From Utricularia gibba (Eukaryota; Streptophyta; Magnoliopsida; Lamiales; Lentibulariaceae): a stretch of 64,000 nucleotides of DNA. Shown here one piece after another: positions 1 to 64,000 of the stretch. The position numbers and the translations under genes were made by a program. The stretch lies in contig NEEC01000012.1 in assembly GCA_002189035.1 (NCBI GenBank), positions 682,001 through 746,000 on the forward strand, in the 5' to 3' direction. Within the stretch, counting starts at the first letter, position 1. Every line of letters begins with the position of its first letter. The notes below the pieces were generated by a model that was given only the letters and a program-made list of their open reading frames with translations, ran no database searches and was not told the origin of the DNA.

Positions 1-1510
1 CAGAGGTCTATGCATCAGATTTCCAGAGGATGGAGCAAACGAGCTGAATACAACGATGATTATTTGCTTGCCAAAGTTCTATGGGAAAATTGGAGAGAAC
101 CCCCATGAGCATCTTGACAATGTAATAGGAGTATGCGCTCATTGAAGGGAGCTAGAATGACTAAAAATTCCACTTGTTTGAGAGCCTTCCAGTTTACTTT
201 GGAAGGAGGAGCCAAAACGTGGTTCAACTCACTAAGGCTTGGAATGAAGAAGGTATTTTTGAGAAAATATTTTCTAGCTTCCAAGGCCAAAGGAATTAGA
301 AAAAAAATCTGTGATGTTGAACAAATGAGTGGAGAATCATTGCACGAATATTGGGAAAGGTTTAATCATCTTTTGGGCTCCTGCCCACACCATGGTTTTC
401 AGATCAATGCCTTGGTCAAATACTTCTATGATGCATTGTTATGCAATGATAGAGCCATGGTTGTAATACCCTGGCTCAGGGCCCGTGGTAGTATGGCAAA
501 GGAGAGGGTGCAAGGTGGCATGTGACATGGCTAAACAGGTAATTGAGACTAGTATGGGCTAGGGCGTCTTCGGGCTAGGCCCGTCGGATGGTTGTGGCAA
601 GGCTTGCTACCTTATTTCCCTCTTCGTGACTTAGTATTATTTCCTTGCTTGTTGTGCTCGTTTTCCCTTATGTTGTGGCGTCGAGCGCCTAGGCTTGCTG
701 CCTTGTGTTGGAACCTTGACTCTTGTTACTTAATAAAATTGCTATTGCGTTACATATGCTTTTTGGTGAGTCATGGCGAAGGGATCTGGCGAGGGATGCC
801 GCCAGGGATCGCCAAGTGCTAGGAATGGCGGTGTGGCAAAGGAAAGATGCACCCTTAATCAAGTTCCTAACCCACCCCATGATGATTGGGACACTCGTGC
901 TGAGTGTTAGATGTTGGTAATGGCCTTAGTGTCTAGGGTGCAGGTCGCGGGTCGTTACACATGGTAGATTCAGCGATAGGAGGATTTATAAGGAAAAAGA
1001 CACCAACCGAAGCTCTTTCCTTGTTTGAGGAGTTGGTTGAGCATTCGAGACATATTATCAGGAAGCAAGCCTCAATTAAGAGAGTGTATGAAGTGGAGAG
1101 TAAGCCTAGGATTTCAAATACTAGGCTGGAGGGATCATCCAAATTTTCATTGAAGCAACAACGAAAATTCTTACAAAGGAGAAAGCTCAACCATGGGGCA
1201 GCAAAATTTTCAGGAGCAAAGATCTTATCAGACGCCTCCATTTCAAAGGCAAAACCAATAGAACCAGAAGCCGTTTCAAGTCCCCAAATCAAGGCAATGC
1301 TGAAGGGAATTCTGGAAATTCGTTGGAAGAAATGTTGAAGACATTCATGGCACAATCAATCAAAAATCAAGCTGAAAATCAACAAGCGATCCGAAATTTG
1401 GAGGTTCAAGTGAGTTAGTTGGCAGCAGAGCTTGGAGACCTGTTACAGAAAGGGAGTCTACAATCTCAACCCAAGCCAAACCCAAATTCCAGTGGAGGAC
1501 TGAACAACAG
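1..1510 (+). pseudogene. Athila-type Ty3/gypsy gag, interrupted
   Basis: The window opens inside a retrotransposon gag gene. The frame encodes the gag core (KTWFNSL, KYFLASKAKGIRK, GESLHEYWERFNHLL, HGFQINALVKYFYD). It closely parallels the minus-strand gag at about 49.2-50.7 kb. The protein would pack element RNA into cytoplasmic particles. The frame breaks in the first 150 bases (a shift and a stop near 145). It is cut at 461 by a nested LTR and resumes at 966 with GGFIRKKTPTEALSLFEEL, which continues the same domain in the intact relative. The second block runs to 1510, where another LTR is inserted. Gag identity is secure; the reading frame is dead. Confidence 0.85.
462..959. mobile_element. 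Solo LTR nested in gag (about 498 bp)
   Basis: The insert begins TGTAATACCC and ends CGTTACA, so its ends form a TGTAA/TTACA inverted pair with the TG..CA termini of an LTR. It is flanked by the direct repeat CATGGT (456-461 and 960-965). Removing the insert and one repeat restores the gag frame seen in the relative at 50 kb. An AATAAA signal lies near 732, suggesting the LTR reads on the plus strand. No internal region follows, so this is a solo LTR. It shares no clear similarity with the other LTR families in the window. Confidence 0.75.
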
Positions 1511-2775
1511 TGTTGCGTGTCGTTTCCTCAACAAATTTTAAATATTTAAAACATAAAACACCAAATAGCGTAGTATGAGTATTGATCTCAGGGAGTTGTT
1601 TTTTGTGAAAAGTGTTTTGTAAGCAACTTCTACAAAATGTCACGGTTTTGTAAAAGGGGGTTTGTGGAATGCAGAAAGAAAAGTTATAACCTAAGTGATG
1701 AGGCTTGACTACGGGAAGCAGTTTCTAGGAATGAGATTCCATCTTCTTCCTTTGTCTATCCTCGCCTCGGCTTTCACTGATTCTTTCCAAATAGCTGGTT
1801 ATAGGAGCAAGGAATAGCCTACTCTCCCTTACACTCTGATTGACAAGGAGGCACGGGAATACCCTCATGTGATTCCCCCTTGGACGATTAGGAAGACTAG
1901 AGGATTGCCTTCGATTGCCTTCAAAATCGAATTGCGCGCATGTGCCCAGTTGTTGCCAATTGCCAGTGGTAGGTCCGAGGTCACAACCTGTCCACTGTCG
2001 CATACCTAGGCCACAAACAATCCGCTAGGCGGGGTTGGAGTTAAGGCTCTTCACCTTGATCTTCACCAAAATCCACGAGGAGTGGCCTGCTACTCATTGA
2101 CCTTGACTAGGAGTCGTTATAGAAAGACTGCAACAAAGCGCGTGGAAGTATGCAGAATCCAAATTGAATTCAACGAATAACAGAGTGTAGTGCTCAAGAC
2201 TTGGAAGGAAACTTCATCTACTTCCTAGAAACTAAAAGGTTTTTAGCCACAAAGGGCCATGAAAACAGAAATGGAATTGGAAACTAAGTGTTCTTCCTCC
2301 TTGAGGGGAGGAAGAACTCACAAGTTCTTAGTACAAGAGAGAAAATGGCAAAAGTTGAAAAGTCCGAAACTAAGTGCTCCAAGTGGTTTTTATATCACTC
2401 TCCACGTGCATTAACTCCTTTGGGCCCTCTTCCCATCAAACTTCCTTTGCATGCAAGTTAGCACCTAATCATTGCTGCAGACTCTGACATGCCGTAAGTT
2501 AGGGGCCTTGACCAGTGTCAGTCTTCCGCCCACAATCATTCCAAGTCACATACAAGGCACAAAAATTCAAACTCCACCTGAAACACTCCACGATAGTCTT
2601 CTGACATGTCTCGGTCAAAGTGTGAGAAAAAAGACAGAAAATATGTACGAAATAGGAAAATAGGGTTTTTCTAAGGAAAATCAATTTCTTATCAATATAA
2701 TTCCTAATTGGGTGACTTAATATATAATTAACACATAATAATACCTAAATAATTACTAGAAAATGACACTTAACA
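1511..2775 (-). mobile_element. Solo LTR, Athila-type family G, reversed (1,265 bp)
   Basis: Read on the minus strand this LTR runs from TGTTAAGTGTC (2775) to GACACGCAACA (1511). Its 3' part matches the LTR pieces at 11.35-12.12 kb and 22.33-23.09 kb; the latter is followed by a primer-binding site, which fixes the orientation. The flanks AACAG (1506-1510) and ATCAG (2776-2780) form a 5-bp target duplication with one change. Removing it rejoins the Athila frame coding for LNNSAMTLRSGKE. It is therefore an independent insertion into the older element. Confidence 0.8.
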
Positions 2776-2780
2776 ATCAG

Positions 2781-3740
2781 TGCCATGACACTTAGGAGTG
2801 GAAAAGAAAAGTCTGGGAGAGAACTAGTCCAGACTGAGACTAAGGAGAATGAAGTAGAGGAGTACGAAGTTGTTGTGCAAAGTGAGGACGAAATTGAAGT
2901 ACTACCAGAATCTGCCACAGTGAAGTTGGCCTAGCCTTCTTTTCGAGGAAGGCTGAAGCTTAAAGAAGAGCAAAATGAGAAAGAGAAACTGTTGAAAGCA
3001 TTGGGAAACACTCATTTGAATTTAGCTCTCTTGGAGTATATTGATCTTGTGCCAAAGAGTGTTAAATATTTGAAGCAATTGTGTAAGTCTAAACCCAAGT
3101 TGAAATTGAGTGAAAGCTGCTCAACACTTCTCACATGGAAACTACCTGAAAAGCGTAAGGATCTGGGTATGTTTTTTATCCCATGCGAAATAGGAGATTT
3201 GTGCATTAGGAGAGCTATGGTAGACTTGAGAGCTTCTATAAATGTCATGTCAAATTCTATTTATGAGGCACTTAGGTTGGGACCTTTGCAAGCATCAGGT
3301 GTACAAATTGAGCTGGCTGATAGGAGAGTGATTTCTCTAAAAGGCTTGGTTGAGGATGTTCTTGTAAAAATTGAGCATCTGGTGTTCCCAGCTGATTTTT
3401 ATGTGGTGAACAGCTCACTGGAGGATCAAATAACACAACAATTATCTTGGGGAGACCATTCTTGAGCACTTTAAATGCTATTATCAACGTGAAGATGGGA
3501 ACTATTGAGCTTTCTTTTGATGAAGACAAAATTACACTGGATATGAAGGATGTTAAGAATTATCCCAATGATTTTGAGAGCATTTGTGTTGTGGATGTCA
3601 TGGATGGACTCATTGAGGAGCACTTGAAGAAAGAAATTCAAAAAAAAAAAAAGAGGCTCATGAAGAATCTTTATTTGTAAAAATTGAAGCTGAAGAAAAG
3701 TTAGGGCAATTAAATATGGTGCAAGTCAAGACTTAGGAAG
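2781..3740 (+). pseudogene. Athila-type gag-protease linker and aspartic protease
   Basis: After the nested LTR the polyprotein continues with an acidic linker, then NTHLNLALLEYIDLVPKSVK and a retropepsin-like domain that would cleave the polyprotein. The active-site loop reads VDLRASINVM at about residues 77-86 of the 2992-3465 frame. The family normally has DLGAS, so the glycine is replaced by arginine. A stop follows ATVKLA near 2932. A frameshift near 3455 separates the protease from its flap region (GRPFLSTLNAIINVKMG), which continues to about 3680. The strand-matched relative at 48-49 kb retains DLGA. No active protease is expected. Confidence 0.8.
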
Positions 3741-4990
3741 AGAGGTTAGCTGAATTGAAACCGTTGCCAAATTATTTAAAATATGTTTTTCTTGATGCAG
3801 AGTTAAGGAACCCCGTCATCATCTCCATTGGTCTCAGCTTAGACTAAGAGTCGCGACTTCTCGAGGTACTTAACATAAACAAGAAGGCAATAGGTTGGAC
3901 GCTTGATGATATTGAGGGGATCTGCCCATCCATATGCATGCACAAAATTTTTCTAGAGGATGGTGCAAAACAAGTTCGTCAACCTCAAAGACACCTCAAC
4001 CCAAACATGATGGAGAAGGTAAGAAAAGAAATTGTTGAACTTTATGATGCAGGGATTATTTACTCTATCACAGATAGTGAATGGGTAAGTCCCATTCACG
4101 TTGCGCCAAAGAAGATAGGATGACTATGGTAGAAAATGAGAAAGGCGAGCTTGTTCCACAAAGGGTGTAGAATAGATGGCATGTTTTCATAGATTATCGA
4201 AAATTAAATGAAATGACAAAGAAAGACCATTATATCCTTTGCCTTTTATCCTAGAAAATCGTTTTATTGTTTTTTGGATGGATATTTTGAATATAATCAG
4301 TTTTCTATTTCAGAGCAGGACCAAGATAAGACAACCTTCACGTGCCCATTTGAAATTTATTGAAATATTTATGGATGATTTTACAGTACATGGAGAAAAT
4401 TTTGAGTCATGCTTAGACCACTTAGATAAGGTTTTGAAGAAATGTGTTGAAAATAATTTGGTTTTAAATTCTGAAAAATGTCATTTAATGGTGGATCCTG
4501 GAATTGTTTTAGGACATGTGATTTCTGAAAAAGGAATCGAGGTAGATGAGGCGAAAATTGAGATTATGTCTGAGCTTCCTTATCCTATTAATGTAAAAGA
4601 TATCAGATCATTTTTAGCACATGTTGGTTTTTATAGGAGGTTTATTAAAAAAATTTCAAAAATTGTCTTGCCTCTTAGTAGATTATTGCATAATGATGTT
4701 GCCTTTAATTTTGATGATTCATGTAAGCAAGTTTTTAATTCTTTAAAAAAGGCTGTTACTACTACACCTGTGATGCAACCACCTGATTGGAAATATGATT
4801 TTGAGATTATGTGTGATGCAAGTAATTATGCTGTGGCTGCTGTTTTAGGACAGAAAATTGAAGGAAAGCACCATGTTATCTCTTATGGTTCGAAAACCTT
4901 GGATGAAGCCCAGAAAAATTATACCATCACTGAAAGGAAATTTCTTGGTTCGAAAACCTTGGATGAACAACTATTCTCAGTTCGGACTAG
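3740..4990 (+). pseudogene. Athila-type reverse transcriptase and truncated RNase H
   Basis: Fragments from about 3790 encode the RT start (AIGWTLDDIEGICPSICMHKI, EIVELYDAGIIYSITDSEWVSP). After stops and an internal deletion the long frame opening at 4239 carries the catalytic box MDDFTVHG and the thumb (VLGHVISEKGIEVDEAKIE, RSFLAHVGFYRRFI). RNase H follows with CDASNYAVAAVLGQ near residue 193 of that frame. RNase H then stops short: after TITERKF the sequence jumps to a DEQLF motif that normally lies just before integrase. An exact 21-bp repeat marks the scar (4887-4907 and 4947-4967). The enzyme would copy element RNA into DNA but is defective here. Confidence 0.88.
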
Positions 4991-6300
4991 TATACGTGAA
5001 CTGTGGTTTGCTGATCTTGCAAACCTTGTTTCAACAGGGGTGATGCCACTTGGAATGGACTCTCATGCGAGGAATAAGCTGAAGAGTGATGCCAAATACT
5101 ACATATGGGATGATCCATATTTATGGAAGCAATGTAATGACATTCGAAGGTGCGTTCATGAAAATGAAATTCCAAAAATAATTGATTCTTGTCATATAGG
5201 ACCTTTTGGTGGCCATCATAGACCAAATAGAACAACGAGAAAAATTCTAGATTGCGGATTTTATTGGCCACATATTTTCAGAGATTGTTACGCTTATTGC
5301 AAAGGTAGTGAACCATGCCAAAGGGTAGGAAATTTATCAAACCGAAACGAAATGCCTCAGCAAGGAATCCTGGTATGTGAATTATTTGACGTATGGGGTA
5401 TAGATTTTATTGGACCATTTCCTACTTCAGCAGGTTCCAATTACATTGTGGTTGCGGTTGATTACGTGTCGAAGTGGATTGAAGCAATCCCTACACGGAC
5501 TGATGATGCAAAGACGATGATTAATTTCTTGCGCAACAACATCTTCACAAGATATGGAACTCCTAAGACACTGATCAGTGATAGGGGGAACCCATTTTTA
5601 CAATCAAGTCTTAAGGAGTGTTTTGAAGCATTTTAATGTTTGGTACAAGCCTTCTACAGCGTACCATCCACAAACCAATGGACAAACTGAAGTCTCAAAC
5701 AAGGAAATCAAACAAATTATGGAGAAAGTTGTGAACCCAAGCAGGAAGGACTGGAGCATGAGGTTAAAGGATGCACTTTGGGCCATCCACACAGCATACA
5801 AGACTCCCATTGGAACCTCACCATTTCGGTTGGTCTATGGGAAGCGTTGTAGATTACTAGCAGCTCTTGAGCACAAGGCCTGGTGGGCTATGAAAAAGTT
5901 GAATTTGGATAGGAACCTTAGTGCAAGCCACAGGAAGCTTCAACTTTCAGAACTGGAGGAGTTGAGAAATGACGCATACGAGAGCTCAAAACTATTCAAG
6001 GCTCGTACTAAGAGTTATCATGACACGTATATTTCCATGAGAAATTTCGAGATTGGCTAGAAAGTTTTATTATTCCAATCCAGGTTGAAATTGCATCCTG
6101 GAAAGCTGAAATCAAGATGGATAGAGACTTTTATTGTGAAGGAAATTTTTCCAAATGGTGCCGTGGAGATATTTGATGGAGATTCAAAGAAAGAATTTTT
6201 GGTAAATGGGCATAGGTTGAAAGTTTTTTATGAAAATGCTAACATGTTCACAGGAAATTTGGAGGTGACCAAGCTGATGCATGCTCCAGAAACGTAGCCA
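4990..6300 (+). pseudogene. Athila-type integrase, frameshifted
   Basis: The integrase starts with an HHCC zinc-binding region (histidines in CHIGPFGGHH, cysteines in DCYAYCKGSEPC). The DDE core follows: the first aspartate in DVWGIDFIGPFP, the second in ISDRG, and the glutamate in NGQTEVSNKEI. One extra G in the run at about 5582-5587 throws the frame between the second D and the E; the tandem copy at 6.84 kb lacks it. A TAG at 6058 and further breaks separate the C-terminal part (GKLKSRW..FIVKEIFPNGAVEI), which ends near 6297. Catalytic residues are visible but the protein cannot be made in one piece. Confidence 0.9.
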
Positions 6301-6374
6301 CACAAGAAGTCGAGTCCAAGACTTTAAACAAGGGTGCTTATGGGAGGCAACCCATGGTTAACTCTTTTAATTTA
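5536..6374 (+). repeat. Direct repeat copy A of integrase 3' half
   Basis: The segment from the ATCTTCACAAGATATGG region to GGGAGGCAACCCATGG..TTTTAATTT recurs as copy B at 6838-7684. It covers the C-terminal half of integrase plus the short untranslated stretch containing the GGGAGGCAACCC motif that follows pol in Athila-type elements. The copies differ by scattered substitutions and small indels. Confidence 0.85.
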
Positions 6375-6837
6375 GGGTTAATATCATTTTTTGTATCAAT
6401 ACAATACCGTTTTTTATTCTTAATCTCTTTATTTTTTTTGTTGCAGATATGGTCACTTTTCTTCACCTAAAATATCATTCATCTTCTAATAGTGTTTTCC
6501 GATGAGTTGCCGTCATGGTTAACTAATTTAACTACTCTTTGAGATCAATTTTTGTCCCTTTTTTTAATGGCCTTTTACACTCTTTATCTACTTGTTTTTG
6601 AATCCATAAGAGATTGAAAATAGTACGTAGACGAGTAAGGCTGGAAAATTTAATACAATATGTCCATACATTTAATATCTATCCAAAATAACATACAAAT
6701 GATTAACTCTAGTTGGTAAACTCGAAAATTTAAACTAGTTTCTTCATTGCAAGCTACCCATAGCATCACTTGGAGGGTAAATTGGTTTCTCCATCTCCTT
6801 TTTTCCTCTTCAAACAGCTCTTAAGATTTGAAACCAT
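6375..6837. other. Spacer between the integrase repeats
   Basis: This AT-rich stretch separates the two integrase copies. It contains no convincing frame. A pyrimidine run ending TTGCAG near 6446 could act as a splice acceptor, as Athila elements use splicing ahead of the env-like region. I do not see a partner for it elsewhere in the window. Confidence 0.4.
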
Positions 6838-7684
6838 TTGAAACAATATCTTCACGAGATATGGAACTCCTAAGGCCCTGATCAGTGATAGGGGAACCCA
6901 TTTTTACAATCAGGCCTTGAGGAGTGTTTTGAAGCATTTCAATGTTTGGAACAAGTCTTCTACAGCGTACCATCCACAAACCAATGGACAAACTGAAGTC
7001 TCTAACAGGGAAATCAAACAAATCCTGGCGAAAGTAGTGAACCCAAGCAGGAAGGACTGAAGCATGAGGTTGAAAGATGCACTTTGGGCCATATGGACAG
7101 CATACAAGACTCCTATTGAGACCTCACCATTTCGGTTGGTCTATGGGAAGCCTTGTAGATTACAAGCAGCTCTTGAGCACAAGGCTTGATGGGGTGTGAA
7201 GAAGTTGAACTTGGACACAAACCTTAGTGCAAGTCACAAGAAACTTCAGCTTTCAGAACTGGAGGAGTTGAGAAATGATGTGTACGAGAGCTCAACATTA
7301 TTCAAGGCTTGGACTAATAGTTATCATGACGCGCATATCTCCAGGAGAAATTTCGAGATTGGCCAAAAAGTCTTATTATTCCAATTCAGGTAGAAATTGC
7401 ATCATGGGAAACTGAAATCAAGATGGATAGGGCCTTTTATTATGAAGGAAATTTTTCCAAATGGTGCTTTGGAGACATTTGATGGAGATTCAAACAAAGA
7501 ATTTTTGGTAAATGAGCATCGCCTAAAGATTTTTTATGAAAATATTGAAAACATGTTTACAGGGAATGTGGAGACGATTAAGCTGATGGATGCACCAGAA
7601 ATGTAGCCACATGAGAAGTCGGGTCCAAGACTTTAAACAAGGGCGGTTATAGGAGGCAACCCATGGTTAACTCTTTTAATTTAT
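6838..7684 (+). pseudogene. Second integrase 3' half (repeat copy B)
   Basis: Copy B encodes the second integrase aspartate in an undisturbed ISDRGTHFYNQ context, the NGQTEVSNREIKQI glutamate region and the C-terminal tail (KLQLSELEELRNDVYESS, LKSRWIGPFIMKEIFPNGA). It has its own lesions: a TGA after NPSRKD near 7059 and a stop near 7189. It ends in the AGGAGGCAACCC motif. It starts mid-domain, so it cannot be a full gene. A local duplication, or recombination between two related elements, explains it. Confidence 0.88.
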
Positions 7685-7827
7685 GCATTTTTTATTTCAT
7701 TTTTAATGTGTTTTTTTTTATGATTTTTTCCATGTTTTGTGCTGCCGGGCAAGGATGGATGCTTAACTCAGGGGAAGTTACACAAGAATTCGACCGTTGA
7801 GGGAAGTGGGAAGTCGAACCAAAGGAA

Positions 7828-9790
7828 ATGATGGAAAAACCCCTGGTGCTTGAAATGAATTGGAGGAGCAGTTTCTTTGTTCCTCATTTCAACCGTTTCC
7901 TCTATGATTTTTCTGTAAAAATTACAGTGGTAGAAACAGAATGCCTACAACAAGAAGTGGAAGAAAAGCCGCAAAGGAGAGACCCGGCCGAAAGAAAATG
8001 CAAACAAAGCAGCCAAAGGAAGTTGCTGGAGACGCTGAAGAGAAATCACATTTGTTCCAGCCCTAGAAGAAGGTGATTTGCCTACTGTTACTGCCACGGA
8101 AAATTTCCAGGTAGTATATGTGATCCTTCAGGCGGTTGAGATCGGAGAACCCTCTGGCACCCCCAGCTTAGAGCATGTGAGACTCCAACGAAGATTGCGG
8201 GACATGCAGAAAAGTTACAAGAAGAGGAAAGCATCAGTGGAAGAACAACCCTCAGGACCACAACTCTTGACTATGAAGAAGAAAGGGAAGAGTAGGAAGA
8301 AAAAGCAGAGAACACCACTGGATGAACCTGCTCCGGAAGAAGAAGATGTCGTGCCCCAGGAATCAGCAGCACTTGTCCTAGAGACAAATACTGAAAAAAC
8401 TAGAGATGAAGTGGAGGAACTTGAGGAAGAACCAATTGCTGAAGAAGAAGTTTTAATGGACAGAAATGAGGGCGAAAATGAAGAAAATCAGAATAAGGAA
8501 ATTGAGCATGCAGAGGAGGAAGCAGGGGAGCAGTCATTTGGGAGCACCACAGAAAAGAAAATGAAGGTATCACTAAAAGAAAGAAATTTTTACCTAAATT
8601 GGTGCCTCTATATGTGAAAGCAGGGAAGTTTGCACAAGAAAAGGAGAAATTCCAGAGGCAAAGGATGCGCAAAGGGATACCATACTTCAAGCATCACATA
8701 GACATGTTGAACACCCCGTACTTGACCTTCACAGAAGAAATGCATGCTGATCAGTACGGTGAGGTCAAAGGTGCAAAGGTAACACATGTCATCATATTGA
8801 TCACGATATTTTGGTGGAATTAGGAATTGTTGATAGAGTTTCTTCTTTTTTTGAAGGCACAACGTTCATGAATTTGTTTGAAACGAAATTTCCTGCGTAC
8901 ATTGAACTATCTTATGAATTTTCTGCCACTTTTGTGTATGAAATCCCTAAAACTATGCTAGACCCTGCTGCTATCTCTTTTAGATTAATGGGTGTTGAAT
9001 TTTCTTTTTCAGTGGCTGAATGGAACGTAGCTCTAGGATTTGGTTCATAACATGATATAAATTCTCATGAGTTTGCTGCATCCCTTTTTGATTATCTTGA
9101 TGAATTTGATGCTGAGAAAATTTATGCAATTTTGATCGACAAGCATTCTATAGAATTTAAGGCAAAAGGGTCTAAGGCAGACTTGTTTAATGATTCGGTT
9201 ATGCGTTATGTTCATATCCTTGTTATCATAACACTTTTTGGACGAACTATAGGATTCAATTCTCTTTATAAGCATGAATTATTTTTCATGTGGTGCATCA
9301 TGAAAAAACGCTCTCTGAACTTAGGTGCTATGATTGTTGAACAAATGACTAGAAACTATAGACGCACGAAAATTCAACACTTGAGTTTTGGCAATATCAT
9401 CACACATCTTGCTCATACTTTATGTCCCGAAAAACTGTCTGAATTAGAATGTTTCCATGTTGAAACTAAGACAGTGCCTTTAGATGCATATTTCTTGAAA
9501 GTTGCTGGACTAATCAAAGTCCAAGGGAGTGGGTTTGATTTTAGATCTTTGGCAGGTTTCTGCGGAAATTCTACCCCTAGAGAAGGCAACTCAAATCCCC
9601 CTGCTCCAAGCACAACAGCAAGGGACGCTGCTGCCCGGAAATGATCAAGGATTTGAGCGAAAAAATGTCAGATTTAATTCGTGAGATGCAAGAGCTGAAA
9701 CAGGGAGTGATTGACTCCTTCCTTTCATGTTTTTACCTTCTACTTTATGAGAGCATGCACATGATTAGAGGAACCTAGGGAGTGTGATCT
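7828..9790 (+). pseudogene. Athila env-like 3' region
   Basis: Downstream of pol, Athila elements carry an extra region of uncertain function often called env-like. Here it opens with a basic then strongly acidic, lysine/glutamate-rich segment (8078-8617, possibly coiled coil). Frames at 8811-9050 and 9132-9644 follow and encode the globular domain: FPAYIELSYEFSATFVYE, ISFRLMGVEFSFSVAEWNVALGFG, and LFGRTIGFNSLYKHELFFMWCIM. Stops at 9048 and elsewhere break it. After the stop at 9642 a short coiled-coil tail (SDLIREMQELKQGV) appears in another frame. Related fragments occur at 13.3-13.6 kb and 19.3-19.7 kb. The 9.73-9.83 kb stretch matches the 3' region of the 45-52 kb element. Confidence 0.7.
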
Positions 9791-10088
9791 AGATTTGGTT
9801 GAATTAAGTTGCTGCACTTCATAATCGTTTTGGAGACTGGTTGCCAGTTAAAAAGAAAAGAGGAAAAGTAGCATAAAAAAAATGTTGAGATCAAAGTCCT
9901 TAAAAGCAGCACATAATAAAAAAGCATGTGCGGACTCAATAAGTGGTGAATGGGTAAGAAGGAATATGGATTGATCTGGAGGAGTAAAAGGAGGCCTGGA
10001 GTTATAAGGTGTGAGTGCTTTGCAAACACTCTTTCACAGGAAAGGTCACGACATTATACCCGGATCAGTCCAGAACAAGCTGCCCTTT
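9790..10088. other. Element 3' noncoding stretch
   Basis: Purine-rich noncoding sequence between the env-like region and the next LTR. It may include the element's 3' leader to its lost LTR. I see no frame or RNA structure that I can name. Confidence 0.4.
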
Positions 10089-10655
10089 TGATGGTAATTC
10101 TGTAAGTGCATAGAAACCATTGAAGTAATAAAATAAGATTGTTTCCACAAGGAATTGTTATTGGAATTTTCTTTTCAACAAAAAGGACTAAAAAAGACTG
10201 AAAACAAAAGAAAGATTTCTTTTTGAAGACAATAATAAAAGTGGCATTGGATGTAAGATCCACCTTACTTGAAACTCGCTCTTGTGTGTGTGTAAACCTT
10301 GAAGACTGACCTGCTTGCGCAAGCTTTGGGGGTATTATGCTAAATTAGTGCTACTCGGTGACCTTTATAGCACCGTCCCTTGTTTTGTGGGATTATGGAA
10401 TCAACCACGCCACCAGAGCCATTTCATCTCTTGTGATAACCCATGTTTTTCCCACACCCAAATCGTTACCCTACACCTCACACCTCGTAGATAGATTATA
10501 CATGATGTGCCTTACCAATGATGTCCAATTGAGCCCTTCTCCTTAGGTGCTTGCGACCAACCTTTCATTTTCCCCAACTCCCTTAGGGTTATATGGTATA
10601 AAGATCATGTTGGTAAAGAAAACGTTACGAAAAGCAGAATCAAACCTCAATTTAA
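10089..10655 (-). repeat. LTR-like repeat family K, copy 1
   Basis: This roughly 565-bp block matches 55203-55761 in the same orientation over its whole length. It shares the CGGTGACC..TATAGCACCGTCCC and CACGCCACCAGAGC stretches. The left end TGATGGTAATTCTG looks like the reverse complement of an Athila-type LTR 3' end, so the LTR would read on the minus strand. The right boundary is unclear. Similar low-complexity sequence continues to about 11264, and no target duplication was found. Confidence 0.65.
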
Positions 10656-11349
10656 ATGTTGAAAAACATAGTAAGACAGTCACACGCGTAGGACTTGCGT
10701 AAGCGCTCACAGGCGCATGCTCGACTCTAAACAACAAAAGTTGATGGAAAACAATGGAAGACATCCAAAACATGCTAGACTCGACTCTAAACCCTCAATT
10801 GACTCTCTGGTCATCCACCCTTCTAACTAACTACGCCTTGATCTTTGCGTTTGGATCTTCATATAATGGTGGGGACTTGTCAGGCTTTCTTGATGGGCTC
10901 ACATCAAATCTTCTATCTGGATCTTCTAAGATTTGATACAAATCTTCTAGGATAAGATCTAACTTTTCTAAGATAAGATGCGAATCTTATCTTATCCGAG
11001 AATCTTTGACCGAGTCTTCATCCGGATAGACCAAATCTTAGCCTCCCTCAAAGTAGTTCGAAAATCCTCAAAATTATGCCAAACTTACCCTTAAAAATCA
11101 CAAAACGCACTTTCCCTCCAAAAAGATCAAAGTGGTATCAAAGATATAAAATTCTTCTAACAACATAGGGAAAAGTGAAATAAAAAGAAGGCAAAACCTA
11201 TCTAAGTGAGTCTCAAAAAGCACAAATATAAGTGACACAAAATCACTTGTCACCTTCACTATCAAAAAAAAGCTGGCTACACAAACAAGACAAAAGGAAT
11301 AATAAAAAGAGAACAAAGGAAGTTAATGCGTATGAGAGTGATCTAAAAC
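10656..11349. other. Unassigned repeat sequence
   Basis: No gene is visible. The stretch holds a short GATTTGATAC/AAGATAAGAT-rich zone near 10.9-11.0 kb with imperfect self-complementarity. It may be the upstream part of the family K LTR, because a CACTATCA terminus (the complement of TGATAGTG) occurs at 11257-11264. Confidence 0.35.
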
Positions 11350-12125
11350 AAAATTCGGAATACTTTGGACAAGACTTTTCTTTTATTTTTTTGCACTTAA
11401 ACTCTTAGTTCTTACTCTCCACATTGGAAAGAAGAACATTTTACTTTTCTATTTTCGAGTTTCTATTTTCATGGTCATTCATGGCTGAATTTTCTTAATT
11501 TATTGGAATAGATGATGTTTACTTCAATGTCTTGAGTTTAAACCTCAATTCTTCTCTAATTTTTTTTGAATTTCACATATTTCCGCACATTATCTTGCAG
11601 TCTTTCTATAATGTTTCTTAGTCACGATCCATGAGTAGGTGGTCACTCCTCATGGATTTTGATGAAGAGCAAGGTGAAGAATACCATATTCCACCCTATT
11701 GGTTAGAGGGAGATAGCGAAATGTCTGTAATCGAGGTACTTTGATAATGGATGAGTGGTGACCTGATACTCGCCATTAGTCATTGGCGACAGTTGGACAC
11801 ACACGCATAATTCAGTTTTGAAGGGAATTGATGGCAATCTCCAAGGAAGAATCACATGAGTCTATTCTTTCCTCGTATAATGAGTTATTCAAAAGAAATC
11901 AAAAAAGGTGAGGCAAGGATAGAAAAAGGAGGAAATATTGTCTCTTTCTTATGAATTGCTTCCTTTAGTTAAGGTCCATTACTTATATCCTTTTTTGTAT
12001 TTAAATATTTCAAAACCCTATGTACAAACCTGTAACAATTTGTAAAAGTTTAGTACATAACACTTTTTGCAAACTCAATTTCCTAATATCGACATTATAC
12101 TATGTTTATTTGTGTTCAACATTTT
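11350..12125 (+). mobile_element. Athila-type LTR family G fragment
   Basis: The sequence follows the 3' part of the 1511-2775 LTR read on the opposite strand, including CTTTCTATAA, AGTAGGTGGTCACTCCTC, and TTTGTAAAAGTTTAGTACA. It stops near 12125 before the expected LTR end and runs straight into an integrase tail, so the primer site, gag and most of pol are deleted. Confidence 0.7.
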
Positions 12126-12450
12126 TCATATTTACATGCTGTTGGACTTGAATGAGCTGGAAGAAATTCGTCTCAATACCTACACCAACTAGATTTTGTA
12201 CAAGGAAAAGGTAAAACGCTTCCATGACAGCAAGTTGTGTGAGAAGAAATTTTTAGTTAGAGAAACATTTCTCTTGTTTGATACTATTTTGAAAGTCTTG
12301 TTAGATAAATTGCATTCTAAATGGCTTGGACTTTACAAAGTTGTGCATCTTTTTCCTTCTGGTGTTGTATTTAGTCGTTCATTTGAGATAGGAAAAAGTA
12401 TTAAGGTCAATGGACATCGACTGAAGCCATTTTATAAGAAATTCTAGTGA
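12126..12450 (+). pseudogene. Integrase C-terminal tail, second Athila copy
   Basis: The translated stretch NELEEIRLNTY then KEKVKRFHDSKLCEKKF and KLHSKWLGLYKVVHLFPSGVV..IKVNGHRLKPFY is the C-terminal part of an Athila/Tat integrase. It aligns with the tail at 5.95-6.3 kb. A stop at about 12190 breaks the start. It is followed at about 12530 by the GGCAACCCATG motif that marks the end of pol in these elements. Confidence 0.8.
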
Positions 12451-14000
12451 CATACTACGTGCTGCTCACTGCTAATCGAGACCCATTAACAGCTACAGTC
12501 GGCCAAGGATTATTAATTGGCGTTGCATGGATGGCAACCCATGTTTTAAATTGCATAACTGCCAATTTCCTTTTATTTCCAGCACCCAACCCTCAAATTG
12601 CTTTAATTTCAAAGATTCCCACAACCCACTCTCTTCTAATCATTCTACACTCAATCACCCTTCCACCTTTTCAAATCCAACTATTAAACCCTTTTACTGC
12701 CCACCATGATTGGCCACCCGACCTCTCTGGTTACCCGAAGCGCAATTGCTGCCAAGATAAAGAATCAGATATGCAAAACCACTCCTGCTGGGCTATCCCA
12801 AAGGACCCAATCTCACCACAACTATAACCTAGCCAAAGCTTCTCTGCCCATTGAACCTGAACAAGTTCCAGGTGCTGTTCTAGAATCTGCTCCTATTGAG
12901 GCCACACTTGTGAGCATTGTGCCTCTATACCTGGAGTGGTCTCTACCCCTACAATTGTTGCTGCTATTGACGAGCCAGAGACCCCAGTGCCCAACTCTCC
13001 TGAAGCCATTTCTACACGTCGGACTCCAAAAGCCTCACAATTGGAAGAACCTATTCGAGAATAGTGTAAGGAAAAAGAAGGTATGATTTTACACTCATAA
13101 TCCCCTTCCCCAATGCAAGATGAAGATGCCCCTAAAGAGATCACCATCAATGAGGAGGTTGATCTCTGGATCACTGAAATAGAGCGTGCCACTATGGATC
13201 GCTCATGCCTAGAATTCCTACCCAGAGAATAGAATGTTGATGAAGGAATCCCCTTCCTTGGCACTAATGAAAAATGCTCGACTTTTATTTAATCTCCAAA
13301 CTTCTCATTGAATTTTATTTGATTTCAAATTGCATGCTCCTACTTTGGTGCAGTTGAATTTGCCTGCTGATATTAATTGTTTATTTGATGTCTCCCTTGA
13401 ATGACATAAATTTTCTGAAATTATTCTTCCTATTTATCTGAAGCTTGTTTTTGAATTTTATACAACTTTTGTATTTGAGGATATTACAGGTAATCCCCTT
13501 GCTGAGGAGCTAATTTCTTTTCATCTTGATGGTAAACATTTTTGCATGTCTATAAATGATTTTATAGTAGCTTTAAGCTTTGTTTTTTAATCCAATTTAG
13601 ACAGTGCTCATTACCTCTACGCATATTGTGTTTATCATGAGCATTTTAATGTGCTCCCTTATTTTGTGAGCCCCTTATTTTGTATGGAAACTCCAGACCC
13701 ATTACATGAGGGCCCCTGTTCTTTTAGTTCTAAACAGGTATTTGAGAGGCTATTACAATGCAACTCGCCAACGCACCAGCATCATTGCCAAGGTTATCTT
13801 GTTTTTCCTTTGGGCAATGATGACGAAGCTCCCCATAAATCTGGATGGTGGATTACTACTTGATGGAAGGAAAATTCTAAAGATGTTACATTCCTAAAAG
13901 TTTTTTCCATCAAAAGATATTTATAAGATTGAACAAGCATTTTACATCACATTCATGAAGAAAATAATGCAGGTAAATCCTATGTGCAAGCAGAATCAAA
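12451..14000 (+). pseudogene. Env-like region of second Athila copy
   Basis: A leader with a proline-rich frame (12706-13086) precedes a degraded globular domain at 13320-13600. The fragments VFEFYTTFVFEDITGNPLAEELISFHLDGKHFCMSINDFIVALSF parallel the FSATFVYE..ISFRLMGVEFSFSVAEWNVALGF segment of the first element. Many stops interrupt it. A later frame (13706-13897, ending LLLDGRKILKML) may be its C-terminal part. Function is unknown and the copy is dead. Confidence 0.6.
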
Positions 14001-15689
14001 AAGGGGATTTTTGTTGGGATGTTGGTTACTATTCTAAGGAAACTAGTAAAAATGCATAAGATAGTTTCTACACTAAAAATAGGAAACAAAATGAGCAGAA
14101 AAGCATTTCTGGAAATTTAAGAATGAATATTTCACTTAATCTGAAATTAAACCATGCTTATAAGAAAACTTCAACACTTTTGAGTTACTATTCTAACTCA
14201 TGTGTTCAAATAGTAAAGAAAACAAGAAAGCACGTTTAAGCAAGCAATCAAGGCAACTTGGTTAATATTCAAGCTGGAAATATAAAACACGGGCATGCTC
14301 ATGAAAAAAAGTGCAGAAAAAAGTGCAAAAAGTAAAATATTTGTTCAAGTTTGCAAGTCACATCCTAGCATGTGTGCTAGCTTTTGCTTCTTGTGCAGAC
14401 TGGTTGTGAGGCTTCACTAGGAAAGTTATGAGTGTTCTATTGTTGTTTAGGGTGATGGATGTAGCTTCAATGTCACTCTAGAACTGGTTCTATCATCTTC
14501 TTCACATAGATAGATTGCCATTCTGCAGGGCACCAGGCACTTGAGTTGAGCTTCGCTATCACGTTGGAACTCTTCCTCCTTTGTCTTCTTCTCTAAAATT
14601 GGTTCAAACTCATATGAGAAATCTCTCCCCTGTCTGGAATCTCCATTCTCTCTCTAATACATGCCCCTAATGCATGCCTTAGAGAGGCTTACCTTTTTTC
14701 TCGTTCCCTGTTTCTGACTAGGTAGTCTTATCTCCTTGCACATGCAGACAAGTAATTTCCATTTTTTCACTGGATCAATAAATACTAAGCATAATGATCA
14801 GAATACACGACCCAGCCCAAATGGGCTGGGCATTCCTTGACCTGGATGAACAGTGAGTTCACCCCAATAAGCAAATCAACGCAGTGTAGGCCGAAAACAC
14901 ATTTTTGCATACACTAAATTTACTAACACCAATTTAGACATTTTGACCTATTCTAACCCACCTAATGACAAATATGACTAGTTTTGACATAGCATCACAC
15001 TTTCCTACAATGACAATAGACTCGTCACCAAGTCTTACACACAATCTAGATTAGATTATGAGCATCTGATGTAACAGTGACTTTGGCTGAATTCTCAGTG
15101 TATATGAGCATCTGGTGTAACAGTGAGGCATATAAATCAATGTTCAGTAGAAAGTGAAAGGCCAATGTCATTGCAAAGCTCAAGGTGACACCCCTCGGTG
15201 TGCTTAGGTCATCTATTCTTAACTCAGGTCTTTCTATTACCTAATCGTAGAGTAGACTCAAACCAACCATGTATCTAATTTTAGTCTATAGCAAAGACTA
15301 GTTTTCATTTTTTTTAAAAAAAAAACTCTAGGGTGTATCGATCCTCGACGATACCCTAGTCAAGAGGACCATCATCATGCGTGCTTGTAGCGTTATCGTA
15401 ACAGCACACTTCACCTGCAAGGCATCCCATGCTGCACATTCTGCACGTGTGCCTGGTACAACCTTGCCCCCGTGCAGTCTATGTTCTCGCCATGTCTATC
15501 TGTGTGTGGGGTCCTAGCCATAGAGGTTAGCATAGCAAAAACAAGCTTTTATTCATACTTAGCCAAAAAGGGTCGAGTCCAAACAAGAAGAAAAAGAGAG
15601 GAAAGAAGCAAATCATGTAACGTTCATGTGAACCATCCCAAGTATTCCTTGACCACCATCACTCGGCTGCCCCATCCTCGCCATCCGCA
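14001..15689. other. Unassigned repeat-like sequence with hairpins
   Basis: No supported gene. Visible structure: a perfect 8-bp-arm hairpin (CCCAGCCC..GGGCTGGG) at about 14813-14832, an imperfect CTAGGGT..ACCCTAG hairpin at 15328-15359, and a short direct repeat GAGCATCTG(A/G)TGTAACAGTGA at 15060 and 15107. The stretch 15360-15689 and the block after 17175 look like one locus split by the LTR between them. Confidence 0.4.
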
Positions 15690-17174
15690 TGTTGGGTTTC
15701 TCGTAGACATCATATGTCAAGAAAGTAGCGGAATTTAAAATTTTTTGAGAAACCCCCAACGTAGATCTTGGAATACAGTATACATTAGATAAAAGGATGC
15801 TGAAAATACCTTTTAGAGGACTCCGTTGTTCACCAACCGCCAATAGTAGACGGCCTCTATGGTATCCACACGTGGAGCACTCCATCGATAACCTTCTCAA
15901 GGCTATTGGATGCTGGTCGAATTCCTCAGATGCTAGTAGATAAAATCGCCCCTTGTGGATCAGTTTCAGAGAGAACGAAGATGAACGAAGATCTGTACAT
16001 CTAAATCTTTTTGATAGATATATGGTAACATATCAAATCATATCTCCATTAAAGATCTTATCTTGTGGAGATATGTATATGTTCCAAATCATATCTATAT
16101 CAGATCTTTTATTTTGAGTTTAATTAATATTAATCTCAAAATAACTCTCTATTTAATTTATTCACTTTACCAATTACATCTCATTAATTGTGTCATTCTA
16201 TTTTATATCGATGAGTGACTCCACTATTGTGTGTGACCCTATAGGCTTCTTCAATCAAGGTCGTGATAATGGATTTTTTAATTAACTCTTAATTAATCAA
16301 ATCCATCATTATCAATCATGATTGATGTCTAGCAACATATCATGATTCCCAAGATTAAAGAATAATCAGGTGAACTGATTGAGCCTTTCTATGACCAGTC
16401 ACCATGCAATAAACAGCTTTCATCATACTTATATCTCATTCGATACCAGAACATGAGTGTGTGTTTTTCTGATGTATCAAACTTATAATTGCATTCAAGC
16501 ACTAACACTCAATGACCTACTCAAACAATTCGAGTGTCATTACCTTGGGCGCAGGACTTATTGTTAGGCTTTGATGCAATTACTTAAGATATGATCTCAT
16601 CGCTAACATGAGTGATGAATCCTTTATTGATCAATCAACTATCTCTAACCTTAAGGAGTCACATCCCTACTCATTCATACTAGGCAAGCCATAGTTAGAC
16701 TCCCATTAGCAATGAGCAAAAATATGAGCTTAAGATCAAGATAACTTTGTTGACCTCAAGTCTAAGGTTACTTGCACGGCTGTCATATTCGAGATCTTGA
16801 TACTGACACTTGGTTAGCTTCCCATAGTAGCATCTCGAAAATGAGTCATCCAATGAATCGATTCTCTAATCGACACCCACACATAGGTTCTAGTATTCTC
16901 ATTACATCAATTGTGAGAACCATTGCCTAAACAATTTAGGGAACTCAATGTGTGCCAGCTTATCCGTATTTTTGATATCTTCATTTCACAAACACTCTAG
17001 CCAGGAAGTTTTTAACTTGAACATAAATGCTTGAAGTATCTCACATTATGATCTCATCATAATTTCTATAGCACATAGATCAAGTAGAGGATTTTATCAA
17101 TGATGTAAACTTGATCATAATTCAAGGTAAGATTTGCCAATGAATTGATTGTCTTTAGAACACATACACCAACA
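15690..17174 (-). mobile_element. Solo Ty1/copia LTR, reversed (1,485 bp)
   Basis: Read on the minus strand it starts TGTTGGTGTATGTG (17174) and ends GAGAAACCCAACA (15690), giving TGTTGG/CCAACA ends. The flanks CCGCA (15685-15689) and CCGCG (17175-17179) form a 5-bp target duplication with one difference. The family is assigned to copia because the copy at 28988 sits directly after a copia RNase H and polypurine tract. It contains the family's conserved TTAATTAA hairpin at about 16270-16315. Confidence 0.85.
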
Positions 17175-18860
17175 CCGCGATGCCTACCCATCCATGCCCT
17201 TATTCCCGTACATCCCTACAAGACCTATAAGGGGTTAATCTCGTACTATACTGACCTTAACCACATGAACATGTAAAGTAGAAGAAACGATAATCGATGG
17301 TGGTCCTAATACCCTTCCCTTGACCTGAAGGTCTTCCCTTGATGATCTTTCGATCCCTTGACTGACTGATGCCCCCTTCATTGAACTCGAAGGTTCCTTT
17401 GAATGGCATGAATCCCACGTAAGCGCATTGCCTTTGGGTTGGGGTGGCCATCTCCTCTTCCCTCCCTTGATTGGCATTGGTCATACATTCCTTAATCACT
17501 ATACCCTTGATCTATATTCTTGACACAATAGAACACCCATGTTAGTCTCTAAAACCGTATAGACTACCCCTTACCGGATCGAAGCGCCTTCTTCCCCTCC
17601 TCCTCTAGCCGTCCACCTAGCCTTTCGCCGCCTTGATTCCTTAAGCCTTGCACCTTCGTGGTGTGGGAGAGTGGGGAGGGGAAGGAGGGATTCGACCCTT
17701 CTCCTTTTATAGAGGTTAGCCTCCCCTTGATTCCCCTTATGGATATTTCTATATCTCTAAGATTCGATCCCTTGAATTTCAGAAACTTCCTCCTTTGACA
17801 TATCTTCCATATCGTACGAGATTTGATCTCCCCTTGGATTAGGAACTTCCCTTGATTGAGTCTTTGTCAAATCTTTCCATATCTCCCACATATGTCGAGA
17901 GCATGTCCCATTCGCGCACCATCCGCGCTGCTGTCTTGCTGCGTGCGCATGCTAACCTCTATGCGAGCTAACCTCTGTGCCAACTGACTTTTGCTCCTGC
18001 TAGCCTCTACATGTGATCCTTGCATGCTCGCCTGTTATCCTCTACACGTGCCTTCCTACATGCCCATCTAGCCTCTACGCACACTGCTTGCGCACTAACC
18101 TCCATGCACGTCCGTTAGCCTCTATCGTGCATGATGCTTCTTTGTCCACTCTCTAGCCTCTACACACATGCTCTTCACACACTTCCTTATCAGCCTTACT
18201 CGCCATGCTGCTTGTACGATATCTCGCATGTGTACTGTGCATACCATGTCCCTGCTCGACATCGCTACTCATATGATGTCATGCCTTCGCATGTCCCTGC
18301 TCGGCCATCATGCTGCCCATACATGTCCATGCTCGCAAGTGCTACTCACATGATGTCTTGCCATCACGTTGCCCATGCAGGTCCCTGCTCGCCAGTCATG
18401 TCTCACCATCACACTCCCCGTACATATCCTTGCTTGCCAATACTACTTGCATGATGTCTTGCCATTGCGCTACTCACGCATATCCCAACTCGCCAGTGAT
18501 GTGTTAGCCACGCGCTGCCTATGCACGTCTCGTGCCATCCTCTCTCGTCAATGTTACTCATGTAAGGCCTCTTTCATGCGTCGCCCATGCCAGCCTTCCT
18601 TGCTAGCGCTATTCGCACGCTGGATTGTGTTGTCCACACTTCTCTACTTAGTTAGCCATGATGTCTGCCAGCCCCTTTTGTCATCACCCACTATTTCCCA
18701 GCTTCCCTCAAGTAACTTTCAATCCAGGCATCCCATTTCGCCCAAAGCACAAGTGAGTTCGAGAAAAATTATTGATACCCCTTTTCAAGATCGTCACACT
18801 AAGGACTCCCAAGACAAAGACTAAGTGCCTCTCCTTATCACTCCATGCCTTATATCTCTT
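17175..18860. repeat. C-rich degenerate minisatellite and flanks
   Basis: From about 17.9 to 18.65 kb the sequence is a degenerate tandem array. It contains repeated TAGCCTCTACxC units, then CATGTCCCTGCTCGCCA and CTCACATGATGTCTTGCC units spaced about 80-100 bp apart. It is richer in C than its surroundings. Open frames across it are by-products of the repeats. Nothing gene-like is seen in 17.2-17.9 kb. Confidence 0.55.
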
Positions 18861-19278
18861 ATCCTTATTTCTCCAAAACACTAATTCCTCCCTTAGAGTT
18901 TCCTACTTTATTTATTACTGAAAAGTTGTTTTAGAAAGAAGGTAATAAGTGCCAATCAGAATGGTCTAGACCTCACAACAGATAAGGTGTGCCTACTATT
19001 TTGCTAAACAATCAAACACTCCCTATGATTCAGCTAGACCTACGACAAACTCTTTCCTAAATAGACATACCCACATAAAACATAAACATCATAAAAAGTT
19101 CTAAAAAAATAAAGAAAATAAAAATAAATTGTTCGAAACATACCTAAGAAAATGAGTAAGTTTTGGGGTTGAGTTTGATTACCTCCTCAAGCTACTTCTA
19201 CCTAAGATGCATGATCTAATGTTCCATCCTCACCACTACTTCTTCCAACCTATTAACCATAGTAGCGCACCCACAGAT
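18861..19278. other. AT-rich spacer
   Basis: No gene or named repeat recognised. It is probably the 3' noncoding part of the minus-strand Athila fragment that begins at 19279. Confidence 0.35.
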
Positions 19279-19760
19279 TCACTTGTCTTCCTCCTCAGTT
19301 ATAGCAGATGCTGCTGCTACGGCTTCTCCTGTTATTGGCACATGGTGAAGCTTCTTGTACTCACCCTTCTTCTGCTGGGGGATTATGAAAACGTGATATC
19401 CCCCTCTTCTCTGAATAATCCCTGCATTTTTTAAGAACGCAATATCTATGGGGAGATCGGGTTCTCCAAAATGCAAGCTCATCCAAAATGCACAATTGAA
19501 TAGCAATTAAAATGACAAAATGTGCAAATCGAAGCAAGACCACACGCCGTCTCCCAATGCTCTTAAATGCAATGCACCAGATGACAAATAATTCATTTGG
19601 GAATAGTGCATTATATGAGCATTGATGACCAAATAAGCATGCTGACACAACTTTAGTGGTCGTCAAAGTTTTCTATGATGACTTGACCATTATCAGCTTC
19701 ACCGTTGTCGCGACTTTGCGCTGTTTGACTTTCCATGCCGCAAATAATTCACTTGAGAAT
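19279..19760 (-). pseudogene. Env-like fragment of a minus-strand Athila element
   Basis: The minus-strand frame encodes LFGHQCSYNALFPNELFVIWCIAF. This follows the same pattern as LFGRTIGFNSLYKHELFFMWCIM in the plus-strand env-like region near 9.2 kb. Several frames must be joined and stops are present. It belongs downstream of the minus-strand RT fragments at 20.2-22.3 kb. Confidence 0.65.
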
Positions 19761-19789
19761 AGTTCCATATTATTAAACCTTTTTTAGTC

Positions 19790-20220
19790 TAGCATAAAAT
19801 CCAAAAAACTTAGGGAAGGACACAAGGATTCCGTGCAAGCAATATGTAGTAGAAGAAGCAGCATAAAAAGGGAGGATAATGAGTGCCTTTCTATCACAAC
19901 AGTCTGCAAGTCAGGGGTTGGAGCAGCAGAGCTTTCATTGATTCTACTTGCTTAGGGAAATAAAGGAAGGAAATATTTTTGGGAGGAAGAGAGAGAAAAA
20001 AAGAAAGAACTTTGGCAGCAAAGGATTGGCACACGAAGAACATGAACACAGAATCAGAGAGAAAAAGAAGGATATTTTCGAGAAGAAGATTCCCATCCTA
20101 AAGAACACTATCGAGACCTAGTTTAGTGCTACTGTTTCCGGACTGTGAACAGTAGTAGACAGGAATAAGAACTATTTCTACTTTACTTTCATTTGCTGAA
20201 TGTTTTTAGATTCCGTGACT
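19790..20220 (+). mobile_element. Truncated LTR of family H
   Basis: This block repeats part of the complete family H LTR at 20885-22177. It shares the GTCTGCAAGTCA motif, a GA-rich AAAGAAGGA zone, CACTATCGAGACCTAGTT.. and the GGACTGTGAACAGTAGTAGAC motif near 20140-20160. Both LTR ends are missing. It separates the env-like fragment from the RT fragments. Confidence 0.6.
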
Positions 20221-20884
20221 AACTGTCTCATGATATCTTTGATAACATGAAATGGTTCATTCTAGTATAGGACTTGATACACTCGTGGTGTTGTCACATC
20301 TTCCTTCACCTTGTTGAAAGCCTCCCTACAATCATCTGAAAATTCAAACTTGACATCCTATTTCAACAACTCCCAAGGGTTTAGTGATAGTTGAAAAAAT
20401 CTTGATGAACCTGCGATAAAGAAATGATCGTATTCCTTTTACATCCTGAGGTGGGGTGAGATTAGAAATTGTATCAACTTTAGCATGATCAACATGAAAT
20501 TTTCCAAACATTCATCAAAGTTTGATCCATGCAATGTAAAATCATCCATGAAAACCTCCATGCTTTAATCAATAAAATCAGAAAATATACTTGGCACGCA
20601 CCTTTGAAATGTAGTAGGGGCATTATATAGACCCAAAGACATTCTCCTATATGCAAACACACCGAAATTGCAGAAAAATGTTGTGTTCTCTTAATACTTG
20701 AGTGCAACCGTCACTTGGTTGTAAACTGAATAAGCATCAAGAAAACAAGAATATCCCTTGCCACTAAGCTTATCAAGCATTTGATGAATGAAGGGGAGGG
20801 GGAATGCTCATTTTGTGTCGCATCATTCAGTTTTTGGTAATCAATACAAACTCTCCATCCATCTTGCACTCGGGTAAGGACTTG

Positions 20885-22177
20885 TGATAGCACACAAATT
20901 TTCATTTTTTAGGATATGAAAAATCATAAATTTTTAATTATGTTTAGATGTTAATTTTATAGTTTTAAGTATTTTTATTTAATTAGGAAAAATATGATTT
21001 TTGGTGTATTAGTGGGTTAAATCCTTTGATTTAGCCCACCCATGGCTAACCCGATTTTGGAGTCTAGCAACAACTTGAAAGTCAAGGAAGCAATCTGGGT
21101 TTCGTGCAAGTCACCAGGTTGCAGGGGATAATGATTACATTGATACGGCGGTAGTCTGCAAGTCAAGGCCAAGAGCAGCAGATTTGACAGAGAATGTACT
21201 TGACTTGGACAGTGGGAGGTGAGAGAAAGATGAGGAGGAGAGAGAGTCGCAAAGAAGGGAACAACCCCAGAATTTTCAGAACACACACGAGGGTTTCTCC
21301 CCCAACACGAACAACAAAGAATACTGAAGGAGAAGGAGGAAGAAGGCGATTTTTCTGGAGAAGAACCTCTAGCATGAAGGAAGAAGATCAAGACCCAATT
21401 CAACGCCACTGTTCCGGCCTGTGAATAGTGGCAGACGGAATCCAGAAACCTTACTGCTTTATTTTTGTTTTTTATGTTTTTAGTTTCTGCACCCAACTTC
21501 TTCACGATGTTCTTAACATTTTCGTTGTTTTATTTTTATGCCATCATTTTTTACCTTCAAAGCATGAGTAGCTAAACCCTAAGAGTGCCTTAAAGTGAAA
21601 CATGGTAGTGTGGGCCTAGGAGTCTTAATAAAATTCATCATTGTCCCTTAGCTCTTTTTTCTATCAAGCCATGGGTACACCTAAAGAGGGGAACAAGTAG
21701 CTTCACAACTTAGATGCTTGATTTAGAGGTAGACCAACAAATCAAGACGGGAGCAGTAGGTGTTAGTCCGGGGTAGAACCGGGTAGACTTAGGTTATTTG
21801 AAGTTGTAAGTGTAGGAACATGATAGATTGAATTAGGAATTTTGGCATCACACCACCTGTAGATCCTTAAGGCACCTTAATATTATTCTGGGTTAGAACC
21901 AGTACCTGTACCTTAGTGTTAAGATCTGATATTGTTTAGTGATCTTGTTTACCGAACTTGTTTATCACTATTGGTCCAAGCTTAGACTAAGACTTATTAA
22001 TATTCCGAATTGTGCAATTACTAAAACACTTAGCAAGCACAAGCTCTTCGTGATCGACCCTGACATCCACTATACAAGTTTTCTAAATTTGTATTTTGTG
22101 TAGATTATGGCTTATAAATTTATTTGATACAAAAATTTGCTTCTATTGCAACGATATGCAAAAATTTCCATTTATCA
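20885..22177 (+). mobile_element. Solo LTR family H (1,293 bp)
   Basis: The LTR starts TGATAGCACACA and ends CATTTATCA, so TGATA/TATCA pair at the ends. Perfect 5-bp target duplications ACTTG lie at 20880-20884 and 22178-22182. The same family forms both LTRs of the minus-strand element at 45.16-52.17 kb. It interrupts the RT fragment on the opposite strand. Confidence 0.9.
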
Positions 22178-22224
22178 ACTTGTTTCCCTTCAGAGTTTGT
22201 GATAACTGTGATTCCCATCTTCTT

Positions 22225-22262
22225 AGCAAATGGGTCAGTTTTCGGGGACTGACCCATTTGCT
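22225..22262. repeat. Perfect 15-bp inverted repeat in RT relic
   Basis: AGCAAATGGGTCAGT and its exact complement flank an 8-base loop. The arm encodes SKWVS of the RT on the minus strand; the second arm is an inverted copy of that coding sequence. Confidence 0.9.
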
Positions 22263-22332
22263 ATCCGAAATGGAATCAATTATCTCTGCTTTCAGTAGCT
22301 TCTCTACTTCCTTCATCACAACTTAGCTTTCT

Positions 22333-23096
22333 GTTTCATTTTATGTTTTTATGGCTATTCATGCCCGAACCTTTCTAGTTTATAGGAATAGATGAAATTT
22401 CCTTCTAAGTCTTAAGCATCAATCTTGGTCTTTTATTGAATTTCTTCCGGATTTTGCATATTTCCATGCATCATGTTGCATTCTTTCTATAACATCCCTA
22501 GTCACGGTCTATAAGTAGCATGCCACTCCTCACGAATTTTGATGAAAAGCAAGATGAAGAGCATCATCTCCAACCCTATTGGTTCAAAGGAGATAGTAAA
22601 TTTTTTGGGATTGAAGTACCACGTAGTGGATGGGTAGTGACCTTGTACCTACCCCTAGTCATTGGCGACAATTAGGCACATGTGCAAAAATTCAGTTTTG
22701 AAGGCAATCGAAGTCAATCCTCTTGTCATCTCAATCGCTCAATAAGGAATCACATGAGACCATTCCTGTGCCTCCTTCTCAATCAGAGTGTAAGGATGAG
22801 TAGGCTATTCCTTGTTCCTATAACCAATTATTCTGAAGGAATCAGTGAAAGTCGAGGCGAGAATAGACAAAAGGTAGAAATAGTGTCCACTTCCCTTAGT
22901 CAAGGTCCATTACCTATGTTGTATCTTTTATTTCTATATTTCAAAAATCCCTTTTTACAAACCTATGACAATTTGTAAAAGTTTAGTACAAAACACTTTT
23001 GTAAAACTCAACTCCCTAAGATCGACACTCGTACTATGCTCTATTTTTGTTTTATGTTTTTCGAAATTAAAATTTGTTGAGGAAATGACATACAAC
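22333..23096 (+). mobile_element. Athila-type LTR family G, 3' part
   Basis: The sequence matches the 3' two-thirds of the family G LTR (CTTTCTATAACATC, CACTCCTCACGAATTTTGATG, GTAAAAGTTTAGTACAAAACAC) and ends ATGACATACAACA. A primer-binding-site-like sequence follows at once, so this is the 5' LTR of the element containing the pol fragment at 23.45-24.41 kb. Confidence 0.75.
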
Positions 23097-23099
23097 AAA

Positions 23100-23122
23100 T
23101 TTTTGGTACCGTTGTCAGGGAG
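23100..23122 (+). promoter_or_regulatory. Primer-binding site, Athila/Tat type
   Basis: TTTTGGTACCGTTGTCAGGG lies a few bases after the LTR end. Athila/Tat elements carry TGGCGCCGTTGCCGGGGA-type sites thought to pair with the 3' end of a plant tRNA. This copy has several transitions. Confidence 0.65.
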
Positions 23123-23447
23123 TGGTGTATTTTTGTCTTTCTTTCTTCTTTTTTTTCTTTTGTTTCTGTTTTTCTCTTGTCTTTTTTCTGTTTTTATGCA
23201 TTCACCTCCAGTGAAGGGCCATTGAAGCTTGAGATCATTTCGAGAAGTCTTGTGTCCCTTAGATACGAAAAAGAGAGAGCAAACCTCAAATTCATCTACC
23301 GACGAGGAAATGGCCACTCAACCACCTACTAGAGTCCTCATGGTCTAAGAAGAACAAAAGCAAGAACGTTCTCAAATTTTTCCAGTTTGTCGATCACTAA
23401 TCATGGCCCAGGACTAAAGACAAATAAAGAAGAAATCACTGCCAACC

Positions 23448-24410
23448 ATGCTAACCGGCCACTTTGTATCATCTTTGACTCGTAAGAGAACTTTGAGGTA
23501 TGCCCATATCTATTCCAGACACTGTTGCTTCCATGTGATGATTGATGCTTCCAACTATGCAATAAGAGCTATGTTGAACCAGAATCTTTATGGAAAAGAT
23601 ACCATCATTAGCTATCCCTCCAAAACATTGGATAGTGCTCAAGTCTATTACACAACCAATTGCTGATGTATTTACATTGGAAAAATTCAGAAGCTATCTA
23701 TTGGGGAACAAAGTTATTATGCTCACAAAAAATGCCGCCATCAAACACCTCATATCTAAAAAGGAAACCAAGCCAAGACTTATGAGGTGGGTCTTATTGC
23801 TACAAGAGTTCAATGTAGAAATTAGGGATAAGCGTAGAAAGCTCAATGAAATTGCTGATCACCTCAACAATATCAAGCACCCTATGGATGATGTACCATT
23901 GTTGAAGAATTTCCAAATGAAGAACTCTATGGAATTAAGGCTGATGCAAGGAAGACCAGTGAACCATGGTACGCTGACATCACCAACTACTATGCATTGG
24001 CGAGATGGAATTGGACTTAAAGAGCAATGAGAAATTGAAGATGAAATTTGAGAGTAATCACTATTTCTAGGACAACTCCTATCTGTGGAAAAATTGTGTT
24101 GATGATGATGTGTTAAGATGTTTTGCCGAAGATGACATTCACTAACCCTACCGCAAAGATGGTATTGGATTGTAGTTATTATTCGCCAACAGTTTTCAAA
24201 GATGCTAAGTCTTACTATAAAAGCTACAAAAACTGCCAACAAACAAGGAACATATCAAACAACAATGAAATGTCAATGCATCCAATTGTTGTTCCAAAAG
24301 TGTTTGATGTGTGGGGCATTGACTTCATGGGCTACTTTCCAAACTCTAATGGCTATGTTTACATCTTGGTAGCAGTGGGATCAAATGATCTAGGGACTCC
24401 ACCTTGACAC
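23448..24410 (+). pseudogene. Tat/Athila RNase H-integrase fragment
   Basis: The frame around 23520 encodes IDASNYAIRAMLNQ and ISYPSKTLDSAQVYYTT. After a frameshift near 23655 it continues with FTLEKFRSYLLGNKVIMLTK, HLISKKETKPRLMRWVLLLQEF and IRDKRRKLNEIADHL, the C-terminal half of RNase H. A second shift leads to an integrase piece (YKNCQQTRNIS, VFDVWGIDFMGYFP) with the first catalytic aspartate. It ends at about 24407 after ILVAVG. Gag, protease and most of RT are absent between the primer site and this fragment. Confidence 0.85.
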
Positions 24411-24893
24411 ACTTCTCCATGTGTTGAAAAAGAAGCAAGACATTTAGAAGAAAATGCAGCTAAGCGCAAACGAGAACAAAATGAAGTGATTGACTCTACT
24501 TCTTTCAAGAAGAAAGCATTTGGTAGATACATGAATGGTATCTTGGGCTTTTGTTAGGATATTCCGAAGGAAACTGATGCGATGTGTCATTTAATAAGAT
24601 ATTATATGGATGTGCTTGATAGGTTATCTGAAAAGGATGTGAGTAAGATGACTCTTGAACAAAGGACCATGCATGAAATAGCTTTATTCTACTATCTTCA
24701 TTGGGAGGTAACTAGTATTTATCTCCTCTATAATTTTATTCTCTTTTTTCAATTTCGCTTTATGACTTTTGCCTTATGTTGGTACTCAACATCACTATTG
24801 GGTTTCTTTGCAACTGTTCACTATCATGTGATTGAAAATGGGACTTATTCCTTTGATGTCAACTACAGTCCAACCAATTCTTTGTTTATGCTT
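24411..24893 (+). other. Unassigned exon-like fragment
   Basis: A plus-strand frame encodes a charged helical stretch (EKEARHLEENAAKRKREQNEV, trimmed here) and DVLDRLSEKDVSKMTLEQR, with an in-frame TAG near 24555 and a GT after HWE. I do not recognise the family. Its ends coincide with the pol fragment on the left and the reversed protease on the right, so it may be a captured piece or a degraded env-like N-terminus. Confidence 0.35.
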
Positions 24894-27800
24894 CTAAAGC
24901 ACAACCTTGTGCTTCTCCTTCTGTTCCAAGGTTAGTGACCTAGAAACAATAGTAGGCAGGGTTTCATCGTCATCAAGGAACGAGTACTTCAAATGCTCAG
25001 GCAAATTTAACTCTAACAATAGTGCTTGAATAATGGAAGCTACTAGCGGCTTGCTAGGTGTTTCCAAACTAAGAAAAGAAACATCTCGAACTTCAGGTTC
25101 TTCAAGTGGATCACTTGAATGATGGAAAACTTTAAAAGCAGCAAGAAAAAAATTTTCATATTGAGAAATTTCAATGTTGCATTCAGATTCGGGCTTTTGC
25201 TCATGGATCATCGCATCGTTATCAACATCAGTTTCACATATGAAAATTGAACTAAAGTCCAACACCTGTCCATCAAACTAGAGACTAATGATGCCTTCTT
25301 GTACATCAATCTTTGTACTTGCAGTGATCATGAATGATCGTTCCAAAATGATGGACTTCAAAATCCTAGGGTTATCACTCTCTATAGGAATAATCAAAAA
25401 GTCAAGTGGAAAAACTAAATTCTTAACATGAACAAAAACATCCTTAATCCAACCATTCAGTGTAGCTTGTGATCTATCTACTAATCGGCATTCAATATCA
25501 ATCGGTTCAAGTTTGCCTACGTAAGATGCAAAAGACTAATAAAGAGATCTAGGCATAACATTGATCGAGGCACCAAGATCACACATAGCTATTGAAATCT
25601 TTGTATTTCCAATGGTAAAGAGGATTGAGAACATACTGGGATCCTTACATTTACGTAATATTCTCCTTTGAATGATGGATGAAATGTTTTCGATCAAAGG
25701 AATCACTTCTTGTTCCACCTTTGCTTTCTTCTTTAGATCACACAAATCCTTCAGAAACTTAGGATACTTGAGTACCTATTCGATCATATCAAGAAGAGGA
25801 ATAGAAACATTTACTTTCTGTATCATCTCCATAAAAGTTTTCAGTTCCTTCTTCAAAGCCTCATTAGGAAGGGTGGCGGTATGACCGATGGCTTGATTTG
25901 AGGAACTTCATTTGCATCCTTCTCCTTAGCATATTTAGGTGGCTTCGGAACATCATTGGTCTGCACTAGTGAGCCACCTGGATTCTCACAAATGATCTCT
26001 TTGTCGAACTCAAAATGACTGTCTATGATCTCCAAGTCCTTTTCTTTGGATCTATCCACCTTGTTTGTGAACCATGGATAAGGGTTTGATAGGTTCATTC
26101 CACTTCTCAGAGAAATGACATTGATATGCTCTAAATTCTGCACTAGTTTTGATGGTAATCCTCCTTTTATTTCCAAACGGTTAATTACCTGTGCTAGTTG
26201 AGTAATAAAGCCTTGGATACTTGTGATTTGGCCATTCATATACTTCTGCTCCACATGCCTCTTGAAGGTGCTTTAAGCAAGACATTTCACTATGGCCTCC
26301 AAACTATGGTTCGGTTGGTAAGGAACCATATGTTGCTCTTGAGGTCCAATAATCTGCAACGGCTGAAGTGGTCCAATGATAGTATTATTAGGTATACCAC
26401 ATGGGTTTCCTGATAATGGTGCTTGACTAGAGGGTACTAGTTATCTCCAATGAAAACTAGGATGGTCTTTCGGGACATCTAATAATTTCCATAATTGTAC
26501 GTCCCTCCTTGGTTCTAATAGAAGGCATTCATTTATGCAACTAGCATTTCATGAATTCTCATTCCAAGATCTGTTAGTGTATGTGTTCTAGAGACAATCA
26601 ATTCATTGGAAAATCTTATCTTTTGAAATTTACTTTGAAATGTGATCAAATTTATATCACTGATAAAATTCTCTACTTGATCTATGTGCTATAGAAATTA
26701 TGATGAGATTATAATGTGAGATTCTTCAAGCGTTTATGTTCAAGTTAAAAATTCCTTGGCTAGAGCATTTGTGAAATGAGAATATCACAAATACGAATAA
26801 GCAAGCACACATTGATTTCTCTAAGTTGTTTAGACAATAGTTCTCACAATTGATGAAATGAGATTACTAGAACCCATGTGTGAATATCAATTAGAGAATC
26901 GATTCATTGGATGGCTCATCTTCGAGATGCTACTATGGGTAGCTAGCCAAGTGTTAGTAGCAAGATCTCGAATATGGCAATAGTTTTAGTAGGTCATTGA
27001 ATATTAGTGTTTAAATGCAATTTTAAGTTCGATACATCAGAAAGACACACACCCATGTTCTGATATCAAATGAGATATAAGTATGATGAAAGCTGTTCAT
27101 TACATCGTGGCTAGTCATGAAAAGACTCAATCAGTTTACCTGATTATTTTTACATCTTGAGGATCATGATATGTTTCTAGACATCACTCATGATCGATAA
27201 TGATGGATTTCATTAATTAAGAGTTAATTAATAAACCATTAATACGGCCTTGATTGAAGAAGCCTATAGGATCACACACAATAGTGAAGCCACTCATCGA
27301 TATAAAACAAAATGACACAATTACATGAGATGTAATTGGTAAAGTAGATAAATTAAATAGAGAGTTATTTTGAGATTAATATTGATTAAACTCAAAATAA
27401 AAGATTTGATGATTTGGAGCATATATGTATCTCCGCAAGATAAAATCTTTATAGAGATTGGATTTCATATGTTATCAAATATCTATTAGAAAGATTTGAT
27501 CATCATAGATTACCTTCCCACATCTTTGTTCTCTCTGAGATTGATCTGTAAGGGGGCGATTTTCTCTACCGGCACCTTAGGAGATCGACCATCATTCTGT
27601 TGCCTTGAGAAGGTTATCGACGGAGTACTTCACGTGTGAATACCATAGAGGCCATCTGCTATTGGTGGCTGGTGAACAACGGAGTGCTCTAAAAGGTATT
27701 CTCAGAATCTCTTTATCTGATGTATACCGTATTCGAAGATTTACGGTTGGGGTTTCTGAAAAATTTTTAAATTCCACTGCTTTTGTGACATGTGATGTCT

Positions 27801-28039
27801 ACGAGAAACCCAACAAGATCAACATGAGATGGCATTTAACTTAAGGCTCCTTGATATGCCTCCTTTTGTTGAAGTAAGGCTTGAAGACCAAACTTCGACG
27901 TATCACTCATTGCTGCAAGTTGAGCTAATACTTTTGAGTTGTCCACTCCATAGACTGCTTTTGTTGTTCTTACATTTCCTTCAAGTAGTCTGTAGGAGTT
28001 ATCATAACGATTGACAGTGGAATAAGAATTTTTTGTCAT
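24894..28039 (-). pseudogene. Tat/Athila gag-protease fragment, reversed
   Basis: Reading leftward, 28039-27836 encodes a gag tail (AVYGVDNSKVLAQLAAMS). The frame is split by the copia solo LTR at 26572-27815 and resumes with QGFITQLAQVINRLE, an acidic linker, and VPQIKPSVIPPPFL. The protease follows near 25.56-25.70 kb with an intact active-site motif CDLGASINVMP. The frame then decays until KYSFLDDDETLPTIVSRSLTLEQ near 24.95 kb, the usual lead-in to RT, where it is cut. RT and integrase are absent. Confidence 0.8.
26572..27815 (+). mobile_element. Solo Ty1/copia LTR (1,244 bp)
   Basis: It starts TGTTAGTGTATGTG and ends GAGAAACCCAACA. Perfect target duplications AGATC lie at 26567-26571 and 27816-27820. 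It matches the reversed copy at 15690-17174 and the 3' LTR at 28988. It interrupts the reversed gag fragment and is therefore younger than it. Confidence 0.92.
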
Positions 28040-28112
28040 TGTTTCACTCAGTCTTTGGGCATCAGCACTATGATGATTCTCTAATAGTGATCATTTACAA
28101 GCAGTATCCAGG

Positions 28113-28465
28113 CTTGAAACACTCCGTCGATAACCTTCTAAAAAATACAGAATGATTGTCAATCTCCTCGGATGCTAGTAGAAATAATCACCCCTTGTAG
28201 ATATATCTCAGAGAGAATGAAGATATGAAAATCTCTACAGATCGAATCTTTTCTTATTATCTTATATAGATATTTGGTAATATATCTAATCAAATCTATT
28301 AAATATAGAAGTTCTCAAATCTTATCTATATGAGATCTTCTATTTTGAGTTTAATCAATGTTAATCTTAAAATAACTTTTTATTTAATTTATATAATTTA
28401 CTAATTACATCTCCTGTAATTTCACTATTGTGTATGACCCTATAAATCTCCAAGTACTTAATAAG
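28113..28465 (-). mobile_element. Truncated copia LTR, reversed
   Basis: The block follows the 3' part of the copia LTR as seen in the reversed copy at 15.87-16.25 kb (ACTCC.TCGATAACCTTCT, GATGCTAGTAGA, TATTTTGAGTTTAATCAA, TGTGTATGACCCTATA). Both ends are missing. It lies in inverted orientation to the copia coding fragment and 3' LTR directly downstream. Confidence 0.7.
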
Positions 28466-28489
28466 GACTAAGGACATGTTCTTAATTTA

Positions 28490-28975
28490 TGATGGTAAAG
28501 ATCTCCAAGCGAAAGCGTATATTGATGCAAGTTTCCAATCTGATCATGATGATTTGAGTCTCATTTAGGATACATATTCACTCTGAATGGAAGTGTAGTC
28601 ACTTAGAAGAGTTCTAAGCCAGAAACGACTGCAAATTCAACAATGGAAGCAGACTGCATTGCCACCAACGATGCTACAAAAGAAGCTATTTGGATTAAGA
28701 AGTTTATTAAGGATCTGGCATATTCCCAAATGTTGGGATCCTTTACTCCTCTATTGCGATGACACTGGGGTGATTGCGAATGCTAAGGCACCTCGATCAC
28801 ATCAGAAATCCAAACAGGTGATCATAGAGATCATGGGTAGAGGCAATGTCAAAATTGAGAAAGTAGATACAAAGGAGAAAGTAGCAAATCCACTTACAAA
28901 GATACTTCCAAAGAAGCTACATAAGATGCACGTAGAGTCCATTAGGATGAGATACATCAATGATTGGCTCTAGTA
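28490..28975 (+). pseudogene. Ty1/copia RNase H C-terminus
   Basis: The translation gives TANSTMEADCIATNDATKEAIWIKKFIKDL, then LLRCDDTGVIANAKAPRSHQKSK and VDTKEKVANPLTKILPKKLHKMHVESI, the C-terminal end of a copia polyprotein. The catalytic-region motif EADCIA matches the EAEYVA pattern of the family. One shift near 28730 breaks the frame. The stop at 28972-28974 (TAG) lies directly before the polypurine tract, as in intact copia elements. Gag, integrase and most RT are missing. Confidence 0.88.
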
Positions 28976-28987
28976 CAAATGGGAGAT
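28976..28987 (+). promoter_or_regulatory. Copia polypurine tract
   Basis: AAATGGGAGAT sits between the polyprotein stop and the LTR start, where the plus-strand DNA primer of copia elements is expected. Confidence 0.65.
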
Positions 28988-30392
28988 TATTAGTGTGCGT
29001 GTTCTAACGATAATCAATTTATTAGAAATTCTTATCTTTTAATATTTACTTTGAATTGTGTGTGCTGTAGAAATTATGATAAAATCATAATGTGAGATTC
29101 TTCAAACATTTGTTTTCAAGTTAAAAATTCTCTAGCTAAAATATTTGTGAAATGTGGATATCATAAATATAGGTAACCTGGAAAATATTGAGTTCCCTAA
29201 ATTATTTAGGCAATAGTCATCACGATTGATGTAATGAGATTACTAGAATTAATATGTGAGTGTTGATTAGAGAATCAATTCACTGGATGACTCGTTTTCA
29301 AAATGCTACTATGGAAAACTAACCAAGTATTATTAGCTGAATATGACAATCATGTAAGTAAGTTTAGAGTTGAAGTCAACAAAGTTATCTTAATCTTAAG
29401 CTCGCATTTTCATCCATTATTAATGGGAGTCTAACCATGGCTTGGTTAGCATGTATGAGAAAGGATGCAACTCCTTAAGGTTGGAGATAGTTGATTGATC
29501 AATAAAGGATTAATCGTTCATGTAAGCTATGAGATCTTATTTCAAATAATTTCATCAAGTCTAATAATAAGTCATGGGCATAGGTTAATAACACTCAAAG
29601 AGTTTGAATTGGTCATTTAATATTTTTGATTAAATGCAATTATAAGTTCGATACATCAAAAAGACACATACCCATGTTAGCGAATAAGTCAACTTCAAAG
29701 TGGATTTGTTTGATATCGAATGAGATATAAGTATGATGAAAGTTGTTCATTACATGACGGTTGGTCATAGAAATACTCAATTAATACACCTGATTATTCT
29801 TACATCTTGGAGATTATGATATATTACTAGACATCACTCATAATCGATAATAATAGATTTAATTAATTAAGAGTTAATTAATAAATTCATTATTATAGTT
29901 TGGATTGAAGAAGTATATAGGGTCACACATAATAATAGAGTCATTCATTGATATAAAATAGAATAAAACAATTATATGAGATGTAATTGGTAAAATACAT
30001 AAATTAAAAAGAGAGTTATTTTAATATTAATATTAATTAAACTCAAAATAGAAGATTTGATATAGATAAGATTTGAAAACATATATATCTATTAGATTTC
30101 TATGAGATACGATCTTTACGAAAATTTGATTAAACATATTATCAAATATCTATATAAGATAATAAGAAAAGATTGGATTTGTAGATATTTTCATATTTTC
30201 ATTCTCTCCAAGATTTATTTGCATAGGTTTGACTTTCTCTACTAGCATCTCAGGAGATTGACTATCATTCTGTGGCTTTAAGAAGGTTATTGACAAAGTG
30301 CTTCATATGTGTATACCATAGAAGTCATTTGCTATTGGTAGTTGGTGAATCATAGAGGCCATTAGAGTTCAATGTCTATGAGAAACCTAAAA
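28988..30392 (+). mobile_element. Ty1/copia 3' LTR
   Basis: It begins TATTAGTGTGCGTG, a decayed TGTTGG..GTATGTG start, directly after the polypurine tract. It ends TATGAGAAACCTAAAA, a decayed form of the family end. An internal piece before the end is deleted compared with the copy at 26572. The conserved TTAATTAA hairpin is kept at about 29850-29897. Confidence 0.82.
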
Positions 30393-31614
30393 AGTAATAC
30401 GAGGTCACTATCTTTCCATTGATTTTGAAGTATAGTCATAGATAAAATGTTGTCTCCCTTGAATCAATAGGGTGTGAGTTGGTGTTTTTCATTTTGCTCA
30501 TCTTCAAAACTCATAAATAGTGATTAGTTAACTATGAATCTTAAATATTAAAATTATTACAGAAAAATTATAACATAATCGCCCAGAGATATATGGAACC
30601 TAAATAGATTCAAAGAAAAAATGAAGATTAACTAATGAAATGTAGAACTGAGAGTCTCCTCACTGAGAAACAAAAGATTCTAGCTCTGATATTAGTATGT
30701 TAATGATTTCATTTGTCATATGTTCCAATGTACTGCACGCACAGCTCATCATTAGGAAACTAGGATCTTTTGAAATTCAAGGAAATAGAAGATCTATTTT
30801 GTTATTATATGATGCTCCCTTTCTAACATTTCATGCCATATGTTTGCCCCGAATAAAATGTAAACAAAATTAGATAAAAATATTAAATAAAATACATAAA
30901 ATAAGATATTTATCCTAAATAAAACTTAAAACTTATAATATGAACCTACAATTTGACAATTCTAATTACATTTAAATATTGAAAATAAATTAAAACACAG
31001 TAAAAAAAATGACATTTAATAGGAACAAAATTAGAGTTAGAATTACACTATTTAAGATACAATAGAAAATATCCCCTTGATTCACCGTCTTAGATGCTCT
31101 ATGAACAAAGTTGAGTTCATAGCAACAATTATTTATTTTTCTTAGATGCCATGATTTTGTTTTGTTTCACATGATCTGAAGTGTGCTGATGTCATTGGTG
31201 TAAGAAACAAGTTGGGCATATCCACTACTTCCACTAAAATGGGTCAAGAAGCCCATTCGTGTTGTGGCGGGTTTTTACAGCATTCTTCAGGGCAAGAACC
31301 AAGAACACACCCAAATAAATGAGCAGAAACTGGAGGGGTGAGTAGATAAATGAGTACCTTGGACCAAACGTGATGATGAAAGCTTCCTTACATTTCATGT
31401 ATTATTGTATAAAACCAATAATTCTTTTTTGAATCATAAGATGGGAACCATGAAAAATGAACTCCGGAAATAGAGCACCAAAAGCTGTGGCTTCTTTCAG
31501 ATCTTCTTCACTTGATGTCCAAAACGCTTCCCAGATGGATGCACACCAGAGAGAGATCCATCTTCATTTCTGTCATTTTCCAAGCTCATAAAAAAAACCT
31601 GTGTTGTATGTATA
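30393..31614. other. Intergenic, including cellulose synthase 3' flank
   Basis: AT-rich sequence without a gene up to about 31.1 kb. The stretch 31.1-31.6 kb lies downstream of the minus-strand cellulose synthase stop and should hold its 3' UTR. A minus-strand AATAAA is present near 31130, but the true poly(A) site cannot be fixed. Confidence 0.5.
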
Positions 31615-34600
31615 CTATTCACAATTCAGTCCGCAAACTTCAAGCATGACGCCATCCCCTCGGGACAGAAACGGATTTATTCGAACCCACAGCAATGAGA
31701 ATATGGAAGCCAACAGAATGGACCAGACGATGAGGATAGTAGGAATCCTGTCTTGTCTCCCCATGAATCCTTTGAGGAAAGGATACAAATGCAGGATCAC
31801 CCAAATGGCAAAGAAGAGCTTCCCAAATAGAGGTCCCCAAGATTCGTATCCGTTGTTTATTGCATCTGACACGCCGACAGCAACTCCGATGATGTTAAAG
31901 ATCATTAGAGTCAACGGAGGAATCAACAAAGATGTCCATTTGAAGAGATAGAGCTCTGAAAATTCCCCATCATCAGCTGCTTTGGATGTGACAGTGAAGT
32001 TGGTGTTGACCCCAGCTAAAACCTTGAGAAGACCTTGAATTAGAGCAAAGAAGTGCGCTGAAACGCCTCCGATAACCCAAAACTGCTCGTTTCTCCACCA
32101 GTCATCTATTCCAACACCGCCCATTGCATTTCCAGAATACTTGTCACGGCAATGGATATGAAAAGTGCCATGAAAAGCAAGCTTGCATAGTTACTTATCT
32201 GCATAAAAACCACAGGCGTTAGGACTTGAGCTGCTTCTGATTGATATCCGATGAGCCAGTTCACTAACCTCGGGGACGATGAATTTCCCGGTGAGCAAGC
32301 AGATGGCAGGTAAGGTACAGTAAACAATTAAGGGAAGAGAGGTCAACGGGTAGACAACCGAGTTTATGTATGAGAATCTCTCCAGCCGTTTGAGACCACA
32401 ACCATAGCCGTACCAGATAGGGCAGTGCCTGCTCAGGAAAATTTCAACTGACCCCAAGGCCCATCGAAGAACTTGATGCAGACGATCCGAAAGATTGATC
32501 GGAGCAGAACCCTTGAATGCTGCCCTTTTCGGCATACAGTACACGGATCGCCATCCATGGCAATGCATCTTGAATCCGGTCAATATATCCTCTGTGACGG
32601 AGCCGTAAATCCAACCGATCTGGAAAAAGCAAGAACTCGATAGGGCCAAGGTGATGGAGAGAGAAACATGTCATCGTTCGGCGTGATGGCATACCTCTTT
32701 TCCCCAGTCTGTTTTATCCTCATAGCCACAGCTGATGACATGAATGGCTTCCTTCAGAAGTGTTGCTGACGTTGCCTCTTGAGGTATTCCACCCTGCTCC
32801 AGAAGTGTTGAAGCAACAAAAACCGGGGATTGTCCGAACTTCTTCTCCAATTTTACTTGCGGCATAAGCGACGATCTTTCGTTTCCCTTCCCTGCAAGAC
32901 ATGATGAGAATCCTATGATGTAACTGTTCACATATGCGAGCACAAGAAACATAGATGACATGTCAAAATTTCTGGCCTTCATCTGCTTCCTCAAAATTCT
33001 CAAGAGCATGAATCTGTGGTGATGCTTCCCTGGATTTGGTTTTCTTCTTGCTTTCTTTAGATTTCCTGGTCTTCTTTCTCGATCCAAAGCAGCAGCAGCA
33101 CCATTTTGGCCAACAATTGCATGTTTTCCCTGGGGGCTTCACCTTTTTTGGCGCATCATATCCATAGAGTGCCTGTCTCCTGAAGACACATCCAGTGCCG
33201 ACATAAATCGGACCTTGGATTCCATCAAGACCTTTCATGTTTATCTGCCATAGGTAGATCAACAAGTGAGGCTTCACAAATCTGAGCATAAGACAGATAT
33301 AAGAGCAACAGGGGACCTCAGACATACATCAAAGAAGACAACATTACGATTCGAATATCTATCGTGCCGATCAATCCCATCAAATCTCTGAGGAAACTGC
33401 ACATAGCATATTTTCTTCCCAGACTGCGGATCCATCATGAAGCACATTGACTCTCTGAGAGCCTTGCTATTGTTTATATAGTGATCACAATCAACGTTGA
33501 GAAGGTATGGGGCATTGGAGATGACGGCTGAAACCCGAATCTGGAATAGCATTCAAAATCAAGATCATTTTGGGAAGACGGCAAGAAAAAAGGCTAGGAA
33601 ACAGGAAAATTACCAAAGCATTCATTGCACCAGCCTTCTTATGGTGCTCATGTCCAGGCCTCTTTTCACGAGAGACATATATCAGACGAGGCAGTTCGTT
33701 CCCTTCGATATCTTGGATGCCATTTTGACCCAGGAAAACCTTTCACAAGAAAGAAATCATGATCACATTAATTCAAAGTGACAAGAAATGTCAAGCTTGT
33801 CATACTTGGATCATTCCAGGGTGATCTCTGACATTATTTCCTGGCCAGGGAGTACCGTCTTGCATCGTCCAGCCATCTTCTGGAACCTTTTGTGCCACCG
33901 AAACCAGAGCATTTATTCGAACTTTGAACTCATCATACTCCCTCTGCATCACAGGCAAAATACATTTTCATACGTTTTCCTGGAAATTCTTGCCGAACAA
34001 GAGCAGCAGCACAGAAGAGTCATGCACCTTCATTGCACGCCTTTCCCTGACAAATCTTGGTTCCACTTTGTTTTTCAAGTAGTCAACTTTCTGAGCAAAG
34101 TACCATTCAGGAGCTCGGGGTTCAATGCTGTATTTTTTGCAAAATGGAACCCATTTCCTTGCAAACTCCGATGTTTCGGACAAAGCCTCAAAGGTGAGCA
34201 TTGCGGCACCATCATCGGACACATAGCAGGAAACCTTGTCGACGGGGTAGTCCACAGCAAGTATGGATAGAACAGTATTGGCTGTAATGAGTGGAGGCTC
34301 CTTCATCGGATCCACTGTACTCACAAATATGTCAATCGCAGCCAACTCCGAAGGCTTCCCCTCTTTCTCGTACCTGATGCAGCGAACAGATGAATGCCTC
34401 AAACTCATTGAAGAATGAAGGCACAGCAGAGCAAGAGAAATATATGTCAGGTACCTCAAGGAGAGCCTGTCTAAGTAAGTCTCTCTTTCAATTGGAAACC
34501 ATTTGGGGAACTGATCAAATATCCACGAGACAGCAAACCATATCTCACATATAATTGACGTCAACCATAATCCATATGCATCACGCACAGGATGAAGAAT

Positions 34601-36101
34601 TCTATAGTGAAAAAACAATCCAAGAATGGCCAAACGAAGCAGAATGACCATTCTATAAGGATTTATCTTGCTTGATGGTATTGGTATTTTCCGGGAAAGT
34701 GGCTGCCTTCCTTCATCAGTCCTGAAAGCAACCCAAGAAAAATGTCAAATGTAACAACATCAAAAAGATATTTCAGAGGAAATTCATGACAAAAAAGACA
34801 TGATATTAAATAGAGAGGACCAGTCTCTTCATTTGTCTGTCTAGTGTTGGTTAAGTTTTACGTTTTTTATCACCGCAGGAGGTCAGTAATGGTTACAAGC
34901 AAGGGCCTGACAACCGACACTGGATCGTGAAGAAAGGAACGAAGGAAAAAGGGGTTACTTGGGTAAATCAGGATCATCGAGCCTCTCTGCATCAGCATTG
35001 AGTCCTTGATGCTTAACAACTTGAAGCTTCTCGTTCTGCTTTCTCTTCCATTCCTCCATTCTCTCCTTCCAAGCAACAGTGCCGTAACCATAAACTGCCA
35101 AGTCTTTCTTCGGATCCATGGGCCTGGGAGGCACTAAAAAATGGAACAAGGTCAGGACAGTGGTGATCTCGTGAGAGTAACTAAAAATCACCTACATGTG
35201 GCGGATGAATCCGTGAAGGGAAACCCATAAACTCGCTTCCCAGCCGGAGGAATGATGAGTGCATGCTTGTCGGCTGCATTGATATGGTCCTTCAACAAGA
35301 TCAAAAAGCTGATATCAGGGCTTGCAATGAAATGTCGTGATGTAAATGCCAAAAAAGAGGTCAAAATCTACCTCTTCACCGTAAGTAAGAAGTGGGATTT
35401 CAGAGTTAACAGCAGAAGGATCCATTCCAGCAGGAATTGTGATCCCGGAAGCATTTCTGCTGATGTTAAAGCGAGAAGAGCCAACGGCAGGATCAGGAAA
35501 ATGTTCATTGCCATCGTAATCAAACTCATGCTCCAAATCATCGAACTCGTCTTCGTCTTCGTCTCCATCGACCCTCGGACTTCCTGGATTCGATAAAAAG
35601 AAAAAAGAAAATTAACTACCACTTGGAGAAGCATCTGAGACAGACGAATGGCTTACCCTTAATTCGCTTGTATCTGGTCTTGCACTGAGGGCAAGCTTGA
35701 TTTCCTTCCCTACGTTCATATTCATAACAAGCTCTACATACAGGAAATGCGCATTCGTTGCAGGCAACGAATGGATCTCCATTTATGGTACATTCAATCT
35801 CATCTCCACAAATCTGGCATCTCTGGCCACTCAACTCTTTCACAGATGTCACCTGTCAAAATAATCGTGCACCCTTTAAAAAATTGGGAAGAAAACTGAA
35901 GAATTTTGACAGGGACTGACTTCAAACTGAACCATTTCAGGCGTGAAAAATCATACAAATTCTGTGATTTTGAAACACAAACAAGAAATCCACAGGGGAA
36001 TAGGCAGCTTAGTTACACACTTTTCCAATCTCATCGGCATTGATGACAACGAACTCATTTCTGTTGTGTGAACCAGCCACAAGCCTCCCGTTGGTATCCA
36101 T
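31615..36101 (-). CDS. CESA6-like: Cellulose synthase catalytic subunit, CESA6-like; frameshifted in last exon
   Basis: Family-2 glycosyltransferase of the plasma-membrane rosette that polymerises UDP-glucose into cellulose; the CESA2/5/6/9 clade serves primary walls. Fourteen exons by splice-site reading: 36101-36021, 35852-35657, 35583-35372, 35289-35196, 35133-34959, 34721-34455, 34373-34028, 33943-33806, 33739-33614, 33540-33328, 33244-32977, 32891-32695, 32619-32269, 32198-31615. The ATG opens [18 protein letters not shown]. Visible: N-terminal RING zinc finger ([17 protein letters not shown]), two N-terminal membrane segments, DDG, DCD, TED and QVLRW catalytic motifs, and the CESA6-type [13 protein letters not shown] variable region. 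The last exon lacks one base in the run at 32120-32122, giving a stop at 32106-32108 after about 918 residues. Otherwise the protein would be about 1,082, a normal length. Intron 11 has a GC donor. Confidence 0.95.
32106..32122 (-). other. Frameshift and premature stop in CESA exon 14
   Basis: The sequence coding the conserved [12 protein letters not shown] has three G residues (C at 32120-32122 on the plus strand) where four are needed. The frame then reads MQWAVLE and stops at 32106-32108. The remaining 169 codons are open in the shifted frame and end normally with CGLNC. Confidence 0.95.
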
Positions 36102-38307
36102 TACTGCGCACCGACAGTTTCAAACTCCCTCCTGTAGCTCACTAACTGGTAGCAAGGCGTGAGAATCAATGAAAAGAGGCAGCATTGACTGGCAAACACT
36201 TCATCTCGATGCCCATTTGAAGAAACAGAGAAAGAATCAATGAGCCACGGGTTGATCTCCTCGTCTCTTCTTAAGCGCAATCTTCATATCGAATAAAATG
36301 ATCAGAAAAAGACGTATCACGGACTCCGAAAGACACGATAATGATTTATTGCATTTGGTGAAGTGAACGTCGGTTTTGGAATCCAGACAGCTCCCTCGTT
36401 TTCAGAATACGGTTTTTCGTTTTACTTTTCCACCCGATTCTTTACTTGAGAAAGACCCTGGGTTCGTCACTGAGCCAAGAACGTGACACAAAGCGAGAAA
36501 AGAGAGGAGCAGAAAGAAGGATGGAAGGAGAAGGGAGGAGGGAGCTTGAGCAGTAACCACGAAATAGAAGGAAGCGACGTAGTACAAGAGAGACAGCTAA
36601 GAAGGTTAATGCATTTGTTGGAACATTGAAAGGTGAATAAAAACCATGGAAGAAAACTACAGTGCTAGATTCTCGGGCGGGCCCGGCTATCGGCGGTGGT
36701 CACCGGCTCGACGTTGAAAAGGAAGAATTCTTAGCTCGAAAATCACTCTGAATTCCGAACCATCTCCTGGTCCGCGAAGATAAGATAGAGAGTTGAGGTT
36801 GTCGATCATGTAAACATTATTAGCTTACAAGGGAGAGAGGTTTCTGAAAAAAGCAGTGCCATGTGAAAATGGTGGCAAGTTCACCTATTACCAAGCAGCC
36901 ATGTGAAATTACTTCTGGAACAGAGACCCCCCTTTATTCATTTTTGTTATATTCATCGTCTTCTTCTTTCACCGTGTCCAATGATTGAGTAGGCGTATGC
37001 TTTATTCCGTCGGTGGAGACTGGAGAGAGGGAGAGAGGTTGAGCCTGGTGGGTTGCGGTAAACGTAACCGACAGAAGCAGCAGCCCACGTGGCATCCGCC
37101 AGAGAAGAGATGGAGCCCGGGGCAGCTGTCTGGGCCGGAAATCTTTGAAAACAAGTTCTTCATTTCAGGCAGAAGCACAACATCCTTCCTTCCACCCCCA
37201 AGTTGCCCTTCAATCCCACCACCGAAGGACCATCTTCCTTCTCGTTACTTAACCCACAAAAAGCGCCTGCAGATATCATGGAATGATTCCACCCACCAAT
37301 AAGGTTTGCATGACTTCCGATGTGCACTGGTGAGGCCATGCTAACGAAACCCCATGTTAAGCAAGATTACAATTAACTTCCGTTTGGGGATCAGCGCTGT
37401 AACACAGGGAAAACAACCAGAGTTGGAATGAACTGAGGATGATGCCAACAAAGCAGCAGCATTTGTGGGCTACCAAGATGTGGTCCCTTTTCTGCATCAA
37501 CATAATGGAAGTGGTTGTAATGCACCATTGTCAACCGCTGCCTTTTCCAACGTAAATCATTACGTATATGAAACATACATAAATAGCCCCTACGCAGAGT
37601 CTTTGGCTTGTAGCACCTTCGATCCAACTTAGGTATATAACGACCATACGTTATTTCCCCTTTTCCTTTTCTTATTACATTGTGGCTTTTAGGAGGCCAA
37701 CAGGAGATCCGATCCAATCCAGTGGTGGTGCGGTCGTCGGTTTAAATTCGGTCTTTCTGCAACATCTCAAGTTCCGGGTCGACAGCAAGTAACTTGAACA
37801 CCAATTTGTTTTTCTTTGGTAGAGAAAGAGCGCAAAACAAACAATTGTTGTTAAATGTACACCAAAACCTCAACCTCATACTGCGGCTTTATTGCTGCTT
37901 ACTACCGATACCGACGTTGCCTGACTTTGTCCACGCCTGAATGCTTGGCAGCTTGCAGTAGACTCTGTTGTGAGATTCGCACGGCCAACACAATGCCGTC
38001 ATCTTCACAACAAGATCCCCATGGTGAAAACTAGTTGTTTCCTCCACATTGGGCTTGCTTTTATGGGTTCTCCAGGAAGCCCATCAAACTGGGGTGCGCC
38101 TACCAGTTGCTCAGATCTCAAACGTGGTGATTCATCTTTGTAGAAAGCGGTTTTCTTGTCCTAGAATGATCGACAGATGATGGCATGACCAGTACTCTCT
38201 GCTCATTAACACCAAAGCCAAATGGACGCACTAAACCACAATATGCGTGCGGGAAAACAGTATTCCCACTAAGAAAACAAAACTCCGACAAGTGTGAATG
38301 GTGGTTA
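36102..38307. other. CESA upstream region and intergenic spacer
   Basis: This should contain the 5' UTR and promoter of the minus-strand cellulose synthase, and the 3' flank of the BYPASS1-like gene. No coding exon is supported. Short frames at 36985-37302 and 37391-37717 lack recognisable domains and good start contexts. I could not identify a specific promoter element with confidence. Confidence 0.5.
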
Positions 38308-39372
38308 TCATGTCCGCCTAGGAGACTCAAGACCTTCGGTCTTAGTTCTCACAATCCTGTGAAAAACTTCACGAATATGGCGATCCAAATCATCAAACCC
38401 AGGTTTCACAGCTTCGTAAACTACCTTCAGTTCTGCAACACGGCGTTTTACCAAACCTTCACTCTCTTCGTTTAGTGGAAACTCCACAGATTCAACGAGC
38501 GCATTCATATCTCTAACGCATTTCTCGATATCTTGAATTTCCTTGAGCAAACCAGCAGAATTTCTCCTACCCTGTTTCCTCGATTCCTCAATTATCTTGT
38601 CATGAAGAGAGACGATCGGTGCCGCCCAAAGGTACTGCCTTGATACGTAGAACTGGGCAGGATGGCCGCGATCTTGACATGGGATCGCCGCAACGAGAGC
38701 CCACATCACGAAGAAAACAATGTGATTCATGGTGAAAACAGCAACGTTTAGTCCATCAGTAGAAGCTGTTTCGTTGCTCCTGGGAACTATAATGCTGCTG
38801 CCAATTGCTTGCAATTGTTTGGCCGCAGACCAAGATCTTGACACGCTCCATGAAAGTGACCTGAACTGGCCGAAAGATTTCGGTTCTTTCTGTTTAGGGC
38901 GGCCGAAGGAGCGGTTCCTGTGAGTCTCAGCGGCGGCGGAGTCTTTATCCTCCAGCATTGCAATGGCTAAATCAACTAACGCTTTCTTTGCACGGCGGAA
39001 GTGGCCTTCTGCTACTGTTTTTTGAGTATCCAATGCGCAGACAACAATTTCCAGGAACTTTAGCCATTCTTTCACCTGCTGAATTCCCTCATGTAAGGCG
39101 TTACAGACGTCCATAGCCTTGATATTCCTATCGCAGTAATCGGATATATACCGATTCATCGGAGGGGCGTTGAGGTATCCTTTGTTGTGGAGGAGAATGA
39201 CTCTGAATTCTTCTAAGCAACAGAGAAACGTGTCTAAAAGCTTTTGAATCCAAGCCAGAGACAACAGCTCTCCGGATTCCGCAGGTACTAAGTTTTGAAA
39301 AAGATCGGAGACATGCCTTTGGAAGTCATCTAGTTCCGATTCATGCGACGGGGAAGCGTCACCGGAGTCCAT
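38308..39372 (-). CDS. BPS1-like: BYPASS1/ROH1-family protein
   Basis: A single uninterrupted 354-codon frame. The family is plant-specific. BYPASS1 limits production of a root-derived mobile growth-arrest signal, and ROH1 relatives bind the exocyst subunit EXO70; the role here is inferred from family membership. Diagnostic stretches: DFQRHVSDLFQNLVP near residue 17, FRVILLHNKG near 57, a serine-rich basic middle (FGQFRSLSWSVSRSWSAAKQL, about 165-185), a hydrophobic segment VFFVMWALVAAIPCQDRG near 215-235, and a C-terminal helical part with LVKRRVAELKVVYEAVKPGFDDLDR (in part). Length and lack of introns fit the family. The start is the first ATG, MDSGDASPSHESELDDFQ. It lies 2.2 kb upstream of the cellulose synthase, on the same strand. 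No damage is seen. Confidence 0.9.
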   Translation of the reverse strand: MDSGDASPSHESELDDFQRHVSDLFQNLVPAESGELLSLAWIQKLLDTFLCCLEEFRVILLHNKGYLNAPPMNRYISDYCDRNIKAMDVCNALHEGIQQVKEWLKFLEIVVCALDTQKTVAEGHFRRAKKALVDLAIAMLEDKDSAAAETHRNRSFGRPKQKEPKSFGQFRSLSWSVSRSWSAAKQLQAIGSSIIVPRSNETASTDGLNVAVFTMNHIVFFVMWALVAAIPCQDRGHPAQFYVSRQYLWAAPIVSLHDKIIEESRKQGRRNSAGLLKEIQDIEKCVRDMNALVESVEFPLNEESEGLVKRRVAELKVVYEAVKPGFDDLDRHIREVFHRIVRTKTEGLESPRRT

Positions 39373-40271
39373 GGAACACGATCAATCAATATTTTCTGTT
39401 CAGAACGCAGAATCCAAGTGAAGAACCGTCCCCCGGTAATATTCAACGGAAAAGAACAACTCGAAGAACGCAAATAGACTTCTTCCCCAATGAACAGAAA
39501 GAACAGAAGGAATGCAACAACACTATTCAATCTGGAAGCTGCAATGGCATCTCCGGGAAAAGAAAAAGAATCTCCAACCGGAGGCAAAATGCAAAATCGC
39601 CTAATTCAGGATCCACAAGAAACCGCTGCAGCATAAAAGCAAGAAATAATTGAGGGAAGTCCAGAAATGAATCAAGATTTAAGCTTCACGCAAACCAACG
39701 AAAACCCAGAGCGACGGCGAGAAGAAGCAGGCAATCTCAACATCTTTTCTCATCTGCGTGGAGGCCGATGAACCCTAAACACAGTGGGGCTTGCATAAAC
39801 GAATGGCTGTGGAATTCTATCGCGTCCGTGATAGCGGAAGGTGTAAGCAAAAACCCAGAGCGGTTAACAGAAGGCAGAATGGGAGGAGAAAAAGAGAGAC
39901 CGAATAACCGCGGTTGAAGCCATAAGCACTGAAATTCTTCTGATTTTGTTCACCAATCACTTTTTTCACTGCTGACTGCGTCTTCCTCCTTGAGAAAACT
40001 ACTCAGTACTCAGTTTCGCTTTTGGTCCGGCCCATTTGGTTGGGACATCTGACACCAAAATACTCATAAAGCACTGCAATGAATGACCAAATCATCCTTT
40101 TGGCTTTAAACAATTGGGGGATTCACTTAATCCAAAATGTAATGATGAGGAAGCATGCATAAAAAAGGCATTACAAACGGGAGTGATAGGGGATAGATCT
40201 AGTGTAATCGGCTTCCAAAAGGCTGCAAAAAGAGATTCTGAGGGGATAATGCCAGTCGACATACCGATATC
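39373..40271. other. 5' flank of BYPASS1-like gene
   Basis: Moderately GC-rich sequence to about 39.95 kb fits a 5' UTR and promoter for the minus-strand gene. Beyond 40.0 kb the sequence resembles repeat DNA. No gene is supported. Confidence 0.45.
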
Positions 40272-40653
40272 TGTCATAAATCTGATAGGTATGGCCATAT
40301 AACACAGTCTGAAAAGTGGCCGAATTACGGCATAACAAGCGGCCGATATCTTAAAAGCAAAATCGTATAGCAGGTGTAGAAAGCAAGCGACATTTGCAGA
40401 TGTCAGGATTCGGTCAGATTGAGCTCTTCTATAAAAGAATGAACTATGACGAAAAGGGGGTTGGACTCTGAGAACTCTTCAACTTGTATCCTTTTCTTGG
40501 CCACCTCCGTCTAGTGGAAATATTTTCCGGTAAGCTCCAATAGCTCCGTGGTTTTTCCCCCTTCCGGCGGTTTCCCGTAAAAATCTTTGTTTACTCTCAT
40601 TTCAACCAAACCAACCGTGAAAAGCGCAACTAAGTGTTATATTCCCGATTGCA
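40272..40653 (+). mobile_element. Possible short copia LTR remnant
   Basis: The block holds a TATA-like TCTATAAAAG at 40428-40437. It is followed by CCGTGGTTTTTCCCCCTTCCGG and TTCCCGTAAAAATCTTTGT (split here), which resemble the U5 region of Tnt1/Tork-type copia LTRs, and ATTCCCGATTGCA as a possible end. A TGTCAT start is guessed. No target duplication was found, so the limits are tentative. Confidence 0.4.
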
Positions 40654-40984
40654 CTTATCACCCTAAAATCGGTCCCCCATCGGACATCGATTTTACTCAC
40701 TACAGGGAGAATCGCACACTCAAAAAATATCAATGTTTTAGTTTGGTTTTTATTTGTGTCATAGCACTAACACTAGAAAATATTTATGATATAGTAATGA
40801 TATATACACGCTGTATTTAAATATCTGACACTTTCCTATTAAAACTCTAATTTCTAAGAAGTTGTCCAGTTTATTATCTATTTGAGGAAATAATTATTGA
40901 CGATACCTACAAAATATTACATTTGGATTGTGTTATCGAATTTATTTTAAAATGAAGAAATACATTAACTAAAACATCTACGAA

Positions 40985-42234
40985 ATTGTTTAGACAATGA
41001 TTCTCACGATTGATGTAATGAGATTACTAGAACCTATGTGTGGATGTCGATTAGATAATCGATTCACTGGATGACCCGTCTTCGAGATGCTATTATGGGA
41101 AGTTAATCAAGTGTCAGTAGCAAGATCTCGAATATGACAGCCGTGCAAGTAAGCTTAGACTTGAGGTCAACAAAGTTATCTTGATTTTAAACTCACATTT
41201 TTTGCTCATTACTAATGGGAGTCTAACCATGGCTTGCCTAGTATGGATGAGTACAGATGTGACTCCTTAAGGTTTGAGGTAGTTGATTGATTAATAAAGG
41301 ATTCATCACTCATGCTAGCGATGAGATCATATCTCAAGTAATTGTATCAAAGCCTAACAGTAAGTCCTAGGCCCAGGGTAATGACACTCGAATTGTTTGA
41401 GTAGGTCATTGAGTATTAGTGCTTAAATGCAATTATAAGTTCAATATATTAGAAAAACACACAACCATGTTCTGGTATCGAATGAGATATTAGTATGATG
41501 AAAGTTATTTATTGCATGGTAGCTGGTCATGGAAAAGATCAATCAGTTCACCTGATTATTCTTTAATTTTGGGGATCATGATATGTTGCTAGACATCACT
41601 CATTATCGATAATGATGGATTTGATTAATTAAGAGTTAATTAATAAATCCATTATTACAGCATTGATTGAAGAAGCCTATAGGGTCACACACAATAGTGG
41701 AGTCACTCATCGATATAAAATAGAATAACACAATTACATGAGATGTAATTGGTCAAGTGGATAAATTAAATAGAGAGTTATTTTGAGATTAATATTGATT
41801 AAACTCAAAATAAAAGATCTCATATAGATAAGATTTGGAATATATACATATCTCCACAAGATAAGATCTTTACGGAGATTTGATTTAATATGTCACTAAA
41901 TATTTATCAAAAGATTTAGATCTATAGATCTGCTTCCTATCATCTTCATGCTCTCTGAGACTGATACACAAGGGGGCGATTTTCTCTACTAGCATCTGAG
42001 GAATTCGACCAGCATTCTATAGCTTTGAGAAGGTTATCGATGGAGTGCTTCACGTGTGGATACCATAGAGGCCGTTTGCTATTGGCGGTTGGTGAACAAC
42101 GGAGTGCGCTGAAAGGTATTTTCAACATCCGCTTATTTGATGTATACCATATTCCAAGATTTGCGTTGGGGTTTCTAAAAAATTTTTAAATTCCGCTGCT
42201 TTTGTAACATACGATGTCTACGAGAAACCCAACA
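40985..42234 (+). mobile_element. Ty1/copia LTR, 5'-truncated
   Basis: From GTTTAGACAATGATTCTCACGATTG onward (given in part) this follows the copia LTR at 26572 to its end GAGAAACCCAACA at 42234. About the first 250 bp are absent, so no target duplication can be checked. The family hairpin is best preserved here (41610-41657). Confidence 0.85.
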
Positions 42235-43479
42235 GTCTCATGTCCATGTGTTATGCATAAACCACATCTATATGTGTGCACATGGGCATGGATAATGTAT
42301 AACCTATGGTCGTGTGTTTTTCTGATATCTTATAAGCATGGTTTATATTTTTAAAATAATTTTTTGAATTATGTATAAGTAATAATAGAAATTACTATGA
42401 AAATAATAACTTTTATTTATGAAAACATTATCATTCACCAAACTTTTTTTCTAAAATAGAAATTGTATGCTAGGGGAATCGTGGGTTATACGGTGTTGTT
42501 GCTATTCTCGGTTTCGAACTATCATGTCGATTAGATATTAAGTGTCTAACTCGAACTATCAAGATGTTGATGCCATGCATTTCCCTTTTGTATGAGGTCA
42601 ATTGTCTAAATGTTGGAATGTCATTATTATTATCTCATGACATCAATAGGTTGTCTTGTCTTCAAGGTGGTAAAAATTGTTTTTGGTTTTGTGATACCTC
42701 TTTTAACTCGAGTGAATGACTCTTTTCTATGTGACCCTTGTGTTCTAATTGAATGATGTCTTTCATGATTTTGATAATCTATTGCACTTTGGTGACATGT
42801 TTCCTTACAATGACCACATTTATTCTCTTTTTGTTCAAGATCAACATGAAATCTAAATGTATCTAGAGTCTATTAGATTCATCTCGATAAGGATAACACC
42901 CTTTCCCACCATAAGTTTGTTTCATAATACAAGTTTTATAAAATGGATTTGTTTTTGTTCGCCGATTGATGCTAAACCTATGGCATGTCTAAAAAGTTAA
43001 TATAGTATTAGATATATATAGTAAAAATTATATGTATTAATCTAAAACTTACTATTTGTACATAGAGACACATAATCATTTATATCTGTCAAAAACTGCA
43101 ATTGCATGCTTCATCCTATAGATTTACTCTATAAGCTTGAGAGTAGTGTATTCAAACTTCAATCACTTTACACTTCATTTTCACATTTTTGTATCGGTTA
43201 CACAAAAATTTTGAACGATTTTCTCATGATCTCTATAGATCGTCTCAATTTTATCAACAAAATATTTTTCATGTGATAGATAATTTGTTGTATTTTGTCT
43301 CCCTTTCTTAAAATAATAGAATTCCTTCTTGAATGTTACTTGAAATACATGTAATACACATGTTGTTAAATTGTTTACCTTCCTTTATAAAATACTGAAA
43401 AATGGTATTTTTGTATGCATTAATATAGATACCAAACATTTTCTCAGAAAAAATGTTGTTAAAATGAATCACTAAATTC
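42235..43479. other. AT-rich sequence, probably the 3' part of a MULE relic
   Basis: No readable frame. It lies downstream of the minus-strand transposase relic at 43.48-44.87 kb and may include its end, but no terminal inverted repeat was found. Confidence 0.4.
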
Positions 43480-44870
43480 TAGTACGACACTTACATATCT
43501 ATTCTTTTGAAAGTACTGTTCTTTTTATTTTCAATAAATAAAATAAAATCGATTTTACTTTTGCAAAAGCAGTAGGAGGCAAACGCCTGGCTCTCTTTAG
43601 TATATAATTCAATACTTCAACATGATTTGTCGTCATTGTGGTGTATTTGTGTAAAAAAAAAAATTAGAAAAATATTTATATAATTTAATTAATAAAAAAT
43701 TACTACATACCTCTTTCCTCTATAATATAGCAACGTTCATTGATCAAATGGAACCTTCATCATGTATGTATAGGCACCTAGGTATGATATTTTCAATACA
43801 TTCATCTTTTGATTAAAACCTGTTTTTGTTCAAGCCACTACAGTAGACCATATCAAATCTTTGAGACTTGATGTCATTTTCTTATTATTATTTGTAGCAC
43901 AATTACTTCTCAAAAGGTATAGACACCATTTATGGTTCTTGAGTGAAGGGCTAAATAGGCAAACATTCACGTTAGTTACAAGTAGTCCAAATCCTCTATC
44001 ACTTATAATACATACTTGTTGTGTGCCTACAATATAGATATTCAACAGGTGAAGAAACCATGTCCAACACGAACCATTCTATGATGAAACAAATGCATAT
44101 GCAATAGATAAAATATGTGTTTTTTACATCAATTTGGCACCGATACCAAAAACTTGTACTTGTAACCACTATGCAAATGTATCGCATCAACACAAACCAT
44201 TGCCTACAATGTTCGAATGCTACAATTGTGAATACAAATGCCCCAAATAACTATCATATATCACTGTCTACTTTATTTTAAAATTCTACAACTATTCCGG
44301 GATTCTGACGACAAACTTATCAATATATCTAAGTAATTGGGCACATTAATCATCTCAAGAGTCATAGTATAGTTCATATGTATGAGTCATAGTATACTTT
44401 ATTTTAAAATTCTACAACTATTTCGAGTTGCCAATAAATTATTGTAAAATGAAATTTTTCTTTCACAAAGACTTGTATTTGTCTAGCTATAATCTTCTTA
44501 TTAGGATTATATATCAAATGAATCACTCGGGGAGCAATGTAGTCACATGTGAGATTCACATGATTACTAGCTAATGATGATGTTGATCTACAATTGTGTG
44601 GGTCAGCATACATAGAAATTTTTCATGTTCTAGTTCTTTTTTAGTCCCAACATTCAAAGACCATTGGCAATCCAGTTGCACGAACTCAAAGGCATATAAG
44701 GCACTATTCACCCACCTAACTTTATATTCTCACTTCATCTTGATGTTGAATCTCTTAATTGCATCTTTGAGAGCTTTTTTATCCTTGAAATGCATGCCAA
44801 CGACAAATCCCATAGTCAGTATCTGTAGAAGCATCTTGCCACATTGATGATGGTGAGGATAATTCTTCTT
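43480..44870 (-). pseudogene. MULE (Mutator-like) transposase relic
   Basis: Reading leftward across frames: MGFVVGMHFKDKKALKDAIKRF (MuDR N-terminal domain, about 44.8 kb, given in part), HNCRSTSSLASNHVNLTCDYIAPRV (about 44.55 kb, in part), a DDE-region echo IAYAFVSSRMVRVGHGFF (about 44.07 kb), ISDRGFGLL..SLKDLIWSTVVA (about 43.9 kb), and NHVEVLNYILKRARRLPPTAFAKVK (about 43.6 kb, in part). The order is that of a MULE transposase. Frames shift many times, so it is ancient and dead. It is not the same copy type as the transposase at 55.8-58.3 kb. Confidence 0.7.
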
Positions 44871-45157
44871 CCAAGAGCTTCATATTCTATTAGTAACTAT
44901 ATTAGTTATGCTATCAGCACACATGTCATCAATGTCGCTTCATATGTAAGTTGGATCATCAATCTTGTCATTGCCTTCATTCAAAGGATGATTTGGGTTA
45001 CAAGCTATAACCAAGTAATTATGTAAAAAATAATTTAGATAAGCACAAGAAACAAAATAAGTTCAAATAAAAATTAACCATTTTGAAAAGAAGGTTTGTC
45101 ATACACTATGGAGTTCACACTAAAATTCTTAGAATAATAACCTTGAGCAATCATATC
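44871..45157. other. Spacer between MULE relic and Athila LTR
   Basis: Short AT-rich spacer with no feature recognised. Confidence 0.4.
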
Positions 45158-46448
45158 TGATAAACTGAAATTCCTATTATCGTTGCAATAAAAATAGAAT
45201 TCCGTATAAATCCTCACAAGATACAAATCAAACACAAAATATAAAGTGGAATTCGAGGTCGATCACAATAAGCTTGTACTTGCTAAGTGTTTCAACAGAT
45301 ACAGATTTCATAATAACAATGGTTCTTAGTCTAAGCTCAAACTAACAATAGTAAATAACTTCAAGTCTCAACAATGGAAATAACAGATAATGGTTCTAGT
45401 ACAAAGTTATAATAAGATGCCTTAAGAGTGTGCTGGTGATGTGGTATTAAGATGCCTAAATTAATCTACCATGTTCCTATACACACAACTCCAAATAACT
45501 TAGGTTTACTCAAGTCATTCATCATGTTTTCGGATAATATAGTCCCCAATATTATCACCAACATCACAATTAGATCTAACCGCATGCAAAGTGTATAGAA
45601 CAAGGTTTACCCGATTGTACCCTAGACTAATAACTACTATCCCCGCCTTGATTTATTGATCTACCTCTAAATCAAACATCTGAGTTGCAAAGCTACTTGT
45701 TTCCCTCCTTAGGTCTACTCATAGAATGATAGAAACAAATGTTAAGAAACAATAATAAATCATATTATACACCCTAGCCCCCACATCATCATTCTACTTC
45801 TTAAGACATCTACTAAGGCTTAGCTACTCATATATGAAAGGTAAAGTATAATATCATTAAGAAAAACTAAAGAAAATAGCAAAGACATTGTAAAAAAATA
45901 GTCAAAGTAATGAAATATCCAGCAAACTAAATATAAAGTAGAGTATTTTGTTCGCAATTTGCTACTGTTCACTGTCGGGAACAATAGCGTTAAATTGGGT
46001 TTTTGATGGTATTCTTCAATTCTTTGGTCTTCCTTCTGGAGAAATCATCTTCATCTTCCTTCCTTCATGTTCTTTCTCTCCCTCATGGCATCTTGTTGCC
46101 TTTCCCTCCTTCTCTCTCAAAATATCTTCACTTATTTTTTCCCATTTTTCAAAGTTAGTACACTGTTCCTAACATCCTTACTATTGCTGCAGACTCTGGG
46201 CAGCTGAATATTATTCAAATCTCCTTCTTGTATCTTGTGCCCATCAACTTGTGCATACAAACTAGTTAAATTTGATCCATAATGCTGCCACTAACATTTA
46301 TAAGTACATTAGAAATCATATTTTTACATAAAAATACAAATAACACTATAATTAACAGAATATTAAAAAAATAATTAAAATACATAATTTTATCATAAAA
46401 CATCTCAATTTTAAAAACCTAAAGACACTAATAAAATGCGTGTTATCA
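45158..46448 (-). mobile_element. 3' LTR (family H) of reversed Athila element
   Basis: Read on the minus strand it starts TGATAACACGCA at 46448 and ends CAGTTTATCA at 45158. It is about 1.29 kb, the same length as the solo copy at 20885-22177. It pairs with the LTR at 50808-52170. No 5-bp match links the outer flanks (ATATC on the left, TCGTC on the right of the partner). Confidence 0.85.
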
Positions 46449-47720
46449 CACTATGCTACAACGATACTAGACTTGTCCTCAACTCCGAACTAAGACTAAT
46501 AGAATCCTGCTTTCAAAATTATTTCATGATAGACATGAATGACCATGTTTAGATTTCAGATGCATGAACCACATATGTGCTTGTGTGCAAAACATGTAAT
46601 ACTCTAGCATGTATGAATAGATTTTTCTTGGAGAGTGCTTTTAAAGATTAAAACAATGAATTAACATATTCAAAACAAGCAAAAGATTGTGATTGCCAAC
46701 TCAGTGTGTTTTTTTTTCGTCCCTTCCATATATCCCCCTTTTTTATATATGAGACAGTGAATGAACAAACATTTCAGAATCAATTTAGGCATAATTTGAA
46801 GACCTTTTTTAATACAAAGAGTGTTGACCAAGCAATCTCATCTTATAACTTTAGGTCTACCTTCACTCCTCTAAACAAATTCATCCTTGGTTATTCATTC
46901 ACTTCTCAATGAGTCTACACATGCTTTTCAATTGTGTGCTATATTTTAGACTCAGGTCTCATCGCTTTTCAAATGATGATGCTTTTCTTGACTCTTATTC
47001 TCTTCTCTTTTTTTTGTTCACAGCAATCACTGATCCTTGCAGCAATGAAATATATTAACTCATGCAAATAAATCTAAACTGCACTCTCTAGGTTCCTCTA
47101 ATCATGCTTGCACTCACATAAAAAAACGATTAAGAATTATGCTCACAAGGATTCAAAAGGCTTTAGAAAAAGCTCATATGGCCTAATCATCACAAGGCTT
47201 TCATATTCAATCATTGAATTATTCAAAACAGGATCTGGAATACCAAGTAAAAACGAAATATACAAAAACAGAAAAATAGCTCCTAGCATAGACTAATAGA
47301 TATGATCTTTCTTAGAGACAAACATGATACTGAGATAAACCTAACCAAATTAAATGAAGCAGCAAGTTACTTGTGTAGGGAGGAGTCATTCACTCCATGT
47401 TTAAGTCTCTTCTTTCTTGAATCCAATATCCACTTTATCACTGATCGTTCAAGCTTCTTTAAATAACACAAAGAGTGTAGAAGCATGATTGTCCTGCTTT
47501 ACCACTGATGCGCTATCACAGATTTCTACAATTTTCCTAAGACAAATCTATTTCCCTTTGCTTTGTTGGTTCATCAATTTTTCAGAAATTAAACACTAAA
47601 GCTTGATCCTCATGCCAACATAAAAAAATCCAAATCATAAACTCCATCAATATATGTGGAATTTAAAAACAACCATGTTGTGCTAATTTAAACATGAAAG
47701 TCATAAACTTAGCTGTGGGT
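46449..47720 (-). other. Athila 3' noncoding region
   Basis: In element orientation this lies between pol and the 3' LTR. It starts at the TGGGAGGCAACCCA motif (plus-strand 47713-47734 region). Near 47.0-47.1 kb it contains a stretch matching 9.73-9.83 kb of the first element (CATGATTAGAGGAACCTAG on the minus strand). The env-like frame is missing or unreadable. Confidence 0.65.
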
Positions 47721-47904
47721 TGCCTCCCACAAGCGTCCTTATTTTTGGTCTTGGACTCAACTATCTTTGAGACTATGTTTTTGCAATATCTTCAAATGTA
47801 GTATCTTTGAGCCTCATTCTCAAAAGTCAATAAGAATTATTCAACATTTCAAAGACTCCATTCTTGTATTTCCTCCATCAAAAAGGATCATCCCAAAGGC
47901 CGCA

Positions 47905-48900
47905 TTATTCATCATTAAAAAACATGCTCATTTCATGGCATTCATTTCCAACTGGTATAATTCCTGCAGTAATAAAATTAACAATATCAGTAGAATCTCG
48001 CTCCCAATTTGTAATCTTACCTGAGAATAGTTTTTCGTTGGGAAACGCATCTGCAATTATGCCAACATCTTCAATCCTGTCAATTTTCCTAGAGCAATGA
48101 AAAAAAACATTCGTCTCTTCAATATTATCCAAAATTTCTTTTGAATTCTTGATGAATTCCTCAAACAAGGTTGTTTTTTTATCCAAGGTGAGACCATTAG
48201 AAGTAATTATAGAATTTTCTTGCTTATCATTCATCGAAATTTCTTGCATGTGAGCATCCAATGGCTTTTGATTCGAGATTTTCTCTTCTTGTTCACCTCC
48301 AGGAGCACTCAAATACTCAAACTTTGTCTCAATGTTTGCATTCTCAAGAAATAATTCTTCATATTCTTTTCCCTCATTATCAATTTCTTCCTTCAAATAT
48401 TCTCCAACAAAATTTTTGGTTGGCTCCATAGAACAAACTCCTTCAAAATCTATTGGAGAGTTTATAACATCCTTCATGTGAAGTGTGATCTTTTCTTCAT
48501 CAAGAGACATCTCAATTGTCCTCATCTTCAAATTGATAATAGCATTGGATGTGCTCAAAAATGGTCTACCCAAAATTCTGGTAGTGTCATTTGATCCTTT
48601 AATAGGCATATTGATTACATAAAAGTCAACTAGAAATATCAGATCTTCAATTCGAATTAAGACATCTTCTACCAAACCTTTGGGAGCATTGACACTTCAA
48701 TCCACCAATTCAATTTGTACTCCAGATGCTTGCAAGGGTCCCAATCTAAGAGCTTCATAAACTGAATATGACATCATATTAACAAAAGCTCCTAAATCAG
48801 CCATGGCTCTTCTGATATTCAAATCTCCAATCTTGTAAGGAATGAAAAATGTACATAGATCCTTGCATTTTTCAGGAAGCTTTTAAGTGAGTAATGTTGA
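47905..48900 (-). pseudogene. Athila protease joined to pre-integrase remnant
   Basis: Protease sequence runs MADLGAFVNMMSYSVYEALRL near 48.8 kb (given in part), then, after a stop, the 256-codon frame from 48675: GLVEDVLIRIEDL (its first codons lie in the frame break), ILGRPFLSTSNAIINLKMRT, and an acidic linker. Instead of RT, the frame passes into PNEKLFSGKITNW and DSTDIVNFITAGIIPVGNE. This corresponds to the segment between RNase H and integrase (compare DEQLFSVRT..FADLANLVSTG at 5.0 kb). The RT/RNase H block is thus cleanly lost while the frame stays open. Integrase is absent. Confidence 0.8.
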
Positions 48901-50736
48901 ACAAGTCTCACTTAAAAATACCTTTCCTTTTTCCTTTATTTTGGGTTTGGATATGCAAAGGTTCTTCAAATATTTCACACTTTTTGGCACCATAGAAATA
49001 TAGTCCAAAATAGTTAAATTAAGTTGAGCATTACCCAAGATCTTCAAAATCTTCTCATTTTCATCTTGTGCTTCTTTTGTTTTCAACTTTTTATGAAATG
49101 GAGGTTGAATGATCTTCACTTTAAGAGGGTCCTGATAAACTGCCACTTCTTCCTTGTCTTTAATCGCTACACTAAATTCTTGCTTCTCATCCATCTCAGT
49201 CTCAGATCAGGTTAAGTCTCTGTCAGGATTCTCCTTGTTCCTCAATATCATGGCGTTGTAGTTCAATCTTCCACAAGAATTTGAGCATGATGTTGTTTGT
49301 TTCCCTTTCCTTTTCAATTCCCCAAGCTTCAACGTAAATTGACTCAATTGAGTCTCCAAATTCTTGATAGATTTTATATTTTCATCTTCAATTCTTGTTG
49401 ATTGCACCTAGAATATTTTCATCATTTCTTCCCATGAATTTCCAGTAATCCCTCCAGCATTGCTTTCATTTGAGCCTTCAAACTGCTGCTAGTTTTGTCT
49501 TTGAAATGGAGGTGCCTGAAAGGATCTTTGCCTCTGAAAATTCTGCTACCCCATTGTTGAGCTTTCTCCTTTGTAGGAATTTTCATTGTTGCTCCAATAA
49601 AAATTTGGATGATCCCTCCAACCTGGGTTGTATGTATTTAAATATAGATCATATTTACTCCTCTGTTGGGGCTCCAAATATCCCTTAACCTTGACATGCT
49701 TTTCTTCAAATAAATCAGGGCACTTCTCCACAATATGCCCTATTTTGTGACAGTTTCCTCACAACATATTTTTAGCTTGAAATAAGAATAGCTCCTTCAT
49801 CATTTCTTATCAGCATGTCAGCGGCCCTTCTACTAGGAAAAGATGGGGCAAGCTCTTTGCTAGCATCACTGTCTTGTTTGATGATGTCTGAATCACATAA
49901 TAATGAGACATGCTCCGGTTTAGGATTTTCAGAGATGTGACCAATGCTTGGCTCTAATGTAAAACTCAAATTGTCATCTCTAAAACCCTAGGCTTACTGT
50001 CCATTTCGTATACTCTTTTATTTGAGGCCTGCTTTCTGATAATATGCTTGTAATGCTCAGCCAACTCCTTAGCAAGGAAAGAGCTTCGGTTGGTGTCTTT
50101 TTCCTTAAAAATCCTCCCACCATTGACTCTACCATAGCTCTATCGGTGCACAAGAGTCCATCATAGAAATATTTGACCAAAGCATTGGTCTTAAAACCAT
50201 GGTGTAGGCAGGAACTCAAAAGATGATTGAATTTTTCCCAATATTTATGCAATAATTCTCCACTCATTTGTTCAACATCACTAATCTCTTTTCTTATCCT
50301 TTTAGCTTTGGAAGCTGGAAAATATTTGCTTAAAAACATCTTCTTCATTCCAACCCAATCAATTATGCTTCCAAGCTTTAGCGAGTTGAACCACGTTTTA
50401 GCTCTTCCTTCCAAAAGTAAATTGGAAGGCTCTCAAACAGATTGAATCTTTAGTCATTCCAGCTCCCTTGAATGATATACACATTGCTATCACATTGTCT
50501 AGATGCTTATAGGGGTTTTCTCCAATTTTTCCATATAACTTGGACAAAAAATTGATCATTGCTGGTTTCACCTCGTTTGCTCCATCCTCTAGAAATTTGA
50601 TGCATAGACCCTTGTAAGTGTGATCAGCAACATCTAATTCGTTCAAGGTCGTCTCAGGTTCAGCCATTCTAAAATCGCTATTGGTCTCGAGTGGGAGCAG
50701 CTTCGATTTGCTTGCCTCCCTCACTTTTACTTGCAT
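48883..50736 (-). pseudogene. Athila gag, reversed
   Basis: Starts near 50736 and encodes YKGLCIKFLEDGANEVKPA, KHLDNVIAMCISFKGAGM, EGRAKTWFNSLKLGSIIDWV, DVEQMSGELLHKYWEKFNHL and GGFLRKKTPTEALSLL. This is the best gag in the window and the reference for the interrupted copy at the left edge. Frameshifts occur near 50405 and 50045. A zinc-knuckle-like NCHKIGHIVEKCPD follows at about 49.75 kb, with its first cysteine position a TGA. The linker after it reads LNYNAMILRNKEN, then NAQLNLTILDYISMVPKSVK. Confidence 0.88.
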
Positions 50737-50783
50737 AAGAAGAACGTAAATGCATCAACTAAAAACACAAAACAATTAAATAT

Positions 50784-50806
50784 CGCTCCCTGGCAACAAC
50801 GCCAAT
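50784..50806 (-). promoter_or_regulatory. Primer-binding site of reversed Athila element
   Basis: On the minus strand TTGGCGTTGTTGCCAGGG follows the LTR end TTTATCA after two bases. It resembles the TGGCGCCGTTGCCGGGGA type of Athila/Tat elements and fixes the orientation of the element. Confidence 0.8.
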
Positions 50807-50807
50807 T

Positions 50808-52170
50808 TGATAAATTGAAATTCCTATTATCATTGCAATAAAATAGAATTATGTATCAAATAAATTTGTAATCACTAATCCTCACAAAATACAAATTAAA
50901 TACAAAATGTAAAGTGGAATTCGGGGTCAATCACAAGGAGCTTGTGCTTGTTAAGTGTTTCAGCAGATGCAGATTTTGAAATAACAATGATTCTTAGTCT
51001 AAGCTCAAATCAACAACGGTAGGTAAGTTCAATGAATAGGATGAAGTCTCAATGCTGAAAATAACATATACTAATTTTAATACAAAGTAATACTAAGATG
51101 CCTTAAGGATCTGCAGTTGGTATGATGCTAAGATACCTAATTTAATTTACTATTTTTTTATACTTACAACTTTACACAATCTAAGTCTACCAAGGTCATT
51201 TAGCATGTTTTTGGTTCATATAGTCTCCATTATCATCTCTAACATTGCAATTGTATATAGAACTAGATCTACATGGTTCTATTAGTTCTACCCTAAACTA
51301 ATACCTACTGCTCTCACCTTGATTTGTTGGTCTACCTCTAAATTAAGCATCTAAGTTGCAAAGCTACTTATTCCCCTCCTTAGGTCTACGCATGGAATGA
51401 TAGAAACATGAATTAAGAAGCAAATATAAATTCCATTATTAACCCTAGACCCACACCACCATGATTTGATTTAAGGCACCCCTAAAGTTTCAGTTATTCA
51501 TGCTTGGAAGGTAAAACAAAATGTCATTAAGATTAAATAGCCAAAGTAACGGAAACATTGTGTGGAAGTTTATCACATAAACTAAAAATATTCAGCAAGC
51601 AAAAATGAAGAAAAAGATTGTTCTTGCTTCCTTTTGTTACTGTTTACTACCCGGAATAGTAGCACTGAACTGGGCCTTGGTGGTATTCCTAAGGATGAAG
51701 CTCTTCTTCTCCTCTTCTGGTTAGTGTTCTTTTGTGTCGAAGGAGAAGCCCACTGTTTGTTGATCTGCTTTTTTTCGAGCTCCCTCACTGTGGGGTCTCT
51801 CTCTCCTCCAAAGAGATCACCCCTTCTTTACTCCAATACATTGTTCCTAACACCGGTATTGTTCTCGACCTGAACTTGCAGACTGCAAGCGGCAGAACAA
51901 TGCTCTTTGTTTCCCTTCGAATGTTGCGCCCCTTTAACTTGATTCACATGTCTTTGAATCTGATTTGATGCTAATCCTCCTGCTGAACTTAATTAAACAT
52001 TAGTAACAAAGGTGATGGACTAAATCAAATGATTTAGTCCACTTTTCAACATAAACACAAAATTAACATAAACAACACATAAAACATGAAGAACCACACA
52101 AACCTAACCTAAACCTAAGTAAAACATAATAATTTTGCATTATAAAACGCAAAGAAAACATGTGTCATCA
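50808..52170 (-). mobile_element. 5' LTR (family H) of reversed Athila element
   Basis: Read on the minus strand it starts TGATGACACATG at 52170 and ends TTTATCA at 50808, next to the primer-binding site. It shares with the 3' LTR and the 20885 solo LTR the CTAAGTCTTAG-type zone, the GATGCCTTAAG zone and the 3' tail with GTGATTGACCCC. It is slightly longer (1,363 bp) than the 3' LTR. Confidence 0.85.
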
Positions 52171-52399
52171 TCGTCAAAACACCGGAATATACGAGTTATT
52201 TCCCCTACATTTTTATGTGCAATACCATACATATTTTCTTAGAAGATGAAATACATCCAGCCCATGAGTCCAACAAAATGCCAAAAGTGCACAACAAATT
52301 TAAGATCCACGTTCAGATGCTAGACTACACACAATCAGATCTCTTTCGCAATCACTTGAGGCAACCTCGCAGGGTTAGAGATAATCATCTCTGCTATGG

Positions 52400-53338
52400 A
52401 AACGTTAGATTGCAGAAAGTTGCATCGGCATACCTCTAATGATCTCCCCTCCTTAACGCTGATTGTCCACCAACTCTCACGCTTGCTGCACCACTGTTAA
52501 TCCCAAGTGACGTTGCTCCTTGCTTGTGCGCACATTCAGCTCCTTCATTTCTTTGAGGAACTGCATATCATCATCAATTTCCCCTCTACCCCCATCCACT
52601 TCGTCCAGATCGCCACGAGGAGTCAGTGCTATTATGTAACTCAAAGTCCCTACTGTCAAGGGTGACGTTCACACCCTCTGTATTACAACCAAATGGGTCA
52701 CAAGGTGTGTCAACATATGAAAAGTTCATATCTTATCCAATGGTATTTAAATCCAGGGGACAATCTGAAGATGCATCCAAATTCTCACCAACATCTTCAG
52801 AGAATTTTCTCTCCTTGGTCGCGCCTACATAGGTCGTAGTGTTATCTTCTGTAGCTCGACCCTTTCCAAAGATTTCCCGCCACTCCATGTAATACGTCCA
52901 TGCTTTGTATCTTAGTATGTGCAGCCTCGGTGTATGCTGTCATAACAACACAATAAGCACCGGATATAACACGGCGACTATAGGGCATATGTATCAAATC
53001 AATCTCCTTCCAGACCTCCTCGTTTGTGTCTATGGTGTAGGTTAGCTCACTGAAAAAGGTGCCCGACCTTGATAAAAAATCTATAAGGAGGTAATAGTCT
53101 TTTTTTCCACGTACACCTTGCTGGATATGTGTGGGTGTGTGCGGATGCCAATACCTGGGTGGAGTTTCAAGAACTCTATCTCTAACGCTCAATGATATCC
53201 ACCCCTGAAACCATTTTCAATTTTCCAGCCTTCTTTCACTATCTTCTTTAAAGCATACAACAAGTCCTTCTCCTCATCTGACTTCCAGGCCGACTTCATT
53301 TTTTTGGTGGAGTTTTCCACCACATTTGGACTATGCAT
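52400..53338 (-). pseudogene. Myb/SANT-like domain pseudogene
   Basis: From an ATG at 53338 the minus strand encodes MKSAWKSDEEKDLLYALKKIV..EGWKIENGFRGGYH. After a frameshift it gives PPRYWHPHTPTHIQQGVRGKK, IDFLSRSGTFFSEL and TIDTNEEVWKEIDLIHMPYSR. The order tryptophan-start helix, PHI-type helix, then FSKSGF and VWxxY motifs is that of the Myb/SANT-like domain found in L10-interacting MYB-type proteins and PIF/Harbinger ORF2. A serine/aspartate-rich tail (SSDCPLDLNTIG) follows near 52.75 kb. Several stops are present. Whether it came from a host gene or a transposon is unclear. Confidence 0.6.
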
Positions 53339-54651
53339 ACCTATGGTCTATACCAAAGGAAAGAAAACAGCAAGAACAAAGCAAAAACACCAATGACTTT
53401 CAGCAAGTAAATCCTAGAATCGATTATAAATTCAACAAATTTCAAGTGAGAAACTCCACACAACGAATGGTGTATGCAATTTGAAATCAACCCATGACTC
53501 AAAACCCTCAATTACTGGTGAAATCACTGGAGATCTCGTCGCACGGCAGCACCGCAACGAACCAAGTGTAAACTCAATGGAGAAAGGGAAAAATAAATTA
53601 TAATAAAAAGATGTAATAATTATTGGAAAAGGTTATATTGATAATTTCATATGAACATTTATCGCAAACCTAATTTTATACTCATATACCAAACGTATTT
53701 TAATCTTAAATCCAAATAATTGAAATTCATCAATCAAACACGAATAATTTTCTAAACCCATGAAATTCATTTATCAAAATCTTAATTAAACTAAACCCGA
53801 GTTTAGGTGTTACCCAACAACCAAACGTGGACTTAGCTCTACATAAAACATAATAACACAGGAAAACAATAAAAAAAAATACAAATCAAAAGTAGGAGTC
53901 AAATCATCACACCATATTCATTTATTCTAAGAAATCACCTTAATTTAACCTCTCATATTAATTAATAAAATCACACTATCATAAGTGAAATTAAAAAAAA
54001 CATTCAGTCATATTTGAAAGTAAGACATATAATAGTAAACATTCAAAATGTATACAGAAATAAAATTTAAGATTTGGTTCTCCGTTGCTATTGTTCTCGA
54101 CTTCAAACAAGCATTCTTTTCCCTTCTTGCTTCTTCTCTAGTTTTCTAGTTCTTGATTGAGTCCCCTTGCTTTTTCACGTTGTCTAAATATTCTCTTTCT
54201 TTTTCTCAAATTATCAAAATATCTTTCGTTGTTCTTCTTGTGTCACGCAACTTGTGTTCTCTTTCTACTGACTTTTTTTTTTTGCTGCTACATGACTTTT
54301 TGCTCCTCTCCTTTTTGCTTCTACGTGCCATATCGCTTTTTATGTTAGAAGTACAGTTGTTTTTAACCGAAATGCTGCAACATCACTAAATAGTATATTA
54401 AAACAAAAATGTGAACTTTGTATATTTTTTTTGTAAAATAAAACACAACAATGTTAAAAATTCGAAATTATTAAAACATACCATTTTACTCCTAAATACT
54501 CTAATTTGACAATTTAAAATTAACCATAAAATTTGTGTAGGCGGCACGGCACAAGAGCAAGAATGTTTTACAACAACTACAATGAGGTTCTGCTGACCTA
54601 ATCAGTACAGGAAATGGAAGCTTTATTTCTTTCTTTTTTTGTTTGTTATGT
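53339..54651. other. AT-rich spacer left of the composite MULE
   Basis: No gene supported. A pyrimidine-rich run at 54.1-54.35 kb gives short frames with no domain. The last bases (CCCGGGAAG, 54652-54660) are the candidate target-site copy of the MULE. Confidence 0.45.
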
Positions 54652-54660
54652 CCCGGGAAG

Positions 54661-54775
54661 GGGTCATTTTCAAAACCATCCACTACAAAAAAAACTCAAT
54701 TCCAAAACCACACATTGTGTGTACTATGTGTACAAAACCACTCATCCTAACTTTTTCTTTTCTTTTTTGAATTAC
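54661..54775. repeat. MULE left terminal inverted repeat
   Basis: Matches the complement of 63060-63205 with moderate divergence. Begins GGGTCATTTTCAAAACC and runs into a TTTTTGAATTACTTTTATTC stretch that also has a counterpart at the other end. Confidence 0.75.
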
Positions 54776-55202
54776 TTTTATTCTAAGAAATTGTACACAT
54801 TTAAATATAATAAATATATACATTTAAATAATATAATTTCTGTTATAAATATGTCAAATTTTTTTTAAAACACTATTTATGTCACTCAAACTAACTAATT
54901 AATAAAATATTTTTAAAAAATTACTCATAATTATAATTGTATAATTTTAAAATAAAAAATGCACATACTTATTTTTCTAATATTCCTCAAGATATTTACG
55001 TTTTTTTTGAAATTACAAATATAATGCATATATATTATATGTATCATTATTTTTGAACATATAATAATAGAAATCATATTTTCCTATATATTATAATTAT
55101 ATTTCGATTAATGAAAACAAATTTTACATATATTAATTTATATTGAAATTAATGCCTACAATATAAATTACAGTATCCGAGATTTTCAATCATCGTAATA
55201 AT
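54776..55202. other. AT-rich subterminal region of the MULE
   Basis: Very AT-rich and without frames. It resembles in base composition the 62.73-63.06 kb region at the other end of the element. Confidence 0.45.
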
Positions 55203-55761
55203 TGATGGTAATTCTGCAAGTGTACATAAACCATCGAAATAATAAAATAAGATCGTATCCATAGGGAATTGTTATTGGAATATTCTTTTCAAAAAAAAGA
55301 TTTACAAAGATTGAAAATAAAAGAAAGATTGGGTTTTGAAGACAATAAGAAAAGTGGCCTTGGATCTAAGATCCACCTTACTTGAAACTCGACTTTGCGT
55401 GTGTGCAAACCTTGAAGATTGACCTGCTTGCACAAGCTTTGGGGGAGTTATGCTAAAGTAGTGCTACTCGGTGACCGTTATAGCACCGTCCCTTGTTTTG
55501 TGGGATTATGGAATCAACCACGCCACCAGAGCTATTTCACCTCTTGTGATAACCCATGTTTTCTCCACATCCAAATCTAATCCCTACACCTGACACCTCG
55601 CAGACAGATTAGACAGAATGTGCCTTACCAACGATGTCCAATTGAGCCCTTCTCCTTAAGTGCTTGAGGCCAACCTTTGATTCTCCCACACTCCCTTAGG
55701 GTTATATGGTACTAAAGATCACGTTGGTAAAGAAAATGTTGTGAAAAACAAAATCAGACCT
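55203..55761 (-). repeat. LTR-like repeat family K, copy 2 inside the MULE
   Basis: Matches 10089-10655 along its length in the same orientation. It starts TGATGGTAATTCTGCAAG and loses similarity at 55762. It lies between the MULE left end and the transposase 3' end, so it inserted into the MULE or was carried with it. Confidence 0.7.
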
Positions 55762-58330
55762 ATGCTGTAATATTGATAATATTTATCCTTATTTCACAAA
55801 CGACCAAAAATTTACGCATAAGTGACTTCTGCTTCCTAGGCTGTTGAGTAGACGAGCTAGGAAGATCAAACCTAGTGATCATACCTTGAGGTCGTTCTTG
55901 AAGTGATGACCGTGGTTGTTGAGAAACACCTTCGAAATCACGGTGATATGGTACATCAATAGATACCCGATGGCTCTGAGGTCGACTATGTGCAGGTGAA
56001 GCTGTATCTTGTGAAAATCTTGGTCTCCCACTATGTCCACTTCTCCTTCCTGTGCTCCTTCCCCTATCCATATTCATCCTATATCACGAACTACGTGTAC
56101 GACCATGTCTAATCATCTTTTTACATGTAGGATCATGAATGAGGGGCATTGTTGCTGGCCAATGTTTCTCTGCTCGAAGTGGATGAAATTGGACCTTGTA
56201 TGCTTTCAACAAATGTTGTTGTAAGTGTATGGGATCCACATATTGTCTTAAATCAACTCCAAGTCTCTTGCACGCCTGAAATAAGCATGTCTTTTATATT
56301 GAATAAATGAATATTATTAAATCATAGTCTAACCTATTGTGCATGTGAGCATGGTATTCCATAATTTTTCCATTTGCAGCACGTGCATTTGCCCTCCTTG
56401 ATGCACACCACACAAATGTTATCTTTCCCATTTGCTTTCTTTCGGGTGATTACATGAACTATCATTTTGTAGCGATCATAAATCTCTACTCTTGAATAAG
56501 GATGAGACTTGTCCCAATGATCAAACAATCGTTGTGCTTGTGTCGAAAGGACTTGATTCTTCCTTTGTGCCTCTAGTGCCAACTCCAAACCTTCTGAAAT
56601 ATACTTTTTGCATCGAGCAAATGTAGCCTGCATGTTATTACATTCAAAATTTCGGTAAATTTAAAACACAAAACACAAATTAATCATACCTGAGCCAATG
56701 TCGTAAGTGGGAGATGTCGAAAATAGTGAAAGCAATAGCGATGACATCCTCCAAATTCTTCACTAAATGCTGTAACTCTGATTGCTGCCTTTCGATTAGA
56801 GTCACATCTATAAGGAATCAAGCACGTGGGTTTTCTCAAAGCAATGTAAGTTCCCACTAGCTCTAGAAACCATAGCCAAGAAGCATCAGTTTCTTCATCT
56901 ACTATGGCAAATGCAAGCGGCAGAATCTTTCCATATTGAGAGACGGTCACCGCAATGAGCATTTTGTGCCTGTATGTCGCATACATGTGCGTTGCATTGA
57001 CTGAAATAACCGGACGGGTGTGCTAGTAGGCATGTATACATGGTCCAAACGCCCAGAAGTAATAGTGCAATGTGACTCCATCTTCCTTATTCCTCCATTG
57101 GATTACGGTGCCTGGATTTTGTAAGGCAACTTCATTTAAGAAATCTGGAAGTTTCTTTACTGATTCCTCCCATGTGCCATACACCTTCTCAAAGGCCTTT
57201 CGCATTCCATACCAAGCACGTTTGTACGGTACTTCATAACCAATACTATCCAACACAGTTGCAATAATAGTTGACACTTTGGTCCCAATCTCTGCTTCAA
57301 TATATGGCTTGGCAATCTCAGAGATATATGGCTTGGCAATCTGTGCTTCAATATATGGTCCCAATCTCAGAGATATAATCATGATTGATGTTTCTGTAAT
57401 AAAAGAATCCCGCCCCCTGCCGCTTGCATGTGTGAGGCTCAATAAGCTTTGAGATCTTCCATTTTCCCAATTGTTTATAATGAGCTGCGCGAATCCTCCA
57501 GTGACAATTTTGAATGTCACGTTGTTTGCAATACATCTCCAAGACTCTAGGCTCAGTGTCACCAACAGTGAACTCCTTTCCAATTTCAATGGAAAATTCT
57601 CTAACTTGTCTTCAAAAATCTTCTTTATCTTCAAATAGATCACCTTCCTTAAATCTCGGTTCATATTGATGTGTGTATACTCCATGATTACTTGATTCTT
57701 CCTCTATATCATGTAAATCTTAGTTAGGAAACCATTCCGAATCAAAACTTGTGTTTCCTTCAAGCACATTCTCTTCACCTTCTGAGTTTTGAGGAGTATG
57801 ATCAATATAGGGAACCTCATTTTCATTAGTGAATTACATAAATGAATCGCCATCAATATTTTGGACTGGACCGAAATCATAATCCACATATTCATCTATA
57901 GAAAAATAGAATATCATAAAATTAAAAAAAAACATATACAATTTATTTACAAGAAAGAAATAATCATTACTGTTGTCTCCAATTTGTGAGTGAGATTCTT
58001 CTAAAAATAAAATGGGTCATATTCCACAAATAAATCCACCGGAGCAATAACATGGTTACGTTCATGAAGATAATCTAGGTTGCTCTGTGTCTCTAAATTC
58101 AAAAACCTCATTTCTCTAGTCACAACATCAAAAAACTGGACTGATAATCTAATGTTGAACCTCAAAGAAGACAATTGAACAATCTCATATAACTTTGCTT
58201 TTAATTCTTCCAATGAAATATCGGCATCTAACTGAAAAAACTAGATTGGTGCCACACTATAACTTACGTAATTCCCGTAATTAAAGATTTGACCTCCAAA
58301 GAAGACCTTGTATGAGACAGATCTGAAAGC
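55762..58330 (-). pseudogene. MULE transposase (MuDR type) with SWIM zinc finger
   Basis: Cuts and joins the element's terminal repeats. Leftward order: N-terminal domain (FGGQIFNYGNYVSYSVAP, ISLEELKAKLYEIV, near 58.3-58.1 kb), MuDR zinc-finger region (CHWRIRAAHYK..WKISKLIEPHTC, 57.5-57.4 kb), a linker with internally repeated PYIxxxIAKPYI units, the DDE core (FWAFGPCIHAY, VISVNATHMYATYRHKMLIAV, LAFAIVDEETDASWLWFLELV), and a SWIM motif CTCCKWKNYGIPCSHA at 56.35 kb. The tail reads GVDLRQYVDPIHLQ, HWPATMPLIHDPTCKKMIRHG, GRRSGHSGRP. Introns at about 56634-56690 and 56281-56333 keep GT-AG. Damage: a shift near 57.35 kb, TAG at 57023-57025, and the first catalytic aspartate is asparagine (56996-56998). 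Confidence 0.85.
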
Positions 58331-58369
58331 CATCCAAATAGAGAGATATGTAAGAATGAGGTTGTAAGA

Positions 58370-58610
58370 AGATGAGGTTCTGGAGAAGGATGAAAGAATG
58401 GTTTTCAAAAGCCTTTCAATTTGAACAATTCGGTCATGTGATTGGGGCATGTGAGTCCAAAACATGGGGACACATATCAGTAGACTTTATTGATCTTGAA
58501 ACATGTAGTTGTCGGTGTTGTCAGCTGATAATGGAATATAGGCGGCACACCGCAATGGAGAAACCAGTGAGTAGCCAAAGATATAATCAAAATTACACAA
58601 ATTAATAAAG
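58370..58610 (+). pseudogene. Possible SWIM-type fragment, opposite strand
   Basis: The plus-strand frame reads CESKTWGHISVDFIDLETCSCRCCQLIMEY. VDxxxxTCSCRxWQL is the usual lead into a MULE SWIM finger, but the GIPCxHA half is missing. It may be a piece of a second MULE transposase nested head to head. It is short, so this is tentative. Confidence 0.35.
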
Positions 58611-58919
58611 ATTTAGTATGTTTAACAACCTAAAAATGTGTGATTAAGTGTATGTGTATGATGCAATAGAGAGTAAGTGTATACTTTTCCTATTTCTAGA
58701 GTAAAAAAAGTGGAAATTGAAGAATTTTTCACAATGAAACACATTCTCATTACTACATCTAAAACACTACATACACATTCATTTCACATTTTTTTGAATC
58801 TTATTCATGTATGTAAAAAAAATTGTAATAAGTTGCAAATGATATGTAATTCATAACTATGTTCAATATATGATCATATTTTTTAATCCCGTCTTCAAAA
58901 CATTAACCAGATGGATTTA

Positions 58920-58961
58920 TAGGGTTTAGGGTTTAGGGTAAACCTCGTTTTACCCTAAACC
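58920..58961. repeat. Telomere-like inverted repeat
   Basis: TAGGGTTTAGGGTTTAGGG on one arm (58919 region, including plant TTTAGGG units) faces TTTTACCCTAAACCCC on the other, with a CCTCG spacer. It lies between the two divergent genes of the MULE. Confidence 0.8.
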
Positions 58962-58970
58962 CCAAATATG

Positions 58971-58999
58971 GTCACCGTATATTCAATTACGGTGACCAT
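58971..58999. repeat. GGTCACCGTA inverted repeat
   Basis: GGTCACCGTA and TACGGTGACC form perfect 10-bp arms around an 8-9-base loop. The arm carries the CACCGTA core that recurs through both tandem arrays to the right. Confidence 0.85.
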
Positions 59000-59429
59000 C
59001 CGTAAATCTGCTATTTTTAGCAGAATCTCATCAAATTTCACTTCGCGCGCCTTCCACTTATCACGTGCTACAGTATTTTTGACTGAAAAAGTATCATTCG
59101 GTTCCCGATAAAACAGACTGATAGATTTCCTGAATTTATTAAATTGGGTTTTAAAAAACAAATTAATTACTTTAAAAATTTATTTACACCATTCTTATCT
59201 TCCTTCTTCAACCACCATATCAATCTTCACATTTCAAAGGTTTTTTCACGCAGAACAGGTATGCTTTATGTGTAATTTTTGTTTATGCTTTTTTATATCT
59301 TAATGGTCATAGTATTGGGTTCTCTATTTCATGAGGATCTGAAAGCATACAAGATTTGTTTTATCTGAAAATTTTCGTCACTGCATTGATCAATGTTGTG
59401 AGTGAATCTAAAAAGGATGGATGGCTTTT

Positions 59430-60190
59430 TTTTTTTTTTTTGAAATTATAGTCACCATAATGCGTTTGTTACAATGCATTGCTCTGAAAGTATCCCCACT
59501 CTTTTTCATTTTGAAATTACGGTAACTGTAATGTGCAAAGATCTCAAAGCATATGAAACGTTATTTTACTCTCGTCACCATATTATGCGATAATTGCGGT
59601 GCGTGGCTATGAAAGTATGCATATGTTTATTATATTTTGGATTTGTAGTCACCGTAATTCTTTCTTTGCAGTGCGTGGCTTTATGCAGATGTTTTTTTGT
59701 TTTGTATTTTTCCTCACTGTAATGTGTTCATTGTGGTGTGTGGCTTTAAAAGTTTGCGAAATTTATTTTATTGTGAAATTTTAGTCACTGTAATGCGATC
59801 ATCGCGGTGTGTGGCTATGAAATTATGCGAAGTTTATTTTATTGTGACATTTTAGTCACCGTATCTTTTTTATTGTGGTGTGTGGCCATGAAATTATGTG
59901 AAGTTGATTTTATTATGACATTTTAGTCATTGTATCTCTTTCATTGCGATTTGTGGCTATGAAATCATGTGAAGTTTATTTTATCGTGAAATTTTAGTCA
60001 TTGTAATGCCTTCATTGCAGTGTGTGGCTATGAAATTATACGACGCTTATTTTATTATGAAATTTAAGTCACTGTAATGCTTTCATTGCGGTGTGTGGCT
60101 ATGAAATTATACGAAATTTATTTTATTATGAAATTTTAGTCACTGAAATGCTTTGATTACAGTTTATGGATTTGAAAGTATCCATTTTCA
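59430..60190. repeat. Tandem array 1, about 71-bp period
   Basis: Units contain TTTTAGTCACxGTAATGC, then CATTGCGGTGTGTGGCTATGA (split here) and GAAATTATxCGAAGTTTATTTTA (in part). The GTGGCT motif falls at about 59603, 59675, 59739, 59811, 59882, 59953, 60024 and 60095, so the spacing is near 71 bp with small drift. More divergent units lie on the left. It sits directly upstream of the phosphatase-like gene. Confidence 0.85.
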
Positions 60191-60207
60191 TTGTTCTTTA
60201 TGCAGAG

Positions 60208-61943
60208 ATGAACACATCAGAAAAGTTGAGGCTTCGATTCAATATTCCTGCAGAATATCAATTGTGGGATAAGGAAAAGGATGAAGAGATCGTTGGTGAT
60301 ATTCCAGAACGTGTTGGTCCTAGGGGTTTTGCTATCAGTACTGAGTACCTTAGATGGGGCTTGCATGTGCCAGTGGTACCATTTATGTTGCAAGTTTTGA
60401 CATGCCTTCAAATTCCATTTTCACAATTGACTCCTAAGTCAGTGGCATATATATTGGCATGGGTTTACATTGCTTGTGAGGAAAGCATTCCCCTAAAATT
60501 GCCTATTTTCTTTGCTATGAGCATGTGTAGTAGAATAAAGGATTCACCAAATTATGTGATAAAGGGTAAGCCTACAAATAAATTAGTGAAAGGTCTATGA
60601 AGTGGCTATGATAGTTAGTGGACAAGTTTTGTATGGGTTTCTCCTCCTGAAGATTTACCAAATGATTTCCCACGCACAGTTCCAAATTCTCATCTTATTG
60701 GAAAACCACAAGGTATTTTATGTGTTAAACAATTTTTTATACTATGCTCTTTTATGAGAATTGTTCTGATTTTATTGATCTAATTTACTTATGCTTACTG
60801 TTCGGTGTTGAGATGTTACCAAGGGATGTCGTTGATGAATTCATTGCTTTTTTTAAAGGACATACTAGGTCATTGACTACAATCCTACCTCCCATCTTTA
60901 GAATTCGGGGGGGCACAGCCAAGTTTTGGTGTGGGAAAAAAAGGATTACAAAGAATGATGATGATGTGGATGATCAAAGTGGAAATGATGCTGATAATTT
61001 ACACGAAGATGTGGCGGTTGACAATGAAATAAATGATTTGGCAGCTGAAAATGAGGCGTTGAAGCAACAACTAAAGTGGTATCAATCCAGATGGCCTTCT
61101 TTCTGTGAATCAAGTAGTCATATTCCAACGGTGCGGAAATTAGTAGTATTCGAAGTCAATGGGATTTTTGCTGATATTATTTTTCATTCATCATCAACCA
61201 TCAAAGGGCGTCCAGATAAGTGGATTTATGGGCGAGCAGGTATGGTATTTATTTAGTATTTCACACATTTGCAACATATAGTTGCTAATTTATTGACTTA
61301 ACTTTATTGCATATGTTATATTTTCAGTGTTTCTAAGACCAAATGCTAGGGAGTTTATGGAATGGTGTATGCAACATTTTGATGTTGCACTATGGTCCTC
61401 ACTTGGAGGGTAACATACAAAATATTATATTATCTTTTTTATATATATGTTTTACATGTTATTCTTTTTGTTACAATGCACAACTAAACTAAGTCATTAA
61501 TTGGATGTTTGGCAAGAAGATGTCAAATTTGGCATTCATATGGGATGGAACGAAATGGACCACCACAAACCTTCGAGTCCTCAAGAAGCCAGCAAGTATG
61601 GTTTTGCTAAAAGAGTTGCGAAAAATATAGGAGGATGATGCTTTTCATGGTCGGTATACACATGATAACACCTTGTTGGTAGATGATTCACCATACAAGT
61701 CTACAACAAATCCAGTAATAATTTTATTTAAAAATTTCATAAGTTAAATTTTATTTTTTTAGTTTAAATTATACTCTACTGGTTCTCAAATAGGATGACA
61801 ATGTCATATTTCCATACTCCTACAAGCACACGGATCATAAAAAAGATTCATCTTTTATGGAAGGGGGTGAGATGAAGACTTTTCTTGAAGCCCCAATGAA
61901 TGACCATCCAGACTGGGAGTATTACAAAGCATTAGTAGAGTAA
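60208..61943 (+). pseudogene. MULE-borne gene: transposon-like N-terminal domain plus NIF/FCP1-type HAD phosphatase domain
   Basis: An acceptor TTTATGCAG precedes the ATG at 60208. Exon-like blocks: 60208-60712, about 60813-61239, 61328-61409, about 61510-61714, 61794-61943, most with GT/AG borders. The N-terminal part (STEYLRWGLHVPVVPFMLQVL, in part; SQLTPKSVAYILAWVYIAC; WTSFVWVSPPEDLPNDFP) resembles the putative gypsy-type/plant-transposon domain (PF04195-like). A coiled coil (NEINDLAAENEALKQQLKWY) leads to the phosphatase domain: RKLVVFEVNGIFADI, VFLRPNAREFMEWCMQHFDVALWSS (in part), NLAFIWDGTKW, NTLLVDDSPYKSTTNP and VIFPYSYKHTD. Plant relatives of this type usually read FDxNG; here the nucleophile is glutamate (61152-61154). 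Stops at about 60598, 60622 and 61628 and uncertain phase at two junctions mark it as decayed. Confidence 0.7.
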
Positions 61944-61989
61944 TTCTCATTTTCTATTTCATTATGCATATTAGGAGCACTTTTGCTTT

Positions 61990-62722
61990 ATTGTTATCTA
62001 GTAACTGTAACTGATGATTACAGTGATCAGCAGAAATAGGTAATCATCATTTTGCTTGGTAGAGTACTATAAGTATATTCTCTGAGAATTGTAATTGATG
62101 ATTACGATGATCGGCAGAAATAGTTAATCATCGTTTTGCTTAATAAAGTATTATAAACATTTTCTCTAGTAACTGTAATTGATGATTACGGTAATCCGTA
62201 GAAACAGATTATCATTTCCTTATATTACTTTCAATTCTTGTAACTATAATCGGTAATTACGGTGACCGTAAAATTTAGAGATACAAACTATTACTCGAGT
62301 AATTCTTATTTTCTATTTTATGCTTGTTCGGAACACTTTTGGTTAATAGACTACTATCACCATGTTTTCTAATCACTGTAATTGATGAATTATAGTGATC
62401 GATGGAAATAAATGATTATGGTTTTTCTTATATTACTTTTATTTGTGGTAACTATCATTGATGATTACAGTGATCGTTAGAAATAGGCAATTATTTTTTT
62501 TATATTAATTTTATTTTTTATAACTGTAATTGATGAATTGTAGTGATTGAAATAAATATGTAATTATTATTTTCTTTATATTAGTTTCATTTCTAGTAAT
62601 TGTAATTGATGAATTGTAGTAATCGATAGAAATATGTAATTGTTGTTTTCTTTATATATATTTTTTTATTTCTGATAACTGTAATTAATGAATTACAGTG
62701 ATCAACATAAATAAAAAATATT
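61990..62722. repeat. Tandem array 2, about 75-bp period
   Basis: Units read TAACTGTAATTGATGATTAC then GGTGATCGxxAGAAATA and an AT-rich filler. Starts fall near 62001, 62086, 62168, 62239, 62381, 62458, 62520, 62598 and 62676. Each unit has a GTAATT..AATTAC self-complementary core. The ATTACxGTGA motif is the complement of TCACxGTAAT in array 1, so the arrays oppose each other. Confidence 0.82.
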
Positions 62723-63059
62723 AATATGAAAAAGTTAAATGAAACGATATTTATGATTTTTAATTTCATTTATTATTTATAAAAGAATATATGATATAAT
62801 TTGATTTTTCATTTTGTTTAAATTATTTATTTTTCTATTGTTTAATTGTATATATTTTTGAATATATAATAATTAAATAAAATATACATTATGAAAAAAT
62901 TAATTTGATTTTTTTTATTTAATATAATTTTTGAATTATAAAAAAGATATTTTAATAATATTTATTACAATTTTTGCAAAACTAATGTAATATATTTTTA
63001 TTTTTTTGTAAAAAAGATAATAGTATTAAAATATGTTGTCAAAAATAAATTCAAAAATG
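62723..63059. other. AT-rich right subterminal region of the MULE
   Basis: Almost pure A/T runs without frames, mirroring the left subterminal region. Confidence 0.45.
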
Positions 63060-63205
63060 AAAAGAAAATCTGTAGAATGAATGGTTTTGACAAGTAGTAG
63101 AGATGAGATGCACACACCATGAGGTGCACACACCAGTAGATGCATACACCGACAGGATGGTTTTGGAACTGGATTTTTTTGTAGTAAGTGTATTTTGTAA
63201 TAACT
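63060..63205. repeat. MULE right terminal inverted repeat
   Basis: Its complement aligns with 54661-54775. It contains two or three ATGAGxTGCACACACC-type short direct repeats at 63105-63150 that are absent from the left copy. Confidence 0.75.
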
Positions 63206-63216
63206 CCCGGGGGAAG

Positions 63217-64000
63217 ACAAGCAGTAGAGGATGCGGCAGACTTGCTGCCACGGCACATTTATTTTCCAACCAAACACGTGCTGTCCAGACTTTGTTCCCT
63301 ACATAATTCCTTTTCTCGTTTCTTTCCCCGAGTGGTGGGCGTTCCCAACCAGAGATGAAGAGGAAGAGAAAGAAGAGCAGGATGAGCTACGGAACCAGCG
63401 AAGGAAAGAAAGCGCGATGGTTCTGGTTTTCTTGAGTTAGGCTCCAGAATGATTTTCTCATAAGTATTCAATGCTGCGCTCACTTCTCTGAATCTGTCAA
63501 CTTCCACGTAGTCCACGAGGTGTTAACATCGGGATCCTGCTGCTGATAAATACTAGTGTCTGGTTGCTTCTCGCACTAAAACTCAGTCCTCCTTCCACTC
63601 CATCTGGTAGTGTATGCATCTGTCTTGTTTCTTGCAGATCCAGAGTCTTCTCCTTAAACAGGAAGACTCCTCACAGACACACAAGAGGCCCCGGGCCATA
63701 AATGTTGTACAACATTCCATTCCCTAAAGCTTAATGAACTAGAAAACCAGTTTATTTTTTTCTCTGAATATCCAGTTTAAAAATGCATTGCTGATACCTA
63801 ACAATTGGCTTGTGTTAGTCGTTCAGCTGGACATCTCGCACATCTGCATCGAGTCTTGTTACAACTATTGAAAATCCATGTATCCGAGTCCTGGTATCTT
63901 TGTAACAGTAACCACACAAAGTAAAAACGTGTGAAGGGATCAGTTCCCCCACCATCATTTACAGGTCAACATGATCGCCATTCATGAACAACGTGAGACT
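63217..64000. other. Single-copy-looking flank, possible gene edge
   Basis: Base composition rises above the repeats on the left. Short frames exist (minus 63516-63259, plus 63231-63440), and a good acceptor TTTCTTGCAG stands at about 63631-63640 on the plus strand, followed by an open stretch to TAA at about 63725. I cannot assign a product. This may be the end or start of a gene continuing beyond the window. Confidence 0.3.

Follow-up and report, generated by a model that had tools for sequence, protein, structure and literature searches.

The 64,000-nucleotide stretch of the Utricularia gibba genome analysed here (the window) contains a dead copy of a Mutator-like element (MULE) in which a transposase gene and a divergent second gene, hereafter the cargo or gene 2, lie between one pair of terminal inverted repeats (TIRs) and transpose jointly. 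The cargo encodes a Transposase_28 domain followed by an NIF/HAD domain, and a newly found 24-bp palindrome, CACYGYAAT-N6-WTTRCRGTG, is common to noncoding arrays adjoining the genes of several lineages. We tentatively propose, at a little under an even chance, that the segment belongs, as a degenerate copy, to an old two-gene MULE lineage in which gene 1 would be the transposase and gene 2 an element-owned accessory gene that acts at the palindrome in a VANC-like manner. To our knowledge, few accessory proteins of plant transposons have a known function; for this MULE accessory gene we can give at once the protein, the domains fused in it, and a candidate DNA site, and the accessory-gene role is therefore directly testable by a binding assay.

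The element spans 8.5 kb (54661-63206), limits adopted because sister copies end alike; an earlier note on this DNA had set the segment at 54661..63205, of which the start stands and the end is now 63206. The TIRs that characterise MULEs are present here in short, imperfect form (71-75% over 34-36 nt), with arms at 54660-54693 and 63174-63207 matching at 71% and arms at 54688-54723 and 63145-63180 at 75%. Together with the ends common to sister copies, these inverted arms bear out the earlier claim that TIRs surround the two genes, and they mark a 5' terminal inverted repeat region at 54661..54723 (plus strand) and a 3' region at 63145..63206 (minus strand); the TIRs of L044, L046, and L048 were sought and could not be fixed, and L044 may be a cargo-only element. 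The earlier note had also reported CCCGGG-type flanks and suggested a check for 9-bp target duplications. The flanks are indeed a target duplication, now decayed (TCCCGGGAAG at 54651-54660 and CCGGGGGAAG at 63207-63216, matching at 7 of 10 positions), but its length is 10 bp rather than 9, and this duplication joins the TIRs and sister ends in delimiting the whole dead copy. The length was established with 11 copies whose two ends could both be placed, among which 3 have a perfect duplication and 7 match at 8 or more of the 10 positions (the window scores 7 and copy L021 scores 3). Over these copies 88 of 110 positions agree, cross-pairings (n=110) average 2.7 of 10, and the observed agreement was reached in 0 of 100,000 permutations. 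Of the 10 copies for which other lengths were tried with the ends unchanged (all but L016), 8 fit 8, 9, 11, and 12 bp far more poorly than 10; the exceptions are the window, which fits about equally at 8, 9, and 10, and L021, which fits none. This comparison across copies rules out the 9-bp duplication. A 10-bp duplication falls inside the 8-11 bp range that passages of PMC6446971 give for MULEs. Within the element, a stretch of about 565 bp (55203..55769) is unmatched in most sisters, whose matches stop at about 55202-55253 and restart at 55770; in its place most sisters have the 3' tandem array repeated in inverted orientation, and the stretch matches L026:2287-2831 at 83%.

The transposase gene, on the minus strand, is broken and lies approximately at 55770..58340. 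Its MuDR/MULE type is confirmed by the MULE domain PF10551, matched at 56684-57022 in the window (E 6.9e-09) and by a 310-aa open piece of the sister copy L010 (E 8.2e-14); on the same strand are weak, below-cut-off matches to SWIM (within 56334-56660) and DBD_Tnp_Mut (within 57348-57611). The earlier note had suggested a search for further copies with both genes and had named two contrary outcomes, namely same-TIR copies that hold the transposase alone and a plus-strand gene with unrelated flanks. Among 15 close copies, with independent 10-bp duplications, 11 contain parts of both genes, a departure from Pack-MULEs, which have no transposase inside, and the two genes hold equal relative positions in the close copies that retain both. 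The cargo is absent from one copy, L024, the only one of the 15 with a transposase and no cargo; L014, L016, and L025 are without the transposase core. Unrelated flanks are not found in the window family, but among more distant cargo loci 133 of the 164 listed have no transposase detected within 6 kb, and some of these may be stand-alone genes. Because most close copies keep parts of both genes and distant loci also pair a transposase with a cargo, a recent random capture of the cargo is rejected. The stable, element-borne gene that had been envisaged thus survives in the sense that it travels with the element (in 11 of 15 copies and in distant lineages), but not as a working cargo in the window copy.

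The plus-strand cargo consists of five exons, in line with the several introns and multidomain layout originally noted. Exon 1 (60208..60712) encodes the Transposase_28-like domain and has two in-frame stops in the window copy; exon 2 (60805..61239), whose splice acceptor is altered in the window, encodes a leucine-rich stretch and HAD motif I; exon 3 (61328..61409) carries HAD motif II (WSS); exon 4 (61477..61714), which in the window contains a stop and has a changed splice acceptor, carries motifs III and IV; and exon 5 (61794..61943), longer in sisters, encodes the end of the NIF domain. The motif I nucleophile is Glu in the window, Asp in 9 of the 11 sisters read, Val in L016, and Asn in L023. 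With its stops, lost splice acceptors, and changed HAD nucleophile, the window cargo is a pseudogene. Stops or frameshifts occur in every cargo copy read, including L044, which was considered as an intact gene and ruled out by two stops in exon 3; intact copies may exist, because there are many stop-free exon-1 matches, themselves unread.

The predicted union of a plant-transposon-like domain with an NIF/FCP1-type HAD domain holds up. Transposase_28 (PF04195; cut-off 26.2 bits) scores 27.2 bits in the window (4.8e-06) and 32.2, 31.5, and 30.8 bits in L025, L044, and L048, respectively, while NIF, whose window piece lies under the cut-off of 21.8 (E 0.0054, 16.9 bits), reaches 26.4 bits in L017 (6.5e-06) and 30.0 bits in L044; both domains exceed their curated Pfam cut-offs within a single protein. 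Pfam scans of the cargo gave nothing else above cut-off. Modelled by AlphaFold from its single sequence, window exon 1 reached a mean pLDDT of 52.3, every residue scored below 70, and the model was not used. What remains of the earlier label "phosphatase-like" is the NIF/HAD fold recognised by Pfam, but not the catalytic motif I of NIF/FCP1 phosphatases, DxDx(T/V): the cargo lineages compared have DxN (DVNG in the three lineages aligned, in which the S, K, and DD motifs are present, and DVNE in L048). Judged from its sequence, the cargo is a phosphatase structurally only. Plant NIF/FCP1-like DxNG proteins possess HAD motifs that include D-x-N-G as in the cargo, and the gene-2 HAD domain may belong to this plant clade. 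A database query with L044 returned three NIF-only relatives of plant type with the DxNG motif and no Transposase_28 domain listed, and a sequence search matched the cargo distantly to UBLCP1 (3shq, E 7e-06). No Transposase_28-NIF fusion was found in the protein database among word-limited candidates retrieved with window pieces, L044, and exon 1, and a plasmid search also found nothing.

Beyond the window family, about 164 cargo loci were listed, mostly 30-55% identical. Such locus counts are lower bounds because second transposase-locus fragments and part of the HAD matches, many of them of the window family, were left out; the 133 loci with no detected transposase were counted after scoring 128 of 472 and 150 of 239 candidates. 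A transposase lies within 6 kb of 31 of the 164, against 4.1 expected if uniformly placed, an expectation that is too low because transposons cluster; geometry is for this reason the better control, and the transposase is upstream of the cargo in 27 of the 31 pairs listed (16 divergent, 11 on the same strand). L048 has the divergent layout of the window family, to which it is 66% identical in the transposase (58% over another stretch) and 43-44% identical in cargo exon 1. Outside the 6-kb pairs, the transposase remnant C402:1724359 lies 6.2 kb from its cargo with other sequence between. That gene 2 came from a separate element inserted into the MULE, with pairing a matter of nesting, seems highly improbable: the Pfam label of Transposase_28 is gypsy-type and further insertions do occur in copies, as in the large gap of L2join, but the constant relative places of the genes in close copies, and the upstream transposase in pairs that include distant lineages, speak against it.

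When lineages are compared, 55-64% of exon-1 codons differ at the third position and 26-34% at the second, and this third-position excess shows that the cargo has been under old purifying selection; a search for selection inside the window family revealed no bias by codon position (shared variants 26/35/41, p 0.19; singletons 117/96/94). Transposase and cargo identities are correlated (Spearman 0.68, p 0.011) in a set of 13 non-window pairs whose transposase is upstream; the set includes C507:361797, omits C506 as a probable duplicate of C451:3293561, and leaves out three HAD-only loci that have no exon-1 identity; the correlation is weaker when two non-window pairs of other geometry are included (15 pairs, 0.47, p 0.08). 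Non-significance over all 15 pairs would suit an alternative in which Transposase_28-NIF is a large host gene family captured several times by MULEs, Pack-MULE fashion, as would the many listed loci without a nearby transposase, the fact that the database proteins closest to the HAD part are plant-type NIF proteins with a shared DxNG, and the known capture of host genes by MULEs (PMC6446971, PMC5418596). We nonetheless judge repeated capture improbable, given that the 13 PF03031 matches in the genome coincide with none of the listed cargo loci (compared by eye), that the cargo copies read are broken, that identities do correlate over the 13 upstream pairs, and that several cargo lineages have the palindrome in common.

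In the window, palindrome sites with 0-2 mismatches lie at 59650, 59715, 59786, 59999, 60070, and 60141 within a tandem array (71 bp x 8, 59593..60158) between the divergent genes, and palindrome-like sites with 1-2 mismatches lie at 62374, 62522, and 62677 within 3' tandem arrays of 84-bp and 76-bp units (61997..62719). Exact matches number 29 sites genome-wide (41 strand-hits, with 0 in a reversed-pattern control), and one mismatch gives 231 strand-hits versus 4 in the control. A cargo match lies within 4 kb of 21 of the 29 exact sites and 11 of their 18 clusters, zones of this kind making up 1.43% of the genome. No cargo match was found within 8 kb of 6 of the 18 exact clusters, three of which are L044-type array pieces, and a search allowing up to two mismatches found no palindrome at L046, L029, L030, and L031, which carry cargo pieces. 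It is possible, though on the doubtful side, that the arrays are instead subterminal binding sites of the transposase, that gene 2 does other work such as helping integration like mudrB, and that palindrome and gene 2 are linked only through membership of the same MULE lineages. The arrays occupy positions close to the element's ends and in the intergenic space, maize mudrB is reportedly required for integration (passages of PMC6446971), and the palindrome-bearing C402 locus retains the transposase remnant described above. At C414:354k and C451:4.97M, however, the palindrome adjoins a cargo and no transposase match lies within 8 kb, and all 9 of the 18 exact clusters that have a transposase locus within 8 kb also have a cargo match within that distance; C2:2082609, a one-mismatch site near a transposase and cargo-free within 8 kb, is the interrupted window-family copy L2join. 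Relatives of the cargo are scattered through the genome, in some cases beside a transposase and in others beside the palindrome, a pattern that hints at a regulator belonging to the transposon and not picked up at random.

Under the accessory-gene reading that we prefer, the gene-2 protein, composed of a Transposase_28-type domain, a short leucine-rich (coiled-coil-like) stretch, and an NIF/FCP1-type HAD domain, would bind the palindrome, probably as a dimer, and such binding would mark its own element at the noncoding arrays. There the HAD domain would either target a phosphoprotein involved in transcription or chromatin or serve as a phospho-binding pseudo-enzyme, and the element would thereby be kept expressed, in much the way that VANC proteins serve VANDAL MULEs. 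A fuller version, which we judge unlikely, would have a dimeric Transposase_28 protein deliver an HAD phosphatase to the palindrome, where local dephosphorylation would counter silencing or control the polymerase; its origin would be independent of VANC, and the core site would have stayed fixed over deep divergence while spacer and flanks became lineage-specific. If the accessory role is true, anti-silencing or self-regulation by DNA transposons arose more than once, from different domains, in this case in a genome as small as 100 Mb.

In the titles and abstract openings of the open-access literature searched, no description of this transposase-cargo pair was found, and several known systems resemble it in part. 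In the available text of PMC2528002, KI/KAONASHI and other ULP1 protease MULEs are likewise high-copy elements with a captured enzyme domain, which in KI-MULEs is in reverse orientation; KI-MULEs are described there as without TIRs, whereas the enzyme domain here is an HAD phosphatase-type fold fused to Transposase_28. The host protein MAIL3 also combines a transposon-related part, the plant mobile domain (PMD), with a phosphatase (PMC5418596, in part), but this pairs PMD with a serine/threonine phosphatase rather than Transposase_28 with NIF/HAD; in PMD MULEs the domain is fused to the transposase, unlike the separate gene 2 here, and its anti-silencing role is offered in that source as speculation. 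Abermu MULEs of grasses likewise have a second gene, ORFR, which is encoded on the other strand, lies between the transposase and the TIR, and has Ka/Ks of 0.39-0.56 (PMC9168764), although the word "phosphatase" is absent from the text searched of that paper. VANDAL MULEs of Arabidopsis (vanA, vanB, vanC, the last encoding the anti-silencing VANC) also pair a MULE with accessory genes, and passages of PMC10398659 describe VANC proteins binding tandem repeats with a short motif in noncoding regions of their own elements. The arrays here are analogous with a different motif, gene 2 differs in being Transposase_28 plus NIF/HAD, and the palindrome is its candidate site; by this analogy, the cargo is perhaps an ancient MULE accessory gene encoding a sequence-specific trans-factor like VANC.

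The element spans window positions 54661–63206, with imperfect terminal inverted repeats at its ends, and codes for a MULE transposase on its minus strand and for a five-exon cargo gene on its plus strand, whose exons were delimited by way of the GT-AG sites visible in sister copies. In the window cargo two splice acceptors are gone, stops interrupt exons 1 and 4, exon 5 is shortened, and the HAD nucleophile is replaced by Glu. A segment at 55203–55769 lacks a match in most sisters and is 83% like positions 2287–2831 of the more distant locus L026; in its place, sister copies carry the 3′ array inverted on the transposase side.

That the second gene travels with the element, as the earlier note had proposed, is borne out by the search for two-gene copies in the same genome (100.09 Mb, 516 contigs). 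DNA queries taken from both element ends, the cargo and the transposase retrieved 20 regions and then three more, and block-by-block comparison identified 15 close copies, window included. Eleven keep parts of both genes (the window, L009, L010, L012, L013, L015, L017, L2join, L021, L022 and L023; the 3′ end of L022 and L023 was not seen in the stretch read), the transposase core is absent from three (L014, L016, L025), only L024 lacks the cargo, and single exons are missing from several. Among six more distant loci tabulated beside them, the stretches read hold parts of both genes in L026 and L031, transposase only in L027, and cargo only in L028, L029 and L030. The target duplication, anticipated at 9 bp, instead measured 10 bp across the 11 copies examined, with 10, 10, 10, 9, 9, 9, 8, 7, 7, 6 and 3 matches out of 10 (window, 7; L021, 3).

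Protein searches of the genome revealed a far larger family, with at least 202 matches to the HAD part (best 150 of 358 candidates scored) and at least 151 to the exon-1 domain (best 150 of 323). Among the matches listed, these merge into at least 135 exon-1 and 93 HAD loci, at least 164 together, and 63 of the 135 exon-1 loci are followed by a same-strand HAD match. None of the 13 PF03031 matches in the genome overlapped the listed cargo loci when compared by eye. Copy counts are slightly inflated by probable haplotype pairs such as contig C41 (35.6 kb, L045), which is 99.8% identical over 9.7 kb to part of C451 (L046, C451:3871500–3881400) and is probably a second haplotype of that region.

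Cargo loci were compared with at least 117 transposase loci, or at least 178 once a PF10551 search was added. A transposase lies within 6 kb of 31 of the 164 listed cargo loci, against 4.1 expected under uniform placement, a value that is too low because transposons cluster, so that geometry is the better control: the transposase is upstream of the cargo in 27 of the 31 pairs. By hand count, the window family supplies 10 pairs. The distant lineage L048 has the divergent layout of the window element with a transposase identity of 66%. Transposase and cargo identities are correlated in the 13 non-window pairs with the transposase upstream (Spearman 0.68, p 0.011), more weakly over all 15 non-window pairs (0.47, p 0.08). 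A second layout, in 11 of the 31 pairs, places the transposase upstream on the same strand as the cargo (C2:1757871, C2:2974831, C142:583779, C255:1673309, C304:403983 and others).

The cargo of L044, another distant lineage, reads as 495 residues with two X, and both its Transposase_28 domain (residues 44–102, 31.5 bits) and its NIF domain (residues 284–453, 30.0 bits) score above the curated cut-offs. A leucine-rich stretch between them looks by eye like a short coiled coil. Upstream of this gene, at L044:2923–3474, a frame resembles by eye an acyl-CoA oxidase exon. Three aligned cargo lineages share the motif I aspartate, WSS, lysine and DD, with motif I being DVNG rather than DxD; since the HAD part's three relatives from the database have DMNG, DING and DVNG, DxNG looks like a trait of the plant clade rather than of the element. 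By sequence, UBLCP1 (3shq, 7e-06) is the sole convincing solved structure for the HAD part.

Codon positions show that the cargo gene was under purifying selection while its lineages diverged, given that in exon 1 55–64% of third positions differ, against 26–34% of second positions (13 pairs). Synonymous change between lineages is near or beyond saturation. The dN/dS values, 0.13–0.24 for exon 1 (computable for 5 of 13 pairs) and 0.32 for exon 4 (1 of 3), are rough. Recent copies gave no clear selection signal: exon 1 yielded 0.54 and 0.62 in near pairs, and a 39-codon piece of exon 2 yielded 0.18, 0.39 and 1.69. Within the window family, the even spread over codon positions of singletons (117/96/94) and shared variants (26/35/41, p 0.19) indicates, as far as can be seen, neutral decay. 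Several cargo stops, in window exon 1 and in sisters, fall by eye at arginine or tryptophan codons reachable by C-to-T or G-to-A change, in line with methylation-driven decay.

Arrays with 71, 76 and 84 bp units flank the window cargo gene, and a 9+6+9 palindrome (CACYGYAAT-N6-WTTRCRGTG) with a variable spacer is common to them and to the L044 array. At up to two mismatches it occurs at nine places in the window, all within the element; the first 54.6 kb has no such site, nor does any of 20 block shuffles of the element. At the same stringency it was not found in L046, L029, L030 or L031. Genome-wide, exact strand-hits number 41 versus 0 for the reversed pattern, and one-mismatch strand-hits 231 versus 4. 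The 41 exact hits represent 29 sites that form 18 clusters; a cargo match lies within 4 kb of 21 sites and of 11 clusters, and 6.5 kb from a twelfth cluster. Clusters near cargo include those of the window family, the L044 family, L048, C1:7.05M and C414:149k. Six clusters have no cargo within 8 kb, three of which align to the L044 array. Among the one-mismatch sites listed (C1 to C98), 18 of the 34 added lie within 4 kb of cargo. The palindrome's variable positions (Y, R) are those that C-to-T change would alter, and some belong to a CpG, a pattern that one might expect if the site is methylated.

Among the listings of an open-access literature search, none shows a Transposase_28–NIF MULE. 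In the VANDAL/VANC elements of Arabidopsis, the VANC accessory protein binds motif-bearing tandem repeats in the noncoding parts of its own MULE (PMC10398659). The arrangement here, in which an accessory gene is associated with a noncoding-array motif kept over deep divergence, resembles that of VANDAL/VANC by analogy rather than through any sequence evidence of kinship.
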